Assembly (NCBI GenBank): GCA_023146135.1
Contig: JAGLCR010000003.1
Span: 1-64,000 of the forward strand
DNA length: 64,000 nt
Direction: 5' to 3'
Source: Bacteroidales bacterium
GTDB lineage: Bacteria > Bacteroidota > Bacteroidia > Bacteroidales > UBA1556
Under the pieces are notes generated by a model. The model had not been told where the DNA came from, made no database searches, and saw nothing but the letters and a program-made list of their open reading frames with translations. A program made the translations under genes and the position numbers. Numbering within the stretch: the stretch's first letter is position 1; every line of letters begins with the position of its first letter. Below are positions 1 through 64,000 of this stretch, one piece after another.

Positions 1-2
1 CT

Positions 3-77
3 AGTCTTTATGATGCTGATATTCGTGAAGCAGCTGAAGACTGTCCAGTTGAAGTAATTCAATTTACGGAGGAATAA
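3..77 (+). CDS. ferredoxin, C-terminal end (partial)
   Basis: An open frame enters from the left edge and ends at a TAA at 75-77. It encodes about 24 residues, ending in an EAAEDCPVEVIQF-type segment. The Cys-Pro followed by a short beta strand and an acidic end is how small 2[4Fe-4S] or 4Fe-4S ferredoxins finish, the Cys being the last cluster ligand. A strong terminator follows directly. Only the tail is visible, so the cluster type cannot be decided from this window. Confidence 0.6.
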   Translation, partial: SLYDADIREAAEDCPVEVIQFTEE

Positions 78-81
78 AACC

Positions 82-114
82 AAAAAGAGCCGCATAAATT
101 GCGGCTCTTTTTTT
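82..114. terminator. bidirectional rho-independent terminator
   Basis: GAGCCGCA (87-94) and TGCGGCTC (100-107) form an 8-bp stem with a 5-base loop. It is flanked by an A-run on the left and a T-run on the right, so it can end both the ferredoxin gene (+) and the convergent FKBP gene (-). Confidence 0.9.
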
Positions 115-126
115 ATATCTAATTAG

Positions 127-663
127 TTATAAAGAGTCTATATCTACCGAATCATCAAATTCAAAGCCATCACCCCCACCCATTTCATCATCAAAACTAC
201 CAAACTCATCAAATGAATCTGCGCTATCCATACCTACCCCTTTTTTAACTTCGAGCAGTTCTATTTCAAATATTAAATCCTTTCCAGCTAAATCTGAATT
301 GCCATCTAGAATCACAATATCGCCTTTTATTTTATGTACTTTAAGCACCATTACTCCATCATCAGTTGGTGCTTGAATTGTATCTCCTTTTTTAATTTCC
401 TTATCTCCAAAAACTTCCTTGCGATTAACTTCAATTAAAAGTTCCTCATCATAATCTCCATATGCTTCATTTGCAGGAATAGTAACTGTAACGATATCAT
501 TTTCTTCCATCTCAAAAACCGCTTTTTCAAAGCCAATAATCATCATGTCATCACCCAGTGTAAACATAATTGGTTCGCCAGAACTAACTGTCGAGTCAAA
601 AACTTTTCCGTTCAAAAATTTTCCTGTATAATGTACTTTTACTGTATCGCCAATATTCAACAT
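127..663 (-). CDS. SlyD-like FKBP-type peptidyl-prolyl cis-trans isomerase
   Basis: This 178-residue protein catalyses proline cis-trans isomerisation and probably acts as a cytoplasmic folding helper, since no signal peptide is visible. The N-terminus (GDTVKVHYTGKFLNGKVFDST) is the FKBP start. The middle (about residues 65-125) is the insert-in-flap chaperone domain of the SlyD type. The FKBP fold resumes with DGNSDLAGKDLIFEIELLEV. After about residue 145 comes a low-complexity tail rich in Asp, Glu, Gly and Phe. E. coli SlyD has a His/Cys-rich metal-binding tail there; this tail is acidic and has no His or Cys, so nickel binding is unlikely. It converges on the ferredoxin gene across a shared terminator. 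A -7 element lies 33 bases upstream. Confidence 0.92.
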   Translation of the reverse strand: MLNIGDTVKVHYTGKFLNGKVFDSTVSSGEPIMFTLGDDMMIIGFEKAVFEMEENDIVTVTIPANEAYGDYDEELLIEVNRKEVFGDKEIKKGDTIQAPTDDGVMVLKVHKIKGDIVILDGNSDLAGKDLIFEIELLEVKKGVGMDSADSFDEFGSFDDEMGGGDGFEFDDSVDIDSL

Positions 664-695
664 AATAGTGCTTTTTATCAGTTATTAATATGCCG

Positions 696-703
696 CAAAG
701 GTA
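696..703 (-). promoter_or_regulatory. -7 promoter element of the FKBP gene
   Basis: On the minus strand this reads TACCTTTG, matching the Bacteroidota -7 consensus TAnnTTTG, and lies 33 bases before the start codon. No clear -33 TTTG was found at the usual distance. Confidence 0.45.
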
Positions 704-715
704 AGTGCAATCTTC

Positions 716-745
716 TTTGCTTAGTAATAAAAAATCTTACTTTTG
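716..745 (+). promoter_or_regulatory. promoter of the PLP lyase gene
   Basis: TTTG (716-719), an 18-base spacer and TACTTTTG (738-745) match the Bacteroidota sigma-ABfr promoter form. The expected transcription start is near 752, leaving a leader of about 50 bases before the ATG at 804. Confidence 0.6.
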
Positions 746-803
746 CAGTAGATTATTTAAAACAAAATAAATTTGATATTTACAAAATATAAAAATATAA
801 ATA

Positions 804-1988
804 ATGGATACTAAAAATTCTGGTTTTAATACCAAACTAATACATGCTGGTCAATTCAAGGACCATTTTAATAGTGCAACTACACCTATTTATCAAACAT
901 CAACATTTGGATTTGATAGTGCCGACCACGGTGCTGCTTGTTTTGCAGGTGAAGATGATGGCTATATTTATACACGAATTGGCAATCCTACCATCGGTGC
1001 ATTGGAAGATGCTGTAGCGGAGCTGGAAGGTGGATATCGTGGCGTGGCAACTGGCTCAGGAATGGGTGCAGTTACTGCAGTGTATTTTGCATTTTTAGGA
1101 GCAGGTGCTCATATAGTTAGTCATAATGCTGTATATGGCCCTTCACGTGGTGTAATGGAAACTTTCTTTCGTAAGTTTGGTGTAGAATCAACTTATGTTG
1201 ATGCATCAACTGCTGAGAATGTACGTAATGCTATTCAGGAAAACACCAAATTGATTTATTTGGAAACTCCTGCCAACCCAACTATGGATTTAACCGACCT
1301 GGAAGAAGTAGTTAAAATTGCAAAAGAGCATAATATTCCTGTTTGTGTGGATAATACATTTAGCTCTCCTTATTTGCAAAAGCCATTTGATTTTGGTGTA
1401 GATGTAGTCTTACACTCTATGACAAAATTCATAAATGGTCATGCTGATATTGTTGCTGGCATGGTTGTGACTCGTACTGAGGAACATTATCAAAACATTC
1501 GTAATGCAATGATAAATATTGGAAGCAATATGGATCCACATCAAGCTTATATGGTAAGCCGTGGATTAAAAACTCTTTCAATTCGTATGGATCGTGCTCA
1601 AAAAAACGCTCAAGAAGTAGCTGAGTATCTTGAATCTCATCCGAAAGTTGAATGGGTTCGTTTCCCAGGACTAAAATCACATCCTCAGTATGATTTAGCA
1701 CAAAAACAAATGTCAGGACCAGGCTCTACCATTGCTTTTGGGCTTAAAGGTGGTTTATCTGAAGGTAAAACGATGATGGATAATGTACATCTAGCTTTAT
1801 TGGCTGTTTCATTAGGAGGTATTGAAACCTTAATTCAACATCCAGCTTCAATGACTCACTCTAAACTAACAAAAGAAATGCGCGAAAGTGCTGGTATTAC
1901 TGATGGTTTAGTTCGTATGGCTATTGGAATTGAAGATATTGAGGATATTATTGCTGATATCGACCATGCTTTGGATATGATTAAGTAA
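804..1988 (+). CDS. PLP-dependent Cys/Met metabolism enzyme (methionine gamma-lyase / cystathionine gamma-lyase-like)
   Basis: This is a 394-residue fold-type I PLP enzyme of the trans-sulfuration family, a soluble cytoplasmic homotetramer in known members. The family length (about 390-400) is matched end to end. YTRIGNPT (about 56-63) supplies the phosphate-binding Tyr and Arg from the neighbouring subunit. Tyr111 is the stacking or general acid residue. SMTKFINGHADIVAG carries the Schiff-base Lys208, and its NGHAD form is typical of methionine gamma-lyases. The position that is Cys116 in Pseudomonas methionine gamma-lyase is Pro here (YGPSRG), so substrate preference may differ and a cystathionine lyase or synthase role is possible. 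The gene has its own promoter and terminator and appears monocistronic. Confidence 0.88.
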   Translation: MDTKNSGFNTKLIHAGQFKDHFNSATTPIYQTSTFGFDSADHGAACFAGEDDGYIYTRIGNPTIGALEDAVAELEGGYRGVATGSGMGAVTAVYFAFLGAGAHIVSHNAVYGPSRGVMETFFRKFGVESTYVDASTAENVRNAIQENTKLIYLETPANPTMDLTDLEEVVKIAKEHNIPVCVDNTFSSPYLQKPFDFGVDVVLHSMTKFINGHADIVAGMVVTRTEEHYQNIRNAMINIGSNMDPHQAYMVSRGLKTLSIRMDRAQKNAQEVAEYLESHPKVEWVRFPGLKSHPQYDLAQKQMSGPGSTIAFGLKGGLSEGKTMMDNVHLALLAVSLGGIETLIQHPASMTHSKLTKEMRESAGITDGLVRMAIGIEDIEDIIADIDHALDMIK

Positions 1989-2013
1989 TCTTTTGGCATT
2001 AGAAATTCTTCAT

Positions 2014-2050
2014 AAGGACTATCTGCGATGCAGATGGTCCTTTCTTTTTT
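2014..2050 (+). terminator. rho-independent terminator of the PLP lyase gene
   Basis: Arms 2014-2026 and 2030-2042 pair over 13 bp (one T-G wobble) around a GAT loop, followed by TCTTTTTT. The stem covers the ATG at 2028, which argues against that ATG being the nuclease start. Confidence 0.9.
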
Positions 2051-2093
2051 ATTAGTCATTCTTTTTTTGGTATTTTCGCATAAACGTATAAAA

Positions 2094-2918
2094 ATGACTA
2101 AAAATCAAAAAGCACTTCTTGCTCTTCTTATATTACTCATAATTGGGTTCGTGTTTTTTCTTATTTATCGACCTGATAATAAAAGTACAAATCCACTGAG
2201 TACTATTTATCACTCATTTCCATACACGCAAATTTCAGATTTTTACCCAAGCAATCATGGCGATCAGTTAATAGAATACACCAATATTAATATTGCCTAT
2301 GATAACGAACACGAACAAGCTTTGTGGGTATGCTACTTGTTGACTAAAGATCATCTAAACAATGCTGTTATTAAACGGAAAAATCGATTCAAAATAGACG
2401 CTAAAGTAAAATATGGATCAGCAAGCCCTAACGACTATTATAAAAGCGGTTTTGATCGTGGACATTTGGCTCCTGCTGCCGATATGCTTTGGTCTGAAAT
2501 AGCCATGAAAGAGAGTTTCTATATGAGTAATATTAGTCCTCAGAAGAAAGGATTTAATCGTGGTGTTTGGAAAAAACTGGAAGGAAAAGTAAGGAAACTA
2601 ACATTAGTTGAGGATAGCATAGTTATTATTACTGGGCCCTTACTTACTAATATATTAGGGAGTATTGGGAGTAATAATGTTAGTGTTCCCTCCATGTATT
2701 ATAAAGTTATTGTTGATATTAGTGCTCCTAAAATTGGAGCAGTTGCTTTTTTAATTCCCAATCGTAATACAAAGCTTTCATTGGATAAATTTGCCCTTTC
2801 GGTTGATAGCTTGGAAAAGGTAATTCAATTAGATTTTATGGCATCTTTGCCAGATGATATTGAATCTCAGCTAGAAAAAAATATCGATTATTCTTTGTTA
2901 AACTATGTTATTCAATAA
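2094..2918 (+). CDS. membrane-anchored DNA/RNA non-specific endonuclease (NUC1 family)
   Basis: This 274-residue protein (start at 2094) is a beta-beta-alpha-metal endonuclease. The open frame extends to an ATG at 2028, but that codon lies inside the terminator hairpin of the upstream gene, so 2094 is preferred. Residues 6-25 form one hydrophobic helix, a signal anchor, which would place the catalytic domain in the periplasm. The active-site motif DRGHLAPAADM holds the general-base His (His124 from this start). SNISPQ and the following FN...W..LE segment supply the metal-binding Asn (Asn146) and Glu (Glu163). Relatives of the NucA/EndoG type degrade DNA and RNA without sequence preference. 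Here it may scavenge nucleic acid or process incoming DNA; its target is not shown by context. Confidence 0.9.
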   Translation: MTKNQKALLALLILLIIGFVFFLIYRPDNKSTNPLSTIYHSFPYTQISDFYPSNHGDQLIEYTNINIAYDNEHEQALWVCYLLTKDHLNNAVIKRKNRFKIDAKVKYGSASPNDYYKSGFDRGHLAPAADMLWSEIAMKESFYMSNISPQKKGFNRGVWKKLEGKVRKLTLVEDSIVIITGPLLTNILGSIGSNNVSVPSMYYKVIVDISAPKIGAVAFLIPNRNTKLSLDKFALSVDSLEKVIQLDFMASLPDDIESQLEKNIDYSLLNYVIQ

Positions 2919-2974
2919 ACTTATCGAATTGCATTTATAGTATCTTAGCCAGCGTAAAATTGAGTTAAGATTAT

Positions 2975-3976
2975 ATGAGTATTCCAAAAACCATGTGGGC
3001 TGTTAGGCAACATCAATCGTCAGGAGAATTACGATACGAGGAAGTGGACACCCCAACGCCAAAGGCTGGTGAGGTATTAGTTAAAATGGAATATACTCCT
3101 ATAAACCCTTCCGACTTAAGCTTTTTGCAAGGAACATACGCTGAAAAACCGATTTATCCAGTTATTCCTGGCATCGAAGGTAGCGGAACTGTAGTATCGG
3201 TTGGCGGTGGCATTCTCCCCAAAATACGAATGGGAAAACGAGTTAGTTGTACCTCAACTAAAGGTTATGGAGGTAGTTGGGCCGAATATATGCTTACTTC
3301 TGCAATGCATGTTATTCCAATTGGTAAACTGGAGTTTAAGCAAGCATCCATGCTAATTGTAAATCCATTAACTGCTTTATCATTTATCGATATTGCTAAG
3401 ACAAATAAGCATAAAGCAATAATAAATAATGCTGCATTTGGCGCTTTGGGTAAAATGATTTCTCGATTAGCAATAAACAACAACATCCCATGCATTAATA
3501 TAGTTCGAAAAAATCAGCAATTAATTGAGCTTGAGAAAGAAGGTGTTTCAGATGTTTTATGTACTTCAAGTCCTGATTTTGACAAAGAATATCAAGAATT
3601 AGCGACAAAGTTATCAGCCACTCTAATACTAGACCCTGTAGGTGGTCCATCATCAAGCAATTTATTAAAACTTGCTCCAAATAATAGTATTCTAATGCTT
3701 TATGCAAATTTATCGGAAACATTTATTAGCATTGATTCTAGAATCTTGGTTCAGGAAGATAAGCAGATAAAGGGTTTTTATTTAGCTAATTATAGCTCTA
3801 AAAAGAATATATTAAAATCTTTAGCAGATACAAAAAAAGTGCAAAAATTAATAGCTAAAGAGTTGAAATCAAAAATTCATCATATATTTGAATTGAAAGA
3901 AATAAACAAAGCGTTAGTTTTGTATAGAAATAATATGTCGAAAGGAAAAGTTCTATTAAACTGTAATAAGGGTTGA
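2975..3976 (+). CDS. MDR-superfamily NADPH-dependent oxidoreductase (quinone reductase / enoyl reductase type)
   Basis: This 333-residue protein is of the medium-chain dehydrogenase/reductase superfamily. The N-terminal GroES-like domain has the form MWAVRQHQSSGELRYEE...PKAGEVLVKMEYTPINPSDL, and PGIEGSGTVVSVG follows. No Cys/His set for catalytic or structural zinc is present, so it belongs with the zinc-free quinone oxidoreductases and trans-2-enoyl reductases. The Rossmann segment near residue 150 reads NNAAFGALGKMISRLA, a slight variant of the usual AxxGxxG nucleotide loop. The substrate cannot be told. It is one base upstream of the exonuclease gene, so the two are probably co-transcribed. 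Confidence 0.82.
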   Translation: MSIPKTMWAVRQHQSSGELRYEEVDTPTPKAGEVLVKMEYTPINPSDLSFLQGTYAEKPIYPVIPGIEGSGTVVSVGGGILPKIRMGKRVSCTSTKGYGGSWAEYMLTSAMHVIPIGKLEFKQASMLIVNPLTALSFIDIAKTNKHKAIINNAAFGALGKMISRLAINNNIPCINIVRKNQQLIELEKEGVSDVLCTSSPDFDKEYQELATKLSATLILDPVGGPSSSNLLKLAPNNSILMLYANLSETFISIDSRILVQEDKQIKGFYLANYSSKKNILKSLADTKKVQKLIAKELKSKIHHIFELKEINKALVLYRNNMSKGKVLLNCNKG

Positions 3977-3977
3977 T

Positions 3978-4481
3978 ATGATGAAAAGGAAAGATAGTTT
4001 TGCAGCAATTGATTTTGAGTTGGCCACAGGCGTGCGTAATAGCGTATGTTCTGTAGGCATTGTAGTGGTTGAAAAAGGTGAGATTGTTGATGAGTACTAC
4101 ACTCTCGTTCAACCACCAAAAAATCAATATCATTGGGGAAACAGCCGTGTAACTAAGATTTATGCAAAAGACACAAAGGACTCGCCTAGTTTTTTGGATA
4201 TTTATCCTGAGATAAAAAAACGCTTAAAAGGACGAAAAATGGTGGCTCACAACGAAAGTTTTGATCGAAACGTATTACAAGTTGTAATGGAGTATTACGA
4301 ATTAAAGTACAGTGAATTGCGACTGCCTAAAAAATGGGCAGATACTGTAACTATTTTTCAAGAAAAAGGTACCGAATCAGCAAAGTTAAATAATCTTAGT
4401 AAAGAATATGGCATTGAAATAGAACATCATAATGCTTTGAGCGATGCTAGGGCATGTGCATTATTATATTTACTGAGATAA
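3978..4481 (+). CDS. DEDDh 3'-5' exonuclease (DnaQ / Pol III epsilon-like)
   Basis: This is a 167-residue stand-alone exonuclease domain. AAIDFELATG holds the first Asp-x-Glu metal ligands, NESFDRNVL the second Asp, and HHNALSDARA the general-base His and last Asp in the HxxxxD spacing of the DEDDh class. Family members trim single-stranded DNA or RNA 3' ends. It is much shorter than polymerase-fused forms and has no beta-clamp or alpha-subunit domain, so it is likely an accessory nuclease rather than the replicative proofreader. Two consecutive ATGs open the frame; the first is used here. It starts one base after the oxidoreductase stop. Confidence 0.87.
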   Translation: MMKRKDSFAAIDFELATGVRNSVCSVGIVVVEKGEIVDEYYTLVQPPKNQYHWGNSRVTKIYAKDTKDSPSFLDIYPEIKKRLKGRKMVAHNESFDRNVLQVVMEYYELKYSELRLPKKWADTVTIFQEKGTESAKLNNLSKEYGIEIEHHNALSDARACALLYLLR

Positions 4482-4543
4482 AAGATTCAGACACCCTTCT
4501 ATACATAGTGACTTTTATATAAAATCACCAAGCTTCCACCCTT

Positions 4544-7500
4544 TTATTGTTTTAGTAAATCTAAAGCTTTACGAACACTTATTTTTGCACCATTTTGCAT
4601 AGCTACCACAAACACATCAGTATAACCAGCTCCAACTATACGAGTGCGTGCTGATTTTGCTTCTTGATAGCTTTTATATGAATTTGTGAAGTAAATAGTT
4701 AATCCACTAGCAGTAGTATATGATGATATTCCATTTTCCGACATGGAGTTAATCAACTGAAGTTGAGATGAGTTCCTTGTTCCTTTATAGGCTCCCAATT
4801 GTACTTTAAATGAAATTCCTTGCTCCGATTGAGCAGCCTTCACCTGTACATTATTAGCTTGATCAGTATTATTTGTATTACTTTTTATTTTTGAGGCAGC
4901 TCCATTTCGGCTGATAGTGATATTATTACTCTTTGCATCCATCTCAGTTCTACGCGCTGATGTCAAGCTTACTTGTTTTCCATTTTTGAATACGACAACA
5001 AAAGCATCTTTTACTCCAATATTTCGAATTTGATCTCGAGCCTGCTTTGCTGTATTCTCATTAGTGTATTTTCCTGAAAAATAACGATAGTACCCACTAT
5101 TGGTACGATTAAAGTACAAATCATCTAGATTAAACAAACGATTAGCAGAACGAGGTCCACCGAAAACACCTATTTGTACCGAATAATAAATTGTTAAAAC
5201 AGTATTTTTACTACTTGCTAAAGCGTAATACTCTGTATTATTCTCTTGAGCATATTTTGCTAAACTAGCAGTAGTAAACGCCTTATCCTCTTTTATCAAT
5301 TGATTTGCATCTTCCGTAGAAACTCGTTGTCCATTGAAATAAACAACGATAAATGCACCTGGATAACCGATAGTATGAATATGATCGCGTGCTTCAGCAG
5401 CAGCAACATAATTAGGGAATGCTCCAGCAATATAATAATTCAAATCTGAACCTGGACGTTTCTCTTTCCAAATCGGACTAATGCCTTTAAAATAATCCAA
5501 TGAAACATCTTGCTTTAAGGCATTAATCTGCACTTTAAATACTAGACCATTCATTTTGTTACTTTCTGGAATAATACTGTTTGTATTAATATCCGCTTCA
5601 TAGTTAATGCCCATTCCTTTACTAGAAACAGACTTATCTATGGCCATCGAATTATTATCCATTTCATCAATAGATGGTATTCCATTTACCGATTTTTCAT
5701 TGGAAGCAATACTTTGACTAGCCCTGCTTAATACGTAATAATTGGTATTATTCTTAATAGCAAATTGTACTAAGCCATTGGATGTGTATGCTTTTCCACT
5801 TGCAATAAGTTTACGAGCTTGCGCTATACTTATGCGTTTACCATCAAAATATGCAACAATAAAAGCATCCTTAAATCCTTTGCTACGAATAATATCGCGA
5901 GCAGGCTTTGCATAATTATAATTAGGAAAAACTCCCCCAACATAACGGATATATGATGAATTTGGAATTCGCTCGGCTGCTACTGGACTGATGCCCTTGA
6001 AAGTACTTTTTGGCACTTTTCGTTTAAATGCTGCCATCTGAACTTTAAACACTAATCCTATTGGAAGCAATTCAGAATTATCTGGGATAGCATCTTCATT
6101 ATTAGAAATTACTACATTATTTTCAGTATTTATTCCATAACTACCTTCAACAACTTCACTTGACACCACAATTTTACTGATATCAGCATCTTCTTCTTTT
6201 GGAGTTAAATTCTGTGTCTCAAGTGCTAAGTTTTCCGCATTAGTGTTATTACCACTCCCCTGCTCTACAACTGTATTTGTTTCATTATTAGCAACATCAA
6301 TACTATCCATTTGTGAAGGCGTCAGAATAGGAACTACAACAATTTCATTCGTATTATTGATTCCTAAATCTTGTTGGCTTGCTAGGTCTTGCTGTGCACT
6401 CGTATTCTCCACACTATCCATTTGTGAAGGTGTCAGAATAGGAACTACAACTATTTCATTCGTATTATTGATTCCTAAATCTTGTTGGCTTGCTAGGTCT
6501 TGCTGTGCACTCGCATTCTCCACACTATCAATTTGTGAAGGTGTCAGAACTGGAACCACAACTATTTTATTGGCATTGTTAACTGTCTCTATCTTACCAT
6601 TATCATCTATATCTATTTGATTTGGCTGGTCGGCTTTTTCTTGCATTGCAATATCCATTGCTGAAGTAGTGTCAGAAATACTTTCAGTAATATCTGTACT
6701 ATCTTTAGCTGATGAATTAATGACAGGAGCTAAAATAGTGACATTTGATTTATTATTTTCGTTTGCCGCTAATTCTTGAGCTTGCTCCTTTCTAATGTCA
6801 TCTTCATCATCAAATGGTATTTCTTCCGCAGTTCGTACAATAGAGTCACTATTTTGAACAATAAAATCATGATTTTCATAAATAGCAAGAGCCTTTTTCT
6901 GGTTTATTATAGACTGATTTTCAAAATCTTCCGCCTCTTTTGTAAGCTCAACAACCTCTTCATCGGTAAATCCACCTAAAGCAATCATTTCTCTACGTTC
7001 AAATGCAGCGTTTTTATCATGGTGTGCAGCTTCGGTGAAAGCTCTAGCCTCAGGAATATCAAAACCATTTGCATCACTCGAGGATAACTTTGCAATGGAG
7101 ATGTTATTCTCGTGATATGCCCTATTATTACGCTTCGCAATAATATCGACAGCATCCAAACCTAATTCAAATGCAATCTTTTCATTTTTTTCTGCTTCCG
7201 ATATTTTGCTTCGTTTAGCTTTCCCTTCTAGCACCTCTGCATCAATACGTAATTGTTGAGAACTGGAAAGAAGACTATCCTTCATTATTTCTAAATCAAC
7301 AAGCACCTGCTTAACATCTAGTAGATTTGCATCGAAGTTAACATCAATATTTTTGGATTCAATCTTAGCTATCTTTTTGTCATAACGTTTTAACTCTTCC
7401 TTAAGCACATCTGTATCCATCATTAATGAGGTGATTACACCATCTATTGAAGAGACTTCTTCTTCATCAAAACTTTCATTTTGCATTTTCGTAAGAACTT

Positions 7501-10500
7501 CTATTTCATCATTAATTGTACTAATCTCATTAATAATTAGGTTTTGTTTAATGTACACAATCTCATTTCTACTAATACGATTAGCAGTTATCACAACGGC
7601 ATCCACCTCAGCAATTTTTTGCTCAATATTACTACTATCAAGAGTGTTGTCTTTTGTCCTTGGAAAATCAATATTATCAATTATACTATTTTTTTCTAGA
7701 TAATTAGGATTGAATATATCATTATTAATAGCAATAATGGGGACCACCATACTACGAGCTACCATAGAGCTGTCCACTTTAGTTATTTGCTGCTTTTCAT
7801 TAATATAATTTGCTTGCTTCTCTACCATTGCGACAATACTCAAATTCTCTATTTTAAGAGTATTCAGACTATCTATTTTCCTTTCTGTATTTATATCAGA
7901 ATCTGGCAATTGCTCTAGTTTAGTTATTTCTAAGTCGAGGACTTTATTTTCATCCTGATAAACCTTTAGATGATTATCTAAATAATCTCCCCTGTCTGAA
8001 GAAATAGCAGTAAGCAATAAGTTTTGATTATTAATAAATTCAACTGAATCAAGTTGTTTTCGTGCAATATATGATTTAGATTTAACAACTTCTTCCGTTA
8101 AAATTACAATGTGATTAAGGTTCTCCTTCTTCTCTTTCTTCAAAATGTTAGTGTACTGAATTGCTGCTTCTTGCTTTTTGTTTAATTCCAATTGTTCATT
8201 TTCAAGCTCCACAACTCTTGCTATTTTATTCAACTGCTCATCTCGCGAAATCGTTGTGTCAATTATGGAATAAGCCTGCTGCAATTCATCATTTTTCTTT
8301 TTTATCTTTTCATTGTTTTCTATCGCCGACATTAATGATAATGTAATCATCTTGTCTAGTTTTGCGTTTTGTGTTTCCACCAATTTTATTGCTTCAACTC
8401 TAGGTTTAACAACCTTATTTGCTATAGAATTTTGATCTTCATTTGCATACTCGGGTATCTCAAGTACATCCATTGAGGCATACTCCAACTCCTGCTTTTG
8501 TTCTTCTTTTAACTGTGTTTCAGCTATCGTTTCATCTATTGATTCTAACTGTTGATCAAGCTTTTGTACACTAAAAGTAGAAACTAGATTGTCCTTACTA
8601 CGCATTTCTTCAGGTACGTTTTGTAAGCTTGCACCATCGTTTTGCTCTGTATCACTATCTGTAGACGCAATAACTTGTTTTTGAGTTCTATTAACTTGCT
8701 CTAAAATTCCTTTATTTGAAGTAACTACGTCCAGCTCTAAAGAAATCTTATCTAGTTTTTCATTTTGTTGTGTAAGCTTTTCTGTTACCGTAATATAGGC
8801 TTCTGTTTGTTCTTCATTTAATCTTTGCTCTTCTTCCAAATCAGCTAGAACCATTTTCAAACTATCTTGACGATATTTAAGTTTATTCTCTTCAACTACA
8901 AGTTTCTCAAGACTCTCTTCATTTGCTTGAATAATGTTTTCATCTGAAATAGTAATTGGATAATTTGAAATTTCATATGCTATTTCTTGAGCATCATTGT
9001 ATTTACCCTCTTCAATTAACGCTATTGACTTCTGTTTTTGGTTCAATGATTTTTCAATAAATTGCTTGCTAGCATTAGATTTTACCTCATATACTTGAGA
9101 TATACTGTAAGCTGCAGCAGCTTCTTTTTTAAGATTATTCGTTTCAACTAAATCCTTCTTTAATTCCTGTAATTTCTTTACTCGGTTTTCTGAACTAATC
9201 TTGTCGTCCAACATTAAGTTTGCGTAATTAGCTTCAATACTTTTATCTGACTCCTGATATTCAGCATACTTCTTATCAGCTATTTTTTTTGCCACACGGG
9301 CTCTATTATTATATTCTAACTCAATTTCCTTATACTTTTCTATATTCTTATCAATATCAGAAAGCAAACTAATTGATTCAGCTTGCTCCAAATAATTAAT
9401 ATCCTTATCCCTAGGCTGTGATATTGTATCTGAATTAACATTTTCATTTGACGCAATATTTTCATTGCCAGTGACTATATCTTTTTTATCGTCTTCAGTA
9501 ATAATTTCATTATTGGCAATAACGGGCTCCAAATCCTTACTAACATCAATGAGCTCTTTTTCACTATTTGTCTGAATAGCAACAATTGTAGCATTCACTG
9601 TTTCAACCTCACCAGCATTGATATAGCTATTATTGTTATAGTCTATATTCTTTGTCTCATCTTGATATTGAGAAAGAGCTTTTTCAGTATACGTAGCTTG
9701 TTCAGAAAGATTATCCGCTAACTCTCTTTCTTGTTTCCATTTAGTAATATATTCATCCCTTGTAGACTCTTTCTTAGTAATTGCTGTATCCATTTCAGAA
9801 ATTAATTCCCTATAATCATTTTTCTCAGCTTGGTCAAATGTATTAGACTCTTCAGCTATATATTCATCTCTTTCAGCTTTAAGATCTTCTATTTCTCTGT
9901 CATATGAATTAGATAACTCATAAAATTTTGAAGCTTTTTCTCGTTGATTATTAACTAAGTCTGATTGGTTTATCAAAAGCTTTTCCGAATAGTTTTCTTC
10001 ATAATTAATTCCAGCACTTAATGTTATAATCTGATTATGAATTGATAAAACGGAATCCTTTTTTCCATTGCTCTGGTAATATTGCATATTGGATGCCAGC
10101 TCTATTACTTTATTTGCTGCCCATTCTGTACTGGCAATCTCTTGACTCAACTCCACATCAATTTTATTTGCAACATTGGCTGCTTCTTGATATTTAGCCG
10201 CTTCCTTTTCGCCTTCTCTTCCTTGGTTTGCAAGAATTTGTTCTGATAAATTTTTATTCTTTTTATATACTCGACGAATACTCTTTTGTTGTTTTTTCAA
10301 TCCAACAACTCGATATTGTAATTCGCGATATGTACTAAATGCTGAATCTACCGCTTCACTTTCGCTAAGGTTTACTATTGGCTTACTAAGATCAGCCGGC
10401 TTGATAGCAAGATCAGAAATAGAATCAGAGGGAATAACTTTACTAATAGTGGTTGTATCAGTAATACTCTTAATCTTTTGCTTATAGTCATCAATATCGA

Positions 10501-11644
10501 TATTGGTTTTCATGTCTGCTACATCTTTTATTAGTTTTATGGTAGCCGTTACATCACCTCCTTCTTTCATCACTTTAGCAAAATCCTGCTCTTCCTCTTG
10601 CTTATCTGTTCCTATTTTATACACATATATTAATCCATCAACACTGCTTCTTGTGGAAGCAAAACTTGCAAATCGACTAGATGTATCAGGGACATAGAAC
10701 AGATCGTTGAAAGGGGTATTTATTGGAAAATTCATATTTTCAGGTTTCATCCAACTAAAACTTCCTGAATTAAAGCTTGACTTAAAAATATCATATCCCC
10801 CCATACTATTGTGCCCTGTCGAACTAAAATACAAAGTGCTACCATCTTTTGTAATAAACGGATAGGCTTCATCGTAACTTGTATTTACTGCTGACGATAA
10901 TGGTTGAGGTTCAGACCAACCACCATCAGAAAGCTGATGTGCACGATAAATATCTTTCCCATTAACACCCTTGGATCCAAAACTTGAATAGTATATTATC
11001 CTGTTTTCAGGAATATAAAAAGCTGTAAAATCTTTATTATGCTTCTTATCATACCTAGTAATGAGGTTTTCAGGCTTCATAATAACCACTCCTCCAGAAC
11101 TTTTCATATTATATGTACGATAAAAAGCACTTTCTTTTACTTCAACCTTATTAATAACATATAATAAACGAATGTTTGATAATAGGCTCAGTCCATTATT
11201 GCATTCTTGAATACGCCTGTCAATATCAAACTTGGCAACAGTTTTACTTTTTGCAAGTGTTTTGTATTTTTGATAAGCTACTTTTGCTTCACTAAATCGA
11301 TAATTTTGATGGTATGCACGCCCTAGATAATAAAATACACGTATATCCATCTCTGGATCATTGGCTGCTACTTCGATATATCTTATGGGCTTTTCCTTAT
11401 CCTTTTTATCACTAAACATCATACAAACGCCAAAGCGATAGCTATATAAAGTGTTTTCACGATGATTACTTAATAAGGTTTGATAGTATTCGTATGCTTG
11501 ACGGTATAGCTCCTTTTTAAACAAAGCATCGGCTTTATTTGCCATTGCTTCTTCATCTTTAAATCCTTCTTGTGCCGCTACAACTACTGTAAGCAGAAAA
11601 AAAAGTAAAAGGAAGACTGCTCTTATAAAACTATTAACCCTCAT
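4544..11644 (-). CDS. giant TPR - PD40 propeller - coiled coil - 4x SPOR envelope protein
   Basis: This is a 2366-residue exported protein. Residues 1-25 are a signal peptide ending VVVAAQ. Residues about 30-155 contain TPR-like helical repeats (KELYRQAYEYYQTLL, RVFYYLGRAYHQNYRFSEAKVAY). Residues about 215-345 hold PD40/WD40-like propeller blades, seen as SYDEAYPFITKDGSTLYFSS and MGGYDIFKSS. Residues about 420-1650 are almost continuous Glu/Lys/Asn/Gln-rich coiled coil. A low-complexity zone with a 111-bp tandem repeat follows. Four SPOR-like modules start near residues 1863, 2033, 2152 and 2274, each with an FKVQ- or YSVQ-type strand, an ARDxI-type helix and an AF[IV]V strand. The N-terminal half resembles T9SS PorE and other TPR-PD40-OmpA proteins, but SPOR replaces OmpA as the presumed peptidoglycan binder. 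A periplasmic scaffold linking envelope layers or the division site is inferred; no function is proven. Confidence 0.8.
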   Translation of the reverse strand: MRVNSFIRAVFLLLFFLLTVVVAAQEGFKDEEAMANKADALFKKELYRQAYEYYQTLLSNHRENTLYSYRFGVCMMFSDKKDKEKPIRYIEVAANDPEMDIRVFYYLGRAYHQNYRFSEAKVAYQKYKTLAKSKTVAKFDIDRRIQECNNGLSLLSNIRLLYVINKVEVKESAFYRTYNMKSSGGVVIMKPENLITRYDKKHNKDFTAFYIPENRIIYYSSFGSKGVNGKDIYRAHQLSDGGWSEPQPLSSAVNTSYDEAYPFITKDGSTLYFSSTGHNSMGGYDIFKSSFNSGSFSWMKPENMNFPINTPFNDLFYVPDTSSRFASFASTRSSVDGLIYVYKIGTDKQEEEQDFAKVMKEGGDVTATIKLIKDVADMKTNIDIDDYKQKIKSITDTTTISKVIPSDSISDLAIKPADLSKPIVNLSESEAVDSAFSTYRELQYRVVGLKKQQKSIRRVYKKNKNLSEQILANQGREGEKEAAKYQEAANVANKIDVELSQEIASTEWAANKVIELASNMQYYQSNGKKDSVLSIHNQIITLSAGINYEENYSEKLLINQSDLVNNQREKASKFYELSNSYDREIEDLKAERDEYIAEESNTFDQAEKNDYRELISEMDTAITKKESTRDEYITKWKQERELADNLSEQATYTEKALSQYQDETKNIDYNNNSYINAGEVETVNATIVAIQTNSEKELIDVSKDLEPVIANNEIITEDDKKDIVTGNENIASNENVNSDTISQPRDKDINYLEQAESISLLSDIDKNIEKYKEIELEYNNRARVAKKIADKKYAEYQESDKSIEANYANLMLDDKISSENRVKKLQELKKDLVETNNLKKEAAAAYSISQVYEVKSNASKQFIEKSLNQKQKSIALIEEGKYNDAQEIAYEISNYPITISDENIIQANEESLEKLVVEENKLKYRQDSLKMVLADLEEEQRLNEEQTEAYITVTEKLTQQNEKLDKISLELDVVTSNKGILEQVNRTQKQVIASTDSDTEQNDGASLQNVPEEMRSKDNLVSTFSVQKLDQQLESIDETIAETQLKEEQKQELEYASMDVLEIPEYANEDQNSIANKVVKPRVEAIKLVETQNAKLDKMITLSLMSAIENNEKIKKKNDELQQAYSIIDTTISRDEQLNKIARVVELENEQLELNKKQEAAIQYTNILKKEKKENLNHIVILTEEVVKSKSYIARKQLDSVEFINNQNLLLTAISSDRGDYLDNHLKVYQDENKVLDLEITKLEQLPDSDINTERKIDSLNTLKIENLSIVAMVEKQANYINEKQQITKVDSSMVARSMVVPIIAINNDIFNPNYLEKNSIIDNIDFPRTKDNTLDSSNIEQKIAEVDAVVITANRISRNEIVYIKQNLIINEISTINDEIEVLTKMQNESFDEEEVSSIDGVITSLMMDTDVLKEELKRYDKKIAKIESKNIDVNFDANLLDVKQVLVDLEIMKDSLLSSSQQLRIDAEVLEGKAKRSKISEAEKNEKIAFELGLDAVDIIAKRNNRAYHENNISIAKLSSSDANGFDIPEARAFTEAAHHDKNAAFERREMIALGGFTDEEVVELTKEAEDFENQSIINQKKALAIYENHDFIVQNSDSIVRTAEEIPFDDEDDIRKEQAQELAANENNKSNVTILAPVINSSAKDSTDITESISDTTSAMDIAMQEKADQPNQIDIDDNGKIETVNNANKIVVVPVLTPSQIDSVENASAQQDLASQQDLGINNTNEIVVVPILTPSQMDSVENTSAQQDLASQQDLGINNTNEIVVVPILTPSQMDSIDVANNETNTVVEQGSGNNTNAENLALETQNLTPKEEDADISKIVVSSEVVEGSYGINTENNVVISNNEDAIPDNSELLPIGLVFKVQMAAFKRKVPKSTFKGISPVAAERIPNSSYIRYVGGVFPNYNYAKPARDIIRSKGFKDAFIVAYFDGKRISIAQARKLIASGKAYTSNGLVQFAIKNNTNYYVLSRASQSIASNEKSVNGIPSIDEMDNNSMAIDKSVSSKGMGINYEADINTNSIIPESNKMNGLVFKVQINALKQDVSLDYFKGISPIWKEKRPGSDLNYYIAGAFPNYVAAAEARDHIHTIGYPGAFIVVYFNGQRVSTEDANQLIKEDKAFTTASLAKYAQENNTEYYALASSKNTVLTIYYSVQIGVFGGPRSANRLFNLDDLYFNRTNSGYYRYFSGKYTNENTAKQARDQIRNIGVKDAFVVVFKNGKQVSLTSARRTEMDAKSNNITISRNGAASKIKSNTNNTDQANNVQVKAAQSEQGISFKVQLGAYKGTRNSSQLQLINSMSENGISSYTTASGLTIYFTNSYKSYQEAKSARTRIVGAGYTDVFVVAMQNGAKISVRKALDLLKQ
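6302..6584 (-). repeat. 111-bp in-frame tandem repeat inside the giant protein gene
   Basis: Near-identical units start at 6302, 6413 and 6524 (plus-strand coordinates), exactly 111 bases (37 codons) apart; the third copy is partial and more diverged. The encoded unit contains EIVVVPILTPSQMDSVEN followed by SAQQDLASQQDLGINNTN. The copies differ at only a few bases, pointing to recent duplication. Confidence 0.9.
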
Positions 11645-11708
11645 TAATCTATATTATATGTATTAAACAGCTAATCTAGTTTATACTTAAAATAACTTAT
11701 TAAGTTAC

Positions 11709-11742
11709 CAAAAAAACCTCCATTTTTTATATAAAATAGAGG
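11709..11742 (-). terminator. rho-independent terminator of fabI
   Basis: On the minus strand, CCTCTATTTT pairs with AAAATGGAGG (one T-G wobble) around a short AT loop, followed by a run of T. It separates fabI from the giant protein gene. Confidence 0.8.
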
Positions 11743-11766
11743 CTTTTCTTTATATTTTCATAATGA

Positions 11767-12624
11767 CTAATCATCAATATCTAATGTGCCATCTTTCAAT
11801 GCCGCCTCAATACTTTTATTATACATTTGCATAGCTCTGTAACTCATACCCATACTAGAAAAACCACCATCATGAAAAAGATTTTGCATGGTTACTTTCT
11901 TAGTTAAATCTGAAAACATTACCACACAATAGTCTGCACATTCATCAGCACTTGCATTTCCTAGTGGCGACATACGCTCAGTAAAATCAATTAAGTTATC
12001 AATTCCCTTAACTCCTTTACCAGCTGTAGTAATAGTTGGTGATTGAGAGATTGTATTTACACGTATTTTTTTATCACGTCCATAAATGTATCCAAAACTA
12101 CGAGCTATTGACTCCAACATAGCCTTTGCATCGGCCATATCATTATAACGGAATAAAGTGCGTTGGGCTGCAACATAAGATAGTGCAACTACTGATCCCC
12201 AATTATTTATAGCATCAAGCTTACGTGCTACTTGTAAAACCTTATGAAACGACATTGCTGAAACATCAAGCGTTTTATGATAAAAATCGTAATTCAAATC
12301 ATCGTAAGCACGATCTTTTCTCACATTCATCGACATTCCAATGGAGTGAAGAATAAAATCCAACTTGCCACCCAAGGCCTCCATGGACTCCTTAATGACA
12401 CGTTCAATATCTTCAACACTAGTAGCATCAGCCATTATAATTTTTGAACCTGTTTTTTCAGCCAAATCATTAATTTCACCAAATCTTAATGCTAAAGGTG
12501 TATTTGACAAGGTAAATTTTGCACCTTCCTCAAATGCATGCTCTGCAACTTTCCATGCTATAGAATCATGGTCTAGTGCACCAAATATAATCCCTCTTTT
12601 TCCTTTTAATAAATTGTATGCCAT
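11767..12624 (-). CDS. fabI: enoyl-[acyl-carrier-protein] reductase FabI
   Basis: This 285-residue NADH-dependent reductase performs the last step of each fatty-acid elongation cycle in the cytoplasm. It is a short-chain dehydrogenase of the FabI branch: GIIFGALDHDSIAWKVAEH is the FabI form of the nucleotide-binding loop, and the catalytic set is Tyr150, Tyr160 and Lys167 in SYVAAQRTLFRYNDMADAKAML. FabI normally spaces the catalytic Tyr and Lys by seven positions, as here. The C-terminus runs about 20 residues past the usual end with a DGTLDIDD tail, common in this phylum. It has its own -7 element and terminator. Confidence 0.95.
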   Translation of the reverse strand: MAYNLLKGKRGIIFGALDHDSIAWKVAEHAFEEGAKFTLSNTPLALRFGEINDLAEKTGSKIIMADATSVEDIERVIKESMEALGGKLDFILHSIGMSMNVRKDRAYDDLNYDFYHKTLDVSAMSFHKVLQVARKLDAINNWGSVVALSYVAAQRTLFRYNDMADAKAMLESIARSFGYIYGRDKKIRVNTISQSPTITTAGKGVKGIDNLIDFTERMSPLGNASADECADYCVVMFSDLTKKVTMQNLFHDGGFSSMGMSYRAMQMYNKSIEAALKDGTLDIDD

Positions 12625-12680
12625 ACTATTATCGTGTTAATTAAATTCTAGACTTTTTACTTGTAAATGTTGCTAATCTG

Positions 12681-12688
12681 CAAATATA
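12681..12688 (-). promoter_or_regulatory. -7 promoter element of fabI
   Basis: The minus strand reads TATATTTG, 57 bases upstream of the fabI start; the -33 element is not clear. Confidence 0.45.
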
Positions 12689-12733
12689 TCAATATTTATT
12701 ATACATATTGCTTAATAATTACTACTATAACAG

Positions 12734-14386
12734 TTAATTCATTAACTCACGTGCAGTTGCAGTAGCAGCTTTTGATTTCTTATTTCCACTAATCATTATA
12801 CTTAGCTCCTCAACACGTTCATCATTATTCAATAAACGAATTGATGAATAAGTACGCTGATTCAATTCTTTTTTGAAAACTTTATAATGTGACTTTGCTT
12901 TACCGGCAATTTGTGGTAAGTGAGTAATAGCAATAATTTGCATTTTTTTGCCCATCAGCTTCATCATATCTCCTACTTTATTAGCAATATCACCTGAAAC
13001 ACCTGTATCTATTTCATCAAAAATAATAGTAGAAAGTAATTTTTTTGAAGTTAAAACATATTTTAAGGTAAGCATAAGTCGTGATAATTCACCACCAGAG
13101 GCAATCTTTGATATGGCTCCAACTTCAATACCTTTATTAGCCGAAAATAGAAAATTAACACTATCTATACCTGTGTTTGTTAATTTGTTCTGCTTATCCA
13201 AATCAATCACAAATCTTGCTGAATTCATTCCTAAACTAGACAAATTATTCTCAACTTGCTTTTGCACATCATTAATCACTTGCCATCTTAATTCATGTAT
13301 TTCATCAGCTTGAATTATCAATTTATCGAAAATAATAGCTATTTTTTTATGTATATGAGATTTGTCTTCTTCAATTTGGCTAAAGGATAGCAATTGATTT
13401 TCAATATGATCTTTCAATGAAATTAACTCTATATCAGATTTTTTAATATGTTTTTGTTGTAGCCGGTTAAGCAAATCAATTCTATTTCCTAATTCATCCA
13501 ACCTAAGGGGATCAAACTCAACATTATTCTTAATTGAATCTACCTCCTGAGCTATATCTTGAAGTTCAATATAAACCTCATTTAATCTAGTAAATAGCTG
13601 TTTATAATTATCATTATATAAAGATATCGTCTGTAAGCTATTTAAGGAGGATGAAACTTTTTCTAAACTTCCATCATCTTCCGACTGTAGCAGACTATCA
13701 ACTTCATACAAGCATTTTTTTATCTCTTCAGCATGATTTAACAATTCAAGCTCCTCCTCTATACGAATTTGTTCGCCTGGTATCAAGTTTGCTTGCTCCA
13801 GTTCATTAAATTGAAATTGCAAAAAATCTTGTTCAATCTTCGCTTTTCGTTCGCGATCTTCAATAGATATTAGTTTCCTATTCAATGAATTATATTCAGT
13901 ATACAATTTCTGGTACTTAACAAGATTTTCAGATACTCCTGCAAAATCATCTAATAGTCTTAACTGACTGCTAGTATCATTTAAGCTAAAGGTTTGAAAC
14001 TGCGAATTTACATCAATCAGCAATCCACTTAATTCACGCAAAACAGGTAGCTTAACAGGAGTATCATTTACAAATGCTCGTGATTTTCCTTGTGGATTAA
14101 TTTGACGTCTAATAAGGAGTATATCTTCTTTATCTATTTCATTTGACTTCAAGAAAGCCTTTATCTGTTCATTTTGAAAATCAAAAATTGCTTCCACAAC
14201 ACATTTTTCATCTTTTGCATTGAGTACATTAACATCAGCCCTATTCCCAAGAATTAACCCAAGCGCTCCAATAATTATTGACTTTCCTGCCCCTGTTTCA
14301 CCAGTAATAATATTCAAACCATCACTAAAGGAAAGCTCAAGCTCCTTTATCAATGCATAATTTTGGATGGTTAGTTTTTTAAGCAT
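12734..14386 (-). CDS. recN: DNA repair protein RecN
   Basis: This 550-residue SMC-like ATPase acts in recombinational repair of double-strand breaks. The N-terminal GETGAGKS (about residues 31-38) is Walker A. A central coiled coil with a long helical arm fills about residues 160-380. IASGGELSRLMLTLKYVL is the ABC signature, IIFDEIDTGVSG is Walker B, and AITHLPQIAGKAKSHYKV is the RecN His-switch region. The frame runs 12 codons further upstream to 14422, but a -7 promoter element at 14404-14411 lies inside that extension, so the start at 14386 (MLKKLTIQNYALI) is chosen. Confidence 0.95.
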   Translation of the reverse strand: MLKKLTIQNYALIKELELSFSDGLNIITGETGAGKSIIIGALGLILGNRADVNVLNAKDEKCVVEAIFDFQNEQIKAFLKSNEIDKEDILLIRRQINPQGKSRAFVNDTPVKLPVLRELSGLLIDVNSQFQTFSLNDTSSQLRLLDDFAGVSENLVKYQKLYTEYNSLNRKLISIEDRERKAKIEQDFLQFQFNELEQANLIPGEQIRIEEELELLNHAEEIKKCLYEVDSLLQSEDDGSLEKVSSSLNSLQTISLYNDNYKQLFTRLNEVYIELQDIAQEVDSIKNNVEFDPLRLDELGNRIDLLNRLQQKHIKKSDIELISLKDHIENQLLSFSQIEEDKSHIHKKIAIIFDKLIIQADEIHELRWQVINDVQKQVENNLSSLGMNSARFVIDLDKQNKLTNTGIDSVNFLFSANKGIEVGAISKIASGGELSRLMLTLKYVLTSKKLLSTIIFDEIDTGVSGDIANKVGDMMKLMGKKMQIIAITHLPQIAGKAKSHYKVFKKELNQRTYSSIRLLNNDERVEELSIMISGNKKSKAATATARELMN

Positions 14387-14403
14387 AATTTGATAATTTA
14401 GAA

Positions 14404-14411
14404 CAAAAGTA
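14404..14411 (-). promoter_or_regulatory. -7 promoter element of recN
   Basis: The minus strand reads TACTTTTG. Transcription would begin near 14397, just before the ATG at 14386, and this supports the shorter recN start. Confidence 0.5.
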
Positions 14412-14547
14412 ATTAAAAACACTTCTAAAAAAGATAAAACTAATTAACAAAGAACTAAACTATCCCCATAACAAAGGCTTCTATATTTCTCATTTAGAAG
14501 CTATATCAATTTTATTTGATATTCATTTAAAAAAAGAGAATAAAATG

Positions 14548-14578
14548 CTTGACATGGCTCAAAAAATCCTTATATTTG
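14548..14578 (+). promoter_or_regulatory. promoter of the zapA operon
   Basis: CTTG (14548-14551), a 19-base spacer and TATATTTG (14571-14578) give a near-consensus Bacteroidota promoter, 24 bases before the first ATG of the operon. Confidence 0.6.
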
Positions 14579-14602
14579 CAATGAAATCGAATTTGAGAGC
14601 AA

Positions 14603-14890
14603 ATGAGCGAACTTGGAAAATTAGTTGATCTAATCGAAGTAAGGAGTAGAAAACTAGTAAATCGTAAACAAGGGCTCGAGGATGAGAATTCAAAGCTTAA
14701 ATCTCAACTTGCAATAATGCAAATTGAGATTGAGAATCAACATAAGGTAATTAACGAATTAAAAGACAAATACCAAGTTCTTAGGATAGCTAAAACTATT
14801 GAAAGTGAGGGCGAAAGCAAAGAATCAATAAAGGAACTTAATTTTTATATTAAGGAAATTGATCGATGCATCGCTTTAATGAACAGTTAA
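14603..14890 (+). CDS. small coiled-coil protein upstream of zapA (ZapB-like by position)
   Basis: This is a 95-residue, fully soluble, highly charged protein. Residues about 5-65 form a heptad-rich coiled coil (LVDLIEVRSRKLVNRKQ, ENSKLKSQLAIMQIEIEN), followed by a short C-terminal helix (ESIKELNFYIKEIDRCIALM). It is 13 bases upstream of zapA behind a shared promoter. Small coiled-coil proteins are regularly paired with zapA in Bacteroidota, and a ZapB-like divisome role is inferred from that and from its shape. Sequence alone does not prove homology to ZapB. Confidence 0.75.
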   Translation: MSELGKLVDLIEVRSRKLVNRKQGLEDENSKLKSQLAIMQIEIENQHKVINELKDKYQVLRIAKTIESEGESKESIKELNFYIKEIDRCIALMNS

Positions 14891-14903
14891 TAAAAGAACT
14901 CTG

Positions 14904-15182
14904 ATGGAAGAATTTGCAATTTCGGTAAATATAGCAGGGCGAAACTACAGGTTATACGTTGAAGCAAAAGACGAAGAAAATGTAAGAAAAGCAGCTGTAT
15001 TGATTAATGATAAAGTAAATGAATTTGCTGGTAATTATGCATTCAAGGATAAACAAGATTTGTTGGCCATGACTGCTTTAATGAATACGAGCGAATTACT
15101 ACAATCGAAAACACAAAGTGAAACAGTAAGTAAAACTGTTTTCGATAAATTAAAAGAAGTTGAAGTATTACTCTCAGAGTAA
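14904..15182 (+). CDS. zapA: cell division protein ZapA
   Basis: This 92-residue cytoplasmic protein binds FtsZ and bundles its protofilaments at the division ring. ISVNIAGRNYRLYVEAKDEENVRKAAVLINDKV is the ZapA globular head with the beta-strand pair and following helix. DKQDLLAMTALMNTSELLQ starts the C-terminal coiled coil used for tetramer formation. The gene follows the coiled-coil protein by 13 bases and is followed by the 6S-like RNA and rny, a conserved order in this phylum. Confidence 0.9.
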   Translation: MEEFAISVNIAGRNYRLYVEAKDEENVRKAAVLINDKVNEFAGNYAFKDKQDLLAMTALMNTSELLQSKTQSETVSKTVFDKLKEVEVLLSE

Positions 15183-15199
15183 AATACGTTCTTATAAAT

Positions 15200-15400
15200 A
15201 TTGACCCGATCTGTTTTGATTTTGTATATGAAACTCAACAGATAATTAATTAGGGACAAAGCTCTTAAAGAGTTTTAGAACAGGCCTCATCCGTCTTTGA
15301 CGGAATCAACTTAGGTTGGTCAGTGGACTTTCGACGATTCAGGCATCCCTACCCATGTCATAATTGGGGTTTTAATACTTCAAAATGGTCGGGTTTTTAT
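15200..15400 (+). ncRNA. 6S-like RNA (6S-Flavo type)
   Basis: A gene-sized non-coding interval between zapA and rny folds as a long closed structure. ACCCGA (15205-15210) pairs with TCGGGT (15389-15394). TTTTGA (15215-15220) pairs with TCAAAA (15380-15385). TAGGGA (15251-15256) pairs with TCCCTA (15346-15351). Inside are small hairpins CCGTC-TTT-GACGG (15291-15303) and CTCT-TAA-AGAG (15262-15272). A T-run follows the 3' arm and would end transcription. 6S RNA binds RNA polymerase holoenzyme and mimics an open promoter. It sits next to zapA in many bacteria, and a Bacteroidota version (6S-Flavo) is described. Ends are approximate. Confidence 0.8.
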
Positions 15401-15459
15401 TTATTCCTCCTCTTAATATTTTTTGACACTCTTATTACTTGGTTCAAACCAAACTAAAA

Positions 15460-17001
15460 ATGGATTATTTAATAATTGGAATTACAGGAATAATAGCTCT
15501 TTTGATAGGTGCGTTAGTCATGGCTATGATAGTCAAGAAACAAACTGCAAAAAAGGGAGCTAGTATTATCAGTGAGGCAAAAGCTGAAGCTGAGGTTATA
15601 AAAAAAGATAAAATCCTTGTAGCAAAGGAAGAAATATTAAAGCTTAAATCGAAACACGAAAGTTACGTTAACGACAAAAATTCTACTATGCAACGTGGTG
15701 AAAACCGTATAAAGCAGAAGGAAACTAGTCTTAACCAGAAATTTGAGGAGCTTAAGCGAAATCAACGCGATGTTAAAAATCAAAAAGACAGTTTACAGCA
15801 ACGTCTTGAACGATTAGAAAAGCGTGATGAGGAGCATAATAAAATGCATCGCCAGCAAGTGGAACAATTAGAAACAATATCTGGACTATCTGCTGACCAA
15901 GCTAAAGAACAGTTAGTTGAAGCTATAAAGAATGAAGCTAAGACTGACGCTATGGCATTTATCAACGATGCTATGGAAGAAGCTAAAGCTTCAGCAAATA
16001 TAGAAGCACGCAAAATTGTGGTTCAAACAATTCAGCGTACTGCAACAGAACATGCAATTGAAAATTCTGTATCGGTATTTAATATTGAAAATGACGAAAT
16101 TAAGGGTCGTATCATTGGCCGTGAGGGACGTAATATACGTGCTTTAGAAGCAGCTACTGGTATTGAAATAATTGTAGATGATACTCCGGAAGCAATCATA
16201 CTCTCTGGATTTGATCCAGTACGTCGTGAAATTGCTCGTTTGAGTTTACACAAATTAGTAAGCGATGGGCGTATTCACCCAGCCCGTATTGAAGAGGTAG
16301 TTACTAAAACAAAGAAGCAAATTGATCAAGAGATAATGGATATTGGTAAGCGTACTGCTATCGATTTAGGGATTCATGGTATGCACCCTGAAATTTTACG
16401 TATGGTTGGTCGCATGAAATACCGCTCGTCATATGGTCAAAACCTTTTACAACACTCACGTGAGGTAGCCAATTTATGTGCTACAATGGCTTCTGAATTG
16501 GGCTTAAATCCTAAACTAGCTAAAAGAGCTGGATTACTACATGATATTGGTAAAGTGCCAGATCATGAACCAGAAATGCCGCACGCAATATTTGGAATGA
16601 AGTTAGCCGAAAAATATAAAGAGCATCCTGAAGTATGTAATGCTATTGGTTCTCACCACGATGAAGTTGAGATGACTACTCTTTTGGCACCCATTACACA
16701 AGTTTGTGATGCTATTTCTGGCGCTCGTCCAGGTGCACGCCGTGAAGTTGCCGAAGCCTATATTAATCGATTAAAAGATTTGGAAAATCATGCATTGAAC
16801 TTCCCTGGTGTAATTAAAACTTATGCTATTCAAGCAGGTAGAGAATTACGTGTTATTGTTGGTGCTGACAAGGTTAGTGATGCTGATGCAAGTAAAATAT
16901 CGTTTGAGCTATCAAAGAAAATTCAGGAAGAAATGACTTATCCAGGACAAATTAAAATTACGGTAATTCGTGAAACTCGTTCTATTGCTTATGCTAAATA
17001 A
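15460..17001 (+). CDS. rny: ribonuclease Y
   Basis: This 513-residue membrane-anchored endoribonuclease starts mRNA decay. Residues about 3-25 are the N-terminal membrane helix ([20 protein letters not shown]). Residues about 35-200 are a charged coiled coil. The KH RNA-binding domain follows ([20 protein letters not shown]). The HD phosphohydrolase domain holds the metal-binding His-Asp pair in [12 protein letters not shown] and a later [12 protein letters not shown] seven codons upstream (15439) keeps the frame open, but the ATG at 15460 sits directly before the membrane helix and is preferred. The gene follows the 6S-like RNA and ends at a strong terminator. Confidence 0.95.
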
Positions 17002-17016
17002 GTTATTTAAAACAAT

Positions 17017-17063
17017 AAAAAGAAAATCCCCAATGAAAACTATTCATTGGGGATTTTCTTTTT
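17017..17063. terminator. bidirectional terminator between rny and the HAD phosphatase
   Basis: Arms 17017-17037 and 17043-17063 are perfectly complementary over 21 bp with a 5-base loop. Both outer ends are A/T runs, so it works in either direction between two convergent genes. Confidence 0.92.
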
Positions 17064-17072
17064 AATCTTGTA

Positions 17073-17720
17073 CTACCCTAATAAATTAAATAATTCACTT
17101 GGATGATCAATAATAAAATTCGCTCCTGCTTCATTTAATTCTTTTACTGTTCTAAAACCCCAACTCACACCTATTGTGTCAACTCCAGCATTAACACCAG
17201 TACGGATATCCGTAGAAGTGTCACCCACAAAATAACAATCACTCTTTTCAAGGTCTAGAATTTCCAGTATTTCAAAAACTGCAACAGGTGAAGGTTTTGG
17301 AGCTACATTTTTTCTAGCCCCAAACACCACTTCAAAATTTATATTTGGAAAGAAATGCGATACCGTAGGCTTTGCAAATTCATCAAGCTTATTGGATAGA
17401 ATGGCAATTTTAACTTGATCTGCATTAAGCTTATTCAACATTTCTATAATTCCTTCATAGGGTTTAGTGCGCAATGTTTGTCGAGCTTCATACTCAATTA
17501 CAACTTCTCCTAAATAATGTTCATAATCTGATTGCGAGATATTCTTAGGAAAAGCCTTCTGTGCTAATACTCCTATCCCACTCCCAATAAAATATTTATA
17601 AGCTTGCAAATCGTGGGTTGGGAAATCATGTCTTTTTAACACAATATTCACCGACTCCATTATATCAGTAAGTGTATCTAGTAATGTTCCATCTAAATCG
17701 AAAATAATTGCTTTTTTCAT
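17073..17720 (-). CDS. HAD-superfamily phosphatase (phosphoglycolate phosphatase-like)
   Basis: This 215-residue cytoplasmic hydrolase has the four HAD motifs: IFDLDGTLLDT with nucleophile and acid/base Asp, IAILSNK as motif II, KPSPVAVFEIL with the motif III Lys, and YFVGDTSTDIRTGVNAG as motif IV. The helical cap after motif I and the KPxP form fit the Gph/PGPase group, but the substrate is not certain. The frame runs 39 codons further upstream, into an imperfect palindrome of repeat type (17760-17819); that extension is low in coding character, so the ATG at 17720 is used. It lies downstream of the aminotransferase gene in the same direction, with a 140-base gap. Confidence 0.85.
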   Translation of the reverse strand: MKKAIIFDLDGTLLDTLTDIMESVNIVLKRHDFPTHDLQAYKYFIGSGIGVLAQKAFPKNISQSDYEHYLGEVVIEYEARQTLRTKPYEGIIEMLNKLNADQVKIAILSNKLDEFAKPTVSHFFPNINFEVVFGARKNVAPKPSPVAVFEILEILDLEKSDCYFVGDTSTDIRTGVNAGVDTIGVSWGFRTVKELNEAGANFIIDHPSELFNLLG

Positions 17721-17759
17721 GGTGTTTACTTTTTTTTGAATAGGATAATATTTAAAAAG

Positions 17760-17819
17760 CCCGCAAATATGTAGATTTTCGCTGATTCTAAATCTGCGTT
17801 TAACTACGCTATTTGCGGG
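17760..17819. repeat. REP-like imperfect palindrome
   Basis: CCCGCAAATA (17760-17769) pairs with TATTTGCGGG (17810-17819). Inside, GTAG pairs with CTAC and AGATTT with AAATCT, giving a long hairpin of about 60 bases. The words CGCAGATTT and TCAGCG (minus strand) recur in the intergenic space at 55050-55200, suggesting a dispersed family. Confidence 0.6.
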
Positions 17820-17860
17820 AATTAAATACTTTCGCATGCATTTAAGCTGCTGAAAATAGT

Positions 17861-19060
17861 TTAGCTAGTCCGGCCAGGATAATCCTTAATTGCATGCTCT
17901 AGTACATCCATCGACGCATTTAAATCATTAACGTTCAATACATAGCTAATACGTACTTCATCTTTACCAAATCCTAAAGTTGAGTAAAATCCCGAAGCAG
18001 GCGCCAACATAACTGTTTCATTATTATAATTATAATCCTCTAAAAGCCACTGGCAAAATTTATCTGAGTCGTCAATTGGTAAACGTGCTACCACATAAAA
18101 TGCACCTTTAGGATTTGGGCAAAATGCACCGTCCATCTTATTGATACGATTAACTACCACATCGCGACGATTCTTATATTCTTCCAAAACCTCTACAAAA
18201 TATTCCTTTGGAGTATCAATTGCAGCTTCTGCCGCTACCTGACCAAATGTTGGAGGACTCAGTCGAGCCTGAGCAAATTTCATAGCAGTTGCCATGACTT
18301 CTTTATTATGACTAATCATCACTCCTATACGGAAACCACATGCGCTATAGCGCTTCGAAACCGAATCAATCAATATGGTATGTTCATCTAAACCATCCAA
18401 CTGCATTACTGAGAAATGTTCGTATCCATCGTAAGTAAACTCTCTATAAACTTCATCAGATATCAGAAATAAATCATGCTTCTTCACAAGATCACGAACT
18501 ATTTCTAACTCTTCACGAGAGTAAAGATAACCAGTAGGATTATTTGGATTACAAAGCATTATTGCTTTAGTTTTGTCTGTTATCGCATTTTCAAAGTCAG
18601 CAATTGGAGGTAAAGCAAATCCACTTTCAATACTTGAAGAAATAGGTACCACATTGATTCCTGCGTTAGTCGCAAAGCCATTATAGTTTGCATAAAATGG
18701 CTCGGGAATAATAATTTCATCACCTTCATCCATGCAACTTTGCAGGGCAAATAGTATTGCTTCCGATGCTCCTGTTCCCACAATCATTTCATCAGGGGTA
18801 ACATCAATATTTACACTTTTATAGTAACCTACTAGTTTTTCACGGTAGCTTAAAATTCCTGCAGAATGACTATAGGCAACAACTTTTTCACTAAAATTAC
18901 GAATGGCTTCCATTGCCACTTCAGGAGTTTTAATGTCTGGCTGTCCAATATTCAGGTGGTGCACTTTAACACCCTTAGACTTTGCGCCATCGGCAAAAGG
19001 TACTAATTTACGTATGGGTGATTCAGGCATTGCCGCACCCTTTTTTGAAATTTTTGGCAT
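17861..19060 (-). CDS. PLP-dependent aminotransferase, class I/II (aspartate aminotransferase-like)
   Basis: This 399-residue fold-type I aminotransferase is cytoplasmic. LNIGQPDIKTPE opens the domain, VGTGASEAILFAL binds the cofactor phosphate, NPNNPTG carries Asn174, SDEVYREF Asp202, and SVSKRYSACGFRIG the Schiff-base Lys236. A C-terminal Arg in DEVRISYVLN probably binds the substrate carboxylate. This pattern fits the subgroup Ib aspartate or broad-range aminotransferases. The amino donor cannot be fixed from sequence. No pathway neighbours surround it apart from the downstream HAD phosphatase. Confidence 0.9.
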   Translation of the reverse strand: MPKISKKGAAMPESPIRKLVPFADGAKSKGVKVHHLNIGQPDIKTPEVAMEAIRNFSEKVVAYSHSAGILSYREKLVGYYKSVNIDVTPDEMIVGTGASEAILFALQSCMDEGDEIIIPEPFYANYNGFATNAGINVVPISSSIESGFALPPIADFENAITDKTKAIMLCNPNNPTGYLYSREELEIVRDLVKKHDLFLISDEVYREFTYDGYEHFSVMQLDGLDEHTILIDSVSKRYSACGFRIGVMISHNKEVMATAMKFAQARLSPPTFGQVAAEAAIDTPKEYFVEVLEEYKNRRDVVVNRINKMDGAFCPNPKGAFYVVARLPIDDSDKFCQWLLEDYNYNNETVMLAPASGFYSTLGFGKDEVRISYVLNVNDLNASMDVLEHAIKDYPGRTS

Positions 19061-19102
19061 AATAAAGAGTTTTCTGTCTTGTTATTTTTTAAGGCTTTCA
19101 AT

Positions 19103-19133
19103 AAAAAAAAGCCCCACATATTTAATGTGAGGC
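19103..19133 (-). terminator. rho-independent terminator of the DUF1573 pair
   Basis: On the minus strand GCCTCACAT pairs with ATGTGGGGC (one T-G wobble) around TAAAT, followed by eight T. Confidence 0.85.
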
Positions 19134-19169
19134 AAATTTCGTGTTTTTTATTGAACTTTTTGAAAATAT

Positions 19170-19565
19170 TTACTCCACTATTTCACCTTTAATAGTCAGT
19201 ACTGTAGCATTGGTAATAGCATTGGTAAATACCGTAATCTTTTTATTAAAAACATCAACTATATCGGTCGTTGTATAACCAATTTCAATAGTTGCCGATT
19301 GCCCCGGATTTATAGGTTCTTTACTATAAACTGGTACAGTACATCCACATGATTTTTTCACTCGAGAAATAAAAAGTACATCATTTCCTGTATTGGTATA
19401 AGTAAAAGTACATTTCAAATCTTTCGTGCCTTTTTTTACTTTACCAAAATCAAATATTGTTTTATCAAACTTAATTTCTGCTGCATGATCTTGATCCAAA
19501 TTAATTGGACCAGAAAAACTAAAGCCTATCAAGACAACTAAAAATATATTTACAATTTTTTTCAT
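19170..19565 (-). CDS. secreted DUF1573 protein (second of tandem pair)
   Basis: This is a 131-residue exported protein. A signal peptide (IVNIFLVVLIGFSFSG) precedes one DUF1573 domain, an immunoglobulin-like ASH/MSP-type fold: FDKTIFDFGKVKKGT opens it, and RVKKSCGCTVPVYSKEPINPGQSATIEI is the diagnostic SCGCT turn. DUF1573 proteins are abundant in Bacteroidota and their function is unknown. It follows its paralogue by 14 bases and the two are probably one transcript. No lipobox Cys is seen after the signal sequence, so a soluble periplasmic location is likely. Confidence 0.88.
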   Translation of the reverse strand: MKKIVNIFLVVLIGFSFSGPINLDQDHAAEIKFDKTIFDFGKVKKGTKDLKCTFTYTNTGNDVLFISRVKKSCGCTVPVYSKEPINPGQSATIEIGYTTTDIVDVFNKKITVFTNAITNATVLTIKGEIVE

Positions 19566-19579
19566 AATAATCTATTTTA

Positions 19580-20029
19580 TTAATTAGCAATGGGTGTGAA
19601 ACCTTCGTTTACCGGCCTTACCGGAACTTCTTCTTTTGGCTTGGCCTTCACTTCTCCTCGAACTTCAAGTACAACACTTCCATTTTCTGCATTAGAAGTA
19701 ACGGTAATAGTTTTACGAAAAACACCTAATCTACGCGTATCATAGCGCACTTTTATGGAAGCTGTTTCTCCTGGCAATATAGGTTTGCTAGGACGTTGAG
19801 CAACCGTACACCCACATGAAGAGCGTACTCCTTGAATGATAAGAGGTTCTTTTCCAGAATTTTTAAACTTAAATTCCCAATTGCCATCAGCATTTTGCAT
19901 AATTACTTTAAAATCATGCTTAGTATTTTCAAATTTAATATGAGGCTTAGTACCCTGCAAACTTGATGGCAGCATACTTGTCATGGTAAAACCAGCAATA
20001 ATTGCCAGTACAATAATAATTCTATTCAT
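19580..20029 (-). CDS. secreted DUF1573 protein (first of tandem pair)
   Basis: This is a 149-residue exported protein. A hydrophobic N-terminus (IIIVLAIIAGFTMTSML) serves as signal peptide. One DUF1573 domain follows, with FENTKHDFKVIMQ at its start and GVRSSCGCTVAQRPSKPILPG as its core motif. The C-terminal 20 residues form a short Lys/Pro-rich tail (AKPKEEVPVRPVNE) that the paralogue downstream lacks. The two proteins share the domain plan but differ clearly in sequence, so the duplication is old. Function unknown. Confidence 0.88.
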   Translation of the reverse strand: MNRIIIVLAIIAGFTMTSMLPSSLQGTKPHIKFENTKHDFKVIMQNADGNWEFKFKNSGKEPLIIQGVRSSCGCTVAQRPSKPILPGETASIKVRYDTRRLGVFRKTITVTSNAENGSVVLEVRGEVKAKPKEEVPVRPVNEGFTPIAN

Positions 20030-20059
20030 ATCTATTTATCGTGTTTAATTAAATCAATG

Positions 20060-20067
20060 CAAATTTA
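20060..20067 (-). promoter_or_regulatory. -7 promoter element of the DUF1573 operon
   Basis: The minus strand reads TAAATTTG, 31 bases upstream of the start codon. A TTTG lies 23 bases further upstream, slightly too far for the consensus. Confidence 0.45.
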
Positions 20068-20119
20068 TTAATTATTTCAATTCGTATGCTCAAAAAGCAA
20101 TTTTTATGCCAATTTTAAG

Positions 20120-21310
20120 TTAAGGTCTATTCCATTTATAACGTTGTTCTTCGAGAATTAATACATAGTCCTCTGTAAAGTATTTTTTAAGAAAATACAA
20201 ATAGTAGTTATAGGATTTATGCTGATACATCTTTCCACCTCGAATCGATTCCAATTCTTCTCTATATTTCATAGTTTCATCAGATAGCGTATCCGCATCG
20301 GTGTTAAATGATACTTGATCTTCAATTTTATCAAAGGGACCAATTTCAATGCGGTTTGGGTTTGCAACAAATGCCAAATCACGAGAATACTCGGGCATAC
20401 TAAAACTCCCGATTTCTTTTTCAATCTGTTCATATACTGAATTGCCCGCCAGTTTAATATAAGAATCAACATGATCTTTGGTAAATGTTTCAGTAACTAT
20501 TCTAAAAGCTAGGCTTTTAAACGTAATACTACTATTAGTATCCAAAAGCCCCTCAATATTCTCAGCTGATAATACTTTTTTTCCACTCGAGTTTACGGTC
20601 TGAGGCATATTAGGCACCATATCTTCAGAATTAAAAATACTAAAACTCGACCCATCATTTTCATATCTACTAGTATATTCTCTAATAAAATCACTGTTTC
20701 CAATCATAGGACTTGCAAAAGCATAAGTTTTAAAGCTGCATTTATCTGAAATCACTCCTTTGGGTATATTCTCCAAATAAGCCCTGCAAAGTTGTGACAA
20801 TGCACCTCCTTGACTATGCCCAGTAATTACAAAACTATATATGCCCTGAGAGTTTAATAGCTGTATTTCGTGAATGAGGTCCTGTATAATAAAGGCTACT
20901 CCTAAACTCCAACCAGCATGTACTTCTGCTTTTTCAGAGCGAGCAAATCTATAAGTAACGGTATCTTGCCCAGGTAAAATGAAATGTCCATTGGAGGCAA
21001 TCATTACTGAGTACATATTCTCAAGCCAGCTACTTTTCTTTGCCGTAGAGCCTCGAAATACAATTATAGCAACTTGACCCTTCATCCATATTTGAAACTT
21101 ATTATCAAGTCCATACATTCCCGATGTATAGATTTTTTTGTACTCTTGGGGAACAATAGTAGCATCTGTATTGAATAGCCGTATTTGAGTAAAACTATTG
21201 CATAGAGCAATCATATCTCTACCCTCATATTTATCAAAGCTAATTCGATTTTGAGATGATAATCCCCAAACGAATAAAAATAAAACAGATGTTAAAAGTA
21301 CTTTTTTCAT
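20120..21310 (-). CDS. exported class 3 lipase (alpha/beta hydrolase)
   Basis: This is a 396-residue secreted hydrolase. The frame begins 15 codons earlier, but the Met at 21310 opens a clean signal peptide (KKVLLTSVLFLFVWGLSSQ) and is preferred. VIIVFRGST is the oxyanion-hole strand typical of lipase_3. FVITGHSQGGALSQL is the nucleophile elbow (Ser166 from this start). The catalytic Asp is probably in NSEDMVPNMP and the His in TKDHVDSYIKLA, so the triad looks complete. The last 100 residues are charged and of unknown role, and no T9SS sorting domain is present. Lipid or other ester substrates are expected, in the periplasm or outside. Confidence 0.85.
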   Translation of the reverse strand: MKKVLLTSVLFLFVWGLSSQNRISFDKYEGRDMIALCNSFTQIRLFNTDATIVPQEYKKIYTSGMYGLDNKFQIWMKGQVAIIVFRGSTAKKSSWLENMYSVMIASNGHFILPGQDTVTYRFARSEKAEVHAGWSLGVAFIIQDLIHEIQLLNSQGIYSFVITGHSQGGALSQLCRAYLENIPKGVISDKCSFKTYAFASPMIGNSDFIREYTSRYENDGSSFSIFNSEDMVPNMPQTVNSSGKKVLSAENIEGLLDTNSSITFKSLAFRIVTETFTKDHVDSYIKLAGNSVYEQIEKEIGSFSMPEYSRDLAFVANPNRIEIGPFDKIEDQVSFNTDADTLSDETMKYREELESIRGGKMYQHKSYNYYLYFLKKYFTEDYVLILEEQRYKWNRP

Positions 21311-21394
21311 AAAAATAAACAATAATCCAGTATTATAAAAAAAACTATTAACCAATAACGAGTAACAGAAAGTATTTATTTCATTAAAATACTT

Positions 21395-23098
21395 TTACAT
21401 TTTAAAATCAGAAATATCACGCAAACTAAAGTTATTGATATAACTAATATTATGAGTGATCTCGGCACGAGCTTTACGAATAAATATATCAGCTGATTTC
21501 TTATAGTCAATCTTACGATTAGCATCTAACAACAACAGATAACCTGTAATAATATTACCAGCTATTTCCACCAAACGACGTGCATGAAAGTCCAAGTATT
21601 CATTATCATTTTCACTTGTTACTTTTTTTACTGCTTTGGTATAATGAGAAGTTAGCTTTACTAAAATATTTTTAAGATACTCTAATTCAGGCTTTACCTC
21701 AATCTTTTCGTATTCACGCATCATATTATAATATCCCTTATTCCCTACTCCACGTATTGCCGCTACAACCTGCAATTGCGATGTTCCTTCGTAAATATTT
21801 GTAATACGAGCATCACGGAAAATTCGCTCTATGGGAAAATCCTTCATATAGCCAGTACCACCATGAATTTGTAATGAATCGGATGCGATTTGATTACAAT
21901 ATTCACTAGCAAATAACTTAAGAAGAGGTGTATAAATATCTGCAGCTCGCTGATAGTATTTAAACTCCTTGCGCTCAGCAGGAGTCAATTTGCGATTTTG
22001 TGATATACTACCATAAATTTTATAGATGTCAATAAAGCGCGATGTTTCGTATAGCAAAGTACGAATAGCATCCGTTTTAGCGCGCATATTAGAGAGCATT
22101 TCAAATATAGCGGGGAATTTTATAATAGCTTTTCCAAACTGCTCTCGTTCCTTAGCATATTTAAGTCCTTCATGATATGCAGCTTCAGCAATCCCTACAG
22201 ACTGAGCACCAACACCCAGACGTGCCATATTCATCAAAGACATTACATATTTTATCAGTCCAAATTTGCGATCACCAATCAATTCGGCTGGAGCATCTTT
22301 AAACACCAACTCGCAGGTTGGTGAACCCTTAATCCCCAATTTATTCTCAATACGACGTACTTTCATGGCTTTGTCGACACGATCATACACAAATAATGAA
22401 AGTCCACGTGCATCGGTTGACCCTTCTTCAGTACGAGCTAAAACCAATGAAATATCGGCATCGCCATTGGTAATAAAGCGTTTCACTCCATTGAGAAACC
22501 ATGTTTTCTTATCATCATCATAATGAGCTTTGAGCATCACCGCTTGTAAATCTGATCCTGCATCAGGCTCTGTTAAATCCATTGCAGCAGTGGCTCCATC
22601 ATTAAACCGGTGCAAATATTTTTCCTTAATCTCCTCAGACCCAAATTCATGTATTGTCTCAGCACAGTCTTGCAAGCCCCAAATATTAGCAAATCCCGCA
22701 TCAGCACGCGAAACCAATTCTGCCGCCATTACATAAGGAACTATTGGAAAGTTTAAACCACCATATTTTCGTGGTAATGACATTCCAAATAATTTAGATT
22801 GCACTATTGCTTCAATATTTCTCTTTGTCCCATCAGCATATACTACTTGATGATCTACCACTGAAGGTCCTTGATGATCCACTTCTTCGGCATTGGCAGC
22901 AATAATATCGCCTGATATTTCGCCCACAATTTCCAATACTTTATCGTAATGGTCCATGGTGTCCTCAAAATCAATAGGAGCATAATCATACTTATCTTTC
23001 TCCGAGAAATTATCTTCTTTTAAACGTACGATCTTTTCCATCATTGGATGTTCCAAATGAAACTTTAGATGTTCGTTATCTATATATAAATTAGACAT
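21395..23098 (-). CDS. acyl-CoA dehydrogenase
   Basis: This is a 567-residue FAD-dependent dehydrogenase of fatty acyl-CoA oxidation. MDLTEPDAGSDLQAV is the first ACAD signature near residue 175, KRFITNGDAD follows, and QIHGGTGYMKDFPIERIFRDARITNIYEGTSQLQ holds the C-terminal signature with the catalytic base Glu437. It is about 180 residues longer than short ACADs such as butyryl-CoA dehydrogenase; the extra C-terminal helical domain (about 450-567) is common in Bacteroidota members encoded next to ETF. It is the last gene of etfB-etfA-acd, so the encoded ETF is its likely electron acceptor. Confidence 0.93.
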   Translation of the reverse strand: MSNLYIDNEHLKFHLEHPMMEKIVRLKEDNFSEKDKYDYAPIDFEDTMDHYDKVLEIVGEISGDIIAANAEEVDHQGPSVVDHQVVYADGTKRNIEAIVQSKLFGMSLPRKYGGLNFPIVPYVMAAELVSRADAGFANIWGLQDCAETIHEFGSEEIKEKYLHRFNDGATAAMDLTEPDAGSDLQAVMLKAHYDDDKKTWFLNGVKRFITNGDADISLVLARTEEGSTDARGLSLFVYDRVDKAMKVRRIENKLGIKGSPTCELVFKDAPAELIGDRKFGLIKYVMSLMNMARLGVGAQSVGIAEAAYHEGLKYAKEREQFGKAIIKFPAIFEMLSNMRAKTDAIRTLLYETSRFIDIYKIYGSISQNRKLTPAERKEFKYYQRAADIYTPLLKLFASEYCNQIASDSLQIHGGTGYMKDFPIERIFRDARITNIYEGTSQLQVVAAIRGVGNKGYYNMMREYEKIEVKPELEYLKNILVKLTSHYTKAVKKVTSENDNEYLDFHARRLVEIAGNIITGYLLLLDANRKIDYKKSADIFIRKARAEITHNISYINNFSLRDISDFKM

Positions 23099-23135
23099 TT
23101 TAGTATCTTTATTTAAAGTTCTTAATTAGATTTTA

Positions 23136-24158
23136 CTATTTAGAGTTTTGCTTAAAATACTTCAACATTTTAGGCAATACATCTTCTAGCCTTCCATTAA
23201 TATTATAGTCTGCAATATTTGTTATTGGAGCCTCTAAATCTGTATTTATTGAAATTATTTGAGCACTTTGATCCATGCCAGCACGATGCTGAACAGCGCC
23301 TGAAATACCGCAGGCAATATAAAGTTTAGGACGTACCGTAACTCCTGTTTGTCCAATTTGTCGCTCATGCTCTTCATAACCAGCATCTACAGCAGCACGT
23401 GTAGCGCCAACCTCTCCACCAATGGCATCAGCCAATTGATAAAGCAAATTAAAATTCTTCTTTGACCCTACTCCATAACCACCTGCAACTATGATTTGAG
23501 CACCTTTAATATTAACCTTTTGAGCTTCAATATGTCGCTCTATGATATTCACAACAAAATCACTATCACTCACATATTTCTTCACATCAATATTTATAAG
23601 CTCCGCAAGTTTTTTACGCCTTACAGGTTCTTTTTTCATTACACCTTCGCGTACTGTTGCCATTTGCGGGTGCATATCAGGATTTATAATTGTAGCCACA
23701 ATATTACCTCCAAAGGCTGGTCGAATTTGATAAAGGAGATTCTTATAAGTAGTGTCTGTTTTCTTTACATAATGATCACCAATTTCTAGGGAAGTACAAT
23801 CTGCTGTGAGGCCACAGCGCAACGTTGAAGCCACGCGAGGAGCTAAATCTCGACCTATGGAGGTTGCTCCTACCAAAACCACATCAGCTTGTTGTTCTTC
23901 TAACAATTTGCTAAATATAGCAGCATGAGGCAAGGTCGTGTATGGAAACAGACGTTTGTCTTCTGCAATATATACCTTATCCACACCAAAGGGTGACAGT
24001 TCCTCTTGAATTCCTTTAAGCTTGGTTCCAATCACCACAGCCTCTATATCTACATTTAATTCATCAGCAAGCTTACGTCCTTTTGAACACAATTCCAAAC
24101 TTACATCTGCAATATGTCCTTCTTCTGTTATCTCGCAATATACAAATACATTCTTCAT
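23136..24158 (-). CDS. etfA: electron transfer flavoprotein alpha subunit
   Basis: This 340-residue subunit of the ETF heterodimer carries the electron-transfer FAD. The N-terminal domain has VLVGATSIGRDLAPRVAS. The C-terminal FAD domain is the conserved GGYGVGSKKNF...GATRAAVDAGY...IGQTGVTVRPKLYIACGISGAVQHRAGM and ends with INTDLEAPITNIADYNINGRLEDVLP. It passes electrons from acyl-CoA dehydrogenase to the quinone pool or, in bifurcating types, to ferredoxin. It lies 17 bases after etfB and 37 bases before the dehydrogenase gene. Confidence 0.95.
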   Translation of the reverse strand: MKNVFVYCEITEEGHIADVSLELCSKGRKLADELNVDIEAVVIGTKLKGIQEELSPFGVDKVYIAEDKRLFPYTTLPHAAIFSKLLEEQQADVVLVGATSIGRDLAPRVASTLRCGLTADCTSLEIGDHYVKKTDTTYKNLLYQIRPAFGGNIVATIINPDMHPQMATVREGVMKKEPVRRKKLAELINIDVKKYVSDSDFVVNIIERHIEAQKVNIKGAQIIVAGGYGVGSKKNFNLLYQLADAIGGEVGATRAAVDAGYEEHERQIGQTGVTVRPKLYIACGISGAVQHRAGMDQSAQIISINTDLEAPITNIADYNINGRLEDVLPKMLKYFKQNSK

Positions 24159-24175
24159 ATCTTTCTCTCTATTGA

Positions 24176-25048
24176 TTAACCCAATACATGGCTATTTATC
24201 AAGGTTTTCATTAAACCGTTAATATCACGGTCACTATCGCTCAAACTTTTTGATTCCTTTTGGGTAAATACCACACTTTCAATTTTCTTCACTTTAGTTG
24301 GCGAACCACTTAAACCCAAGAAACTTACATCGGCACCCAAATCATCAACTGACCATTGGTTAATTTTTAAATAAGGTCTAGTTTCCAGAAGCTCCATATA
24401 ATCTTCACTTAATTCTTGAAGTTCAATATCAGTTTTAGCATGCTTGTACTTCATCATTCGCTTTGCGTTACGAACTCGACAATCAGCTGCTGAAGAATGC
24501 ACTGTAAGCAATACTGGACAGGCAGATTCAACTAGCTCAACCCCTCTTTCCAAACGGCGTTTAACTTTAATTTTATCACCATTAAATCCTAGAAACTCTT
24601 CCGCATAAGTAATTTGAGGAATACCAATTTTTTCGGCAGCCTGTGGCCCTACTTGAGCAGTATCACCATCAATTGCTTGACGACCGGATATGATTAAATT
24701 AAATGGGGCAAGCTTTTTTACAGCTAATGAAATGGCATAGGAAGTTGCTAAAGTGTCGGAACCTGCAAATTTACGATCAGTAATAAGATAACCCTTATCT
24801 GCTCCTCTATACAAGGACTCACGTATGATTTCTGCTGCACGTGGAGGTCCCATAGTTAATATTATCACTTCTGCATCATCTCTACTATCTTTAACACGAA
24901 GTGCAAACTCTAAAGCATTTAGATCTTCAGGATTAAAAATTGCAGGTAAAGCTGCTCTGTTTACTGTCCCATCTGATTTCATTGCATCCTTGCCCACATT
25001 TCGTGTATCAGGCACTTGCTTGGCTAATACAATAATTCTAAAACTCAT
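24176..25048 (-). CDS. etfB: electron transfer flavoprotein beta subunit
   Basis: This is a 290-residue ETF beta subunit, first gene of the operon. IIVLAKQVPDT opens the fold, FNPEDLNALEFALRVKD and VRNAKRMMKYKHA are family signatures. The loop GRQAIDGDTAQVGPQ is the form associated with group 2 ETFs, which bind a second FAD here instead of AMP and include electron-bifurcating members. No Fix or Bcd partner decides between a bifurcating and a canonical role. The leader carries a -7 element and a perfect inverted repeat. Confidence 0.94.
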   Translation of the reverse strand: MSFRIIVLAKQVPDTRNVGKDAMKSDGTVNRAALPAIFNPEDLNALEFALRVKDSRDDAEVIILTMGPPRAAEIIRESLYRGADKGYLITDRKFAGSDTLATSYAISLAVKKLAPFNLIISGRQAIDGDTAQVGPQAAEKIGIPQITYAEEFLGFNGDKIKVKRRLERGVELVESACPVLLTVHSSAADCRVRNAKRMMKYKHAKTDIELQELSEDYMELLETRPYLKINQWSVDDLGADVSFLGLSGSPTKVKKIESVVFTQKESKSLSDSDRDINGLMKTLINSHVLG

Positions 25049-25075
25049 ACTATATAATTAAATTTATAATCACCA

Positions 25076-25104
25076 CATTACTGTTATTTCTCATAACAGT
25101 AATG
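25076..25104. promoter_or_regulatory. perfect 12-bp inverted repeat at the etfB operon start (candidate operator)
   Basis: CATTACTGTTAT (25076-25087), spacer TTCTC, ATAACAGTAATG (25093-25104). It lies three bases downstream (in the transcription direction) of the -7 element and covers the predicted transcription start, 28 bases before the etfB ATG. There is no T-run after it on either strand, so it is not a terminator. A repressor site of TetR type is the simplest reading. Confidence 0.6.
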
Positions 25105-25106
25105 CA

Positions 25107-25114
25107 CAAAAATA
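25107..25114 (-). promoter_or_regulatory. -7 promoter element of the etfB-etfA-acd operon
   Basis: The minus strand reads TATTTTTG. Expected start of transcription is near 25100, inside the inverted repeat. Confidence 0.5.
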
Positions 25115-25441
25115 TGAAATATCGTATAACCAAAATGTTATTTCTTTAACAAAGAGGTGCAGAACTATATTCTAATCGAAGAAACTCAATATTTATGAAT
25201 TGATATTTAATACAATAGCCTATTAATTAATCGTTGAAAATACTTTTAATAATATCTATCATTTTATGAATATATTGGATTTCCTTACTAAATAGCATAA
25301 AGCTCTTCCTTTGAATATAATTACTTTAAAAAATCATTAAAAAAAACTACGAGCATATTAAAAGTTTCCTATTTTTGTTCCCTTATGGCAAAATAGAGGT
25401 CATAAATCATATATTTATTTATTATCAAACTAATTTGATAA
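25115..25441. other. intergenic region between divergent etfB and DUF349 genes
   Basis: This AT-rich spacer holds the divergent promoters of the etf operon and the DUF349 gene. No open frame with coding character or stable RNA-like fold was seen in the middle part (about 25130-25360). Confidence 0.6.
25370..25377 (+). promoter_or_regulatory. -7 promoter element of the DUF349 gene
   Basis: TATTTTTG lies 64 bases before the ATG at 25442; no -33 TTTG at the usual distance. Confidence 0.4.
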
Positions 25442-27583
25442 ATGGAAACAAAAGATCAATCTAAAAATGTAGATCAAAATATTGATGTACAAGATTCTAC
25501 CACTGCTACAGAAGCAGGTACTAAGTCAACTGAAACAAGTGAAAAGCTTGATATTACGGTAGAAGTAAAAGCCGAAGAAATAAAAAAGGACGATGTAGTA
25601 ATCGAAGAAACTCCCATTAGCGAAATCGCTTCTGTTGAAGAACAGAAAAAAGAAGTAGAGAGCGAGAATGAAGTAAAAGAGGTAATTAGCGATGAAACCA
25701 TTAAGGAAACTCCTGCGGAAGTAAATGATGAAAGTACAGCATCTTCAGAGGAAGATGCTACTGATAAAAAATCATCAGAAGAAAAAATAGTCCCAGATAG
25801 TGAAAAGAATGTTGTTGAGGATTATTCAGAAATGGGTATGGAAAACCTTGTAAGCAGACTAGTGGAATTGGTAAATGAAACTGATGATATACTATCTGTT
25901 AAAGACAAAGTAGCTACTATTAAGGTTAATTATATTCGAAGAATAAAAGAACATAAGCAAGAGATTTTCGATAAGTTTATCAAAGATGGTGGTGTTGAAG
26001 AGGAATATAAAAGTATAGAACTAGCCTTTGAAAATAGTTATAAAGAGGCATTCAAAATATATAAAGATAAACGTGGTGTTTTACTAAAAAAATTGGAAGC
26101 TGAAAAAGAAATCAATTTAGAGAAGAAAGAAAGTCTTCTTGAAAAACTACGTATCATGATTAAGTCTGAAGAATCATTAAAAAAGACTTATGATGAATTT
26201 AAAATACTACAAGTGCAATGGCGCGAAATTGGCATGATTCCTCAAGGAAAAGTAAAAAACCTTTGGGAAAATTATCATTTCCTTGTGGATCAGTTTTTTG
26301 ATAAAGTAAAGATTAGTCACGAATTACGAGATTTAGATTCACGTAAAAATCTTGAAAGAAAGATTGAGTTATCAGAAAAGGTTGAAGAGTTATTATTGGA
26401 GAAATCAATTAATAAATCCTTTACTAAGCTACAGGAGCTACATGATAAATGGCGTGAAATTGGCTCAGTACCAATGGAAAAGAAAGACGAAATTTGGGAG
26501 CGTTTTAAGGCCGCAACTGATAAAATAAATCAGCGTCGCCACGATTATTATGAAAAATTACATGAAGACCAAAATAATAATCTAATACTCAAAACTGCTC
26601 TTTGTGAAAAAATGGATGAGCTTGTTGGTATAGAACGTGCCAGCATTAAAGAATGGAATTCATCAACTGATAGTATCAATGCATTGTTTGCTGAATGGAA
26701 AACACTAGGCCCAACGCCTAAAAAACATAATGATGAGATTTGGTCACGTTTTAAAACAAGCATGAACCAATTTTTTGAAAATAGAAAAAATTACTTTAAG
26801 ACAATCTCTGACGAACAAATGAATAACTATAATTTGAAGTTAGATATTTGTCGTCAAGCAGAAGCTGCCAAGGAAAGTACTGATTGGAAAGACACTTCTA
26901 ATGAGCTTATCAAGCTACAAAAACAATGGAAAGAAATAGGAGGTGTACCGCGAAAGTATTCTGATAAAATTTGGAAGCGTTTCCGCAGTGCTTGCGATCA
27001 TTTTTTTGAAGCTAAATCAGAATATTTCAAAAACATTGGTGATGTAGAGGAAGGTAATCTTAAGCTTAAAAAAGAACTTATTGAAAAAATTAAGTCTTAT
27101 AAGTTTGGAGAAGTAAAAGAGGAAAACCTCAATGTTATTAAGAGTTTTCAAAAGAAATGGAGTGATATAGGAAGAGTTCCATTTAAAGAATTAAATAGAA
27201 TACAAAAGGAATTTCGCAAGCATATTGATAAGTGTTTGGACGATTTGAATATTGATAATTTCGAATTTCAGAATATGAATTTGAAATCGAAGATTGAAGG
27301 AATGAAGAATAAGGGTGATGCTAAAAAAACCATTCTTCGTGAGATGAATTTCTTGAAAACAAAGATCGATAAGATCAAAGCTGATGTGATTCTTTGGGAA
27401 ACTAATATGGGTTTCTTTGCAAATTCAAAAAATGCAGATTTATTAAAGCAGGAATTCGAAAAGAAAATAAATCGTGCTAAGAAAGAAATGGATACTTTCA
27501 AAGCTAAGATTCGTCAAATGGATAAGATGAAGCGAGGTCTAGACGAACCTGTTAAGGAAGAAAAGCCTACAGAAGAAGCTTAG
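25442..27583 (+). CDS. DUF349 repeat protein with acidic N-terminus
   Basis: This is a 713-residue, probably cytoplasmic protein with no signal peptide. Residues 1-130 are low-complexity, rich in Glu, Thr, Ser and Lys. Five DUF349 units follow, each about 75 residues with a W[RK]EIG.VP....D.IW.RF core: VQWREIGMIPQ, DKWREIGSVPM, AEWKTLGPTPK, KQWKEIGGVPR and KKWSDIGRVPF. The C-terminal 120 residues are a Lys-rich coiled coil. DUF349 proteins are helical-bundle proteins of unknown biochemical role; the family is near universal in Bacteroidota. It is monocistronic with its own terminator. Confidence 0.9.
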   Translation: METKDQSKNVDQNIDVQDSTTATEAGTKSTETSEKLDITVEVKAEEIKKDDVVIEETPISEIASVEEQKKEVESENEVKEVISDETIKETPAEVNDESTASSEEDATDKKSSEEKIVPDSEKNVVEDYSEMGMENLVSRLVELVNETDDILSVKDKVATIKVNYIRRIKEHKQEIFDKFIKDGGVEEEYKSIELAFENSYKEAFKIYKDKRGVLLKKLEAEKEINLEKKESLLEKLRIMIKSEESLKKTYDEFKILQVQWREIGMIPQGKVKNLWENYHFLVDQFFDKVKISHELRDLDSRKNLERKIELSEKVEELLLEKSINKSFTKLQELHDKWREIGSVPMEKKDEIWERFKAATDKINQRRHDYYEKLHEDQNNNLILKTALCEKMDELVGIERASIKEWNSSTDSINALFAEWKTLGPTPKKHNDEIWSRFKTSMNQFFENRKNYFKTISDEQMNNYNLKLDICRQAEAAKESTDWKDTSNELIKLQKQWKEIGGVPRKYSDKIWKRFRSACDHFFEAKSEYFKNIGDVEEGNLKLKKELIEKIKSYKFGEVKEENLNVIKSFQKKWSDIGRVPFKELNRIQKEFRKHIDKCLDDLNIDNFEFQNMNLKSKIEGMKNKGDAKKTILREMNFLKTKIDKIKADVILWETNMGFFANSKNADLLKQEFEKKINRAKKEMDTFKAKIRQMDKMKRGLDEPVKEEKPTEEA

Positions 27584-27605
27584 AAATTTCTTTAATAATA
27601 TACTG

Positions 27606-27640
27606 AAAAGGAGTGTTGTTTACAATGCTCCTTTTTTTTT
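27606..27640 (+). terminator. rho-independent terminator of the DUF349 gene
   Basis: AAAAGGAG pairs with CTCCTTTT, extended by a wobble-rich inner stem around TTTA, and is followed by ten T in total. Confidence 0.85.
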
Positions 27641-27698
27641 GTTACAGCACGAAACTATTTGCTAGCAGTGCCATATCTCAAGACATTATTACATTGTA

Positions 27699-28382
27699 TT
27701 AGATTTCTTCTTCATAATCAACTTCCACTTTCTTTCCTTCTTCATCCTCCTCCACTTCCCAATAGGGGTCTTCATCTGAGAGCTCGTCTTCTTCAGACCA
27801 ATAGTGTTCCTCTTTTTGTAAACCAATGTTTCGATATTTCCATGCAAACAAAAAACCAGTAATACTACCCATTATATGCGACTCGAAGGAAATATTCTTA
27901 TTTGGAAAAAATTCAGGAAAGAACCCCCAAACCATACCGCCATAAAGAAATATTACTAGCATTGAGAAAGATAGCAATCGCATATTTTTACGTAATACAG
28001 CACTAAATAAATGGAAACTAGCTAAAGCATAAACTAGACCACTCGCACCAATATGCCAACTATCACGAGCGACCAGCCAAACATAAAGCCCTGTAAGAAT
28101 AGTTAAATAAAAGAGCAATCGAAGTGCAAACTCTCGATAATATAAAAATAAGGCTGACCCTAATAATAAAAGAGGTAAACTGTTACTTATCAAATGATTA
28201 AAGTCGCCATGAACAAATATAGTAGTAAGAACTCCTTGTAATCCATTCAAGTGTCGTGGAAAAATGCCTAAATAATGAAAATCTACATGAAAGAAATAAT
28301 GAATAATTTGGATTATCCACATGATCAAAACCAAAAGAAATGGTATTATCATACTTATAATCAGCTCTTTCTTTTCTTTCAC
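27699..28382 (-). CDS. rhomboid-family intramembrane serine protease
   Basis: This 227-residue membrane protein has about six helices. HGDFNHLISNSLPL is the conserved His-x3-His/Asn segment of helix 2. HIGASGLVYAL (Ser114) is the catalytic GxSG in helix 4, and SHIMGSITGFLFA gives the second catalytic residue His169 in helix 6. Rhomboids cut single-pass membrane proteins inside the bilayer. The cytoplasmic C-terminal tail after residue 185 is strongly acidic (SEEDELSDEDPYWEVEEDEEG), which is unusual. It is the last gene of DUF6913-dapA-M14-rhomboid, six bases after the peptidase gene. Its substrate is unknown. Confidence 0.9.
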   Translation of the reverse strand: MKEKKELIISMIIPFLLVLIMWIIQIIHYFFHVDFHYLGIFPRHLNGLQGVLTTIFVHGDFNHLISNSLPLLLLGSALFLYYREFALRLLFYLTILTGLYVWLVARDSWHIGASGLVYALASFHLFSAVLRKNMRLLSFSMLVIFLYGGMVWGFFPEFFPNKNISFESHIMGSITGFLFAWKYRNIGLQKEEHYWSEEDELSDEDPYWEVEEDEEGKKVEVDYEEEI

Positions 28383-28388
28383 AATGTG

Positions 28389-30080
28389 CTATTGAATAAT
28401 TATTTTTTGAATAGAATACTGTCCATCTACATCTTCAAGTTTCATTAAGTATATTCCTGTAGCATAATTAGAAACATCAAAATGATACTCCTTAGTATTT
28501 CTAAGTGTAATACTTTCAAATACTTTGCCTTGAATCGTTAATAAACTTATACTCGATATTTCTTTGTTAGAAGTAATATGTATTATTGATGTCGCAGGAT
28601 TTGGAAAAACCTCAAACAATATCACCTCGGGTTTTTGTATAGATATATAGCTTGGAACTAGAGCCACATCCAAGTCCGTAACCTGCCCTATATCAATTCG
28701 AACTGAGTCAATTGTTTTAGTATGATAATTGGGAGCTGAATAACTAATTGAATAGTAGGATGAATCTAAAAATCGGTAATAGTCACCCTGAGGCATACTA
28801 CTAAAAACATGCGACTCATCCATATCATGCATATTAATAAAAACCTTTGCTTTGATGGGTAATCCGGTAACTGAGTCAGTGCAAACACCATGAAGCCCAA
28901 ATCGAGCTTCTTGCATATAGTTTAGCATTGCTGATCTATTTGCAGTCCAATAATAAGGTAAGGTACTAGCATTAACGAGTTTTTGATTTGATATTTCTAA
29001 AGTAAACTCACGGCAATGGTGAAAATAATTCATATAATCCTGCCTACCACCAAAAATTGGATACCATTGATACCCATTAATCACTCCACTGCCATTTGCT
29101 CCATAAGGTCCAAGAAAATACCCATTACTAGAGTTTGCTTGCGCAGTATCGGCATATTCGTGACAAACATAATTCCACCAAGAGTCATCAGCTGTAAGCT
29201 TTGCCCACGTGTCCCATGGATAATTAGCAACCTCAGCTCCTCCATGAAAATTTGCAGACATATTGAATCCAAAGCTATCAGCAAAGTTCATAAATATAAT
29301 AGTTTCAGGTTGCCACGTTTTACCATCGGGATGTTGACCATCCTCCGGGTCGGGGTAGTTTCTGTTAAGATCTACAAAATTACCATTATACCGTTTTGCC
29401 ATAGATAAGCTCGTATTTCCTGCATAATATGCTCCATCAGGATTCCCCAAGGGGTTTATCCAAATCTCCACATTATTCATTATGCTATCAACAATTGCAT
29501 CCTGGCCATAATTTGTCAATAGGTAATTAGCCAATCGCAGCATCAATACATATCCCGTCAGCTCATCGCCATGCATGGATGAGGTGTATAAAAACCGGGC
29601 TTCCTTTTCATGCGAATGAACATTATCACCCATCTGCAAAGCAAGAATTTTTCTTCCACTTGGAAGCGTACCTAAAATATGGTATTTACAAATATGTGGA
29701 TAATCAATCGCTAGCTTTTGCATTAGACTATCATACTGATAATAGGTTGGGTATGTATTCCACGATTGCACAAAACTATTTAGATTAGGAGCCATAGTAG
29801 GACTTAGCTTTGCAGTTTGAATTTGATAAGCGATACCTAATTTAAGAAACTCATTGAAGGACTCTTTGTTAGCATAAGCATATACTTTTTCCTGATCGAC
29901 CTTATCTATACTTACCATCTTTGTTAAAAACTCCATGTCCATCTGATTAGGAGTATTAAAACTAAAATAAACTTCCCCTCTTTGTGAAATAATCGACATA
30001 GCTTGTTTGTAATGCGTGTTCTGCCCTACAACATTAGAAGTCCATATAAGTAGAATGAGATAAAACCAAATTAATTTCAT
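28389..30080 (-). CDS. T9SS-secreted M14 zinc carboxypeptidase
   Basis: This 563-residue protein is exported by Sec and then the type IX system. Residues 1-20 are the signal peptide. The M14 domain spans about 105-400. Zinc ligands are His170 and Glu173 (SMHGDELTG) and His279 (NFHGGAEVANYP). Substrate-binding Asn-Arg is in DLNRNYPDP (Arg240), and the catalytic Glu362 is in REFTLEISN. A CnaB-like carboxypeptidase regulatory domain (about 395-475) follows. The end, from FPNPATSIIHI to the C-terminus, is a type A T9SS sorting domain, so the enzyme is released or attached at the cell surface. It lies six bases after dapA and six before the rhomboid gene. Confidence 0.93.
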   Translation of the reverse strand: MKLIWFYLILLIWTSNVVGQNTHYKQAMSIISQRGEVYFSFNTPNQMDMEFLTKMVSIDKVDQEKVYAYANKESFNEFLKLGIAYQIQTAKLSPTMAPNLNSFVQSWNTYPTYYQYDSLMQKLAIDYPHICKYHILGTLPSGRKILALQMGDNVHSHEKEARFLYTSSMHGDELTGYVLMLRLANYLLTNYGQDAIVDSIMNNVEIWINPLGNPDGAYYAGNTSLSMAKRYNGNFVDLNRNYPDPEDGQHPDGKTWQPETIIFMNFADSFGFNMSANFHGGAEVANYPWDTWAKLTADDSWWNYVCHEYADTAQANSSNGYFLGPYGANGSGVINGYQWYPIFGGRQDYMNYFHHCREFTLEISNQKLVNASTLPYYWTANRSAMLNYMQEARFGLHGVCTDSVTGLPIKAKVFINMHDMDESHVFSSMPQGDYYRFLDSSYYSISYSAPNYHTKTIDSVRIDIGQVTDLDVALVPSYISIQKPEVILFEVFPNPATSIIHITSNKEISSISLLTIQGKVFESITLRNTKEYHFDVSNYATGIYLMKLEDVDGQYSIQKIIIQ

Positions 30081-30086
30081 AATAAT

Positions 30087-30980
30087 TTATTCTAGGCCTG
30101 ATTCAATTGCATATTTCTTTAATTCTAAATTTAGTGCACGATTAACTTTTACCATTGGCAAACGCAAGGTATTTTTTACAATTCCAAGATGATCCAATAG
30201 GGCTTTAATACCAGCAGGATTGCCATCAGAAAATATAGCGTTAATAACATCCAGCATTTGATAATGATGTGCCATGGCAATATATCGATCATTATCGCTT
30301 AGCATCACTGCCACCATTTCGGACATAGACTTGGGGAATGCATTGGCGATAACAGAAATAACACCATCAGCACCTACTGCTAAAGAAGGTAGAGTAAGTG
30401 CATCATCACCAGAGAATACACTAAAGCCAGCTGGTCTATTTTTTATAATTTCCATTACCTGCATTAAATCGCCTGATGCCTCTTTTACTGCAATGATATT
30501 TTCAAAATCGTTGGCTAGTTTAATACATGTTTCAGCTGAAATATTTGAGGATGTTCGTCCTGGAACATTATATATTATAATCGGTAATTCTGTGGCCATT
30601 GCAATTTGTTTGAAATGCTCATAAATACCACGCTGATTAGGCTTACTATAATAAGGTGCAACCGAAAGAATACCATCAATACCTTCAAAATCAAAATCTC
30701 TAAGCTCTTGAACTAACTCACGAGTATTATTACTACCCATGCCAACAACGATGGGAAGTCTTTGATCCACCACATCAACTATTGCTTGTAAAACAGCTGC
30801 TCGTTCATCTCTGTTCAAAGTAGCAGTTTCGGCCGTTGTTCCCAAAGCCACAATAAAGTTTACACCTCCATCTATTACATGATTAACCAACTGACTTAAA
30901 GAACTAAAATCAACCTGACCACTTGCATGAAATGGAGTTACTAAGGCCACTCCTGTACCATAAATTTCTTTTGACGACAT
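30087..30980 (-). CDS. dapA: 4-hydroxy-tetrahydrodipicolinate synthase
   Basis: This 297-residue TIM-barrel class I aldolase condenses pyruvate with aspartate semialdehyde in lysine and diaminopimelate synthesis, in the cytoplasm. GTTAETATL binds the substrate carboxylate. YNVPGRTSSN carries Tyr137 and Arg142, and IIAVKEASGD the Schiff-base Lys166. The full family length is present. It starts two bases after the DUF6913 gene and is followed closely by a peptidase gene, so lysine/peptidoglycan precursor synthesis is here coupled in transcription to an exported protease and a rhomboid. Confidence 0.95.
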   Translation of the reverse strand: MSSKEIYGTGVALVTPFHASGQVDFSSLSQLVNHVIDGGVNFIVALGTTAETATLNRDERAAVLQAIVDVVDQRLPIVVGMGSNNTRELVQELRDFDFEGIDGILSVAPYYSKPNQRGIYEHFKQIAMATELPIIIYNVPGRTSSNISAETCIKLANDFENIIAVKEASGDLMQVMEIIKNRPAGFSVFSGDDALTLPSLAVGADGVISVIANAFPKSMSEMVAVMLSDNDRYIAMAHHYQMLDVINAIFSDGNPAGIKALLDHLGIVKNTLRLPMVKVNRALNLELKKYAIESGLE

Positions 30981-30982
30981 AA

Positions 30983-31531
30983 TTATTTCTTATTAAATAT
31001 TTCTAAATAATGTAATAGCTCCTTAATAAATAGACTTACTTTATTTTTTTCTATTCCCTCAAGCATAAAATCATAAATACCCTTATTATCCTCATTATAA
31101 AGTCCAATTTTGAATTTAGCATGCGACAATGTTATCAGGTATCTTAAACTATCATTTAATGACAAATCAAGGTTTATAAGAATATCAAATGGATAGGCAA
31201 TAAATTCATCCACAAAAGGACCCTGTGGTTTTTTATACCAATTCAATTCCTTGAGTGTAATTATATCATAGTTGAGTTTAAGAGGCATATAATGAGGCTT
31301 CTCCTTATGCAAAGCTAAGCCAATAGATTTAACCATCTTGCCTTGTGCATTTAGATGACGAATAAGTCCTGCAGCCCTATTATAATCATTTTCAGAAGAT
31401 CCGTCGTAAACCACGGCAATACTATTAGCTTGATCCAAATTAAATATCTGAATCTGTCGAACTAGTTTACGTTCTTCCTTTTTAAGGGCTCTATTCAAGA
31501 AAAATAGCCTGACTTTCGTTATTAAACTCAT
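30983..31531 (-). CDS. DUF6913-like conserved protein
   Basis: This 182-residue soluble protein has a basic N-terminus (KVRLFFLNRALKKEERKLVRQ) that may sit on the membrane face. An alpha/beta core follows: SIAVVYDGSSENDYNRAAGLIRHL, KMVKSIGLALHKEKP and FDILINLDLSLNDSLRYLITLS. It fits the family named DUF6913, often found next to dapA in Bacteroidota. Function unknown. The core layout suggests a nucleotide- or sugar-binding Rossmann-like fold, but no catalytic motif is seen. First gene of the dapA operon. Confidence 0.7.
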   Translation of the reverse strand: MSLITKVRLFFLNRALKKEERKLVRQIQIFNLDQANSIAVVYDGSSENDYNRAAGLIRHLNAQGKMVKSIGLALHKEKPHYMPLKLNYDIITLKELNWYKKPQGPFVDEFIAYPFDILINLDLSLNDSLRYLITLSHAKFKIGLYNEDNKGIYDFMLEGIEKNKVSLFIKELLHYLEIFNKK

Positions 31532-31705
31532 TAATAAATGCTTGACCGTTTTATTAAAAAATGTTGAGTAAAAGTAGTAAAAAATGTATCGTATCTATAA
31601 AGTAAATCACTTTATATGCTGTGAATTTTAACTATTCTATTTTAGACTCCTAAAAGTTGTGTTAAAATGAATACACATAAAAATGCCAACACTTTAATAA
31701 AATAA

Positions 31706-31713
31706 TATCTTTG
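31706..31713 (+). promoter_or_regulatory. -7 promoter element of the permease gene
   Basis: TATCTTTG lies 16 bases before the TTG start at 31730; the short leader is common in this phylum. Confidence 0.45.
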
Positions 31714-31729
31714 CTTGAAATAAGCCAAT

Positions 31730-32947
31730 TTGAATTTTGAACTCTACATATCGAAAAAAATCCTATCCAAGGACAAGAGTAATTTCTCACGCCCTGTAAT
31801 TCGCCTTGCAATACTGAGTATAGCATTAGGGCTTAGTGTTATGATTCTCTCAGTTAGTATTGTTACTGGCTTCCAAAAAAATGTAAGAGAAAAGGTATCA
31901 GGTTTTGATGCTCATATTCAAGTAACTGGCTTTAGCAATAATGAATCCTTTGAAACCACCTCTATTAATCGCGATCAAGATTTAATTAAAAGTATAGAGG
32001 TAATAAGCGGAGTAAAAAACATTCAAGCCTACGCTCAAAAGGGAGGAATTCTTAAGGCAAACTCTACCATTCAAGGGGTAGTAATGAAAGGTGTAGGCTC
32101 AGATTATGATTGGACTAATGTAAAACATTGGTTAAAGAGTGGCATCACTCCATTGTATAATGACAGCCTAAAGTCAAAAGAGATTATTATTTCACAGAAT
32201 ATTGCAAATAAACTGAATGTAAATACCGGTGATGCCGTAATAATGTATTTTATTCAAGACCCACCTAGAGTGCGTAAGTTTATTGTATCAGGCATATATC
32301 ATAGTGGTTTGGAAGAGTTTGATTCAAAATATATTATAGGTGACATTCAACAAATTCAAAAACTTAATAAATGGACTGAAAATCAGATTGCTGGATTCGA
32401 AATTATTATCAATGATTACGAAGACATGGAGCAAATTACTGCTCAAGTAAATGAGGCAATATCTTACGATTTAATTGCTAAAAACATACGTCAGCGTTAT
32501 CCATTTATCATGGATTGGCTTAATTTACTGGATACAAATGTCTATTTTATATTAGGATTAATGGTTTTGATTTCAGGCATTACCATGATGGGAACCATAC
32601 TAATTCTTATTTTAGAAAAAACCAATATGATTGGGACATTAAAAGCATTGGGTTCCACGAATAAAAGTATTCGCAAAATATTTGTATTCAATGCACTTTA
32701 TTTAATTGGCAGAGGACTAATTATGGGAAATATTATAGGAATAGGACTTGCAGCTATTCAATATTATTTTGAAATAATTCCTTTAGATCCTGACACCTAT
32801 TACATGGATACTATCCCTATTCATTTAAATATTGCTTATATTCTTGTGTTAAATTTTGGAACTATACTCATTACTTCGTTAATGATGCTTTGGCCATCAC
32901 ATATAATAAGTACGATTAGTCCAATTAAGGCGTTAAGATTTGATTAA
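31730..32947 (+). CDS. LolC/LolE-type ABC transporter permease (FtsX family)
   Basis: This 405-residue inner-membrane protein starts at a TTG. One N-terminal helix (RLAILSIALGLSVMILSVSIVTGF) is followed by a periplasmic domain of about 220 residues with a MacB_PCD-like core (GVMKGVGSDYDW, IIISQNIANKLNVNTGD). Three C-terminal helices (YFILGLMVLISGITMMGTIL and later) form the FtsX domain. This 1+3 layout is that of LolC/E, which moves lipoproteins from the inner membrane to the LolA chaperone. No ATPase gene is adjacent, so a partner would be encoded elsewhere. Confidence 0.87.
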   Translation: MNFELYISKKILSKDKSNFSRPVIRLAILSIALGLSVMILSVSIVTGFQKNVREKVSGFDAHIQVTGFSNNESFETTSINRDQDLIKSIEVISGVKNIQAYAQKGGILKANSTIQGVVMKGVGSDYDWTNVKHWLKSGITPLYNDSLKSKEIIISQNIANKLNVNTGDAVIMYFIQDPPRVRKFIVSGIYHSGLEEFDSKYIIGDIQQIQKLNKWTENQIAGFEIIINDYEDMEQITAQVNEAISYDLIAKNIRQRYPFIMDWLNLLDTNVYFILGLMVLISGITMMGTILILILEKTNMIGTLKALGSTNKSIRKIFVFNALYLIGRGLIMGNIIGIGLAAIQYYFEIIPLDPDTYYMDTIPIHLNIAYILVLNFGTILITSLMMLWPSHIISTISPIKALRFD

Positions 32948-33011
32948 CAATTAAATACATGCATTATAAATCTGTCATTTTTCATCATTAGGATTTGAAC
33001 GTTTTAATATA

Positions 33012-33019
33012 TACCTTTG
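33012..33019 (+). promoter_or_regulatory. -7 promoter element of the T9SS cargo gene
   Basis: TACCTTTG lies 39 bases before the ATG at 33059. A TTTG at 32994 is only 14 bases upstream, shorter than the usual spacing. Confidence 0.4.
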
Positions 33020-33058
33020 TGAGGTTAAATAATTTATGTTTTACTAAAAAAATTTATT

Positions 33059-33985
33059 ATGAAAAAAGTTTTACTTTCAACATTATTAATAGTTTTTACG
33101 GCTGCTTTTATTCAGGCACAAGTAATTATTGATGAGGATTTTGACTCGTACACATCTGGAGACAAAATGGCACAATCAGCATCTGCTCCATGGACAACAT
33201 GGTCAAATGCACCAGGTGGAGCAGAAGACGGCACCATAATGGACAAATATGCAGCTAGTGGCTCAAATTCGCTTTTTATTGCAAATGGCAATGATTTAGT
33301 GTTATTATTGGGAGATTCAACTGGTGGCTTTTATGAATTAAGTATGAAGCTCTATACTCCATCTGATAGCTGCACATATTTTAATGTATTACATAAATTT
33401 GATGGTGGAAGCTCAATTTGGGCTGCTGATTTCTATGGTTTACGTGATAGTACTTTCCGTTTTTTACTTCAAGGAAACGATACTGCACAAGCTTCTTATA
33501 ACCCAAATATGTGGCATGATTTTAAGCTTGAAATAAATATGGATAATGATATGGCTCGTTTATCAATGGACGGAAATATGATGTTTGAATGGCCTTGGAC
33601 TATGACTTCAGGAGATGCTACAATGGGACCAAATCAACTTGGTGGTGCAAATTTCTATGGTTATGACGTGTATAGTGATGGATTGGTAGGTACTTTTATT
33701 GATGACTTAAAGCTAGAAAAATTGTCAACAGTATCATTCAAACAAGCTACCAATGAAGTTAGTTTGAATATCTACCCTAATCCAACAAACAAGGAAATTA
33801 ATATCCAATCTAGTGAGCAAATGAAAAGTGTTCGTATATATAACGTAGCTGGTTCAGAAGTTATGAATTTCACACCTCTTTCTGATATATTAAATGTAAA
33901 TATTAGTGATTTATCTAATGGTTTATATTATATGTCAATTAATTATGGTGATAAAGTTGTCGTGAGAAAAATTGTAAAGAAATAA
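33059..33985 (+). CDS. T9SS-secreted protein with a concanavalin-like domain
   Basis: This 308-residue protein has a signal peptide (KKVLLSTLLIVFTAAFIQAQ). Residues about 25-220 form a beta-rich domain with IDEDFDSYTSGDKM at the start and WHDFKLEINMDNDMARLSMDG in the middle, a pattern of LamG/concanavalin-like jelly-roll domains. From IYPNPTNKEINIQS to the C-terminus is a type A T9SS sorting domain. No catalytic motif is apparent; glycan or protein binding at the cell surface is the likely role. It is a single gene with its own promoter and terminator. Confidence 0.87.
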   Translation: MKKVLLSTLLIVFTAAFIQAQVIIDEDFDSYTSGDKMAQSASAPWTTWSNAPGGAEDGTIMDKYAASGSNSLFIANGNDLVLLLGDSTGGFYELSMKLYTPSDSCTYFNVLHKFDGGSSIWAADFYGLRDSTFRFLLQGNDTAQASYNPNMWHDFKLEINMDNDMARLSMDGNMMFEWPWTMTSGDATMGPNQLGGANFYGYDVYSDGLVGTFIDDLKLEKLSTVSFKQATNEVSLNIYPNPTNKEINIQSSEQMKSVRIYNVAGSEVMNFTPLSDILNVNISDLSNGLYYMSINYGDKVVVRKIVKK

Positions 33986-34006
33986 TTTAGTAATATAAAA
34001 CAACAA

Positions 34007-34040
34007 AATGGCTACTTCAAACGAAGTGGCCATTTTTTTT
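34007..34040 (+). terminator. rho-independent terminator of the T9SS cargo gene
   Basis: AATGGCTACTTC (34007-34018) pairs with GAAGTGGCCATT (34023-34034) around AAAC, followed by T. An A-run on the left is too short for a strong reverse terminator. Confidence 0.85.
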
Positions 34041-34041
34041 T

Positions 34042-34521
34042 CTATTTTTTTCGCATTACAAACTTATCTAGCTCCACATGCCCTACTTTTGAATTATAGC
34101 CTATGCGTTGGATAATAATTTTATCCTTAATAAAAGTAAGTTTCAATAATACACATACCCTATCCTTTTTTCCTTCATTCATTGGGCAGGTCCATTTTGT
34201 CTGTGTATCAATTATCTGTTTGAAATCTATTTTCTTTATTTTACCTTTCAAACTATTCTTGATACTCAAAACACAAGGTGTCCCCATAGTATCCACAATA
34301 ATTTGAATCATAATTTCGCCCTTTGCTTTCTTCAAAATAGCTTTATCTATTCCTTGTATGATCTCTTTTAATAATGTTCTAGCTTGTTTTTCAGCATATA
34401 TCTGTTTTCCTTCAAGGGCAAACTGACTAGTGTTGCAACCTTCATAATGAGTAGGGTAAATATATTGAGCACTAAGGACTGTGCTTAGTAATAATAATGC
34501 AATTAAGAATAAATGATTCAT
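34042..34521 (-). CDS. small exported protein with a TonB-C-like core
   Basis: This is a 159-residue protein. The frame is open for 17 more codons, but the Met at 34521 opens a signal peptide (NHLFLIALLLLSTVLSAQ) and a -7 element lies at 34574-34581. The mature part has EGCNTSQFALEGKQIYAEK at the start and IMIQIIVDTMGTPCVLSIKNSLKGK...WTCPMNEGKKDRVCVLLKLTFI later. The strand-turn-strand followed by W.P...GK...V.L...F resembles the C-terminal domain of TonB-like proteins, though no TonB box or membrane anchor is present. Function unknown. Confidence 0.65.
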   Translation of the reverse strand: MNHLFLIALLLLSTVLSAQYIYPTHYEGCNTSQFALEGKQIYAEKQARTLLKEIIQGIDKAILKKAKGEIMIQIIVDTMGTPCVLSIKNSLKGKIKKIDFKQIIDTQTKWTCPMNEGKKDRVCVLLKLTFIKDKIIIQRIGYNSKVGHVELDKFVMRKK

Positions 34522-34573
34522 ATAGTAATATTTAGCATAATTAAAATTGAATTTATCTTGAAATAATATCAAA

Positions 34574-34581
34574 CAAATTTA
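34574..34581 (-). promoter_or_regulatory. -7 promoter element of the TonB-C-like gene
   Basis: The minus strand reads TAAATTTG, with TTTG 22 bases further upstream (34604-34607), 53 bases before the start codon. Confidence 0.45.
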
Positions 34582-34665
34582 GCAATTAGGTCGAAAGAAA
34601 ATACAAAAATTTGATACTATTCCATACTATTCTAATATCTCATTCCCCCTTTCAAGGAAACAGCT

Positions 34666-34673
34666 TACCTTTG
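34666..34673 (+). promoter_or_regulatory. -7 promoter element of the helicase operon
   Basis: TACCTTTG lies 23 bases before the GTG start at 34697. Confidence 0.45.
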
Positions 34674-34696
34674 CCGCCAAATCAAAATCAAATATT

Positions 34697-36031
34697 GTGA
34701 CTTTCGAAGAATTAAACTTAAACAAACATTTACTCCGAGCTCTTGAAGATTTGGAGTTTGTATACCCCACTCCCATTCAAGAACAAGCTTTCTCGGTAAT
34801 AATGTCGGGAAAAAATGTAGTAGGTATTGCACAAACAGGAACAGGAAAAACCTTAGCATACCTTCTTCCCATATTACGTCAGTTAAATTTCTCGAAACAG
34901 CGTGACCCCCGTGTATTGATTCTTGCACCTACGCACGAATTGGTGATTCAAATTTGGGATGAGATAAAGAAACTAACAGAATACTCAAACTTAAGATCTT
35001 TGGGCGTTTTTGGAGGCACAAGTATGAGCAAGCAAAAGCAAGCTGTGTACGATGGCTGCGATATACTAATTGGTACTCCTGGCCGTTTACTCGACTTGTC
35101 TTATTCAGGTGTATTGAATTTTAAGAGTATACAAAAACTGGTTATTGACGAAGTAGATGAAATGATGAGCTTAGGATTTAGAACTCAGCTTAATAATATT
35201 CTCGGAATGCTTCCTGCAAAACGACAAAACTTATTATTCTCAGCTACACTAACCGATGATGTGGAGGAGCTAATCAATAAGCATTTTACTTATGCCCAGC
35301 GCGTGGAAATTGCAGCACATGGCACACCCATAGAAAAGATTGAACAAATTGCATTTGATATTCCCAATTTTCATTCTAAGGTAAGCTTGCTTGCAATTTT
35401 ACTCGAAGACGAAGTTTTACAAAAGGTACTGGTTTTTGTAAAAACTAAAAAAATGGCTGATCAACTATTCGAGAATATCAATCCTAAATACCCTGATATA
35501 ATTGGTGTAATTCATTCCAACAAAGCTCATAACACACGTATGAATGCCGTTCGTAATTTTGAAGACGGGAGCCACCGAATTCTAATTGCTACCGACATTA
35601 TTGCTCGAGGAATGGATATTCAAGATGTAACACATATAATTAATTTTGATTTACCCGATACACAAGGCGATTATATTCATCGAATTGGCCGCACAGGTAG
35701 AGCCGATAAAGAAGGTGTGGCAATTTCTTTTATTAATAATGTAGAAAAGGAATATCAGCTGAAAATAGAAGAGTTAATGGGGATGCAGATTCAAATGAGG
35801 GACGTCCCTAAAGATGTAATTATTTCAAAAATATTTGCTGACGATGAAATTCCTTTAGATGAAAAGCCCAAAGAGAAGTATTATATGAAAGAGCCTGACA
35901 TGAGTCAATCTCAGGGAGCTTTTCATGAAAAAAAGGAAAAGAACAAAAAACAAAATACCGTTGGGCCTAGAAGTCGAAAACGGCAATACACCAAGTCGGG
36001 TAAGCATATCAAAAAACACAATAGACGTTAA
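34697..36031 (+). CDS. DEAD-box family ATP-dependent RNA helicase (DEVD variant)
   Basis: This 444-residue cytoplasmic helicase starts at GTG. Q motif PTPIQEQAF and Walker A AQTGTGKT (Lys51) are intact. Motif Ia reads APTHELV instead of PTRELA, and motif II reads DEVD (150-153) instead of DEAD. SAT, ATDIIARGMDI and HRIGRTGR complete the set. The C-terminal 60 residues are very basic (KKEKNKKQNTVGPRSRKRQY), a typical RNA-binding tail. Such proteins unwind short RNA duplexes in ribosome assembly or decay. It is the first gene of an operon with a HAD hydrolase (5-base gap) and a TrmH-like methyltransferase. Confidence 0.92.
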   Translation: MTFEELNLNKHLLRALEDLEFVYPTPIQEQAFSVIMSGKNVVGIAQTGTGKTLAYLLPILRQLNFSKQRDPRVLILAPTHELVIQIWDEIKKLTEYSNLRSLGVFGGTSMSKQKQAVYDGCDILIGTPGRLLDLSYSGVLNFKSIQKLVIDEVDEMMSLGFRTQLNNILGMLPAKRQNLLFSATLTDDVEELINKHFTYAQRVEIAAHGTPIEKIEQIAFDIPNFHSKVSLLAILLEDEVLQKVLVFVKTKKMADQLFENINPKYPDIIGVIHSNKAHNTRMNAVRNFEDGSHRILIATDIIARGMDIQDVTHIINFDLPDTQGDYIHRIGRTGRADKEGVAISFINNVEKEYQLKIEELMGMQIQMRDVPKDVIISKIFADDEIPLDEKPKEKYYMKEPDMSQSQGAFHEKKEKNKKQNTVGPRSRKRQYTKSGKHIKKHNRR

Positions 36032-36036
36032 TACCT

Positions 36037-36675
36037 ATGATTAAGAATATCATTTTTGACCTTGGAGGAGTAATTTTGAATATAAATTTTCAGCTAGCAG
36101 CAGAATCATTCAAGAAACTTGGCTTAGAAGATTTTGAAGGGCTGTACTCCAAAGCCACTCAAACAAAACTATTTGACCGTTTAGAAAAAGGTTTGATTAG
36201 TAATGAAGAATTTTATGCCGAAATAAGGGATTTATCTGGCATCAACATGTCGGACAGCCAAATTGATCAAGCATGGAATAGTCTAATTTTAGACTTCCCT
36301 CCTGCCCGATTGCAGTTGATTAAAGACTTGCGCAAAAACTATAAGCTCTTTCTACTATCCAATACCAATCGTATTCATGCTGATTATTATAATAAAGATT
36401 TAATCAACAATCATAATATTGATGATTTGGATTCAATATTTGACAAAGTCTATTATTCCCATGATATTGGATTACGCAAACCCGATAATGCTCCTTTTGA
36501 ATACCTATTAAATGATCAAAATATAAAACCTAACGAGAGTCTATTTATTGATGACGCCTTGCCCAATATACTAACAGCTAATCAGATGGGCATTAACTCT
36601 ATTTTCATAAACCTTGATAATGGACATGATGTATTAGATCTTTTTGAAAATGGTAAACTCAATATTTATGAGTGA
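36037..36675 (+). CDS. HAD-superfamily hydrolase (YihX-like)
   Basis: This 212-residue cytoplasmic hydrolase has motif I IIFDLGGVILN: the nucleophile Asp is present, and the second position is Gly rather than the usual Asp, as is normal in the YihX/epoxide-hydrolase-like HAD-IA branch. LFLLSNTNRIH is motif II, GLRKPDNAPF holds the motif III Lys, and SLFIDDALPNILTANQMG is motif IV. YihX acts on sugar phosphates, but the substrate here is unknown. It overlaps the next gene by 8 bases, so the two are translationally linked. Confidence 0.87.
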   Translation: MIKNIIFDLGGVILNINFQLAAESFKKLGLEDFEGLYSKATQTKLFDRLEKGLISNEEFYAEIRDLSGINMSDSQIDQAWNSLILDFPPARLQLIKDLRKNYKLFLLSNTNRIHADYYNKDLINNHNIDDLDSIFDKVYYSHDIGLRKPDNAPFEYLLNDQNIKPNESLFIDDALPNILTANQMGINSIFINLDNGHDVLDLFENGKLNIYE

Positions 36676-37201
36676 TATTAATTATGATAATACCGACACC
36701 CTTTCTCAACACTATTTTGATAATAAAAACGAAAATTACAATGCAGATAATGCGCCTATAATTGTAGCATTAGATTTGCGAACTCCAATGAATATAGGAG
36801 GTATTATTCGACTAGCAGGAAATATAGGCTGTAGCAAAGTTATCTTTACTGGTGATGAGAATCACTTTAGAACTGCTAAAATTCGAAGGACCGCAACAAC
36901 GGGTTTTAGTCACGTCAATTGGGATTTTTGTGAGCATCATCAATGGCAAAAACTTATACCTGATGATTATACAATATTAGCAGTTGAAACTATTGAATCA
37001 GCCACTTCAGTATTTAAAACTCAACTAAAAGGCAAATATGCTTTTGTAGTAGGAAACGAGCGTTTTGGTATTGATGAAAAAAGCTTAAAATCATGTCAGT
37101 CTGCAGTGTATATACCCATGCCCGGAATCGTAAAATCCATGAATGTAGTTCAAGCTACCAATGTGGTTGTTTTCGAGTGGCTTCGGCAGAATATCAGTTA
37201 A
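36668..37201 (+). CDS. SpoU/TrmH-family RNA 2'-O-methyltransferase
   Basis: This 177-residue SPOUT enzyme methylates ribose 2'-OH in tRNA or rRNA. The start at 36668 overlaps the HAD stop (ATGAGTGA); the open frame begins 8 codons earlier, inside the HAD gene. IIVALDLRTPMNIGGIIRLA is the first SpoU motif with the RNA-contacting Asn. YAFVVGNERFGIDEKSL and VYIPMPGIVKSMNVVQATNVVVFEWLR form the knotted SAM site. There is no separate RNA-binding N-terminal domain, as in TrmL-like short members. It fits the RNA theme of the helicase upstream. It converges on the next gene with a 4-base overlap. Confidence 0.87.
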   Translation: MSDINYDNTDTLSQHYFDNKNENYNADNAPIIVALDLRTPMNIGGIIRLAGNIGCSKVIFTGDENHFRTAKIRRTATTGFSHVNWDFCEHHQWQKLIPDDYTILAVETIESATSVFKTQLKGKYAFVVGNERFGIDEKSLKSCQSAVYIPMPGIVKSMNVVQATNVVVFEWLRQNIS

Positions 37202-37578
37202 TTTTTATTTAGGTATTCTTCGCGCTTTACCACCGTATAATAATCATCATCTAGCTTCATAAAACCATATTCATACGAAAAGTAATAATACTTATTGGTT
37301 TTAGTTTTATAAATATTGGTATAATAATCAAAGCTAAATCCTTTATCAGTTAGTTTACTTTTATGAACACGTCGGGCATCTTTCTCTGTTTTCTCAAGCA
37401 ACTCTTCCATAATACGCCTATTCTTTCGTAATGAATAATTTACTTTCCTAATGTAAGTATTAGAAATGGCATGAACACGGTTATTAAATGTATTGCGACA
37501 TTGATCGGAACAAAATTTTTTATCAATTCTACCAATTATTTCTGTACCACATTCGAGGCATTTTCGTTCTTCGCTCAT
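37198..37578 (-). CDS. small zinc-ribbon protein
   Basis: This 126-residue protein has an N-terminal zinc finger: CLECG at residues 8-12 and CSDQC about 11 residues on, a CxxC...CxxxC set. A basic helical segment (YIRKVNYSLRKNRRIMEELLEK) and a Tyr-rich beta segment (YTNIYKTKTNKYYYFSYEYGFMKL) follow. It is a recurrent Bacteroidota hypothetical protein; nucleic-acid binding is possible from the finger plus basic helix but is not shown. It ends within the stop codon region of the convergent TrmH gene. Confidence 0.75.
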   Translation of the reverse strand: MSEERKCLECGTEIIGRIDKKFCSDQCRNTFNNRVHAISNTYIRKVNYSLRKNRRIMEELLEKTEKDARRVHKSKLTDKGFSFDYYTNIYKTKTNKYYYFSYEYGFMKLDDDYYTVVKREEYLNKN

Positions 37579-37745
37579 TCTATTTTGTTTTGAACCACTA
37601 AGCTACACTATATTTCTATGCAATTTTATTTTTTCTGTGATAAACTCATAATAGTTCCGGTTCAACTCTCCATATTTATAAACAAAATATATTTGAAAAG
37701 CTCTTATTTTAGTACTGAAAGCAAGTAATTCAAACAGTATATTTG

Positions 37746-40418
37746 ATGTCAAATAACAAAACTCTGATGACAAGAATTTTAATCATATTTTCAATATTAT
37801 TTATTGGTTTTCAAACACTTTATGCTCAAAGTAGCACTGTGTTTCAAAAAACATTCACAGAGAATATGGAGTTAAAGTTTCAACCTGAATACACCACATC
37901 TTCGCTTCCAAATTATTTTATTGATGAAATAGCAAAGGCATTGCCTAAAATTAGGATGTATGTTAAAATAAACTATCAATACGAATTACAAACCAAAGTA
38001 GTAAAGAAAGGGAGTAAGTATTTGCTATGTTTGAAAATCAAACAAATTAACCATGGTGGATTCTTTAAGTATAAAAAATTTGATTTTAGCCACCTTATAT
38101 CACCAGCTATTATTGAACAAAGGTTTCTTGTTAAGGATTTAAGTTCCAATACTAAGCATTATCAGAAAGTTAAAGTTAGTTTTGGCTCAAACGATTCTGC
38201 CTCGACTTATATTAATGGCTTAAAGGGAGTCATCACATACAAAATTAGCCTTGACCCTAGCGGTGTACGTTATTATTATGGTGACGAGCAAAAGGCAGAA
38301 TTTCAAAAGGCTGTTAATGATATTGACAACTATTATGATGATGCCTTAAAACTTGATGCCATAGAAAAACGAGTTAATGCATTGAAGTATGATGATGCAG
38401 GTATTGTTGCTATACGAAATGTTGATTTGAAATACATTGAGAAAGACCTTTCTAAAATACAAATTGAGAGTTACCGTAAAAGCTTAAATTTAGACTCCTA
38501 CGACCCAATACGGTTATTGCAAAAGTATAATAATTTAAAGAACTTGATTGATAATAGGCGTCAGGATATGAATCAGAAAATGGAGAATTTAGATTACATA
38601 AATTATTCAGAAGCACTGAATCAACTTAAAGTTGGGAACGAAAGAGAAGCAGTTTTATTATTTAAAAAATCGATTCAAATAAATCCTTATTTCTCTCCTT
38701 CTGTATACCAACTATCACTTATTGATTATCAACATAATAGATACAACGATTGTTTATCTAAATCGCATCATTTATTAAGCGAATTAAAACCCGATTTAGA
38801 AACAAAATCCAAGTCCATTTCATTGGCAAACACTTGCTATAATTCTCTTATGGAGCAATGCTGGAAATTTAATCAAGAAGAGCGTTTCAATCAATCGATG
38901 GCAATGCTAGAAAAAGCAAAAACATACTGTGATAGCACAATGTATATTAAATGTGATTCACGTTTAGAGCAATATATATCGCAAGCAACTTATGGTCTTT
39001 ATGCTTCGTATTTAAGCATTGCAAATGCTTCCCTTAAAAAGGGACGCTTAGATATGTGCCAAGATTATATGAAAATGGCAAAAAACTATAAATTACAAAA
39101 TAAAGAAAAACTTACAAAAAACAACGCCAAAGCCCAACAAATAATTGTTGCATTAATTGAAAGCTTGGTTAACGAATCAGAAATTGCAAGAGGCAAAGGA
39201 GATTTTACTGAGGCAAATAAATTACTCTCACAAGCAAAGGTATTGTGTGACGACAGTCCCAAAACTAATTGCAAATTGGCAATTAACAAAAAAGAAGCGA
39301 TGCTCCATCAGTCGGAGTATAATGCACTGATAAAACAGAGTTTATATTACTCAAAGAAACACAATGCTGATAAAAGTAAAGAATATCTGTCTCTAGCTAT
39401 GACGTATCAAAACATTCATTCAGACTATATTCCCACAAGTATAGGTACTGATACAATTGTTGGAAAAGTACGCTATATAATGTATAATGAAGCAATTGAT
39501 AATGGTAAAATTGATTTTGAGCAGAAAAAATATCAATATGCTTTAATAGCGTTTGCTGAAGCCAGAGAATTGGAACGTGAGTATTCTTTCAAAAAGAACC
39601 CTAATCTTAATACCTACCTTCAACAAGCTGCCAAACCCATTACATTGGATTTATTAAGCAAAGGAAAACTAAAAGCTTGGGGTAAGCATTATATTGAAGC
39701 TCAGAATCTTCTAGATTCTGCTATTATGATTATTCAACAATATGATTTAACGTCTGATTCAGAAGTTAAAAATTCCATTTACGAATTGCATGAGAGTATT
39801 AAAAAAAATGATTGCGATAAGCTAATTACTCAATATAATGCACTTATTAAAAAGGCTAATATGAGCCTTCGCTTTGAAGATTATCACAATGCTTCGCTGT
39901 TTTGGAAAAAGGCAGTAAGCCTTGGAGAAAAAAAACCAAATTGTCAGATTAAAACTAAAACAGCAAATACACAGTTACATAAGTATCAAGTAGACATATC
40001 TTATAGTAACGAAATATTTTTAGCTGACAGCCTAAAATTAGTCAATGCAGAAAATGCATTTACTCACCTTCTTCGTGCTGAAAAAATAAGACAGAATAAA
40101 TCTTTTCATATTCACTCTAGTAAAACAAAACCATTAATTGATATCCTTTTTGAATATAATAAACCAGTACTTAATATTTTAGGTATCAGTTATTATGTGG
40201 AAAATAATAATCAAGAGGAAGCTCTTAAGCTTTGTAAATTCGCCTTAATATCAGGTCAAATTATTGATAATAACCTTATTAGTAAAGTGGCCATATTAAC
40301 CGCAAGTTTTGATAAAAAAGCAAATTCCGACATGAAGCTTATGGCAAATAAACGGTTTGGCAATAAAAAAGAATATAAAGATTTAAAAAAAGCATATCTT
40401 AGAAGTTTAAGAAAATAA
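37746..40418 (+). CDS. large exported TPR-repeat protein of unknown function
   Basis: This 890-residue protein has a signal peptide (TLMTRILIIFSILFIGFQTLYAQ). A TTG one codon earlier keeps the frame open, but the ATG at 37746 is preferred. Residues about 25-200 form a beta-rich domain of no recognised family, with FQPEYTTSSLPNYFIDEIAKAL and VSFGSNDSASTYINGLKGVITYKI. After residue 280 there are many helical TPR-like units, for example YSEALNQLKVGNEREAVLLF and YALIAFAEARELEREYSF, some with spaced Cys that may form disulfides (CDSTMYIKCDS, CDDSPKTNC). It lies 72 bases before the ECF sigma gene in the same direction. A periplasmic or surface scaffold that feeds the sigma system is a guess from position. 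Confidence 0.78.
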   Translation: MSNNKTLMTRILIIFSILFIGFQTLYAQSSTVFQKTFTENMELKFQPEYTTSSLPNYFIDEIAKALPKIRMYVKINYQYELQTKVVKKGSKYLLCLKIKQINHGGFFKYKKFDFSHLISPAIIEQRFLVKDLSSNTKHYQKVKVSFGSNDSASTYINGLKGVITYKISLDPSGVRYYYGDEQKAEFQKAVNDIDNYYDDALKLDAIEKRVNALKYDDAGIVAIRNVDLKYIEKDLSKIQIESYRKSLNLDSYDPIRLLQKYNNLKNLIDNRRQDMNQKMENLDYINYSEALNQLKVGNEREAVLLFKKSIQINPYFSPSVYQLSLIDYQHNRYNDCLSKSHHLLSELKPDLETKSKSISLANTCYNSLMEQCWKFNQEERFNQSMAMLEKAKTYCDSTMYIKCDSRLEQYISQATYGLYASYLSIANASLKKGRLDMCQDYMKMAKNYKLQNKEKLTKNNAKAQQIIVALIESLVNESEIARGKGDFTEANKLLSQAKVLCDDSPKTNCKLAINKKEAMLHQSEYNALIKQSLYYSKKHNADKSKEYLSLAMTYQNIHSDYIPTSIGTDTIVGKVRYIMYNEAIDNGKIDFEQKKYQYALIAFAEARELEREYSFKKNPNLNTYLQQAAKPITLDLLSKGKLKAWGKHYIEAQNLLDSAIMIIQQYDLTSDSEVKNSIYELHESIKKNDCDKLITQYNALIKKANMSLRFEDYHNASLFWKKAVSLGEKKPNCQIKTKTANTQLHKYQVDISYSNEIFLADSLKLVNAENAFTHLLRAEKIRQNKSFHIHSSKTKPLIDILFEYNKPVLNILGISYYVENNNQEEALKLCKFALISGQIIDNNLISKVAILTASFDKKANSDMKLMANKRFGNKKEYKDLKKAYLRSLRK

Positions 40419-40490
40419 TTAATATTTTATTATTTGCACGCAACCATTCACATGATTTAGCGTCATTGGATTGTAAATATTTATTTAGGA

Positions 40491-41048
40491 TTGGAGTATC
40501 AAGAAGATTCATTAATAGAAGGCTGTAAAAGGAAGAAACGGAAGGCTCGTAATAAGCTTTACAAACTTTATGCAAATCAGTTTTTAGGAATATGCCTCCG
40601 ATATACTCGTAATACTAGTGAAGCTGAAGATGTTCTTCATGATGCATTCATCAAAATATTTACAAAAATTGACCAATATACGGGCAAGGGTTCTTTTGAA
40701 GGATGGTTGAAAAGGATAGTTGTAAACACAGCAATTCAAAGTCTTCGCGAACGAAGCAAAACTCGATTGGTATTTGATGAGAACGAAATTGATGATGATC
40801 GCATTCGAGAAGATATTGATGTTGTTTTACCTATGATTTCAGCAAAGGAGTTGATGGAATTTATTCAACAACTTCCAGATGGATATAAAGTAGTTTTCAA
40901 TATGTTTGTTATTGAGGACATGAGTCATCAAGAGATTGCTGATAAATTAAACATATCCGTTGGCACATCAAAATCTCAACTTTTCAGAGCAAAGAAATTT
41001 CTGAAGGTCGAAGTAGAAAAAAGAATTAAGGAATTGGATAATATATAA
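40491..41048 (+). CDS. ECF-type RNA polymerase sigma factor
   Basis: This 185-residue group IV sigma factor starts at a TTG. Region 2 includes FLGICLRYTRNTSEAEDVLHDAFIKIF, with the core-binding and -10 recognition helices, and GSFEGWLKRIVVNTAI. Region 4 (LPDGYKVVFNMFVIEDMSHQEIADKL and SVGTSKSQLFRAKKFL) carries the helix-turn-helix for -35 recognition. It lacks regions 1.1 and 3. It ends two bases before the next gene, whose short N-terminus plus membrane helix fits a cognate anti-sigma factor, so the pair is probably a sigma/anti-sigma unit. Confidence 0.92.
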   Translation: MEYQEDSLIEGCKRKKRKARNKLYKLYANQFLGICLRYTRNTSEAEDVLHDAFIKIFTKIDQYTGKGSFEGWLKRIVVNTAIQSLRERSKTRLVFDENEIDDDRIREDIDVVLPMISAKELMEFIQQLPDGYKVVFNMFVIEDMSHQEIADKLNISVGTSKSQLFRAKKFLKVEVEKRIKELDNI

Positions 41049-41050
41049 TT

Positions 41051-42586
41051 ATGAATAATTTAGAGAACAGCTTTAAGGATGCTTTAACGGACTTTAATCA
41101 AATTAGTCCTTCTGAAAGTATGTGGACACGAATCTCAACCACATTACTCCTTAAATCAGCATGGTTTAAAACAGCCACTTTTAGTTTATTGGCATTGCTT
41201 TTAATAGGACTTCCCTCCTATTTATTCCTTGCATCAACAAATGAAGATACAGTCGAAGTAAAACCAAATAGCACAGAATTAGTTGATAACAACTCTAATG
41301 CAATCCCTACAAAGCAATCTGATAACAGCATTGCTAGCAATACAAAACATGATAATACCATATCTGAAATTAGTCGGAAAAATGAAATCCTAACAAATAA
41401 TAAACCCAATACTACCAACAATAAAAAAACAGCAAAGAGCAGGAATTCGAAGGTCATTGCATCAAATAACTTAAGCTCTTATAATAATACTTCAATCGTA
41501 GCCACAGAAAAAACAAGGCCTATTCAGAAAAACACAATATCAAAAAATAATACTAGCGATAGTGAAGTACTAATCTCTACAACTGGAGTATTATCTGAAA
41601 CTACCACGGAAACAGAAACTACTTCTAAGGGTAATAAATTGGCAGAGAGTAATGCTACATTATCCAGTAAGGTTTCAACTAAATCTGAAGAACAAGAGAT
41701 TGAAAAAATGCCTTCGGCAAACGAATTAAACTTCAACAATGAAATTATTAGCGATCTTGATCAATTTAATTATCAAATAAAATCTAGACCTAAGGTATTA
41801 GTGCATAATAGTTTAGAAGTGTTTGCAGGTCCAAACATCGCTTTCAATAAGATGAATACAACTGATAATTCGTTACAAGATGTTATTAACTTAAGAACAA
41901 ATAATGAATCGCCAAAACTATCTTATCATTTTGGAGTAAACTATAAGACCTATTATAAGAAGTGGTTTATGGGTTTGGGTGTAAACTATCATAGAATTGA
42001 AGACCGGGCAAATTATTTGATCCCAGCCTATGATGTAGAGTCAGTAAAAAGCTCGTATATGATTTTTAGTACTAGCTATAATCGAACAATTATTGGTTAT
42101 TTACCAAACCCAAACGATACAACTACGAACATACCTATATATAAGGTTACGGTAGATCAAGACACAAGTGTAGTGAATAAAGTACATTACGATAGCACAC
42201 AAACAACAGAAACTATATCTTTTACTAATAGTTACTCCTATATTGAGATTCCACTAGTGATTGGACATGAGTTTAACTATAGAAACTTTGTTTTTGATAT
42301 CTCTGGAGGAGTTTCATGGAATCGCTTGATAAAATCAGAAGTAAATATTCCAAATGAACAAGGAACGAGCTTAATAAGTAGTAAGCAAGCCGATAATATT
42401 TTAGTAAAAAACACTTATAATGGATTAGTTGGATTGGGAATAGGTTATCGAATGAATACAGGAAGCCTGCTTTTTGCACGCCCCGAGATTCGTTACAACT
42501 TGAATTCGATGTTCGAAAAAAATTATCCAATAAGTCAAAAATATATACAAGTACGTATATCGCTTGGGATACGTATCAAATTGTAA
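41051..42586 (+). CDS. putative dual membrane-spanning anti-sigma factor with outer-membrane barrel
   Basis: This is a 511-residue protein. Residues 1-40 are a short soluble segment (FKDALTDFNQISPSESMWTRI) that would face the cytoplasm. Residues 41-61 are one hydrophobic helix. Residues about 62-245 are a Ser/Thr/Asn/Lys-rich linker long enough to cross the periplasm. Residues about 250-511 alternate like outer-membrane beta strands (LEVFAGPNIAFNKM, KWFMGLGVNYHRIEDR, FVFDISGGVSWN, YIQVRISLGIRIKL) and end in a hydrophobic strand. This N-helix-linker-barrel order directly after an ECF sigma gene matches the dual membrane-spanning anti-sigma factors described in Bacteroides thetaiotaomicron. Function is inferred from layout and position, not proven. 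Confidence 0.78.
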   Translation: MNNLENSFKDALTDFNQISPSESMWTRISTTLLLKSAWFKTATFSLLALLLIGLPSYLFLASTNEDTVEVKPNSTELVDNNSNAIPTKQSDNSIASNTKHDNTISEISRKNEILTNNKPNTTNNKKTAKSRNSKVIASNNLSSYNNTSIVATEKTRPIQKNTISKNNTSDSEVLISTTGVLSETTTETETTSKGNKLAESNATLSSKVSTKSEEQEIEKMPSANELNFNNEIISDLDQFNYQIKSRPKVLVHNSLEVFAGPNIAFNKMNTTDNSLQDVINLRTNNESPKLSYHFGVNYKTYYKKWFMGLGVNYHRIEDRANYLIPAYDVESVKSSYMIFSTSYNRTIIGYLPNPNDTTTNIPIYKVTVDQDTSVVNKVHYDSTQTTETISFTNSYSYIEIPLVIGHEFNYRNFVFDISGGVSWNRLIKSEVNIPNEQGTSLISSKQADNILVKNTYNGLVGLGIGYRMNTGSLLFARPEIRYNLNSMFEKNYPISQKYIQVRISLGIRIKL

Positions 42587-42596
42587 AACATAGATT

Positions 42597-44093
42597 ATGA
42601 ATAAAATAGCATATATATTAATTAGTTTATCTTTTCTGATATTTTCCGAAAATTTGTCAGCAAGTATAAATGGACCTTTATTTAGCTCTCCACCAAATTG
42701 TAATGCACAGTTTATGGATTCTGCTGATGTGAATAATCCGTTATTAATTCATTTTTATGATTTATCAAGTGGAAATATCACAAGTTGGGACTGGGATTTT
42801 GGTGATGGAACAACTTCAAACATTCAAAACCCATCTCACACCTATAATTCATCTGGTAGTTACCAGGTTCGTTTATTTATAATAGACTCCATTAACTATT
42901 GCTTTGATTCCATCGTTTTAACAATTATTGTATATGCAAACCCAAATCCTTGTCAAGCAAATTTCATTTATAATGTAAATCCTACAAACAATCTTATTTA
43001 TTCATTTACCGATCAATCGCTAGGCAACCCATATTTATGGCAATGGGACTTTGGCGATGGTACCTCTTCAAGCCTACAAAATCCTAATCATACATTTGCT
43101 CAAGCAGGAAACTACACTGTAAGCTTAATAATCACTACACAGTCGTGTGTCGATACTATCAGTCAACAAGTAACTGTATTGCCCAATTCAAATACCGGTA
43201 GCTTATTGGTTTATGCTTTTGCCGATTCTAGTTATTTAGTAAACGGAATGCTCTACCTTTATCAATACGACAGTATAAGTGGAAATATGCTTGCTTACGA
43301 CTCAGTATTATCAACATCAAATCAAGGAATAAGCTACTATAACTTTCCCAATATACCCATGGGTTATTATTATGTTTATGCCAAAATATTGAGCAATTCA
43401 AATTTTTTCGCTTCATTTTATAATACATGGATGCCCAATACTATATATTCGCAGTTTGCCGACTCCATTTTGGTAAATTCCAATAATATATATACTAACA
43501 TTCAACTATCCAAAAGTTCGGTATCCTACCCTGCTGGAAGTGGTAGCATCAGCGGAATAATTAGTAATAAAGTGATGGGAACTAACCTTCCATTGGCTAA
43601 TGTTGATGTTTACTTATTACTAAACGATTCCAATATTATAACTAAAACAGCAACTAATTCACAAGGTGAATACGAGTTTAGCAATTTAGCTTTTGGCACA
43701 TATTATATTCACCCTGAGATTATTGGAAAATTCACACAAAATAAAATGGTAAGTATCGGTTATGAAAACCCTGATGAAGATAGTGCTTCATTTGTAGTGG
43801 ATGGAAAAAATATTGTGGCAGGCATTTCTACAAAACCTAGACTTCTTTCAAAGGTTACTATTTTTCCTAATCCTGTAAAGAATGATTTGTATATTCAATC
43901 AAATACTGATCATAGTATAGATTTAGAAATTGAAATTTTCGATATTCAGGGCAGAGTTATTATTTCAAAAAAGAATTATATTTGCACGCATGAACAAAAA
44001 AGAATTAATGTTTCCAATCTTACAAAAGGACTATATTTTATTCGATTACAATCGCATGACAGTCAGCTTATAAAGAAATTTATTAAAAACTGA
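42597..44093 (+). CDS. T9SS-secreted protein with two PKD domains
   Basis: This is a 498-residue surface or secreted protein. Signal peptide (AYILISLSFLIFSENLSA), PKD 1 at about 35-112 (WDWDFGDGTTSNIQNPSHTY), PKD 2 at about 118-192 (WQWDFGDGTSSSLQNPNHTF), a region of unknown fold to about 300, a CnaB-like regulatory domain at about 310-400, and a type A T9SS sorting domain from IFPNPVKNDLYIQ to the end. PKD domains are Ig-like spacers or binding modules; no enzyme is present. The gene begins 10 bases after the anti-sigma gene, so it is likely in the same transcript and may be a target of the system. Confidence 0.9.
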   Translation: MNKIAYILISLSFLIFSENLSASINGPLFSSPPNCNAQFMDSADVNNPLLIHFYDLSSGNITSWDWDFGDGTTSNIQNPSHTYNSSGSYQVRLFIIDSINYCFDSIVLTIIVYANPNPCQANFIYNVNPTNNLIYSFTDQSLGNPYLWQWDFGDGTSSSLQNPNHTFAQAGNYTVSLIITTQSCVDTISQQVTVLPNSNTGSLLVYAFADSSYLVNGMLYLYQYDSISGNMLAYDSVLSTSNQGISYYNFPNIPMGYYYVYAKILSNSNFFASFYNTWMPNTIYSQFADSILVNSNNIYTNIQLSKSSVSYPAGSGSISGIISNKVMGTNLPLANVDVYLLLNDSNIITKTATNSQGEYEFSNLAFGTYYIHPEIIGKFTQNKMVSIGYENPDEDSASFVVDGKNIVAGISTKPRLLSKVTIFPNPVKNDLYIQSNTDHSIDLEIEIFDIQGRVIISKKNYICTHEQKRINVSNLTKGLYFIRLQSHDSQLIKKFIKN

Positions 44094-44175
44094 TGCAACT
44101 ATTAAGTATTATTTCATCATATAGAAAACAAGAACAAATATTAAATTAAATAATTATAAATATAAATTAAACATT

Positions 44176-46107
44176 ATGAAAACAAGATTACTTTCTTTAG
44201 CAATTCTGTTCTTTACCTCAATCAGCTTAATGGCTCAGGTAACGGGAACAGTACAAAACTCAGCAACGCAAGCTCCAATTGCGAATAAAACCGTTTACCT
44301 TATGGGCGATAGCACTTCAGGCTCAATGGTTTACATGACTACTACTACCAACGCTAGCGGACAGTTTAGCTTTGCTAACGTGGGAGCAAGTAACTCCTAT
44401 ACTGTTTATACTTATGATTGTAATCAAAGTATAGTTAGTCAAGTATTTACTTCACTAAATACAGTAGTTACATTACAAATATGTGTTGGTAATCCAAGTG
44501 GATCATGCCAAGCAGTATTTTCATCTTATCCTGATTCGTTAAACCCTCTTATAATCAATTTTGTTGATTATTCTTTGGGAACTCCAACAAGTTGGGCATG
44601 GAATTTTGGAGATGGCAATACATCAACTCTTCAGAACCCAATACATGCTTATGCAAGTAATGGTACTTACACAGTAACTCTTACAATAATTACTGCTACT
44701 TGTGGTGATACCACTAACATTGTAGTAACTGTAGGTAATACTACACCTAGTTGTCAAGCATCTTTTTACTCAGTTCCTGATACTAGCAACACCAATACAA
44801 TAATGTTTTTTGACCTTTCTACAGGAAACCCAACATCTTGGTCATGGGATTTTGGCGACGGTAATACATCTAACCTTCAAAGCCCTACTCATACCTATGC
44901 CTCTACTGGAACATATAATGTTACATTAACTATTGCATCGGCTCTTTGTTCCAATTCAACTACTAATACTATTGTAGTATCTAGCGGTGGAGCATGTCAA
45001 TCAGCTTTCTCTTATGCTGCTACACCTACAAATCAAAATATTATTCAGTTTACTGATATATCAACAGGAGGTCCTACATCATGGATGTGGAACTTTGGTG
45101 ACGGTACAAGTTCTAACGTACAAAACCCTCTACATACTTTTGGTACAGGCACATATACTGTTACATTAATGATTTTTGGAGCTAACTGTCAATCTACATC
45201 TACACAAAATGTTACAATTTCTAGTGGCACTACAAATTATATTGTTTGGGGTAGTGTTTATGCAGGAAGCAACAACCTTGACTTGGGTCTTATTAAAATA
45301 TTTGAAACAAATGGTACTTTAGTTGATTCTGTAAATCTTGATTCTAGTGGTGGGTATCATTTTAATAATATTCCTGCTGGAGATTATCTAATCTATGCAA
45401 TGCCTGCTAGCAATTCAGTTTATACAACTACTCATGCAGCTACATATTATATTAATGATATACTATGGTCATCAGCTACTACTTTAACTGTAAGTGCAAA
45501 TCAATCAAATGTGAATATCAACTTAGCACTTATTACTCCGATGAATGGTACAGGTAGTATTTCAGGTAGCCTTGGAACGGGTTCTAAATCTGCAGTATCA
45601 GGTGTTATCGTAAATTTATTAAGCAATGGTATGCCAGTAGCTACAAACACCACCGATGCAAATGGAAATTTTGTTTTCAATAACCTTGCAGATGGTACTT
45701 ATACTATTTGGGCTGAAATTGCAGGTAAAACTACTACACCTATTGTAGTAACTCTTGATGCAGCAAATCCAAATTCAACAAATAACGACTTTGTAGTTAG
45801 AAACAATACAGTGGTACCTAAAACTGTTTCTATCAATAACTCAAGCAAGTCGATGAGTATTAAAACTTATCCTAACCCTGTTGAAAACAATTTAAATATT
45901 GCAATCAATATGGAGAAGAGTTCTAGAGTAAGTGTGGAGATTTTCAATCTTGCAGGTCAACTAATTATCTCAAATAATTATGATCTTCAAGCTGGAGCAC
46001 AAACATTAAGAATCAACCTAAATGATTTAGCAAAAGGTTCTTATATCCTAAAAATTACTGATAATGCAAATGCACACACGCAGCAATTAATCACAAAAAT
46101 GAAATAA
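44176..46107 (+). CDS. T9SS-secreted protein with three PKD domains
   Basis: This is a 643-residue surface or secreted protein. A signal peptide (RLLSLAILFFTSISLMA) is followed by a CnaB-like domain (about 22-108). Three PKD domains (about 113-350) have cores AWNFGDGNTSTLQNP, SWDFGDGNTSNLQSP and MWNFGDGTSSNVQNP. Two further CnaB-like domains follow (about 355-540), and a type A sorting domain from YPNPVENNLNIAI to the end. It shares its plan with the upstream gene and is probably a paralogue. It is rich in Thr, Ser and Asn, as in T9SS-carried adhesins. It closes the ECF locus ahead of a strong terminator. Confidence 0.9.
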   Translation: MKTRLLSLAILFFTSISLMAQVTGTVQNSATQAPIANKTVYLMGDSTSGSMVYMTTTTNASGQFSFANVGASNSYTVYTYDCNQSIVSQVFTSLNTVVTLQICVGNPSGSCQAVFSSYPDSLNPLIINFVDYSLGTPTSWAWNFGDGNTSTLQNPIHAYASNGTYTVTLTIITATCGDTTNIVVTVGNTTPSCQASFYSVPDTSNTNTIMFFDLSTGNPTSWSWDFGDGNTSNLQSPTHTYASTGTYNVTLTIASALCSNSTTNTIVVSSGGACQSAFSYAATPTNQNIIQFTDISTGGPTSWMWNFGDGTSSNVQNPLHTFGTGTYTVTLMIFGANCQSTSTQNVTISSGTTNYIVWGSVYAGSNNLDLGLIKIFETNGTLVDSVNLDSSGGYHFNNIPAGDYLIYAMPASNSVYTTTHAATYYINDILWSSATTLTVSANQSNVNINLALITPMNGTGSISGSLGTGSKSAVSGVIVNLLSNGMPVATNTTDANGNFVFNNLADGTYTIWAEIAGKTTTPIVVTLDAANPNSTNNDFVVRNNTVVPKTVSINNSSKSMSIKTYPNPVENNLNIAINMEKSSRVSVEIFNLAGQLIISNNYDLQAGAQTLRINLNDLAKGSYILKITDNANAHTQQLITKMK

Positions 46108-46132
46108 TTTAGATTATCTCATTGATAGGAAT

Positions 46133-46170
46133 AAGGCTATCTGTCATTCGACAGATAGCCTTTCTTTTTT
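46133..46170 (+). terminator. rho-independent terminator closing the ECF/PKD locus
   Basis: AAGGCTATCTGTC (46133-46145) pairs perfectly with GACAGATAGCCTT (46150-46162) around ATTC, followed by TCTTTTTTT. Confidence 0.92.
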
Positions 46171-46184
46171 TAATATACTTTCTG

Positions 46185-46192
46185 TACTTTTG
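46185..46192 (+). promoter_or_regulatory. -7 promoter element of the GT39 cluster
   Basis: TACTTTTG lies 17 bases before the ATG at 46210, directly after the preceding terminator. Confidence 0.5.
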
Positions 46193-46209
46193 AAGCATTA
46201 AATTAAGCA

Positions 46210-47760
46210 ATGGTAAACAAACAATTGACAAAACTTCAAAAAGGATTATTGGCGGGATTATTTCTCGTTTTTTTGTTGGTTGGTTTATTTTCCTCCAACG
46301 ATTATGGTATTGCTTGGGACGAGCCCAATCAATTGGAAATAGGGAAACATAATTATGAATATCTACTAGGTAAATCCGATAGCCTTGTAACTTATCATGA
46401 TCGGCATTATGGTTCTGCATACGAAATGCCTCTATATGCTCTGCAAAAGGCGTTTGAACTTAACAATAAGTCATCAATTTATAACTTTAGGCACCTAGTA
46501 AATCATATGGTATTTATTGTTGGTTTAGGTTTTTTCTTTGTTTTATTATTAAAACTATTCAAAAATTTTAATGCAGCAATTTTAGGAACCATCGTTCTCT
46601 ACATACACCCTCGAATCTTCGCACATTCATTTTTTAATAGCAAGGATATCATTTTCATGAGTATTTTTATCATAGGGCTTTATACGCTGTATCTTTTAGT
46701 TGAAAAACAAAATATAAAACGGATAATCATTCATGCATTAGTCACCGCCCTACTCATAGATACAAGAATTCTTGGAGTAATTCTTCCTTTTTTAAGCTTA
46801 TTGGTAATGTTTCCATCTTTAATAGCTTCAAAGAATGAAAGAAGCCAAACTCTAAAATCATTTTCTTTATATTCGATTCTATTAATTATTTTCATTTATG
46901 CGTTTTGGCCAGCATTATGGACCGACCCATTATTAGTAGGCAAAAGCTTTGCTCGTATGAGTCAGTTCCCTTTTCGCTATGATATTTTATTTCAAGGAAG
47001 CCTTATTCCTGCTAGGGAAGTCGCATGGACCTATATCCCTATTTGGATTGGAATTAGCACCCCACCTTTTATTCTACTTCTTTTTATGATAGGCTTTATG
47101 TGGATAATTTATGATTATTTCAAAAATCCTGAAAATGCATTTACAATTAATTCAAATTGGTATATTCTTGTTTTAGCAAGTTTTCCATTTGATTTTACCA
47201 TAATTCTCATCCTATTAAATTCTACGCTTTACGATGGTTGGCGACAAGTGTTTTTTCTTTACCCATTGATTGTAATTTCTGCAGTTTATGCTTATGTAAA
47301 ACTAAGTGAAAGGCTTAAGAATAAACAAATTGGTTGGTATATTGTAAATAGCTTTATTATAATATTTATGCTTTTAACTGCACTGAAAATATATAAGCTC
47401 CACCCTTATGAGCAAGTCTATTTCAATCATTTTGTAAGTAAGGAAAATGAGAACCGAAGAAAATCATTTGAGATGGATTATTGGGGATTGAGCTATCGTG
47501 AAGGATTGGAATTTGTGATGCGTAGCGATTCGTCAAAAATAATTAAAATCAATTTCGCTAATGCTGCTGGGCCAAATAATATTCTTTATTTAACAGCTAA
47601 AGATCAGAAGCGAATTCAAGTGGTAGATAAACCTGAGCAATCAGATTATTTTATTACAAACTATCGTTATCATCCTGAAGATTATCAATATAAAAACGAA
47701 GTTTATAAGGTTGAGCGTGACGGTAATCGTATTTTATCAGTTTTCAAAATGAATAAATAA
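46210..47760 (+). CDS. GT39-like membrane glycosyltransferase (ArnT/PMT type)
   Basis: This 516-residue inner-membrane protein has roughly ten hydrophobic helices. The first periplasmic loop holds YGIAWDEPNQ, with the acidic residue that GT-C enzymes of the PMT/ArnT superfamily use for catalysis or metal binding. PRIFAHSFFNSKDIIFMS later is typical of GT39 relatives. A C-terminal soluble domain of about 110 residues follows the last helix. It would move a sugar from a polyprenyl-phosphate carrier onto a lipid or protein outside the inner membrane. The GT2 enzyme two genes downstream resembles those that make such carriers, which supports this role. Confidence 0.82.
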   Translation: MVNKQLTKLQKGLLAGLFLVFLLVGLFSSNDYGIAWDEPNQLEIGKHNYEYLLGKSDSLVTYHDRHYGSAYEMPLYALQKAFELNNKSSIYNFRHLVNHMVFIVGLGFFFVLLLKLFKNFNAAILGTIVLYIHPRIFAHSFFNSKDIIFMSIFIIGLYTLYLLVEKQNIKRIIIHALVTALLIDTRILGVILPFLSLLVMFPSLIASKNERSQTLKSFSLYSILLIIFIYAFWPALWTDPLLVGKSFARMSQFPFRYDILFQGSLIPAREVAWTYIPIWIGISTPPFILLLFMIGFMWIIYDYFKNPENAFTINSNWYILVLASFPFDFTIILILLNSTLYDGWRQVFFLYPLIVISAVYAYVKLSERLKNKQIGWYIVNSFIIIFMLLTALKIYKLHPYEQVYFNHFVSKENENRRKSFEMDYWGLSYREGLEFVMRSDSSKIIKINFANAAGPNNILYLTAKDQKRIQVVDKPEQSDYFITNYRYHPEDYQYKNEVYKVERDGNRILSVFKMNK

Positions 47761-47766
47761 AAACAA

Positions 47767-48531
47767 ATGGATATAGTAGAATATAAACGTAATACTAGTG
47801 AAAATCGTCATCCATGGGAATTGGCTCGCTTGGAAGTAATATATACTTTCATTAAAAAATATTATTCAGAACAAAGCAAAGCAAACATCCTTGATGTGGG
47901 TTGTGGCGACACTTATGTAGTGTCTGAATTGCATAACAGAATACCAAATTCATCCTTCTTTGCCATCGACACTGCCTTTTCACAAGAGATGATTAAAGCG
48001 TTTGAGCAAGATGGCATAAACCTATTTCAAAGCATTGATTCACTGGGCAATAGGATTGATAAAGCCAATGTCGTTCTATTGATGGATGTAATAGAGCATA
48101 TTGAAAATGATAAAGAGTTTTTGAGTTCTCTTGTTAATAAAGATTATATAAACCACGATACGCTATTTTTGATTACAGTGCCAGCCTATCAAAGCCTTTT
48201 CTCTGAGCATGATGTATTTCTAAATCACTACCGGCGGTATTCACGAAAACAATTGGTAAACACATTAAATAGTTCTGGATTTGATATAATTGAAAGTGGA
48301 AATTTCTTTTCATCACTCCTCGCCCCTCGTCTGTTAAATTTGGGCAAAGAAAAAATATTTGGTAAACCCAAGTCACAAGGACTTGCAGCCTGGCAAGGCT
48401 CTAAAAAGCAATCAAACATATTGAAAGAAGTATTATATTTGGACTTCAAAACAACGAACTTAATGCACCGATTGGGCCTAAAAATCCCGGGGCTATCAAC
48501 CTATGCACTATGTCGAAAATCTGTATTGTAA
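47767..48531 (+). CDS. class I SAM-dependent methyltransferase
   Basis: This 254-residue soluble enzyme has the Rossmann SAM motif ILDVGCGDTYVVSEL (about residues 38-52). The acidic partner is FFAIDTAF, and the post-I motif NVVLLMDVIEHIEND matches the Methyltransf_11/23 type seen in sugar or lipid methylation. TVPAYQSLFSEHDVFLNHYRRY is a segment found in methyltransferases of polysaccharide gene clusters. It sits six bases after the GT39 gene and overlaps the GT2 gene by 22 bases. A glycan or lipid-carrier substrate is inferred. Confidence 0.85.
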   Translation: MDIVEYKRNTSENRHPWELARLEVIYTFIKKYYSEQSKANILDVGCGDTYVVSELHNRIPNSSFFAIDTAFSQEMIKAFEQDGINLFQSIDSLGNRIDKANVVLLMDVIEHIENDKEFLSSLVNKDYINHDTLFLITVPAYQSLFSEHDVFLNHYRRYSRKQLVNTLNSSGFDIIESGNFFSSLLAPRLLNLGKEKIFGKPKSQGLAAWQGSKKQSNILKEVLYLDFKTTNLMHRLGLKIPGLSTYALCRKSVL

Positions 48532-49241
48532 TTCCATTTTATAACGAAGCAAATCGTATTCAGCATGAAGAATTTATTTCTTTTTTAGAAAATGAGAAAG
48601 AATATTATTTAATGCTTGTAAATGATGGGAGTACCGACTCCACTTTGGAAGAGCTAAACAAACTTCAGAGTGCAAAACCTGATAAAATCAGCATCTATTC
48701 ATTGGAAGCAAACTCAGGAAAAGCCGAAGCCGTACGACAAGGCATTCAAAAAGCATGGCGTTGGAAGGACTTCGATTTTTTTGGTTATATGGATGCAGAC
48801 CTTGCTACTCCACTTTCCGAAGCCCCCTATTTGGTTTCCTATTTCGACGATTATAATATTCAGTTTGTAATTGGGTCCAGGGTAAAACTTTATGGTTGGG
48901 ATATTAAACGGAGCTTGAAAAGACATTATTTGGGACGTGTATTTGCCACTATAGTTGGTAATACTTTTGGCCTCAAAATATACGATACGCAATGTGGAGC
49001 AAAATTCTTTTGTAATTGCATGGCCCAAGATTTATTTAAGGATCCTTTTGTAAGTAAGTGGTTTTTTGATATTGAGCTATTTATCCGTTTTAGAAAAAAA
49101 TGGGGTGCAATAGCATTTCAAGAAAGGATGATTGAAGTTCCTTTGAGGCATTGGGAAGAAAAAGGTGAATCAAAATTAAAACTCAAGGATTTCTTACATA
49201 CCCCCCTTGAATTAAGGCGAATAAAACGTAGCTATAGCTAA
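48510..49241 (+). CDS. GT2 glycosyltransferase, dolichyl-phosphate sugar synthase-like
   Basis: This 243-residue GT-A enzyme opens with IVIPFYNEANRI and has LMLVNDGSTDSTLEEL for nucleotide binding. GYMDADLATP holds the metal-binding DxD-type motif near residue 95, and IGSRVKLYGWDIKR and DTQCGAKFF match the ALG5/polyprenyl-phosphate glucose synthase group. It would load a sugar on a polyprenyl-phosphate carrier at the inner face of the membrane. It has no membrane helices, unlike many relatives. It overlaps the methyltransferase gene by 22 bases and completes the three-gene set. Confidence 0.88.
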   Translation: MSKICIVIPFYNEANRIQHEEFISFLENEKEYYLMLVNDGSTDSTLEELNKLQSAKPDKISIYSLEANSGKAEAVRQGIQKAWRWKDFDFFGYMDADLATPLSEAPYLVSYFDDYNIQFVIGSRVKLYGWDIKRSLKRHYLGRVFATIVGNTFGLKIYDTQCGAKFFCNCMAQDLFKDPFVSKWFFDIELFIRFRKKWGAIAFQERMIEVPLRHWEEKGESKLKLKDFLHTPLELRRIKRSYS

Positions 49242-49381
49242 TTATTTTAGCTTTTACATACAGAAATTAATTACTAAATACCTCATTCCGCAATTAACCT
49301 TTAATCGTTAATAAATATTCTTTTTCAAAATAAAGAGGAATAATAATTGCTACATCTTTGTTTTTCAAATTTAAGTATCCA

Positions 49382-51091
49382 ATGATAAAACAATATATAC
49401 TCTATACAGTTCTTCTATTTGTAGGGCTTAACAGCTTTGCTCAAAGCAAATACCCTCAAGATTATTTTCGCTCACCTTTAGATATCCCTTTGGTTCTTTC
49501 AGGAACATTTGGTGAACTACGTGGCAACCATTTTCACTCTGGAATCGATATAAAAACCCAAGGGGTTGTAGGGCATAAAATATATGCTGTAGCCGATGGT
49601 TATGTATCTCGAATCAAGATTTCTCCCTATGGCTATGGAAATGCCATTTACATTACACACCCAAAAGGATATGTGTCGGTTTACGCCCATTTGCAACGCT
49701 ATAATGATACCATAGCAGGAATTATGAAATGGGTGCAATACCAACGTAAATCCTTTGCCATTGAATATTTTCCAGACAAAACCAGTCTTAAAGTAAAGAA
49801 AGGAGATATTATAGGTTATACGGGTAATTCAGGAAGTTCTGGAGGTCCACACTTGCATTATGAAATTCGTAATGCTAGCAATTCTCATCCCATAAACCCA
49901 CTGCTTTTTGGAATTAAAATAGCTGATCATCAGTATCCGCAGATTAGTCGTTTGGCAATTTATTCCTATATAAATTCTTACTATCAACCTAAAAAAGAGT
50001 TCAAGCTCAAGCAAACAAAGAAAAAAGCAAAACTTCCTACAAATGATACAATTTTAGTCAATGAGCAGTTCTTTATTGGCATTCAAAGTATTGACCAACA
50101 AGATGGAGCAGTAAATAAAAACGGTTTATATAAACTTGAGTATTTTATCGATAGCAACTTATTTTTTACATTCAAAGTAGATGAATTAAGTTTTTCAGAA
50201 AAACGATATATTAATTCGTTTATCGATTATAAAAGCTATAAAGAGCAGAAAATTAAATATCAACGTAGTCTGATACAAGCAAACAATCATTTGCTTAACA
50301 CATCAAGTGATGTAAATAATGGCATCGTACATCTTGAAGATGACAGGCCACATAAAATAAAAATCATTGCTTCTGATTTTGCTGGACAAAATACCGTTTT
50401 AGAGTTCTATATACGTAAAAACCCCAAGGCCACTAAGCATAAGAAAGTTCAAGGTACTTTTTTCGAGTGTAATCATACAAATATTTACCGTGCTAATAAT
50501 AAAGGTTTGATATTCAACATTCCCAAAGGAGCACTTTACGATAATATTATTTTTTATGTTCAAGAAAAAGAGAATAAATACACTAACTATTCAAAGCTAT
50601 ATAAGATTTATGACGAGGGTGTTCCATTGCATAAATACTGTTCCATTTCCATTAAAGCCGACTCAGCTCTAACTCCTAGCCTACAATCGAAAGCTTGTAT
50701 CTTGAGTTTAACCAAAAAAGGCAAGTTTTATTATGAAGGTGGAAGCTATAAAAATGGTTATTTGGTTGGCAGAACACGCTCCTTCGGGAGTTATCTAATC
50801 GGAGTAGATACCATTTCGCCCATCATTAAGAATTACAATGTTTACCCAAATAAAAACATAAGCAAACAACGAAATATAGCCTTTACTGTTACTGATAATT
50901 TGTCTGGGGTTAAAAACTATACCGCTACACTTGATGGCAAATGGATTTTGATGGAATATGATCCAAAGAAGAGAAAAATGTATTATACCATTGATAATCA
51001 TTTCCCTTCGGGCAATCATCAATTCAAACTTATAGTAAAAGATTCAAAGGGAAATAAGACCATTGTTAAGATGAATCTTATACGCAACTAG
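49382..51091 (+). CDS. exported M23-family (LytM) metallopeptidase
   Basis: This 569-residue protein has a signal peptide (IKQYILYTVLLFVGLNSFAQ); the start eight codons earlier adds only a charged lead and is not used. The LytM domain is near the N-terminus (about 35-175). It has the ligands HFHSGIDIK (His and Asp of HxxxD), a YGYGNAIYITHP core and the GPHLHYEIR motif (HxH). All zinc ligands are present, so it should cut peptidoglycan cross-bridges or another peptide substrate. The remaining 390 residues are beta-rich with no recognised family and include an Ig-like segment near the end (FTVTDNLSGVKNYTATLDG). Confidence 0.9.
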   Translation: MIKQYILYTVLLFVGLNSFAQSKYPQDYFRSPLDIPLVLSGTFGELRGNHFHSGIDIKTQGVVGHKIYAVADGYVSRIKISPYGYGNAIYITHPKGYVSVYAHLQRYNDTIAGIMKWVQYQRKSFAIEYFPDKTSLKVKKGDIIGYTGNSGSSGGPHLHYEIRNASNSHPINPLLFGIKIADHQYPQISRLAIYSYINSYYQPKKEFKLKQTKKKAKLPTNDTILVNEQFFIGIQSIDQQDGAVNKNGLYKLEYFIDSNLFFTFKVDELSFSEKRYINSFIDYKSYKEQKIKYQRSLIQANNHLLNTSSDVNNGIVHLEDDRPHKIKIIASDFAGQNTVLEFYIRKNPKATKHKKVQGTFFECNHTNIYRANNKGLIFNIPKGALYDNIIFYVQEKENKYTNYSKLYKIYDEGVPLHKYCSISIKADSALTPSLQSKACILSLTKKGKFYYEGGSYKNGYLVGRTRSFGSYLIGVDTISPIIKNYNVYPNKNISKQRNIAFTVTDNLSGVKNYTATLDGKWILMEYDPKKRKMYYTIDNHFPSGNHQFKLIVKDSKGNKTIVKMNLIRN

Positions 51092-51104
51092 AAGCAAAAT
51101 TGAT

Positions 51105-51112
51105 TATTTTTG
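51105..51112 (+). promoter_or_regulatory. -7 promoter element of tRNA-Arg
   Basis: TATTTTTG lies 11 bases before the mature tRNA start, as expected for a directly transcribed tRNA gene. Confidence 0.5.
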
Positions 51113-51123
51113 CCATCGATACT

Positions 51124-51195
51124 GGTCCCGTAGTTTAATGGATAAAATCTTAGATTCCGGTTCTGAGGCTGTGGGTTCGATTCCCGCCGGGATCA
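51124..51195 (+). tRNA. tRNA-Arg (anticodon CCG)
   Basis: The acceptor arms GGTCCCG and CGGGATC pair over 7 bp with one G-T wobble, followed by discriminator A. The anticodon arm TTAGA/TCTGA encloses the loop TTCCGGT, giving anticodon CCG. The T arm is GTGGG-TTCGATT-CCCGC. The CCA end is not encoded. It reads the CGG codon, which is rare in this AT-rich sequence. Confidence 0.95.
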
Positions 51196-51218
51196 CGAAA
51201 ACAGAGAGTAAAATGAAG

Positions 51219-51255
51219 AAAACGCCTGAATACTGAGTATTCAGGCGTTTTTCGT
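51219..51255 (+). terminator. rho-independent terminator after tRNA-Arg
   Basis: AAAACGCCTGAATA pairs with TATTCAGGCGTTTT over 14 bp around CTGAG, followed by T. Confidence 0.88.
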
Positions 51256-51260
51256 TTTAT

Positions 51261-51378
51261 TGATTATGGCAAAATAGAGCAAAATAAGGCATTTGAACAT
51301 GTCCTAATCGTGGACACGATTAAGGTCCTTTTTCACTGATTTGCATCACTTTGCCTAAAATAAATATTTCCATTTTAT
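51261..51378. other. non-coding scar between tRNA-Arg and the hsdR relic
   Basis: No open frame is present. It contains a hairpin, TAATCGTG-GA-CACGATTA (51305-51322), extendable by CC/GG with one bulge and followed by a short T-run, and two direct copies of GCAAAATA (51269 and 51279 area). This may be what remains between a former integration end and the deleted restriction gene. Confidence 0.5.
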
Positions 51379-51672
51379 CTAATTTTGAACACGCTTAAAA
51401 ACAAAGCAATCGGAAACCCAACGCATAATAGATTTATTGCTTTCGTATAAATCTGACGATGGTAATATTTCTAATTTCCGAATAATAGATTCTATTTCCG
51501 ATGCTGTAATATTCTCCTTAGAATACTGATCTTACAAAAACGTTTTTAAATCGCCTTTTATTAGAACATCATCTGTTCTACGCTCAATAGCATCGCCCTT
51601 TACGTAAGGATAATCTGCCTTTTTAAAGAGTTCTATTATTGCCTTTTCTAATCGTTCTTCGGTGAATTTCAT
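51379..51672 (-). pseudogene. hsdR: decayed 5' fragment of a type I restriction enzyme R subunit (hsdR)
   Basis: Read on the minus strand from the ATG at 51672, 98 codons match the N-terminus of HsdR proteins: KFTEERLEKAIIELFKK, then RRTDDVLIKGDLKTFL, ENITASEIESIIRKLEILP and SSDLYESNKSIMRWVSD. Codon 47 is a TAA stop (51532-51534). The frame ends at 51379, right where the nuclease domain should continue, so more than 800 codons are missing and no hsdM or hsdS is near. It lies about 180 bases after a tRNA gene, a usual integration site, so this is probably the edge of a lost defence island. Confidence 0.85.
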
Positions 51673-51739
51673 AGGTTATTTACTTATTAAAAAATGAAAA
51701 CTAACGTCTGATAAGTCTATTTTTTTTCAAAATTTAACT

Positions 51740-51994
51740 TTAAGCCATCTTTGGGTATAACTGTTGTGTATTTTTGTGGTGCCGAAGGAACTTCTCCTCT
51801 TCCTTCTTCACTTTACGGGCTGAAATCTGAGGCACATCATAAATGGCTTCATTAAATACCAAATCAGGATTATCTCGTTTTAGTAACGACAAAGCAATTG
51901 GACTTACATAAGGTCGGTCTAGCTCTACAATAGAAAGCAAGCTAATTCTTTGCTCTTCATTTAATCCTCCCATATATAGATTTTCTTGCTGCAT
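51740..51994 (-). CDS. small conserved-looking hypothetical protein
   Basis: This 84-residue protein has no signal peptide. It has an ordered start (ENLYMGGLNEEQRISLLSIVELDRPYVSP) and a basic C-terminal helix (SARKVKKEEEKFLRHHKN). I do not recognise the family. Its composition and clean start suggest a real gene rather than debris of the adjacent hsdR relic. It is in the same direction as the DUF748 gene, 56 bases downstream of it. Confidence 0.55.
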   Translation of the reverse strand: MQQENLYMGGLNEEQRISLLSIVELDRPYVSPIALSLLKRDNPDLVFNEAIYDVPQISARKVKKEEEKFLRHHKNTQQLYPKMA

Positions 51995-52050
51995 GGTTTT
52001 GGCTATATGAACGGCACGGCAAAGTTGTACTGTATGTCTTCAAACAATAC

Positions 52051-54231
52051 TTACTCATCCTCCACAGAATACTTCATCTCAAACATAGGAATGCTGCCTA
52101 TATTTTTAGGCAAGCTTCTATGTAATGGCTCTATCCTAATTTGAGTGCTATCATTCTTTGAATGTAAATAGTTATTTATCTTTTCGATGCGTTTAGTAGA
52201 ATAATTCTGATAAAGGGAGTCCACTTTGTATTGCCCAACAAGAAGCATACAATCAGTTTCAATATCAATACTGTCCTTTAGTGTTTGGGCTTTTATATAA
52301 GCTACAAACTCTTCATCTTTTTTAGTAAAATCCGATTTATTCACCACATTGAACTCCTTACCTACCTCATTCACCGAGATTAAAGCCTTTTCTTTCTTAA
52401 CATCATTTACATAAGCCATTTTTATCTTCAAACCAGGCTTAGCCTCTTCAAGCTTAATCAACATATCCAGTTGATGTTGAACATGATTACTTAGTGTCGT
52501 ATCCAAATAGGCAAACTCTACTGTCTTTATATCATTAGGATCAATTTTTGCAAAGCCTGCAAGAAAATCAACTGGCGAGGATGCCACTTTAAATATGGCT
52601 TTTTTGAAAGTGGTCCAAGCTAGCTTTTTAATATTAATCTCAGGATCATTCAAATCGCCACGTACTGGAACATCCATTACCACATCACCATTTTTATCCT
52701 TTAGTAAAAACAAGGCAAACTTTATTGGAATACTTTTCCAACCTTTTACCTTTTCACCCAATTCCACATCATTTATGCGCAGTTTATTCTCGCTAACAAT
52801 CTTGCCATCACGAATTTTAGTATCCGAATAATAAAACATTTCACCATATACAAATGGATAGCCTGTATTCATTTCAGAGTAAATATTTATATCACTCAAT
52901 TGAAAATTCGTAAGCACATAATCCACGTCCATATCCATGGGTTTCATTGGGTTAAAACCAAATTCCACCTTCATTTTACCACGATTATTAAGCAACATAT
53001 CAAGATGAGTTTTTACCCATTCAGCATCAGAAGTAATATCCTTTGCTAGCATATTAATGGCACTTAGGTGATAGGTAAATAGTTTTGGTGTAGTATGATC
53101 TTTAAACTCAATAACTGCATCATCTATTATAAAGGAGCGCACTGAATAATATAAATCTTTTGCTCGTGGAGGGATTGTATCAGCCACCTCCTTTTTTACC
53201 ACTACTTTAATCGTTGTATCTTCTCGCACCTTAAGCAGGTTATCAAAGTTTGTTCCTTCATCAAGCAATTCTAAATTAACAAAAGGCCTGGAAAGACGCA
53301 CCGAATCAATAATATATCGCTGATTATAATTGTCAATTTTAGCAATACCAATAATCAAATTCTCCAAGCCCACAAGCTTCTGTTCCTTGGTATCATGCAG
53401 GGCAAAATCTTTAAGGTTAATATTACCTTTCACGAGTGTTTTTTCAATCTCATTCAGATTTCCATCAAATATTAAATGAGTGGCAAACATACCTTTTAGA
53501 GCAGAGATATTTAACTCATACTCCGCATATACATAGTAGTTTGCCAAATTCAATTCATCAATTTTTATATCTGCATGAAAATCACTAGAATCGGGATTAA
53601 AATCCAACTTAATCCCAAAATGCCCATTATCTGCCAAGTCAAATTGCACTCCTGCATGACTACCTCCTTCGGCATTCAAACTAATATAAGGAACAATAAG
53701 ATTAAGATTCACCAACCTCGTTTCATGTTCCAAAATCAATGCAGTATATGAAAGCTCTTTTGCATTCAAATGAATATTTGATATTTTAATCACCATCGGA
53801 TCCTTTTGTAATGTGGTATCCACAGGCTCCTCCTCTACATTTAGGCTATCGGTTTGACTATAAAAAGCGATAAGATCGTCGAAATTAAAAACGGGATCTC
53901 TACGGGTAATATAAGTTCTAAGACCAGATATACCCACTTCCTCCACAACGAGTTCGTTGGAAAACAAATGATAAGGCTCCGTATTTATTAGCAATGTATC
54001 AAAAGCTATGAATGTGGTTTTATCATCAGCTTCATACATGGTAAACTGCGTTATTGTAAGAGTTCCAGTAAAATAATTCAAGCTAAGGTCACCAATATCA
54101 AGTTTGCGTCCTACCCACTCTTTGCTGTTTTTCTCCAATTGATTTACGGCTACCATAGGACCAAAGGCCAATACAGCAACTATAAGTACAATAAAAGTGA
54201 GAATAATTATTTTCCAGGCTTTGAATTTCAT
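52051..54231 (-). CDS. DUF748 / AsmA-like envelope protein
   Basis: This is a 726-residue protein with one N-terminal membrane helix (KIIILTFIVLIVAVLAFGPMVAV) and a large periplasmic part. WVGRKLDIGDLSLNYFTGTLTITQFTMYEADD is the AsmA/DUF748 opening with repeating beta strands. ELGEKVKGWKSIPIKFALFLLKDKNGDVVMDVPVRGDLNDPEINI is the characteristic DUF748 core near residue 500. AsmA-like proteins form hydrophobic grooves bridging the two membranes and are linked to phospholipid transport. A C-terminal alpha/beta domain of about 150 residues is OmpA-like in rhythm but lacks clear peptidoglycan-binding residues. Confidence 0.87.
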   Translation of the reverse strand: MKFKAWKIIILTFIVLIVAVLAFGPMVAVNQLEKNSKEWVGRKLDIGDLSLNYFTGTLTITQFTMYEADDKTTFIAFDTLLINTEPYHLFSNELVVEEVGISGLRTYITRRDPVFNFDDLIAFYSQTDSLNVEEEPVDTTLQKDPMVIKISNIHLNAKELSYTALILEHETRLVNLNLIVPYISLNAEGGSHAGVQFDLADNGHFGIKLDFNPDSSDFHADIKIDELNLANYYVYAEYELNISALKGMFATHLIFDGNLNEIEKTLVKGNINLKDFALHDTKEQKLVGLENLIIGIAKIDNYNQRYIIDSVRLSRPFVNLELLDEGTNFDNLLKVREDTTIKVVVKKEVADTIPPRAKDLYYSVRSFIIDDAVIEFKDHTTPKLFTYHLSAINMLAKDITSDAEWVKTHLDMLLNNRGKMKVEFGFNPMKPMDMDVDYVLTNFQLSDINIYSEMNTGYPFVYGEMFYYSDTKIRDGKIVSENKLRINDVELGEKVKGWKSIPIKFALFLLKDKNGDVVMDVPVRGDLNDPEINIKKLAWTTFKKAIFKVASSPVDFLAGFAKIDPNDIKTVEFAYLDTTLSNHVQHQLDMLIKLEEAKPGLKIKMAYVNDVKKEKALISVNEVGKEFNVVNKSDFTKKDEEFVAYIKAQTLKDSIDIETDCMLLVGQYKVDSLYQNYSTKRIEKINNYLHSKNDSTQIRIEPLHRSLPKNIGSIPMFEMKYSVEDE

Positions 54232-54382
54232 GAGTTATATTTAGGCTAAAACAGTGCAGTTTTGATTATTGTTCAAAGATATAAAAAAGGCATAAATATC
54301 ACAAATAAGATATTTCATTTATGTAACCAATTATTTTGATAGCTTTGTTGAACGTTTGTAACCTAAATATACTTTGCGAATA

Positions 54383-55048
54383 ATGAAGATTTTTAAACAA
54401 CAACATTGGCATTTACTCTTCTTAGTAGTGCTACTACTAGGGCTTATTTATGTAATTCAAATAGATGAGGATATTCTAAAAGGACAATTATGGGGCATTA
54501 GTACTTTTTACTGGTTTATTATCGCCATTGCGACCCCAATCATTCATCAGATATATGTTCTTATATGTTGGCGCTTAGAGTTACACTATCATAGTTTGAC
54601 AAAAATATTTGGCAAAAAAGCCTTCCCTCTTTATAAAGCAGGATTTAGTATTTTATTTGGCTCACGATTGATTACGATAATTCTATTGGCTATTTCGAAT
54701 CAGCAAACAGCGGATATTAGTCCTTTATTCTCCTATATTCTATCAGCTGCACTGCTTATTCCTGCCATTTACCTTTTCTACTCTGTTAAGAAATACTTTG
54801 GTATGGACCGTGCTTATGGTATTGATCATTTCGATCCTGAGAAAGTAAAGAAGACCCCCTTTGTAGATAAAGGTATCTTTCGTTTTACCTCCAACGCAAT
54901 GTACACCTTTGGCTTTTTCTTATTATGGATCCCTGGGGTTATACTCCAATCCGAAGCAGCCTTATTTGCCGCATTATTTAATCACCTTTATATTTGGGTG
55001 CATTATTATTTTACGGAATTGGTGGATATCAGAGAGATTTATGGATAG
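54383..55048 (+). CDS. membrane methyltransferase of the PEMT/ICMT family
   Basis: This 221-residue protein has about six hydrophobic helices. A TTG three codons earlier extends the frame, but the ATG at 54383 is used. The C-terminal part DKGIFRFTSNAMYTFGFFLLWIPGVIL and the ending HYYFTELVDIREIYG fit the SAM-binding region of the phospholipid/isoprenylcysteine methyltransferase family (RxPxY-type helix and closing acidic pair). The usual Pro before Tyr is Ala here (SNAMYT). The substrate, a phospholipid or another isoprenoid/thiol, is unknown. Confidence 0.78.
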   Translation: MKIFKQQHWHLLFLVVLLLGLIYVIQIDEDILKGQLWGISTFYWFIIAIATPIIHQIYVLICWRLELHYHSLTKIFGKKAFPLYKAGFSILFGSRLITIILLAISNQQTADISPLFSYILSAALLIPAIYLFYSVKKYFGMDRAYGIDHFDPEKVKKTPFVDKGIFRFTSNAMYTFGFFLLWIPGVILQSEAALFAALFNHLYIWVHYYFTELVDIREIYG

Positions 55049-55049
55049 T

Positions 55050-55200
55050 ATTTATGTCCCGCAGATACCGCAGATAGGCGCAGAAAACTATCAGCGATTA
55101 TCTTAGGGAGTTTTTAAAAAAACGACAGCCCTCGCAAGAAAGCCCTCGTTAGTATTTTAGTATCAGCGTAAATCAGCCAAATCTGTGTTATCAGTGTTCC
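55050..55200. repeat. intergenic CGCAGAT-type dispersed repeat words
   Basis: The spacer is built of recurring short words (CCGCAGATA, GGCGCAGA, ATCAGCG twice, AAATCAGCC, AAATCTG). Together with the palindrome at 17760-17819 it resembles the non-coding repeat family common in Bacteroidota genomes. Confidence 0.5.
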
Positions 55201-55201
55201 A

Positions 55202-58200
55202 TTAAACCATCTCCTCTACCCACTCCCGAGCATTCACAAAAGCTTCAAACCAAGGAGTAACCTCATCAGCTTTACGATCTGCTGGATAATTAGCCCATTG
55301 CCAATTAAAAATAGCCCGCTCCAAGTGAGGCATCATGGCTAAATGACGTCCATCTTTTGAGACGATAGCCGCAGCATTATGATCCGAGCCATTGGGGTTT
55401 GCTGGATATTCCTCATAAGCATACTTCACAGGAATATGATATTCGTTTTCGTCCAACATCATGCGAAATTTACCCTCACCATGTGCTACCCAAACACCCA
55501 ATCGACTTCCTGCCAATGTATTTAGCATTACCGAATCATTTTCTTGAATTTCCACATTGATAAATCCTGACTCAAATTTATGAGAGTCGTTATGCAGCAT
55601 CTTAGGTTTCACTTCCATATTTGGATAAACCAATCCTAGCTCCACCATCAATTGGCAACCATTACAAATCCCCAAACTCAAGGTGTCTTTTCGAGCGTAG
55701 AATGCATCCAAGGCAGCTTTTGCTTTTTCATTATAAAGGAATGCTCCTGCCCAACCTTTTGCACTTCCAAGTACATCTGAGTTGGAGAATCCTCCCACAT
55801 AAACAATCATATTCACATCACTCAAATCCTCACGACCAGCAATTAAATCCGTCATATGCACATCCTTCACATCGAAGCCGGCATGGTATAATGAATAAGC
55901 CATTTCGCGATCACCATTCACTCCTTTTTCACGAATAATCGCCGCCTTAGGCTTTTTAGTATCTTTCACATAGGCTGCTAGTTTTCCATTAAAATGTTGT
56001 GGAAAACGATAGCTTAATTCTTGTGTTTTATAATTTTCATAACGCTTTTCAGCTAGTCCATTAGCCGTTTGGTTTTGCTCAAAGAAATAGGAAGTCTCAA
56101 ACCAGATATCACGATATTTATCAATTCCCAATTGGGTTTCAAATTCATTATGCTTAATGTTTAGAATCCGCCCCTTATTCACTTCCCCAATTTGGTGGAA
56201 GGAAATTCCTGCAGCATTCATAATGGCTGCAAAAGCATCAATATCTTTAACTTGCATTATAGCACCCGGGTTTTCACTAAATAAAAGCTTTATCAAGTCT
56301 TTCTCATCGATGGAAGAAAGGTCGATATTTAATCCTAATTCGTTTTGAGCAAAAGTCATCTCCAATAAAGTGGTGATTATTCCACCGGCCGAAATATCGT
56401 GACCTGCAATAATTTGCTCCTGCTCAACCAGTTTCTGAACAGCATTAAATGCATTCTTAAAATAAGTGGTGTCAGCAACATCAGGCACATCCGCTCCCAC
56501 TTGATTATTCACCTGAGCAAAACTACTTCCACCCAATACCAAATTGGTTTTAGAGAAATCCACATACACCATTTTGCTGCCAGTAGCCTCCTGAATTACA
56601 GGCTCTACCACTTTGCGAATATCGCTTACCTCACCTACCGCAGTAATAATAACCGTACCAGGTGAATAAACCACGCCATCATCATATTTCTGTTTCATGG
56701 AAAGGGAATCTTTTCCAGTTGGAACATTGATTCCCAAGTCGATTGCAAATTTACCAATAGCTTCAACACCTTTATAAAGACGAGCGTTTTCACCCTCATT
56801 TTTAGCAGGCCACATCCAATTGGCACTCAAACTTAATCCTTTGATATTATCCTCAATAGGAGCCCAAAGCATATTGGTCAAAGCCTCAGCAATTGATAAT
56901 CGCGAGCCTTTTCCCTCGTCCACCAAAGCACTGATAGGCGCGTGCCCCAAAGTAGTGGCAATTCCTTTTATTCCTTGATAATCCATGGCCATTACGCCAA
57001 CATCATTTAGCGGTAGCTGTATACTTCCGGCACATTGTTGCTTGGCAACTTTTCCTGTTACCGAGCGGTCCACCTTATTGGTTAACCAATCTTTTGAGGC
57101 TACTGCCTCGATGCGTAATACTTTGGATAATTGCTCCTCAAAATTAGCATTTTGTACATTCACCGCTTTATAAGTGGGAACAATAGTAGTATCCACCAAA
57201 ACCGTCTTTGGAGGTTTACCGAAAAGGTATCCCAATTCCAAATCGATGGGATTATCTTGTTTTTTACTTTCAAACTTAAAGTGCATATCGCCAGTGATAT
57301 CACCAACTACATAAAAAGGTGCACGTTCACGTTCCGACACACGCTGCATCATTTCCACATCCTTCTCATTTATCACTAAGCCCATACGCTCCTGTGATTC
57401 GTTTCCGATAATCTCTTTTGCCGATAAAGTAGGATCACCCACTGGCAACTCTTCCAAGTGAATAGTTCCACCAGTTTCTTCCACCAATTCAGAAAGTGAG
57501 TTTAAGTGCCCACCAGCACCATGATCATGGATAGAAACAATTGGGTTCACATCACTTTCGCACATGGCACGTACAGCATTATTAACTCGTTTTTGCATTT
57601 CGGGATTGGAACGCTGCACTGCATTCAACTCAATTCCGCTAGTAAACTCGCCAGTAGCCACCGAACTCACAGCACCACCACCCATTCCTATGCGGTAATT
57701 ATCACCACCCATCACCACAACTTTATCACCTTTTTTAGGAGTATCTTTTTGTGCATCCGAAGCTTTGGCATAACCAATTCCACCGGCTTGCATTATTACT
57801 TTATCATAACCCAGTTTACGGTCATTCTCTTGATGTTCAAATGTTAGCAAACTTCCATTAATCAAAGGTTGTCCAAATTTATTACCAAAGTCACTGGCAC
57901 CATTCGAGGCTTTAATTAGAATTTCCAAGGGCGATTGATACAACCAATCACGCTCTTTCATTGTTTTCTCCCAATCACGATTCTGCGAATCGAAACGAGG
58001 ATAAGAAGTCATATAAACAGCTGTTCCAGCCAAAGGCATACTACCTTTACCACCGGCCATACGGTCGCGAATCTCGCCACCAGAACCCGTTGCTGCACCA
58101 TTAAATGGCTCCACCGTTGTTGGGAAATTATGCGTTTCTGCTTTTAGAGAAATCAAAGTATCCATTTCCTTCACCTCAAAGAAATCGGCTTTATCTTGTG

Positions 58201-58873
58201 TTTTTGGAGCAAACTGCTGGGCCTTTGGTCCGCTAATAAAAGCCACATTATCTTTATAGGCCGATACAATTTTATTATGATTCTCTTTGGAGGTTTGCTT
58301 AATCATGCTAAAAAGCGAATGAGGCATTTCCTTGCCATCAATGATAAAGCTACCGTTAAAAATCTTATGGCGACAATGCTCTGAATTCACCTGAGCAAAA
58401 CCATAAACCTCACTATCGGTAAGTTTACGACCAATCTGCTTGGCCACATCCTCCAAATATTCCACCTCATCTTCGCTCAATGCCAAGCCTTCACTCTTAT
58501 TATACTCATGCATATCATCAATATATACAATAGCTTCCGGCTCCACTTCAATGGTAAATACATCCTGAGCAGGATTTTCATAAACCGCTTGCAGCATTGG
58601 ATCATATTCAGGGCTGGTTGTTTGCACTTGGTCAAACTCCTCCACACGAATAATGCCTTCGATGCCCATATTTTGGGTAATCTCCACTGCATTAGTGCTC
58701 CACGGAGTAACCATCTCTTTGCGCGCTCCCACATAGGTTCCTTGCAGGCTGTCATTCATTATTTTTGCGGCTTCGCCAAAAAGCCATTCCAATTTCTGAA
58801 TATCGTCTTTTGCTATTGCAGAGGCTGATTCTACAAAAAAATATTTCTCGGGATTTCTAAAAAATGTAATCAT
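55202..58873 (-). CDS. purL: phosphoribosylformylglycinamidine synthase (large PurL)
   Basis: This 1223-residue single-chain enzyme makes FGAM from FGAR, glutamine and ATP in purine synthesis, in the cytoplasm. The N-terminal domain and linker precede FGAM synthase signatures KAETHNFPTTVEPFNGAATGSGGEIRDR and HDHGAGGHLNSL. A second AIR-synthase-like half contains KDSLSMKQKY and AGHDISAGG. The C-terminal glutamine amidotransferase has Cys1070 (GICNGCQ), His1183 and Glu1185 (PHLERA). The large form replaces the PurS-PurL-PurQ trio. It is a single gene flanked by repeat-rich DNA. Confidence 0.95.
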   Translation of the reverse strand: MITFFRNPEKYFFVESASAIAKDDIQKLEWLFGEAAKIMNDSLQGTYVGARKEMVTPWSTNAVEITQNMGIEGIIRVEEFDQVQTTSPEYDPMLQAVYENPAQDVFTIEVEPEAIVYIDDMHEYNKSEGLALSEDEVEYLEDVAKQIGRKLTDSEVYGFAQVNSEHCRHKIFNGSFIIDGKEMPHSLFSMIKQTSKENHNKIVSAYKDNVAFISGPKAQQFAPKTQDKADFFEVKEMDTLISLKAETHNFPTTVEPFNGAATGSGGEIRDRMAGGKGSMPLAGTAVYMTSYPRFDSQNRDWEKTMKERDWLYQSPLEILIKASNGASDFGNKFGQPLINGSLLTFEHQENDRKLGYDKVIMQAGGIGYAKASDAQKDTPKKGDKVVVMGGDNYRIGMGGGAVSSVATGEFTSGIELNAVQRSNPEMQKRVNNAVRAMCESDVNPIVSIHDHGAGGHLNSLSELVEETGGTIHLEELPVGDPTLSAKEIIGNESQERMGLVINEKDVEMMQRVSERERAPFYVVGDITGDMHFKFESKKQDNPIDLELGYLFGKPPKTVLVDTTIVPTYKAVNVQNANFEEQLSKVLRIEAVASKDWLTNKVDRSVTGKVAKQQCAGSIQLPLNDVGVMAMDYQGIKGIATTLGHAPISALVDEGKGSRLSIAEALTNMLWAPIEDNIKGLSLSANWMWPAKNEGENARLYKGVEAIGKFAIDLGINVPTGKDSLSMKQKYDDGVVYSPGTVIITAVGEVSDIRKVVEPVIQEATGSKMVYVDFSKTNLVLGGSSFAQVNNQVGADVPDVADTTYFKNAFNAVQKLVEQEQIIAGHDISAGGIITTLLEMTFAQNELGLNIDLSSIDEKDLIKLLFSENPGAIMQVKDIDAFAAIMNAAGISFHQIGEVNKGRILNIKHNEFETQLGIDKYRDIWFETSYFFEQNQTANGLAEKRYENYKTQELSYRFPQHFNGKLAAYVKDTKKPKAAIIREKGVNGDREMAYSLYHAGFDVKDVHMTDLIAGREDLSDVNMIVYVGGFSNSDVLGSAKGWAGAFLYNEKAKAALDAFYARKDTLSLGICNGCQLMVELGLVYPNMEVKPKMLHNDSHKFESGFINVEIQENDSVMLNTLAGSRLGVWVAHGEGKFRMMLDENEYHIPVKYAYEEYPANPNGSDHNAAAIVSKDGRHLAMMPHLERAIFNWQWANYPADRKADEVTPWFEAFVNAREWVEEMV

Positions 58874-59160
58874 TTCCTAAGCGGATTTTAAGGTGAATTT
58901 TCAAGTTGCGAAGATAACGATTATGCAAGGTTTATTTAGGAAAATTATTAAGGTTTTTAAGGTGATATTAACAGTTTGTTTTTGATTCATATTATTCTCT
59001 ACTTTCCATTATTATTGAATAAAATCAATTGACAATTTTCAATAAACAGTACAAATTATTAGCAATAATATAGCTAACCACTACCCTATTAAAAAAATAT
59101 AAAAAAATATTACTACATATATACCTGATATACTGTACATATAATATTATCTATTACATA

Positions 59161-59181
59161 CTAGTAAAATATATTTAGTAG
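59161..59181. promoter_or_regulatory. candidate PadR operator
   Basis: CTAGTAAA (59161-59168) and TTTAGTAG (59174-59181) form an inverted repeat with one mismatch per arm pair and a 5-base spacer, about 30 bases upstream of the -7 element. PadR regulators commonly bind AT-rich dyads in their own promoter. Confidence 0.4.
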
Positions 59182-59210
59182 TTTGTTTTACATAGTACCA
59201 TATTTTTATA

Positions 59211-59218
59211 TATCTTTG
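59211..59218 (+). promoter_or_regulatory. -7 promoter element of the padR-pspC operon
   Basis: TATCTTTG lies 40 bases before the ATG at 59259. TTTG at 59182 is 25 bases upstream, too far for a full consensus. Confidence 0.45.
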
Positions 59219-59258
59219 CCCCATCATTAATTTAATGATAACATAAAACAACAAGAAA

Positions 59259-59585
59259 ATGAACATAGAAAAAACAAAAGCACAAATGCGAAAAGGAGTT
59301 TTAGAGCTCTGCATTTTGTCTGTAATGAAAGATAATGAGGCCTATGCTTCTGATATCATATTGCAGATGAAGGAATCGCATTTAATTGTTGTGGAAGGCA
59401 CTCTCTACCCTTTACTAACTCGCTTAAAGAATGAGGGCTTATTGGATTATCGATGGGAAGAATCCAAATCGGGTCCACCACGAAAATACTATCGTATAAC
59501 TGAACTAGGGGCACGTACTTTAGTTGAGCTCAATACTTCTTGGGAAAAATTAATATCATCAGTAAATAAGATTACAAAAGCCTAA
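59259..59585 (+). CDS. PadR-family transcriptional regulator
   Basis: This 108-residue winged-helix repressor has the family opening KAQMRKGVLELCILSVMKDNEAYASDII, the recognition helix and wing VVEGTLYPLLTRLKNEGLLDYRWEESKSGPPRKYYRITELG, and a short C-terminal dimer helix. It matches subfamily-2 PadR proteins that lack the long C-terminal domain. It is 11 bases upstream of the PspC-domain gene, and such pairs usually control their own operon. Confidence 0.93.
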   Translation: MNIEKTKAQMRKGVLELCILSVMKDNEAYASDIILQMKESHLIVVEGTLYPLLTRLKNEGLLDYRWEESKSGPPRKYYRITELGARTLVELNTSWEKLISSVNKITKA

Positions 59586-59596
59586 AATATATAAAT

Positions 59597-61315
59597 ATGA
59601 AAAAAAATATAAACGTAAATATAAGCGGTCTGTTATTTAGTATCGATGATGACGCATACTTAGCTCTGCAAAACTACCTCGACAGACTCAAGCATTATTT
59701 TGGTACCGATGCCAGTGCCTTGGAAATAATTAATGATATTGAAGCACGAATTTCTGAGATGTTTCATGAGAAATTGAATGAACAAAAAGGAGTTATTACT
59801 ATTAGTGATGTTCAAGAAATTATTAAAATAATGGGAGAACCCGGTGAAATTGAGGAAGAAACCGAGTTTGAAACTCCTAATCAGAACAATGGAAAACAAC
59901 AATCCAAGCAAACACATTACACTAGCAATAGTACTGGCAAACGTAAGTTGTATCGTGACCCTGATGATAAGGTAATTGGGGGAGTTGGCTCAGGATTATC
60001 CTATTATTTTGGAATAAACCCGATTTGGATACGCCTTGCATTTATCGCCTTGGTTTTCTTTGGAATGAGTATTATTGTCTATATTATATTATGGATTGTT
60101 ATTCCTGAAGCTAAAACCACCGCACAAAAACTTGAGATGCGAGGTGAACCCATAAATATAGACAATATAGAAAAATCGATTCGTGAAGAGCTAAACAATT
60201 TAGGTGATAAACTCAATGATATAAAAGACAAGCACTTCAAAAAAAAAAGTAGTGGGCAAACCATATTCGAACGCATAGCTGGGGTTTTTGTTAGCATTAT
60301 TAGTTTTGCCATTAAAGCTTTGCTTATTTTTATCGGTAGCATTTTTGCTATTGTTGCCCTTGCGCTAATAGTATCACTAATTCCAGCATTTTTTGCAACT
60401 GGAAGCATTTTCGTACATACTTTTCCTGGACTACATTTCATATCCATATTCGACGTTTCTAACCTTTTATTCTCTGGAGTATATGGCTCTAAAATGGCTT
60501 ATGTGGGCTTAATGCTAGTTTTGTTTATTCCACTTATCGCAATAGTATATCAAGGACTTAGACTCATCTTTGGTTATAGGGGGAAAAGTGGAATGGGAGT
60601 TACCTTCTTTATTATTTGGATTACTGGAGTGATTCTTTTACTTATCTCAGGCACGCAATTGGCAAACGATATGAATAACAAAGCCACTGTAAGCACCGAA
60701 ATTCGATTAGACAACTTAAAGCAAGACACATTATACATTAAGATTGATGAGGCTTTTTTTAATCAACTCGATTTGATAGACGATATAGATGATGGTTGCA
60801 ATATCCAATTCTATGCTGATCGCGATTACTTTTACACCATTCCTAGAATAACCTATGAGCAACTAGATAGCAATGAAACTGCAAAAATTACTATTCGTAA
60901 AAAAACAAGAGCAAATAGATATAAAAAGGCAAAAAGAATGGCAGAAACCATCAACTTTCCTTATACAATTCATGGTGACACGCTTATATTATCTCCTCTT
61001 ATTCAAGTAGCTAAAGAAAATAAGTGGCGAAATCAGAAAGTGGTTATTGAATTGCAAATACCAGAAGACATACATATTAAATACATACAAGAGCATTTTG
61101 ATCATCCTATTCTAAATGATATACAAGAACGATGGGAAGAGCGTATTGACTTTGGTGAAGATCAGTCAAGCTATATTATTGATAATGATTCAAATGAATT
61201 GAATCTAAAATCTGGCAACACTAAAATAATCATGGATTCAAATGGTATTAATATTGAAGCTGAAGACGTAATAATAAAAATGGATTCAGATGAACTAAAA
61301 ATAGACGTTAATTAA
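59597..61315 (+). CDS. PspC-domain envelope-stress protein with novel N- and C-terminal parts
   Basis: This is a 572-residue membrane protein. Residues 1-90 are a soluble alpha/beta domain (NVNISGLLFSIDDDAYLALQNYL, INDIEARISEMFHEKL, IIKIMGEPGEIEEE). PspC follows at about 115-175 (KLYRDPDDKVIGGVGSGLSYYFGINPIWIRLAFI). Then come a charged stretch with coiled-coil character and about four more hydrophobic helices to residue 360. The last 210 residues are a beta-rich soluble domain with periodic Asp-Asn turns near the end, resembling beta-helical DUF4097-type tails. PspC proteins sense membrane stress with PspA-like partners. It is co-transcribed with padR. Confidence 0.85.
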   Translation: MKKNINVNISGLLFSIDDDAYLALQNYLDRLKHYFGTDASALEIINDIEARISEMFHEKLNEQKGVITISDVQEIIKIMGEPGEIEEETEFETPNQNNGKQQSKQTHYTSNSTGKRKLYRDPDDKVIGGVGSGLSYYFGINPIWIRLAFIALVFFGMSIIVYIILWIVIPEAKTTAQKLEMRGEPINIDNIEKSIREELNNLGDKLNDIKDKHFKKKSSGQTIFERIAGVFVSIISFAIKALLIFIGSIFAIVALALIVSLIPAFFATGSIFVHTFPGLHFISIFDVSNLLFSGVYGSKMAYVGLMLVLFIPLIAIVYQGLRLIFGYRGKSGMGVTFFIIWITGVILLLISGTQLANDMNNKATVSTEIRLDNLKQDTLYIKIDEAFFNQLDLIDDIDDGCNIQFYADRDYFYTIPRITYEQLDSNETAKITIRKKTRANRYKKAKRMAETINFPYTIHGDTLILSPLIQVAKENKWRNQKVVIELQIPEDIHIKYIQEHFDHPILNDIQERWEERIDFGEDQSSYIIDNDSNELNLKSGNTKIIMDSNGINIEAEDVIIKMDSDELKIDVN

Positions 61316-61341
61316 TTAGTTTTAATAAACAGTTTTGTACT

Positions 61342-61374
61342 AAAGCCTCATTCAAATTGAATGAGGCTTTTTTT
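61342..61374 (+). terminator. rho-independent terminator of padR-pspC
   Basis: AAAGCCTCATTCA pairs with TGAATGAGGCTTT around AAT, followed by T. Confidence 0.88.
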
Positions 61375-61380
61375 ATAGTC

Positions 61381-61414
61381 AAAAAAAAAGACCAAATCAA
61401 ACGACATGGTCTTT
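61381..61414 (-). terminator. rho-independent terminator of the DUF302-like gene
   Basis: On the minus strand AAAGACCA pairs with TGGTCTTT around an 11-base loop, followed by a T-run. Confidence 0.75.
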
Positions 61415-61456
61415 CTTCATAATTAGGTATAATTATAGATTAAAAGGGAAATTTCT

Positions 61457-62356
61457 TTATTCAGTAAGTTTCTCAAGTGTATCTTCAATTGCTCCTGGGG
61501 TAGACATAATCTTGGAAAAAGTTCCCATTGTCAAATCAGGAAAAGCCACCGCAATTCGGAATCGACCATGAAGCATAACAACCTCATCATCATTCACTAA
61601 TATTTCGTAAGGTAAAAAGGCAGTATGCTTTGGACTTCCAAGGTCAATCTTTGGTAAAAACTCTGATTCACCATCAGCTCCTGTAAGTGCTATTCCATAT
61701 AATTTAAGATTTTTTCCGGGTATTTTTATTGAATAAACCAACTTAATACCTGTTACTCCTTTTTTTAGATTCACCTCAATTTTGGCAACAGCCTCACTAA
61801 ATGAATCAAAGTCTTCTAGTTCTTCCACATCATCAAAATCTGGCATTCCCATCATATACTGATAGTCACGTAAATCGTCAAGCTCTACTCCTTTTTTCGA
61901 ACCAAAGGGAGTGCCAATATAGGTTCCTGACTTTTTCATTGCTGCAGCAAATTTTGCTACTACCTTATTATAGTTACTTTCCACTTTAGGGAAATCATCT
62001 CTGAAATAAGCATTACCCCAATAGGTGGGATTAGTATAACTCACTTTCCATACACCAGATTCTTTAGTAATGGCAACACGTAAACTGGCTGCAAAGCCTG
62101 TCAAACCACCAACTTTTTGTACAGCAGAAGTTAAGTCAGCACTTCCAACAACGATTAACCAACGACTGCCATCTTTTGCTGGCTGATATTCTCCCAATAC
62201 CTTAAAACCTTCTGATTTTAGATTGGTTTTTAATGTGGTACGAATTTCTGATAAAGATGCACTACTCTCGTAGCCCAAAATATATGGTTTCAAATTTGCA
62301 GCTTCCCCTACTGCACTAAATGCTATAAAAAGCACGATAAATAATAAATTCTTCAT
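61457..62356 (-). CDS. exported DUF302-like protein
   Basis: This is a 299-residue protein. The frame opens 30 codons earlier, but the Met at 62356 starts a signal peptide (KNLLFIVLFIAFSAVGEAA) and a -7 element at 62405-62412 lies inside the extension. The N-terminal domain (SSASLSEIRTTLKTNLKSEGFKVLGEYQ) resembles DUF302. The second half is beta-rich with ELDDLRDYQYMMGMPDFDDVEELEDFDSF at its centre and KGVTGIKLVYSIKIPGKNLKLYGI after it. Function unknown; a periplasmic role is likely. Confidence 0.7.
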   Translation of the reverse strand: MKNLLFIVLFIAFSAVGEAANLKPYILGYESSASLSEIRTTLKTNLKSEGFKVLGEYQPAKDGSRWLIVVGSADLTSAVQKVGGLTGFAASLRVAITKESGVWKVSYTNPTYWGNAYFRDDFPKVESNYNKVVAKFAAAMKKSGTYIGTPFGSKKGVELDDLRDYQYMMGMPDFDDVEELEDFDSFSEAVAKIEVNLKKGVTGIKLVYSIKIPGKNLKLYGIALTGADGESEFLPKIDLGSPKHTAFLPYEILVNDDEVVMLHGRFRIAVAFPDLTMGTFSKIMSTPGAIEDTLEKLTE

Positions 62357-62404
62357 TCTAATTGCCTTTAAATTAATAATATTACTACTGTTATATTTGT
62401 AACA

Positions 62405-62412
62405 CAAAAGTA
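62405..62412 (-). promoter_or_regulatory. -7 promoter element of the DUF302-like gene
   Basis: The minus strand reads TACTTTTG, with expected transcription start near 62398, 42 bases before the chosen ATG. Confidence 0.45.
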
Positions 62413-62527
62413 TTGTTTTTTTTATAACAACACCTAAAATCAGCAATTTATATTAATTATAGATAAATATGTTAAATACGTAATTATGAGAAATATATAA
62501 AACTACTTTTGAACTGAAATTTTGGAG

Positions 62528-63445
62528 TTAAAAAATCGACAATTCTGTTTCGGTAGTAAAACGTTCCAAAAACTTCATTCCTTTCCATGAATTACCCTTT
62601 GGGTTAAGCTTTGGACTCCAAACAACAATACTGTAATGGTTTGGATGAATAGCTACAATTCCACCACCTACACCACTTTTACCTGGCAAACCAACTTTAA
62701 ATGAGAACTCCCCTGCTTCATCATAAAAACCACAAAGTTGCATAATGGCATTAATTCTTTTGGATTTACTAACACTTACAATACGTTTTTTAGTATTTGG
62801 CGACACCCCATCATTAGCAAGATATAAAAATGTATGTGACAACTCTTTACATGTCATTTCAATGGAACATAGATTAAAATAAAAATCCAAAACATCATCG
62901 ATCTTATTCTCAATATTACCAAAGGATTTCATCAAATTAATAACAGCAGCATTACGAAAGCCCATTGATTTTTCAGAGGCTACGACTATAGGATTAAAGT
63001 CAATGTGATTAAATCCCGATATCTCTCGTACAAATTCTAGAAGTTCTTCTTTTGGATTTTCTAAACGCGAGATTAGCACATCGCAAATAACCAAAGCTCC
63101 AGCATTTATTAAAGGATTTCGGGGAATGCCTTTATTATGCTCCAATAAAACCAATGAATTGAATGGTGTGCCAGAGGGCTCTACTCCTACCCGTTTCCAA
63201 AGCTTTTCATTTTCCAGTTTATAGGCCATCGTTAGCGACAATACTTTTGCAATGGATTGAATGGAGAACTTCTCATTGGAATCACCACAAGAAAAATCCT
63301 CACCATTAATTTTAGTAAGGTGCACACCAAATTTATCAGGATCCACATTTCCTAATTCAGGAATATAGCTTGCTACCTTGCCAGGATTATTATGCTCAGC
63401 AAGACTTTTATTAATTCTTGTAAATACTTCTTTATACTTAAACAT
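62528..63445 (-). CDS. glsA: glutaminase (serine-dependent, GlsA)
   Basis: This 305-residue cytoplasmic enzyme hydrolyses glutamine to glutamate and ammonia. It has a beta-lactamase-like fold: FSIQSIAKVLS carries the catalytic Ser64 and Lys67 in SxxK spacing. GIPRNPLINAGALV and SEKSMGFRNAAVINLM are substrate-binding signatures, and KVGLPGKSGVGGGIVAI is the C-terminal family motif. The length matches E. coli GlsA/YbaS relatives, with no ankyrin or STAS extension. It is 50 bases after the UbiD gene and may share its transcript. Confidence 0.95.
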   Translation of the reverse strand: MFKYKEVFTRINKSLAEHNNPGKVASYIPELGNVDPDKFGVHLTKINGEDFSCGDSNEKFSIQSIAKVLSLTMAYKLENEKLWKRVGVEPSGTPFNSLVLLEHNKGIPRNPLINAGALVICDVLISRLENPKEELLEFVREISGFNHIDFNPIVVASEKSMGFRNAAVINLMKSFGNIENKIDDVLDFYFNLCSIEMTCKELSHTFLYLANDGVSPNTKKRIVSVSKSKRINAIMQLCGFYDEAGEFSFKVGLPGKSGVGGGIVAIHPNHYSIVVWSPKLNPKGNSWKGMKFLERFTTETELSIF

Positions 63446-63495
63446 CGTATTATAATATTAACCGTAATACCAAATCAACAATTCAAAATATTCAT

Positions 63496-64000
63496 CTATT
63501 CTGCCACAGCACCACCAGGATACAACTGTTTACGATATTTCACTGAAGGAGATTCCAAAAACTCTCCAATACCGTATTCGGCCCATCTTTTATCTACCAA
63601 ATCTGTGGTTTCTTGATTCATCGTAACAATATTTGGCCAGTCACGTTGAAAATTATCATCAGCCAATGTTTTACGCAAAGCATCCATTACTAATGTAGGA
63701 TAGGGCTTTCCTTCAACATCATATTGATAAAAACAATCGCGGGAAGGGTCCACATTATTAGCCACACGCCAAACCACATCAGCATAATCAGCAGCCACAG
63801 ACACTTCTTCAATAAATATTAAAAATTTAATATCTTTAATCAATCCTTGCTCAATAATCTGCTTGCTAATGTTCCGAGCTACATTTTTTTCCTTTTTCAA
63901 TCGAATTAATAAAAAAGAATAACCCGCCTGTATCAAATCATCATGCAGCTCTGTAACTTGGGGTATAGCCAATATTTTTTCTTTTTCAACAAGCGGTTTG
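63496..64000 (-). CDS. UbiD-family decarboxylase, C-terminal part (partial)
   Basis: The frame runs off the right edge; about 168 C-terminal residues are visible. DYADVVWRVANNVDPSRDCFYQYDVEG and DNFQRDWPNIVTMNQETTDLVDKRWAEYGIGEF match the C-terminal domain of UbiD/menaquinone-type prenylated-FMN decarboxylases. The active-site Arg-Glu-Glu part is outside the window. Decarboxylation of a menaquinone or aromatic precursor is the likely role. The first internal start-like codon in view is only a TTG inside the domain, so the real start lies beyond 64000. Confidence 0.85.
   Translation of the reverse strand, partial: KPLVEKEKILAIPQVTELHDDLIQAGYSFLLIRLKKEKNVARNISKQIIEQGLIKDIKFLIFIEEVSVAADYADVVWRVANNVDPSRDCFYQYDVEGKPYPTLVMDALRKTLADDNFQRDWPNIVTMNQETTDLVDKRWAEYGIGEFLESPSVKYRKQLYPGGAVAE

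Follow-up and report, generated by a model that had tools for sequence, protein, structure and literature searches.

In the FecA-FecR-FecI system, a surface event crosses both membranes to reach an ECF sigma factor controlling the adjacent operon; there, the TonB-dependent receptor is a protein of its own and the anti-sigma domain is periplasmic, whereas in the locus described here one polypeptide is predicted to span both membranes. The recently described Dma anti-sigma factors, whose signal is unknown, have so far been linked, in gut Bacteroides, to vesicles and the use of glycans. To our knowledge, gut Bacteroides have no type IX secretion system (T9SS). In Bacteroides thetaiotaomicron, deletion of dma2 raised the expression of das2 and the downstream genes most, and glycan sensing was proposed for Dma2 by its authors (PMC13088901).

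In Porphyromonas gingivalis, a T9SS surface protein bearing a CTD also signals to an ECF sigma factor (PorA-PorXY-SigP; PMC7712824), but this is a two-component system without a barrel anti-sigma factor, and SigP controls T9SS components and not an adjacent cargo. An outer-membrane barrel functionally paired with T9SS cargos is known from the PorP-like proteins and type B CTD cargos (PMC9143113); PorP-like proteins are not known to be anti-sigma factors, whereas the barrel predicted here is of small size and linked to the inner membrane by a tether. The locus lies in a window of 64,000 nucleotides (the whole stretch of DNA analysed) of a Bacteroidales bacterium, whose assembly comprises 2.28 Mb and represents a genome 70% complete.

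Locus organization and architecture of the barrel protein

The first-pass annotation had described four genes separated by gaps of 2, 10, and 82 bases, with two PKD-repeat T9SS proteins after the barrel gene and a strong terminator behind them, all of which was confirmed (Table 1). The sigma factor scored 60.8 bits for Sigma70_r2 and 62.2 bits for r4_2; it shares 35-49% identity with sigma factors of other sigma-barrel pairs and is akin to those from sigma-barrel-NigD loci; its ECF group, ECF21 being the one expected for a Dma partner, is unassigned. For cargo 1 and cargo 2, PKD_4 reached 114 and 149 bits and Por_Secre_tail 67 and 55 bits (Pfam), respectively; these matches and TIGR04183 exceeded the cut-offs in both proteins, and hydrophobic N-termini are visible in their sequences. 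The T9SS translocon SprA is encoded in the genome (2612.7 bits).

Table 1. Features of the locus with their positions in the window
Feature	Position	Strand	Basis
Predicted ECF promoter of the operon, GCAACCATTCACATGATTTAGCGTCAT, -35-like GCAAC, -10-like CGTCAT	40440..40466	+	Pattern match, congeners
ECF sigma factor, 185 aa, TTG start	40491..41048	+	Sigma70_r2 and r4_2 above Pfam cut-off
Membrane-spanning barrel protein, 511 aa	41051..42586	+	AF2 architecture; homologues directly 3' of sigma gene in nearly all loci
N-terminal cytoplasmic putative sigma-binding domain, aa 1-36, FxxxLxxFxxxPSxxxWxxI	41051..41158	+	Family HMM; binding inferred
Predicted inner-membrane helix, aa 37-61	41159..41233	+	AF2 helix, hydrophobicity
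Predicted disordered periplasmic tether, aa 67-245	41249..41785	+	pLDDT < 50 over most of it
Predicted outer-membrane barrel (eight strands, one long beta hairpin), aa 251-510	41801..42580	+	AF2, VIA-align
T9SS cargo 1, 498 aa: signal peptide, 2 PKD, MID, CarboxypepD-like domain, type A CTD	42597..44093	+	Pfam, TIGR04183
MID of cargo 1, aa 198-325	43188..43571	+	No Pfam or NCBIfam match
Predicted ECF promoter upstream of cargo 2 (second site), GCAACTATTAAGTATTATTTCATCAT	44095..44120	+	One of two exact matches in assembly
T9SS cargo 2, 643 aa: signal peptide, 3 PKD, MID, CarboxypepD-like domain, type A CTD	44176..46107	+	Pfam
MID of cargo 2, aa 352-469	45229..45582	+	
Intrinsic terminator, end of cluster	46133..46162	+	13-pair stem, then TCTTTTTTT

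For the 511-aa protein, a soluble start of 40 residues, one helix, a linker of about 185 residues, and a C-terminal outer-membrane barrel had been suggested. This architecture stood in the AlphaFold2 model, including helix and eight-stranded barrel, while the lengths of start and linker were corrected to about 36 and about 180 residues. The N-terminal segment is modelled with helices at residues 2-11 and 22-35, and the barrel is predicted with confidence (pLDDT mostly > 90), giving VIA-align Z scores of 17-18 with OprF, NspA, OmpA, and OmpW, which are all eight-stranded. Sequence search of the PDB revealed no solved relative of the barrel family, no NCBIfam match, and thereby none to the PorP/SprF family, was obtained for the protein at E up to 1, and a single-sequence scan for the barrel protein across the named genomes gave no match. 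With an HMM of the N-terminal segment, 112 proteins were matched in the fetched loci, 108 of them encoded directly after a sigma gene; part of these loci had been selected by sigma. A readthrough-fusion model of the sigma factor and the N-terminus reached a pLDDT of 85.9 and a pTM of 0.71, the output being without contact data.

The predicted architecture matches the Dma anti-sigma family of B. thetaiotaomicron, in which a sigma-binding domain at the N-terminus is likewise followed by a single helix, a disordered tether, and a C-terminal barrel, and an ECF sigma gene is adjacent. The family HMM also detects barrel proteins of Das1-Dma1-NigD-type operons in Tannerellaceae, matching that of the sigma-barrel-NigD operon L111 with E 4e-24. 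Domain order, adjacent sigma gene, and this match bear out the resemblance to Dma proteins noted before; the homology test rests on L111, and BT_1558 itself was outside the comparison. In both cases downstream genes belong to the same operon, and in B. thetaiotaomicron these are upregulated upon loss of dma2. They are, however, NigD-like or DUF4858/DUF4943 genes there, with vesiculation and PUL expression as phenotype, whereas T9SS cargos with a common domain (MID) follow here, and cargo 2 has its own predicted sigma-type promoter.

Conservation of gene order and predicted promoters

The association with T9SS cargo holds up and is conserved. The next gene encodes a T9SS cargo in 34 of 40 related loci, which cover many families of one order, compared to 12 of 287 background ORFs (Fisher 6.5e-30). 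Two further sigma-barrel-T9SS triads are present in the same genome, and the four-gene order is retained in three congeners. In nearly all loci selected by the barrel alone, a sigma gene lies directly upstream; a later scan for related loci used a sigma alignment as query. As the order recurs twice more in the genome and across the order, it is more than chance, and the sigma-barrel-PKD/T9SS pairing expected by the first-pass annotation thereby holds. In Flavobacteriaceae, the sigma-barrel pair occurs alone with nothing downstream, while it is followed by NigD-like genes in Tannerellaceae and Parabacteroides and by DUF4382 genes in Marinilabiliales; therefore, the sensor does not need T9SS cargo. 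One anti-sigma factor from Flavobacteriales forms a fusion protein with PKD and a T9SS domain of the CHU_C type. The sigma-sensor-cargo arrangement looks to be kept across the whole order and absent from the literature searched.

A general promoter motif, GCAAC-N-(A/G)TC(A/T), occurs twice, upstream of the sigma gene and of the cargo 2 gene. Its stringent form GCAACYATT-N11/12-CRTCAT, which was derived from these very sites, matched only at 40440 and 44095 in the whole assembly. Across 11 congeneric genomes five matches were found, all at these sites, with none in the reversed control; elsewhere in the genus, the stringent form stands only before orthologous sigma genes and is present in three congeners. 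GCAAC sites are also located at the corresponding place before cargo 2 in the loci L049, L050, and L051. The looser motif was found before 18 of 34 paired sigma genes and 7 of 18 separately transcribed cargos versus 3 of 166 other genes. The loose pattern GCAACY-N14/18-RTCWT was uninformative genome-wide (41 matches versus 32 in the reversed control), and promoter evidence was limited to matches of the stringent form and to the positional test. Further targets may be missed because of the incompleteness of the genome. The GCAAC promoter pair at sigma and cargo 2 is new here, as is the MID domain common to the cargos.

The MID domain and its co-divergence with the barrel

MID is a domain of about 125 residues without a Pfam name that is mostly found downstream of barrel sensors. 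Among the strongest matches in 60 genomes, 35 of 41 are encoded no more than 7 kb downstream of a barrel sensor, as are all 23 of 23 within the genus; at E<1e-10, only 42 of 67 profile matches are sensor-linked. The profile was trained mainly on triad loci. In a sequence search of the PDB, only the first half of MID showed resemblance to NOMO prealbumin-like domains.

Given sigma, the partial correlation of barrel and MID divergence is 0.53 (p 0.001), while the next domain and the CTD reach only 0.18 and 0.11, respectively; judged from sequence divergence alone, MID tracks the barrel far better than neighbouring cargo domains do. No loop specificity was observed in partial correlations of MID with barrel regions given sigma (hairpin 0.51, membrane strands 0.53, other loops 0.35). 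As co-divergence is equally strong with membrane strands and extracellular hairpin, it may reflect tight co-inheritance and not contact. Together with the 34 of 40 loci and the common promoter, the co-divergence supports the T9SS link, which the first-pass annotation had assumed to be new.

A proposed trans-envelope switch and its alternatives

We consider it probable that the locus encodes a trans-envelope switch of the Dma type that serves a T9SS surface protein alone and in which MID is the partner of the barrel; binding of the sigma factor, the nature of the signal, and contact between MID and barrel rest on inference. The N-terminal helices would hold the ECF sigma factor, for which no binding data exist, and the predicted structure would connect them by one inner-membrane crossing and a disordered periplasmic tether to the outer-membrane barrel. 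An event at the barrel would release the sigma factor, which would then transcribe from the two GCAAC promoters, predicted from sequence and conserved in relatives, the sigma-sensor-cargo 1 operon and cargo 2. The cargos would be exported to the cell surface by the T9SS, where MID may act as barrel partner, so that the sensor would read the state of the protein it controls; this last step is inferred from co-divergence and is the least certain.

A serious contender, only a little short of an even chance, is that the same switch has the cargo solely as output, the barrel responding to something else, be it a disturbed outer membrane, a glycan, or a different external ligand, while the PKD proteins form the surface coat or adhesin made in response. 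Dma relatives work with NigD-like, DUF4382, or no genes downstream, and the glycan sensing proposed for Dma2 (PMC13088901) fits this; co-divergence with the barrel in one domain alone, however, is not expected of a pure output gene. The sigma, sensor, and promoter steps are the same as in the dedicated switch, and only the feedback step differs.

That the barrel is chiefly a PorP-like surface anchor or receptor for the cargo, its anti-sigma part reporting anchor occupancy, appears unlikely. Barrel and MID do co-diverge, and PorP-like barrels are reported to anchor type B CTD proteins (PMC9143113), but most cargos here are type A, which is anchored through A-LPS (PMC9143113); moreover, the barrel is eight-stranded and OmpA-sized, and a regulator made in small amounts would, by inference, hardly serve as bulk anchor. 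T9SS genes, being common in this genome (about 4% of nearby ORFs, rising to 10% among ORFs of at least 350 aa), might adjoin the pair merely by history without functional link. This is highly improbable and already contradicted by the two further triads, the common promoter, the concentration of MID here, and the next-gene enrichment, chance adjacency being rejected by the background count.

Returning to the switch with MID as barrel partner, we put forward only tentatively that MID of the exported cargo is the barrel's ligand, whereby a single polypeptide would report arrival or loss of one surface protein through both membranes. In that case, each surface protein would be kept in supply by a feedback loop of its own, insulated from and parallel to the others, with three such loops in this genome. 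The data suggest single T9SS cargos under their own surface feedback, which is not described in the literature searched. The conserved module provides MID as defined candidate ligand, a defined output, and a defined promoter, which opens the signal of a two-membrane anti-sigma factor to direct tests.

The locus and its kinship with Dma anti-sigma factors

The positions given in the first-pass annotation for the four genes, encoding an ECF sigma factor, a 511-residue candidate anti-sigma factor (the sensor) and two PKD proteins (cargo 1 and cargo 2), were confirmed on the window sequence. Sigma regions 2 and 4 both exceeded the Pfam cut-offs. The 511-residue protein had no match in NCBIfam and a sub-threshold OMP_b-brl match in Pfam. 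Its AlphaFold2 model, computed with 40 homologues, comprises two short helices, a membrane helix (37–61), a disordered stretch (67–245) and, at 251–510, the expected barrel with confident prediction; against the PDB, this barrel aligned with Z 17–18 to the eight-stranded OprF, NspA, OmpA and OmpW, in agreement with the eight strands anticipated. Each of the two PKD proteins has a T9SS sorting domain of type A that scores above cut-off, and the source genome encodes a full SprA. An 891-aa protein that has a signal peptide but fits no Pfam family (only weakly TPR) ends 72 bases upstream of the sigma gene.

Dma2 of Bacteroides thetaiotaomicron was described as having a sigma-binding domain at its N-terminus, then a membrane helix and a disordered tether, and a barrel at its C-terminus; an ECF21 sigma factor is encoded next to it (PMC13088901). 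The window protein meets every structural feature of Dma2; sigma binding and the ECF21 label are unsettled. The sigma-barrel pair is a member of this already known kind. When named genomes were scanned with the sigma alignment, a family protein followed most sigma genes, including many in Flavobacteriaceae. In Tannerellaceae (L111) and Parabacteroides (L128) loci, a NigD-like lipoprotein gene follows the pair, as in the B. thetaiotaomicron dma1 operon, and the L111 barrel protein matched the window-family HMM (4e-24). In two Marinilabiliales loci a DUF4382 protein comes next, so that the gene after the pair varies by lineage (NigD-like, DUF4382, T9SS cargo or none).

Several relatives deviate from this architecture. 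The N-terminal sigma-binding domain occurs in tandem in a dozen of these anti-sigma factors (among them those of L053, L052, L054, L055, L059, L060, L065, L140, L150 and L151), usually in two copies and in about seven in a Saprospiraceae MAG (L137); several sigma molecules could be held per sensor. In Flavobacteriales NORP67, the N-terminal domain, membrane helix and linker are followed by PKD and a CHU_C T9SS sorting domain replacing the barrel, an odd combination of inner-membrane anchor and T9SS signal. Barrel-less short versions are common in loci of Sphingobacteriaceae and Cytophagales.

Coordinates of features in the window and in loci fetched from the source genome or other genomes (L handles)
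Feature	Position	Remark
Four-gene locus	40491-46107	
891-aa protein	37743-40418	
TTTGCACGCA, copy 1	40433-40442	directly before sigma promoter
TTTGCACGCA, copy 2	43981-43990	within end of cargo 1
Promoter-like site, sigma gene	5′ of sigma gene	GCAACCATT-N12-CGTCAT
Promoter-like site, cargo 2	5′ of cargo 2	GCAACTATT-N11-CATCAT
Terminator	46133-46162	13-pair stem, end of cluster
Further triads, source genome contig 67	L041:4347-7578; 10973-14875	
Cargo 1 orthologue (G009)	L051:9780-11373	two ORFs, T9SS tail on second; pseudogene or assembly error
DUF4382 after pair, Marinilabiliales	L081:8875-9762; L103:4706-5602	
Tandem N-terminal domains, Saprospiraceae MAG	L137:7777-9744	
Tandem N-terminal domains	L055:14180-15763	
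Anti-sigma factor with T9SS signal, NORP67	L099:7543-8664	
Barrel-less pair, source genome contig 3	L045:6093-6908	related sigma gene, then 271-aa protein with N-terminal domain, helix and tether
Two adjacent ORFs, Tannerellaceae MAG	L085:7536-8848	helix/tether part and barrel; split Dma or MAG frameshift

T9SS cargo genes and promoter-like sites

The proposed link to T9SS was borne out by a neighbourhood survey of 40 homologues of the barrel protein within the order, picked solely by barrel similarity. T9SS cargo was the next gene in 34 loci, 31 by type A tails or PKD matches (one frameshift-split) and three by CHU_C type B tails. In the others, the next gene encoded peptidase S66, YidC or SLT (one each), a MID cargo came second (one), or the next gene lay on the opposite strand (two). 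Among other ORFs of the same loci, 12 of 287 were T9SS proteins (Fisher 6.5e-30), a value merely indicative because the loci are related. The source genome holds two more triads of sigma factor, sensor and cargo, and the sigma-barrel-cargo-cargo order recurs in three congeners (L049, L050, L051).

The pattern GCAACYATT-N11/12-CRTCAT matched exactly twice in the 2.28 Mb assembly, before the sigma gene and cargo 2, and not at all in a reversed control. Across 11 genomes of the genus it matched five times, at the orthologous sigma gene of four species and at cargo 2. Since the pattern was derived from the window sites themselves, independent evidence consists of the lack of matches elsewhere, the sites at orthologues and a looser order-wide test. 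There, GCAAC[CT]-N12-17-[AG]TC[AT] within 140 bases of the gene was present at 18 of 34 paired sigma genes and at 7 of 18 cargos set off by more than 60 bases, compared with 3 of 166 other genes. Deletion of dma2 raised das2, its partner sigma gene, and downstream genes most (PMC13088901), as expected if the sigma factor transcribes its own operon. The element TTTGCACGCA, with 0.13 copies expected in the window, may be a housekeeping promoter element.

The MID domain and the proposed switch

A stretch of about 125 residues (MID), flanked by the PKD repeats on one side and a CarboxypepD-like domain on the other, is common to the cargos and has the consensus GxVFAG...DxGxxxLY...GxYxF...GxYxxKA...SxxxxxYxPTYYGxxxxWxxA. 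Most members had no match in Pfam or NCBIfam; in its first half MID is similar to the prealbumin-like domains in NOMO. Of the 41 strongest matches in 60 genomes, 35 had a barrel sensor on the same strand no more than 7 kb upstream (23/23 within the genus). With weaker matches included linkage drops to 42 of 67, and the profile was trained on sensor-linked loci; MID is therefore best regarded as a cargo domain of wider occurrence whose core is linked to sensors.

Computation shows the architecture, the order of the genes and how well it is conserved, the sites resembling promoters, and the co-divergence; chance adjacency of T9SS genes and the pair can be excluded for practical purposes. In the main rival reading, the cargo is merely an output and the barrel responds to some other signal, and Dma loci without T9SS cargo leave this possible. 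Over 33 triads, MID distances correlated with those of the barrel (r 0.60, or 0.53 as a partial correlation given sigma, p 0.001; either half singly, partial 0.36–0.49), compared with partial values of 0.18 for the next domain and 0.11 for the sorting domain (bootstrap interval of MID minus next domain, 0.10–0.54). Contact between MID and barrel is not proven, because this co-divergence extends beyond the barrel's extracellular hairpin.

A dedicated T9SS output, a cargo with its own predicted sigma promoter, and MID were not found in the searchable literature, which excluded subscription papers such as the original Dma1 paper. Porphyromonas gingivalis PorA-PorXY-SigP (PMC7712824) connects a T9SS surface protein with an ECF sigma factor by another route. 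In the inferred mechanism, the sensor N-terminus would bind the sigma factor, an outer-membrane event would release it, sigma-dependent cargo would be exported, and its MID may be recognised by the sensor. The feedback step, rated separately, remains tentative when taken alone; a switch with T9SS output is, with reasonable confidence, the best explanation of the locus.
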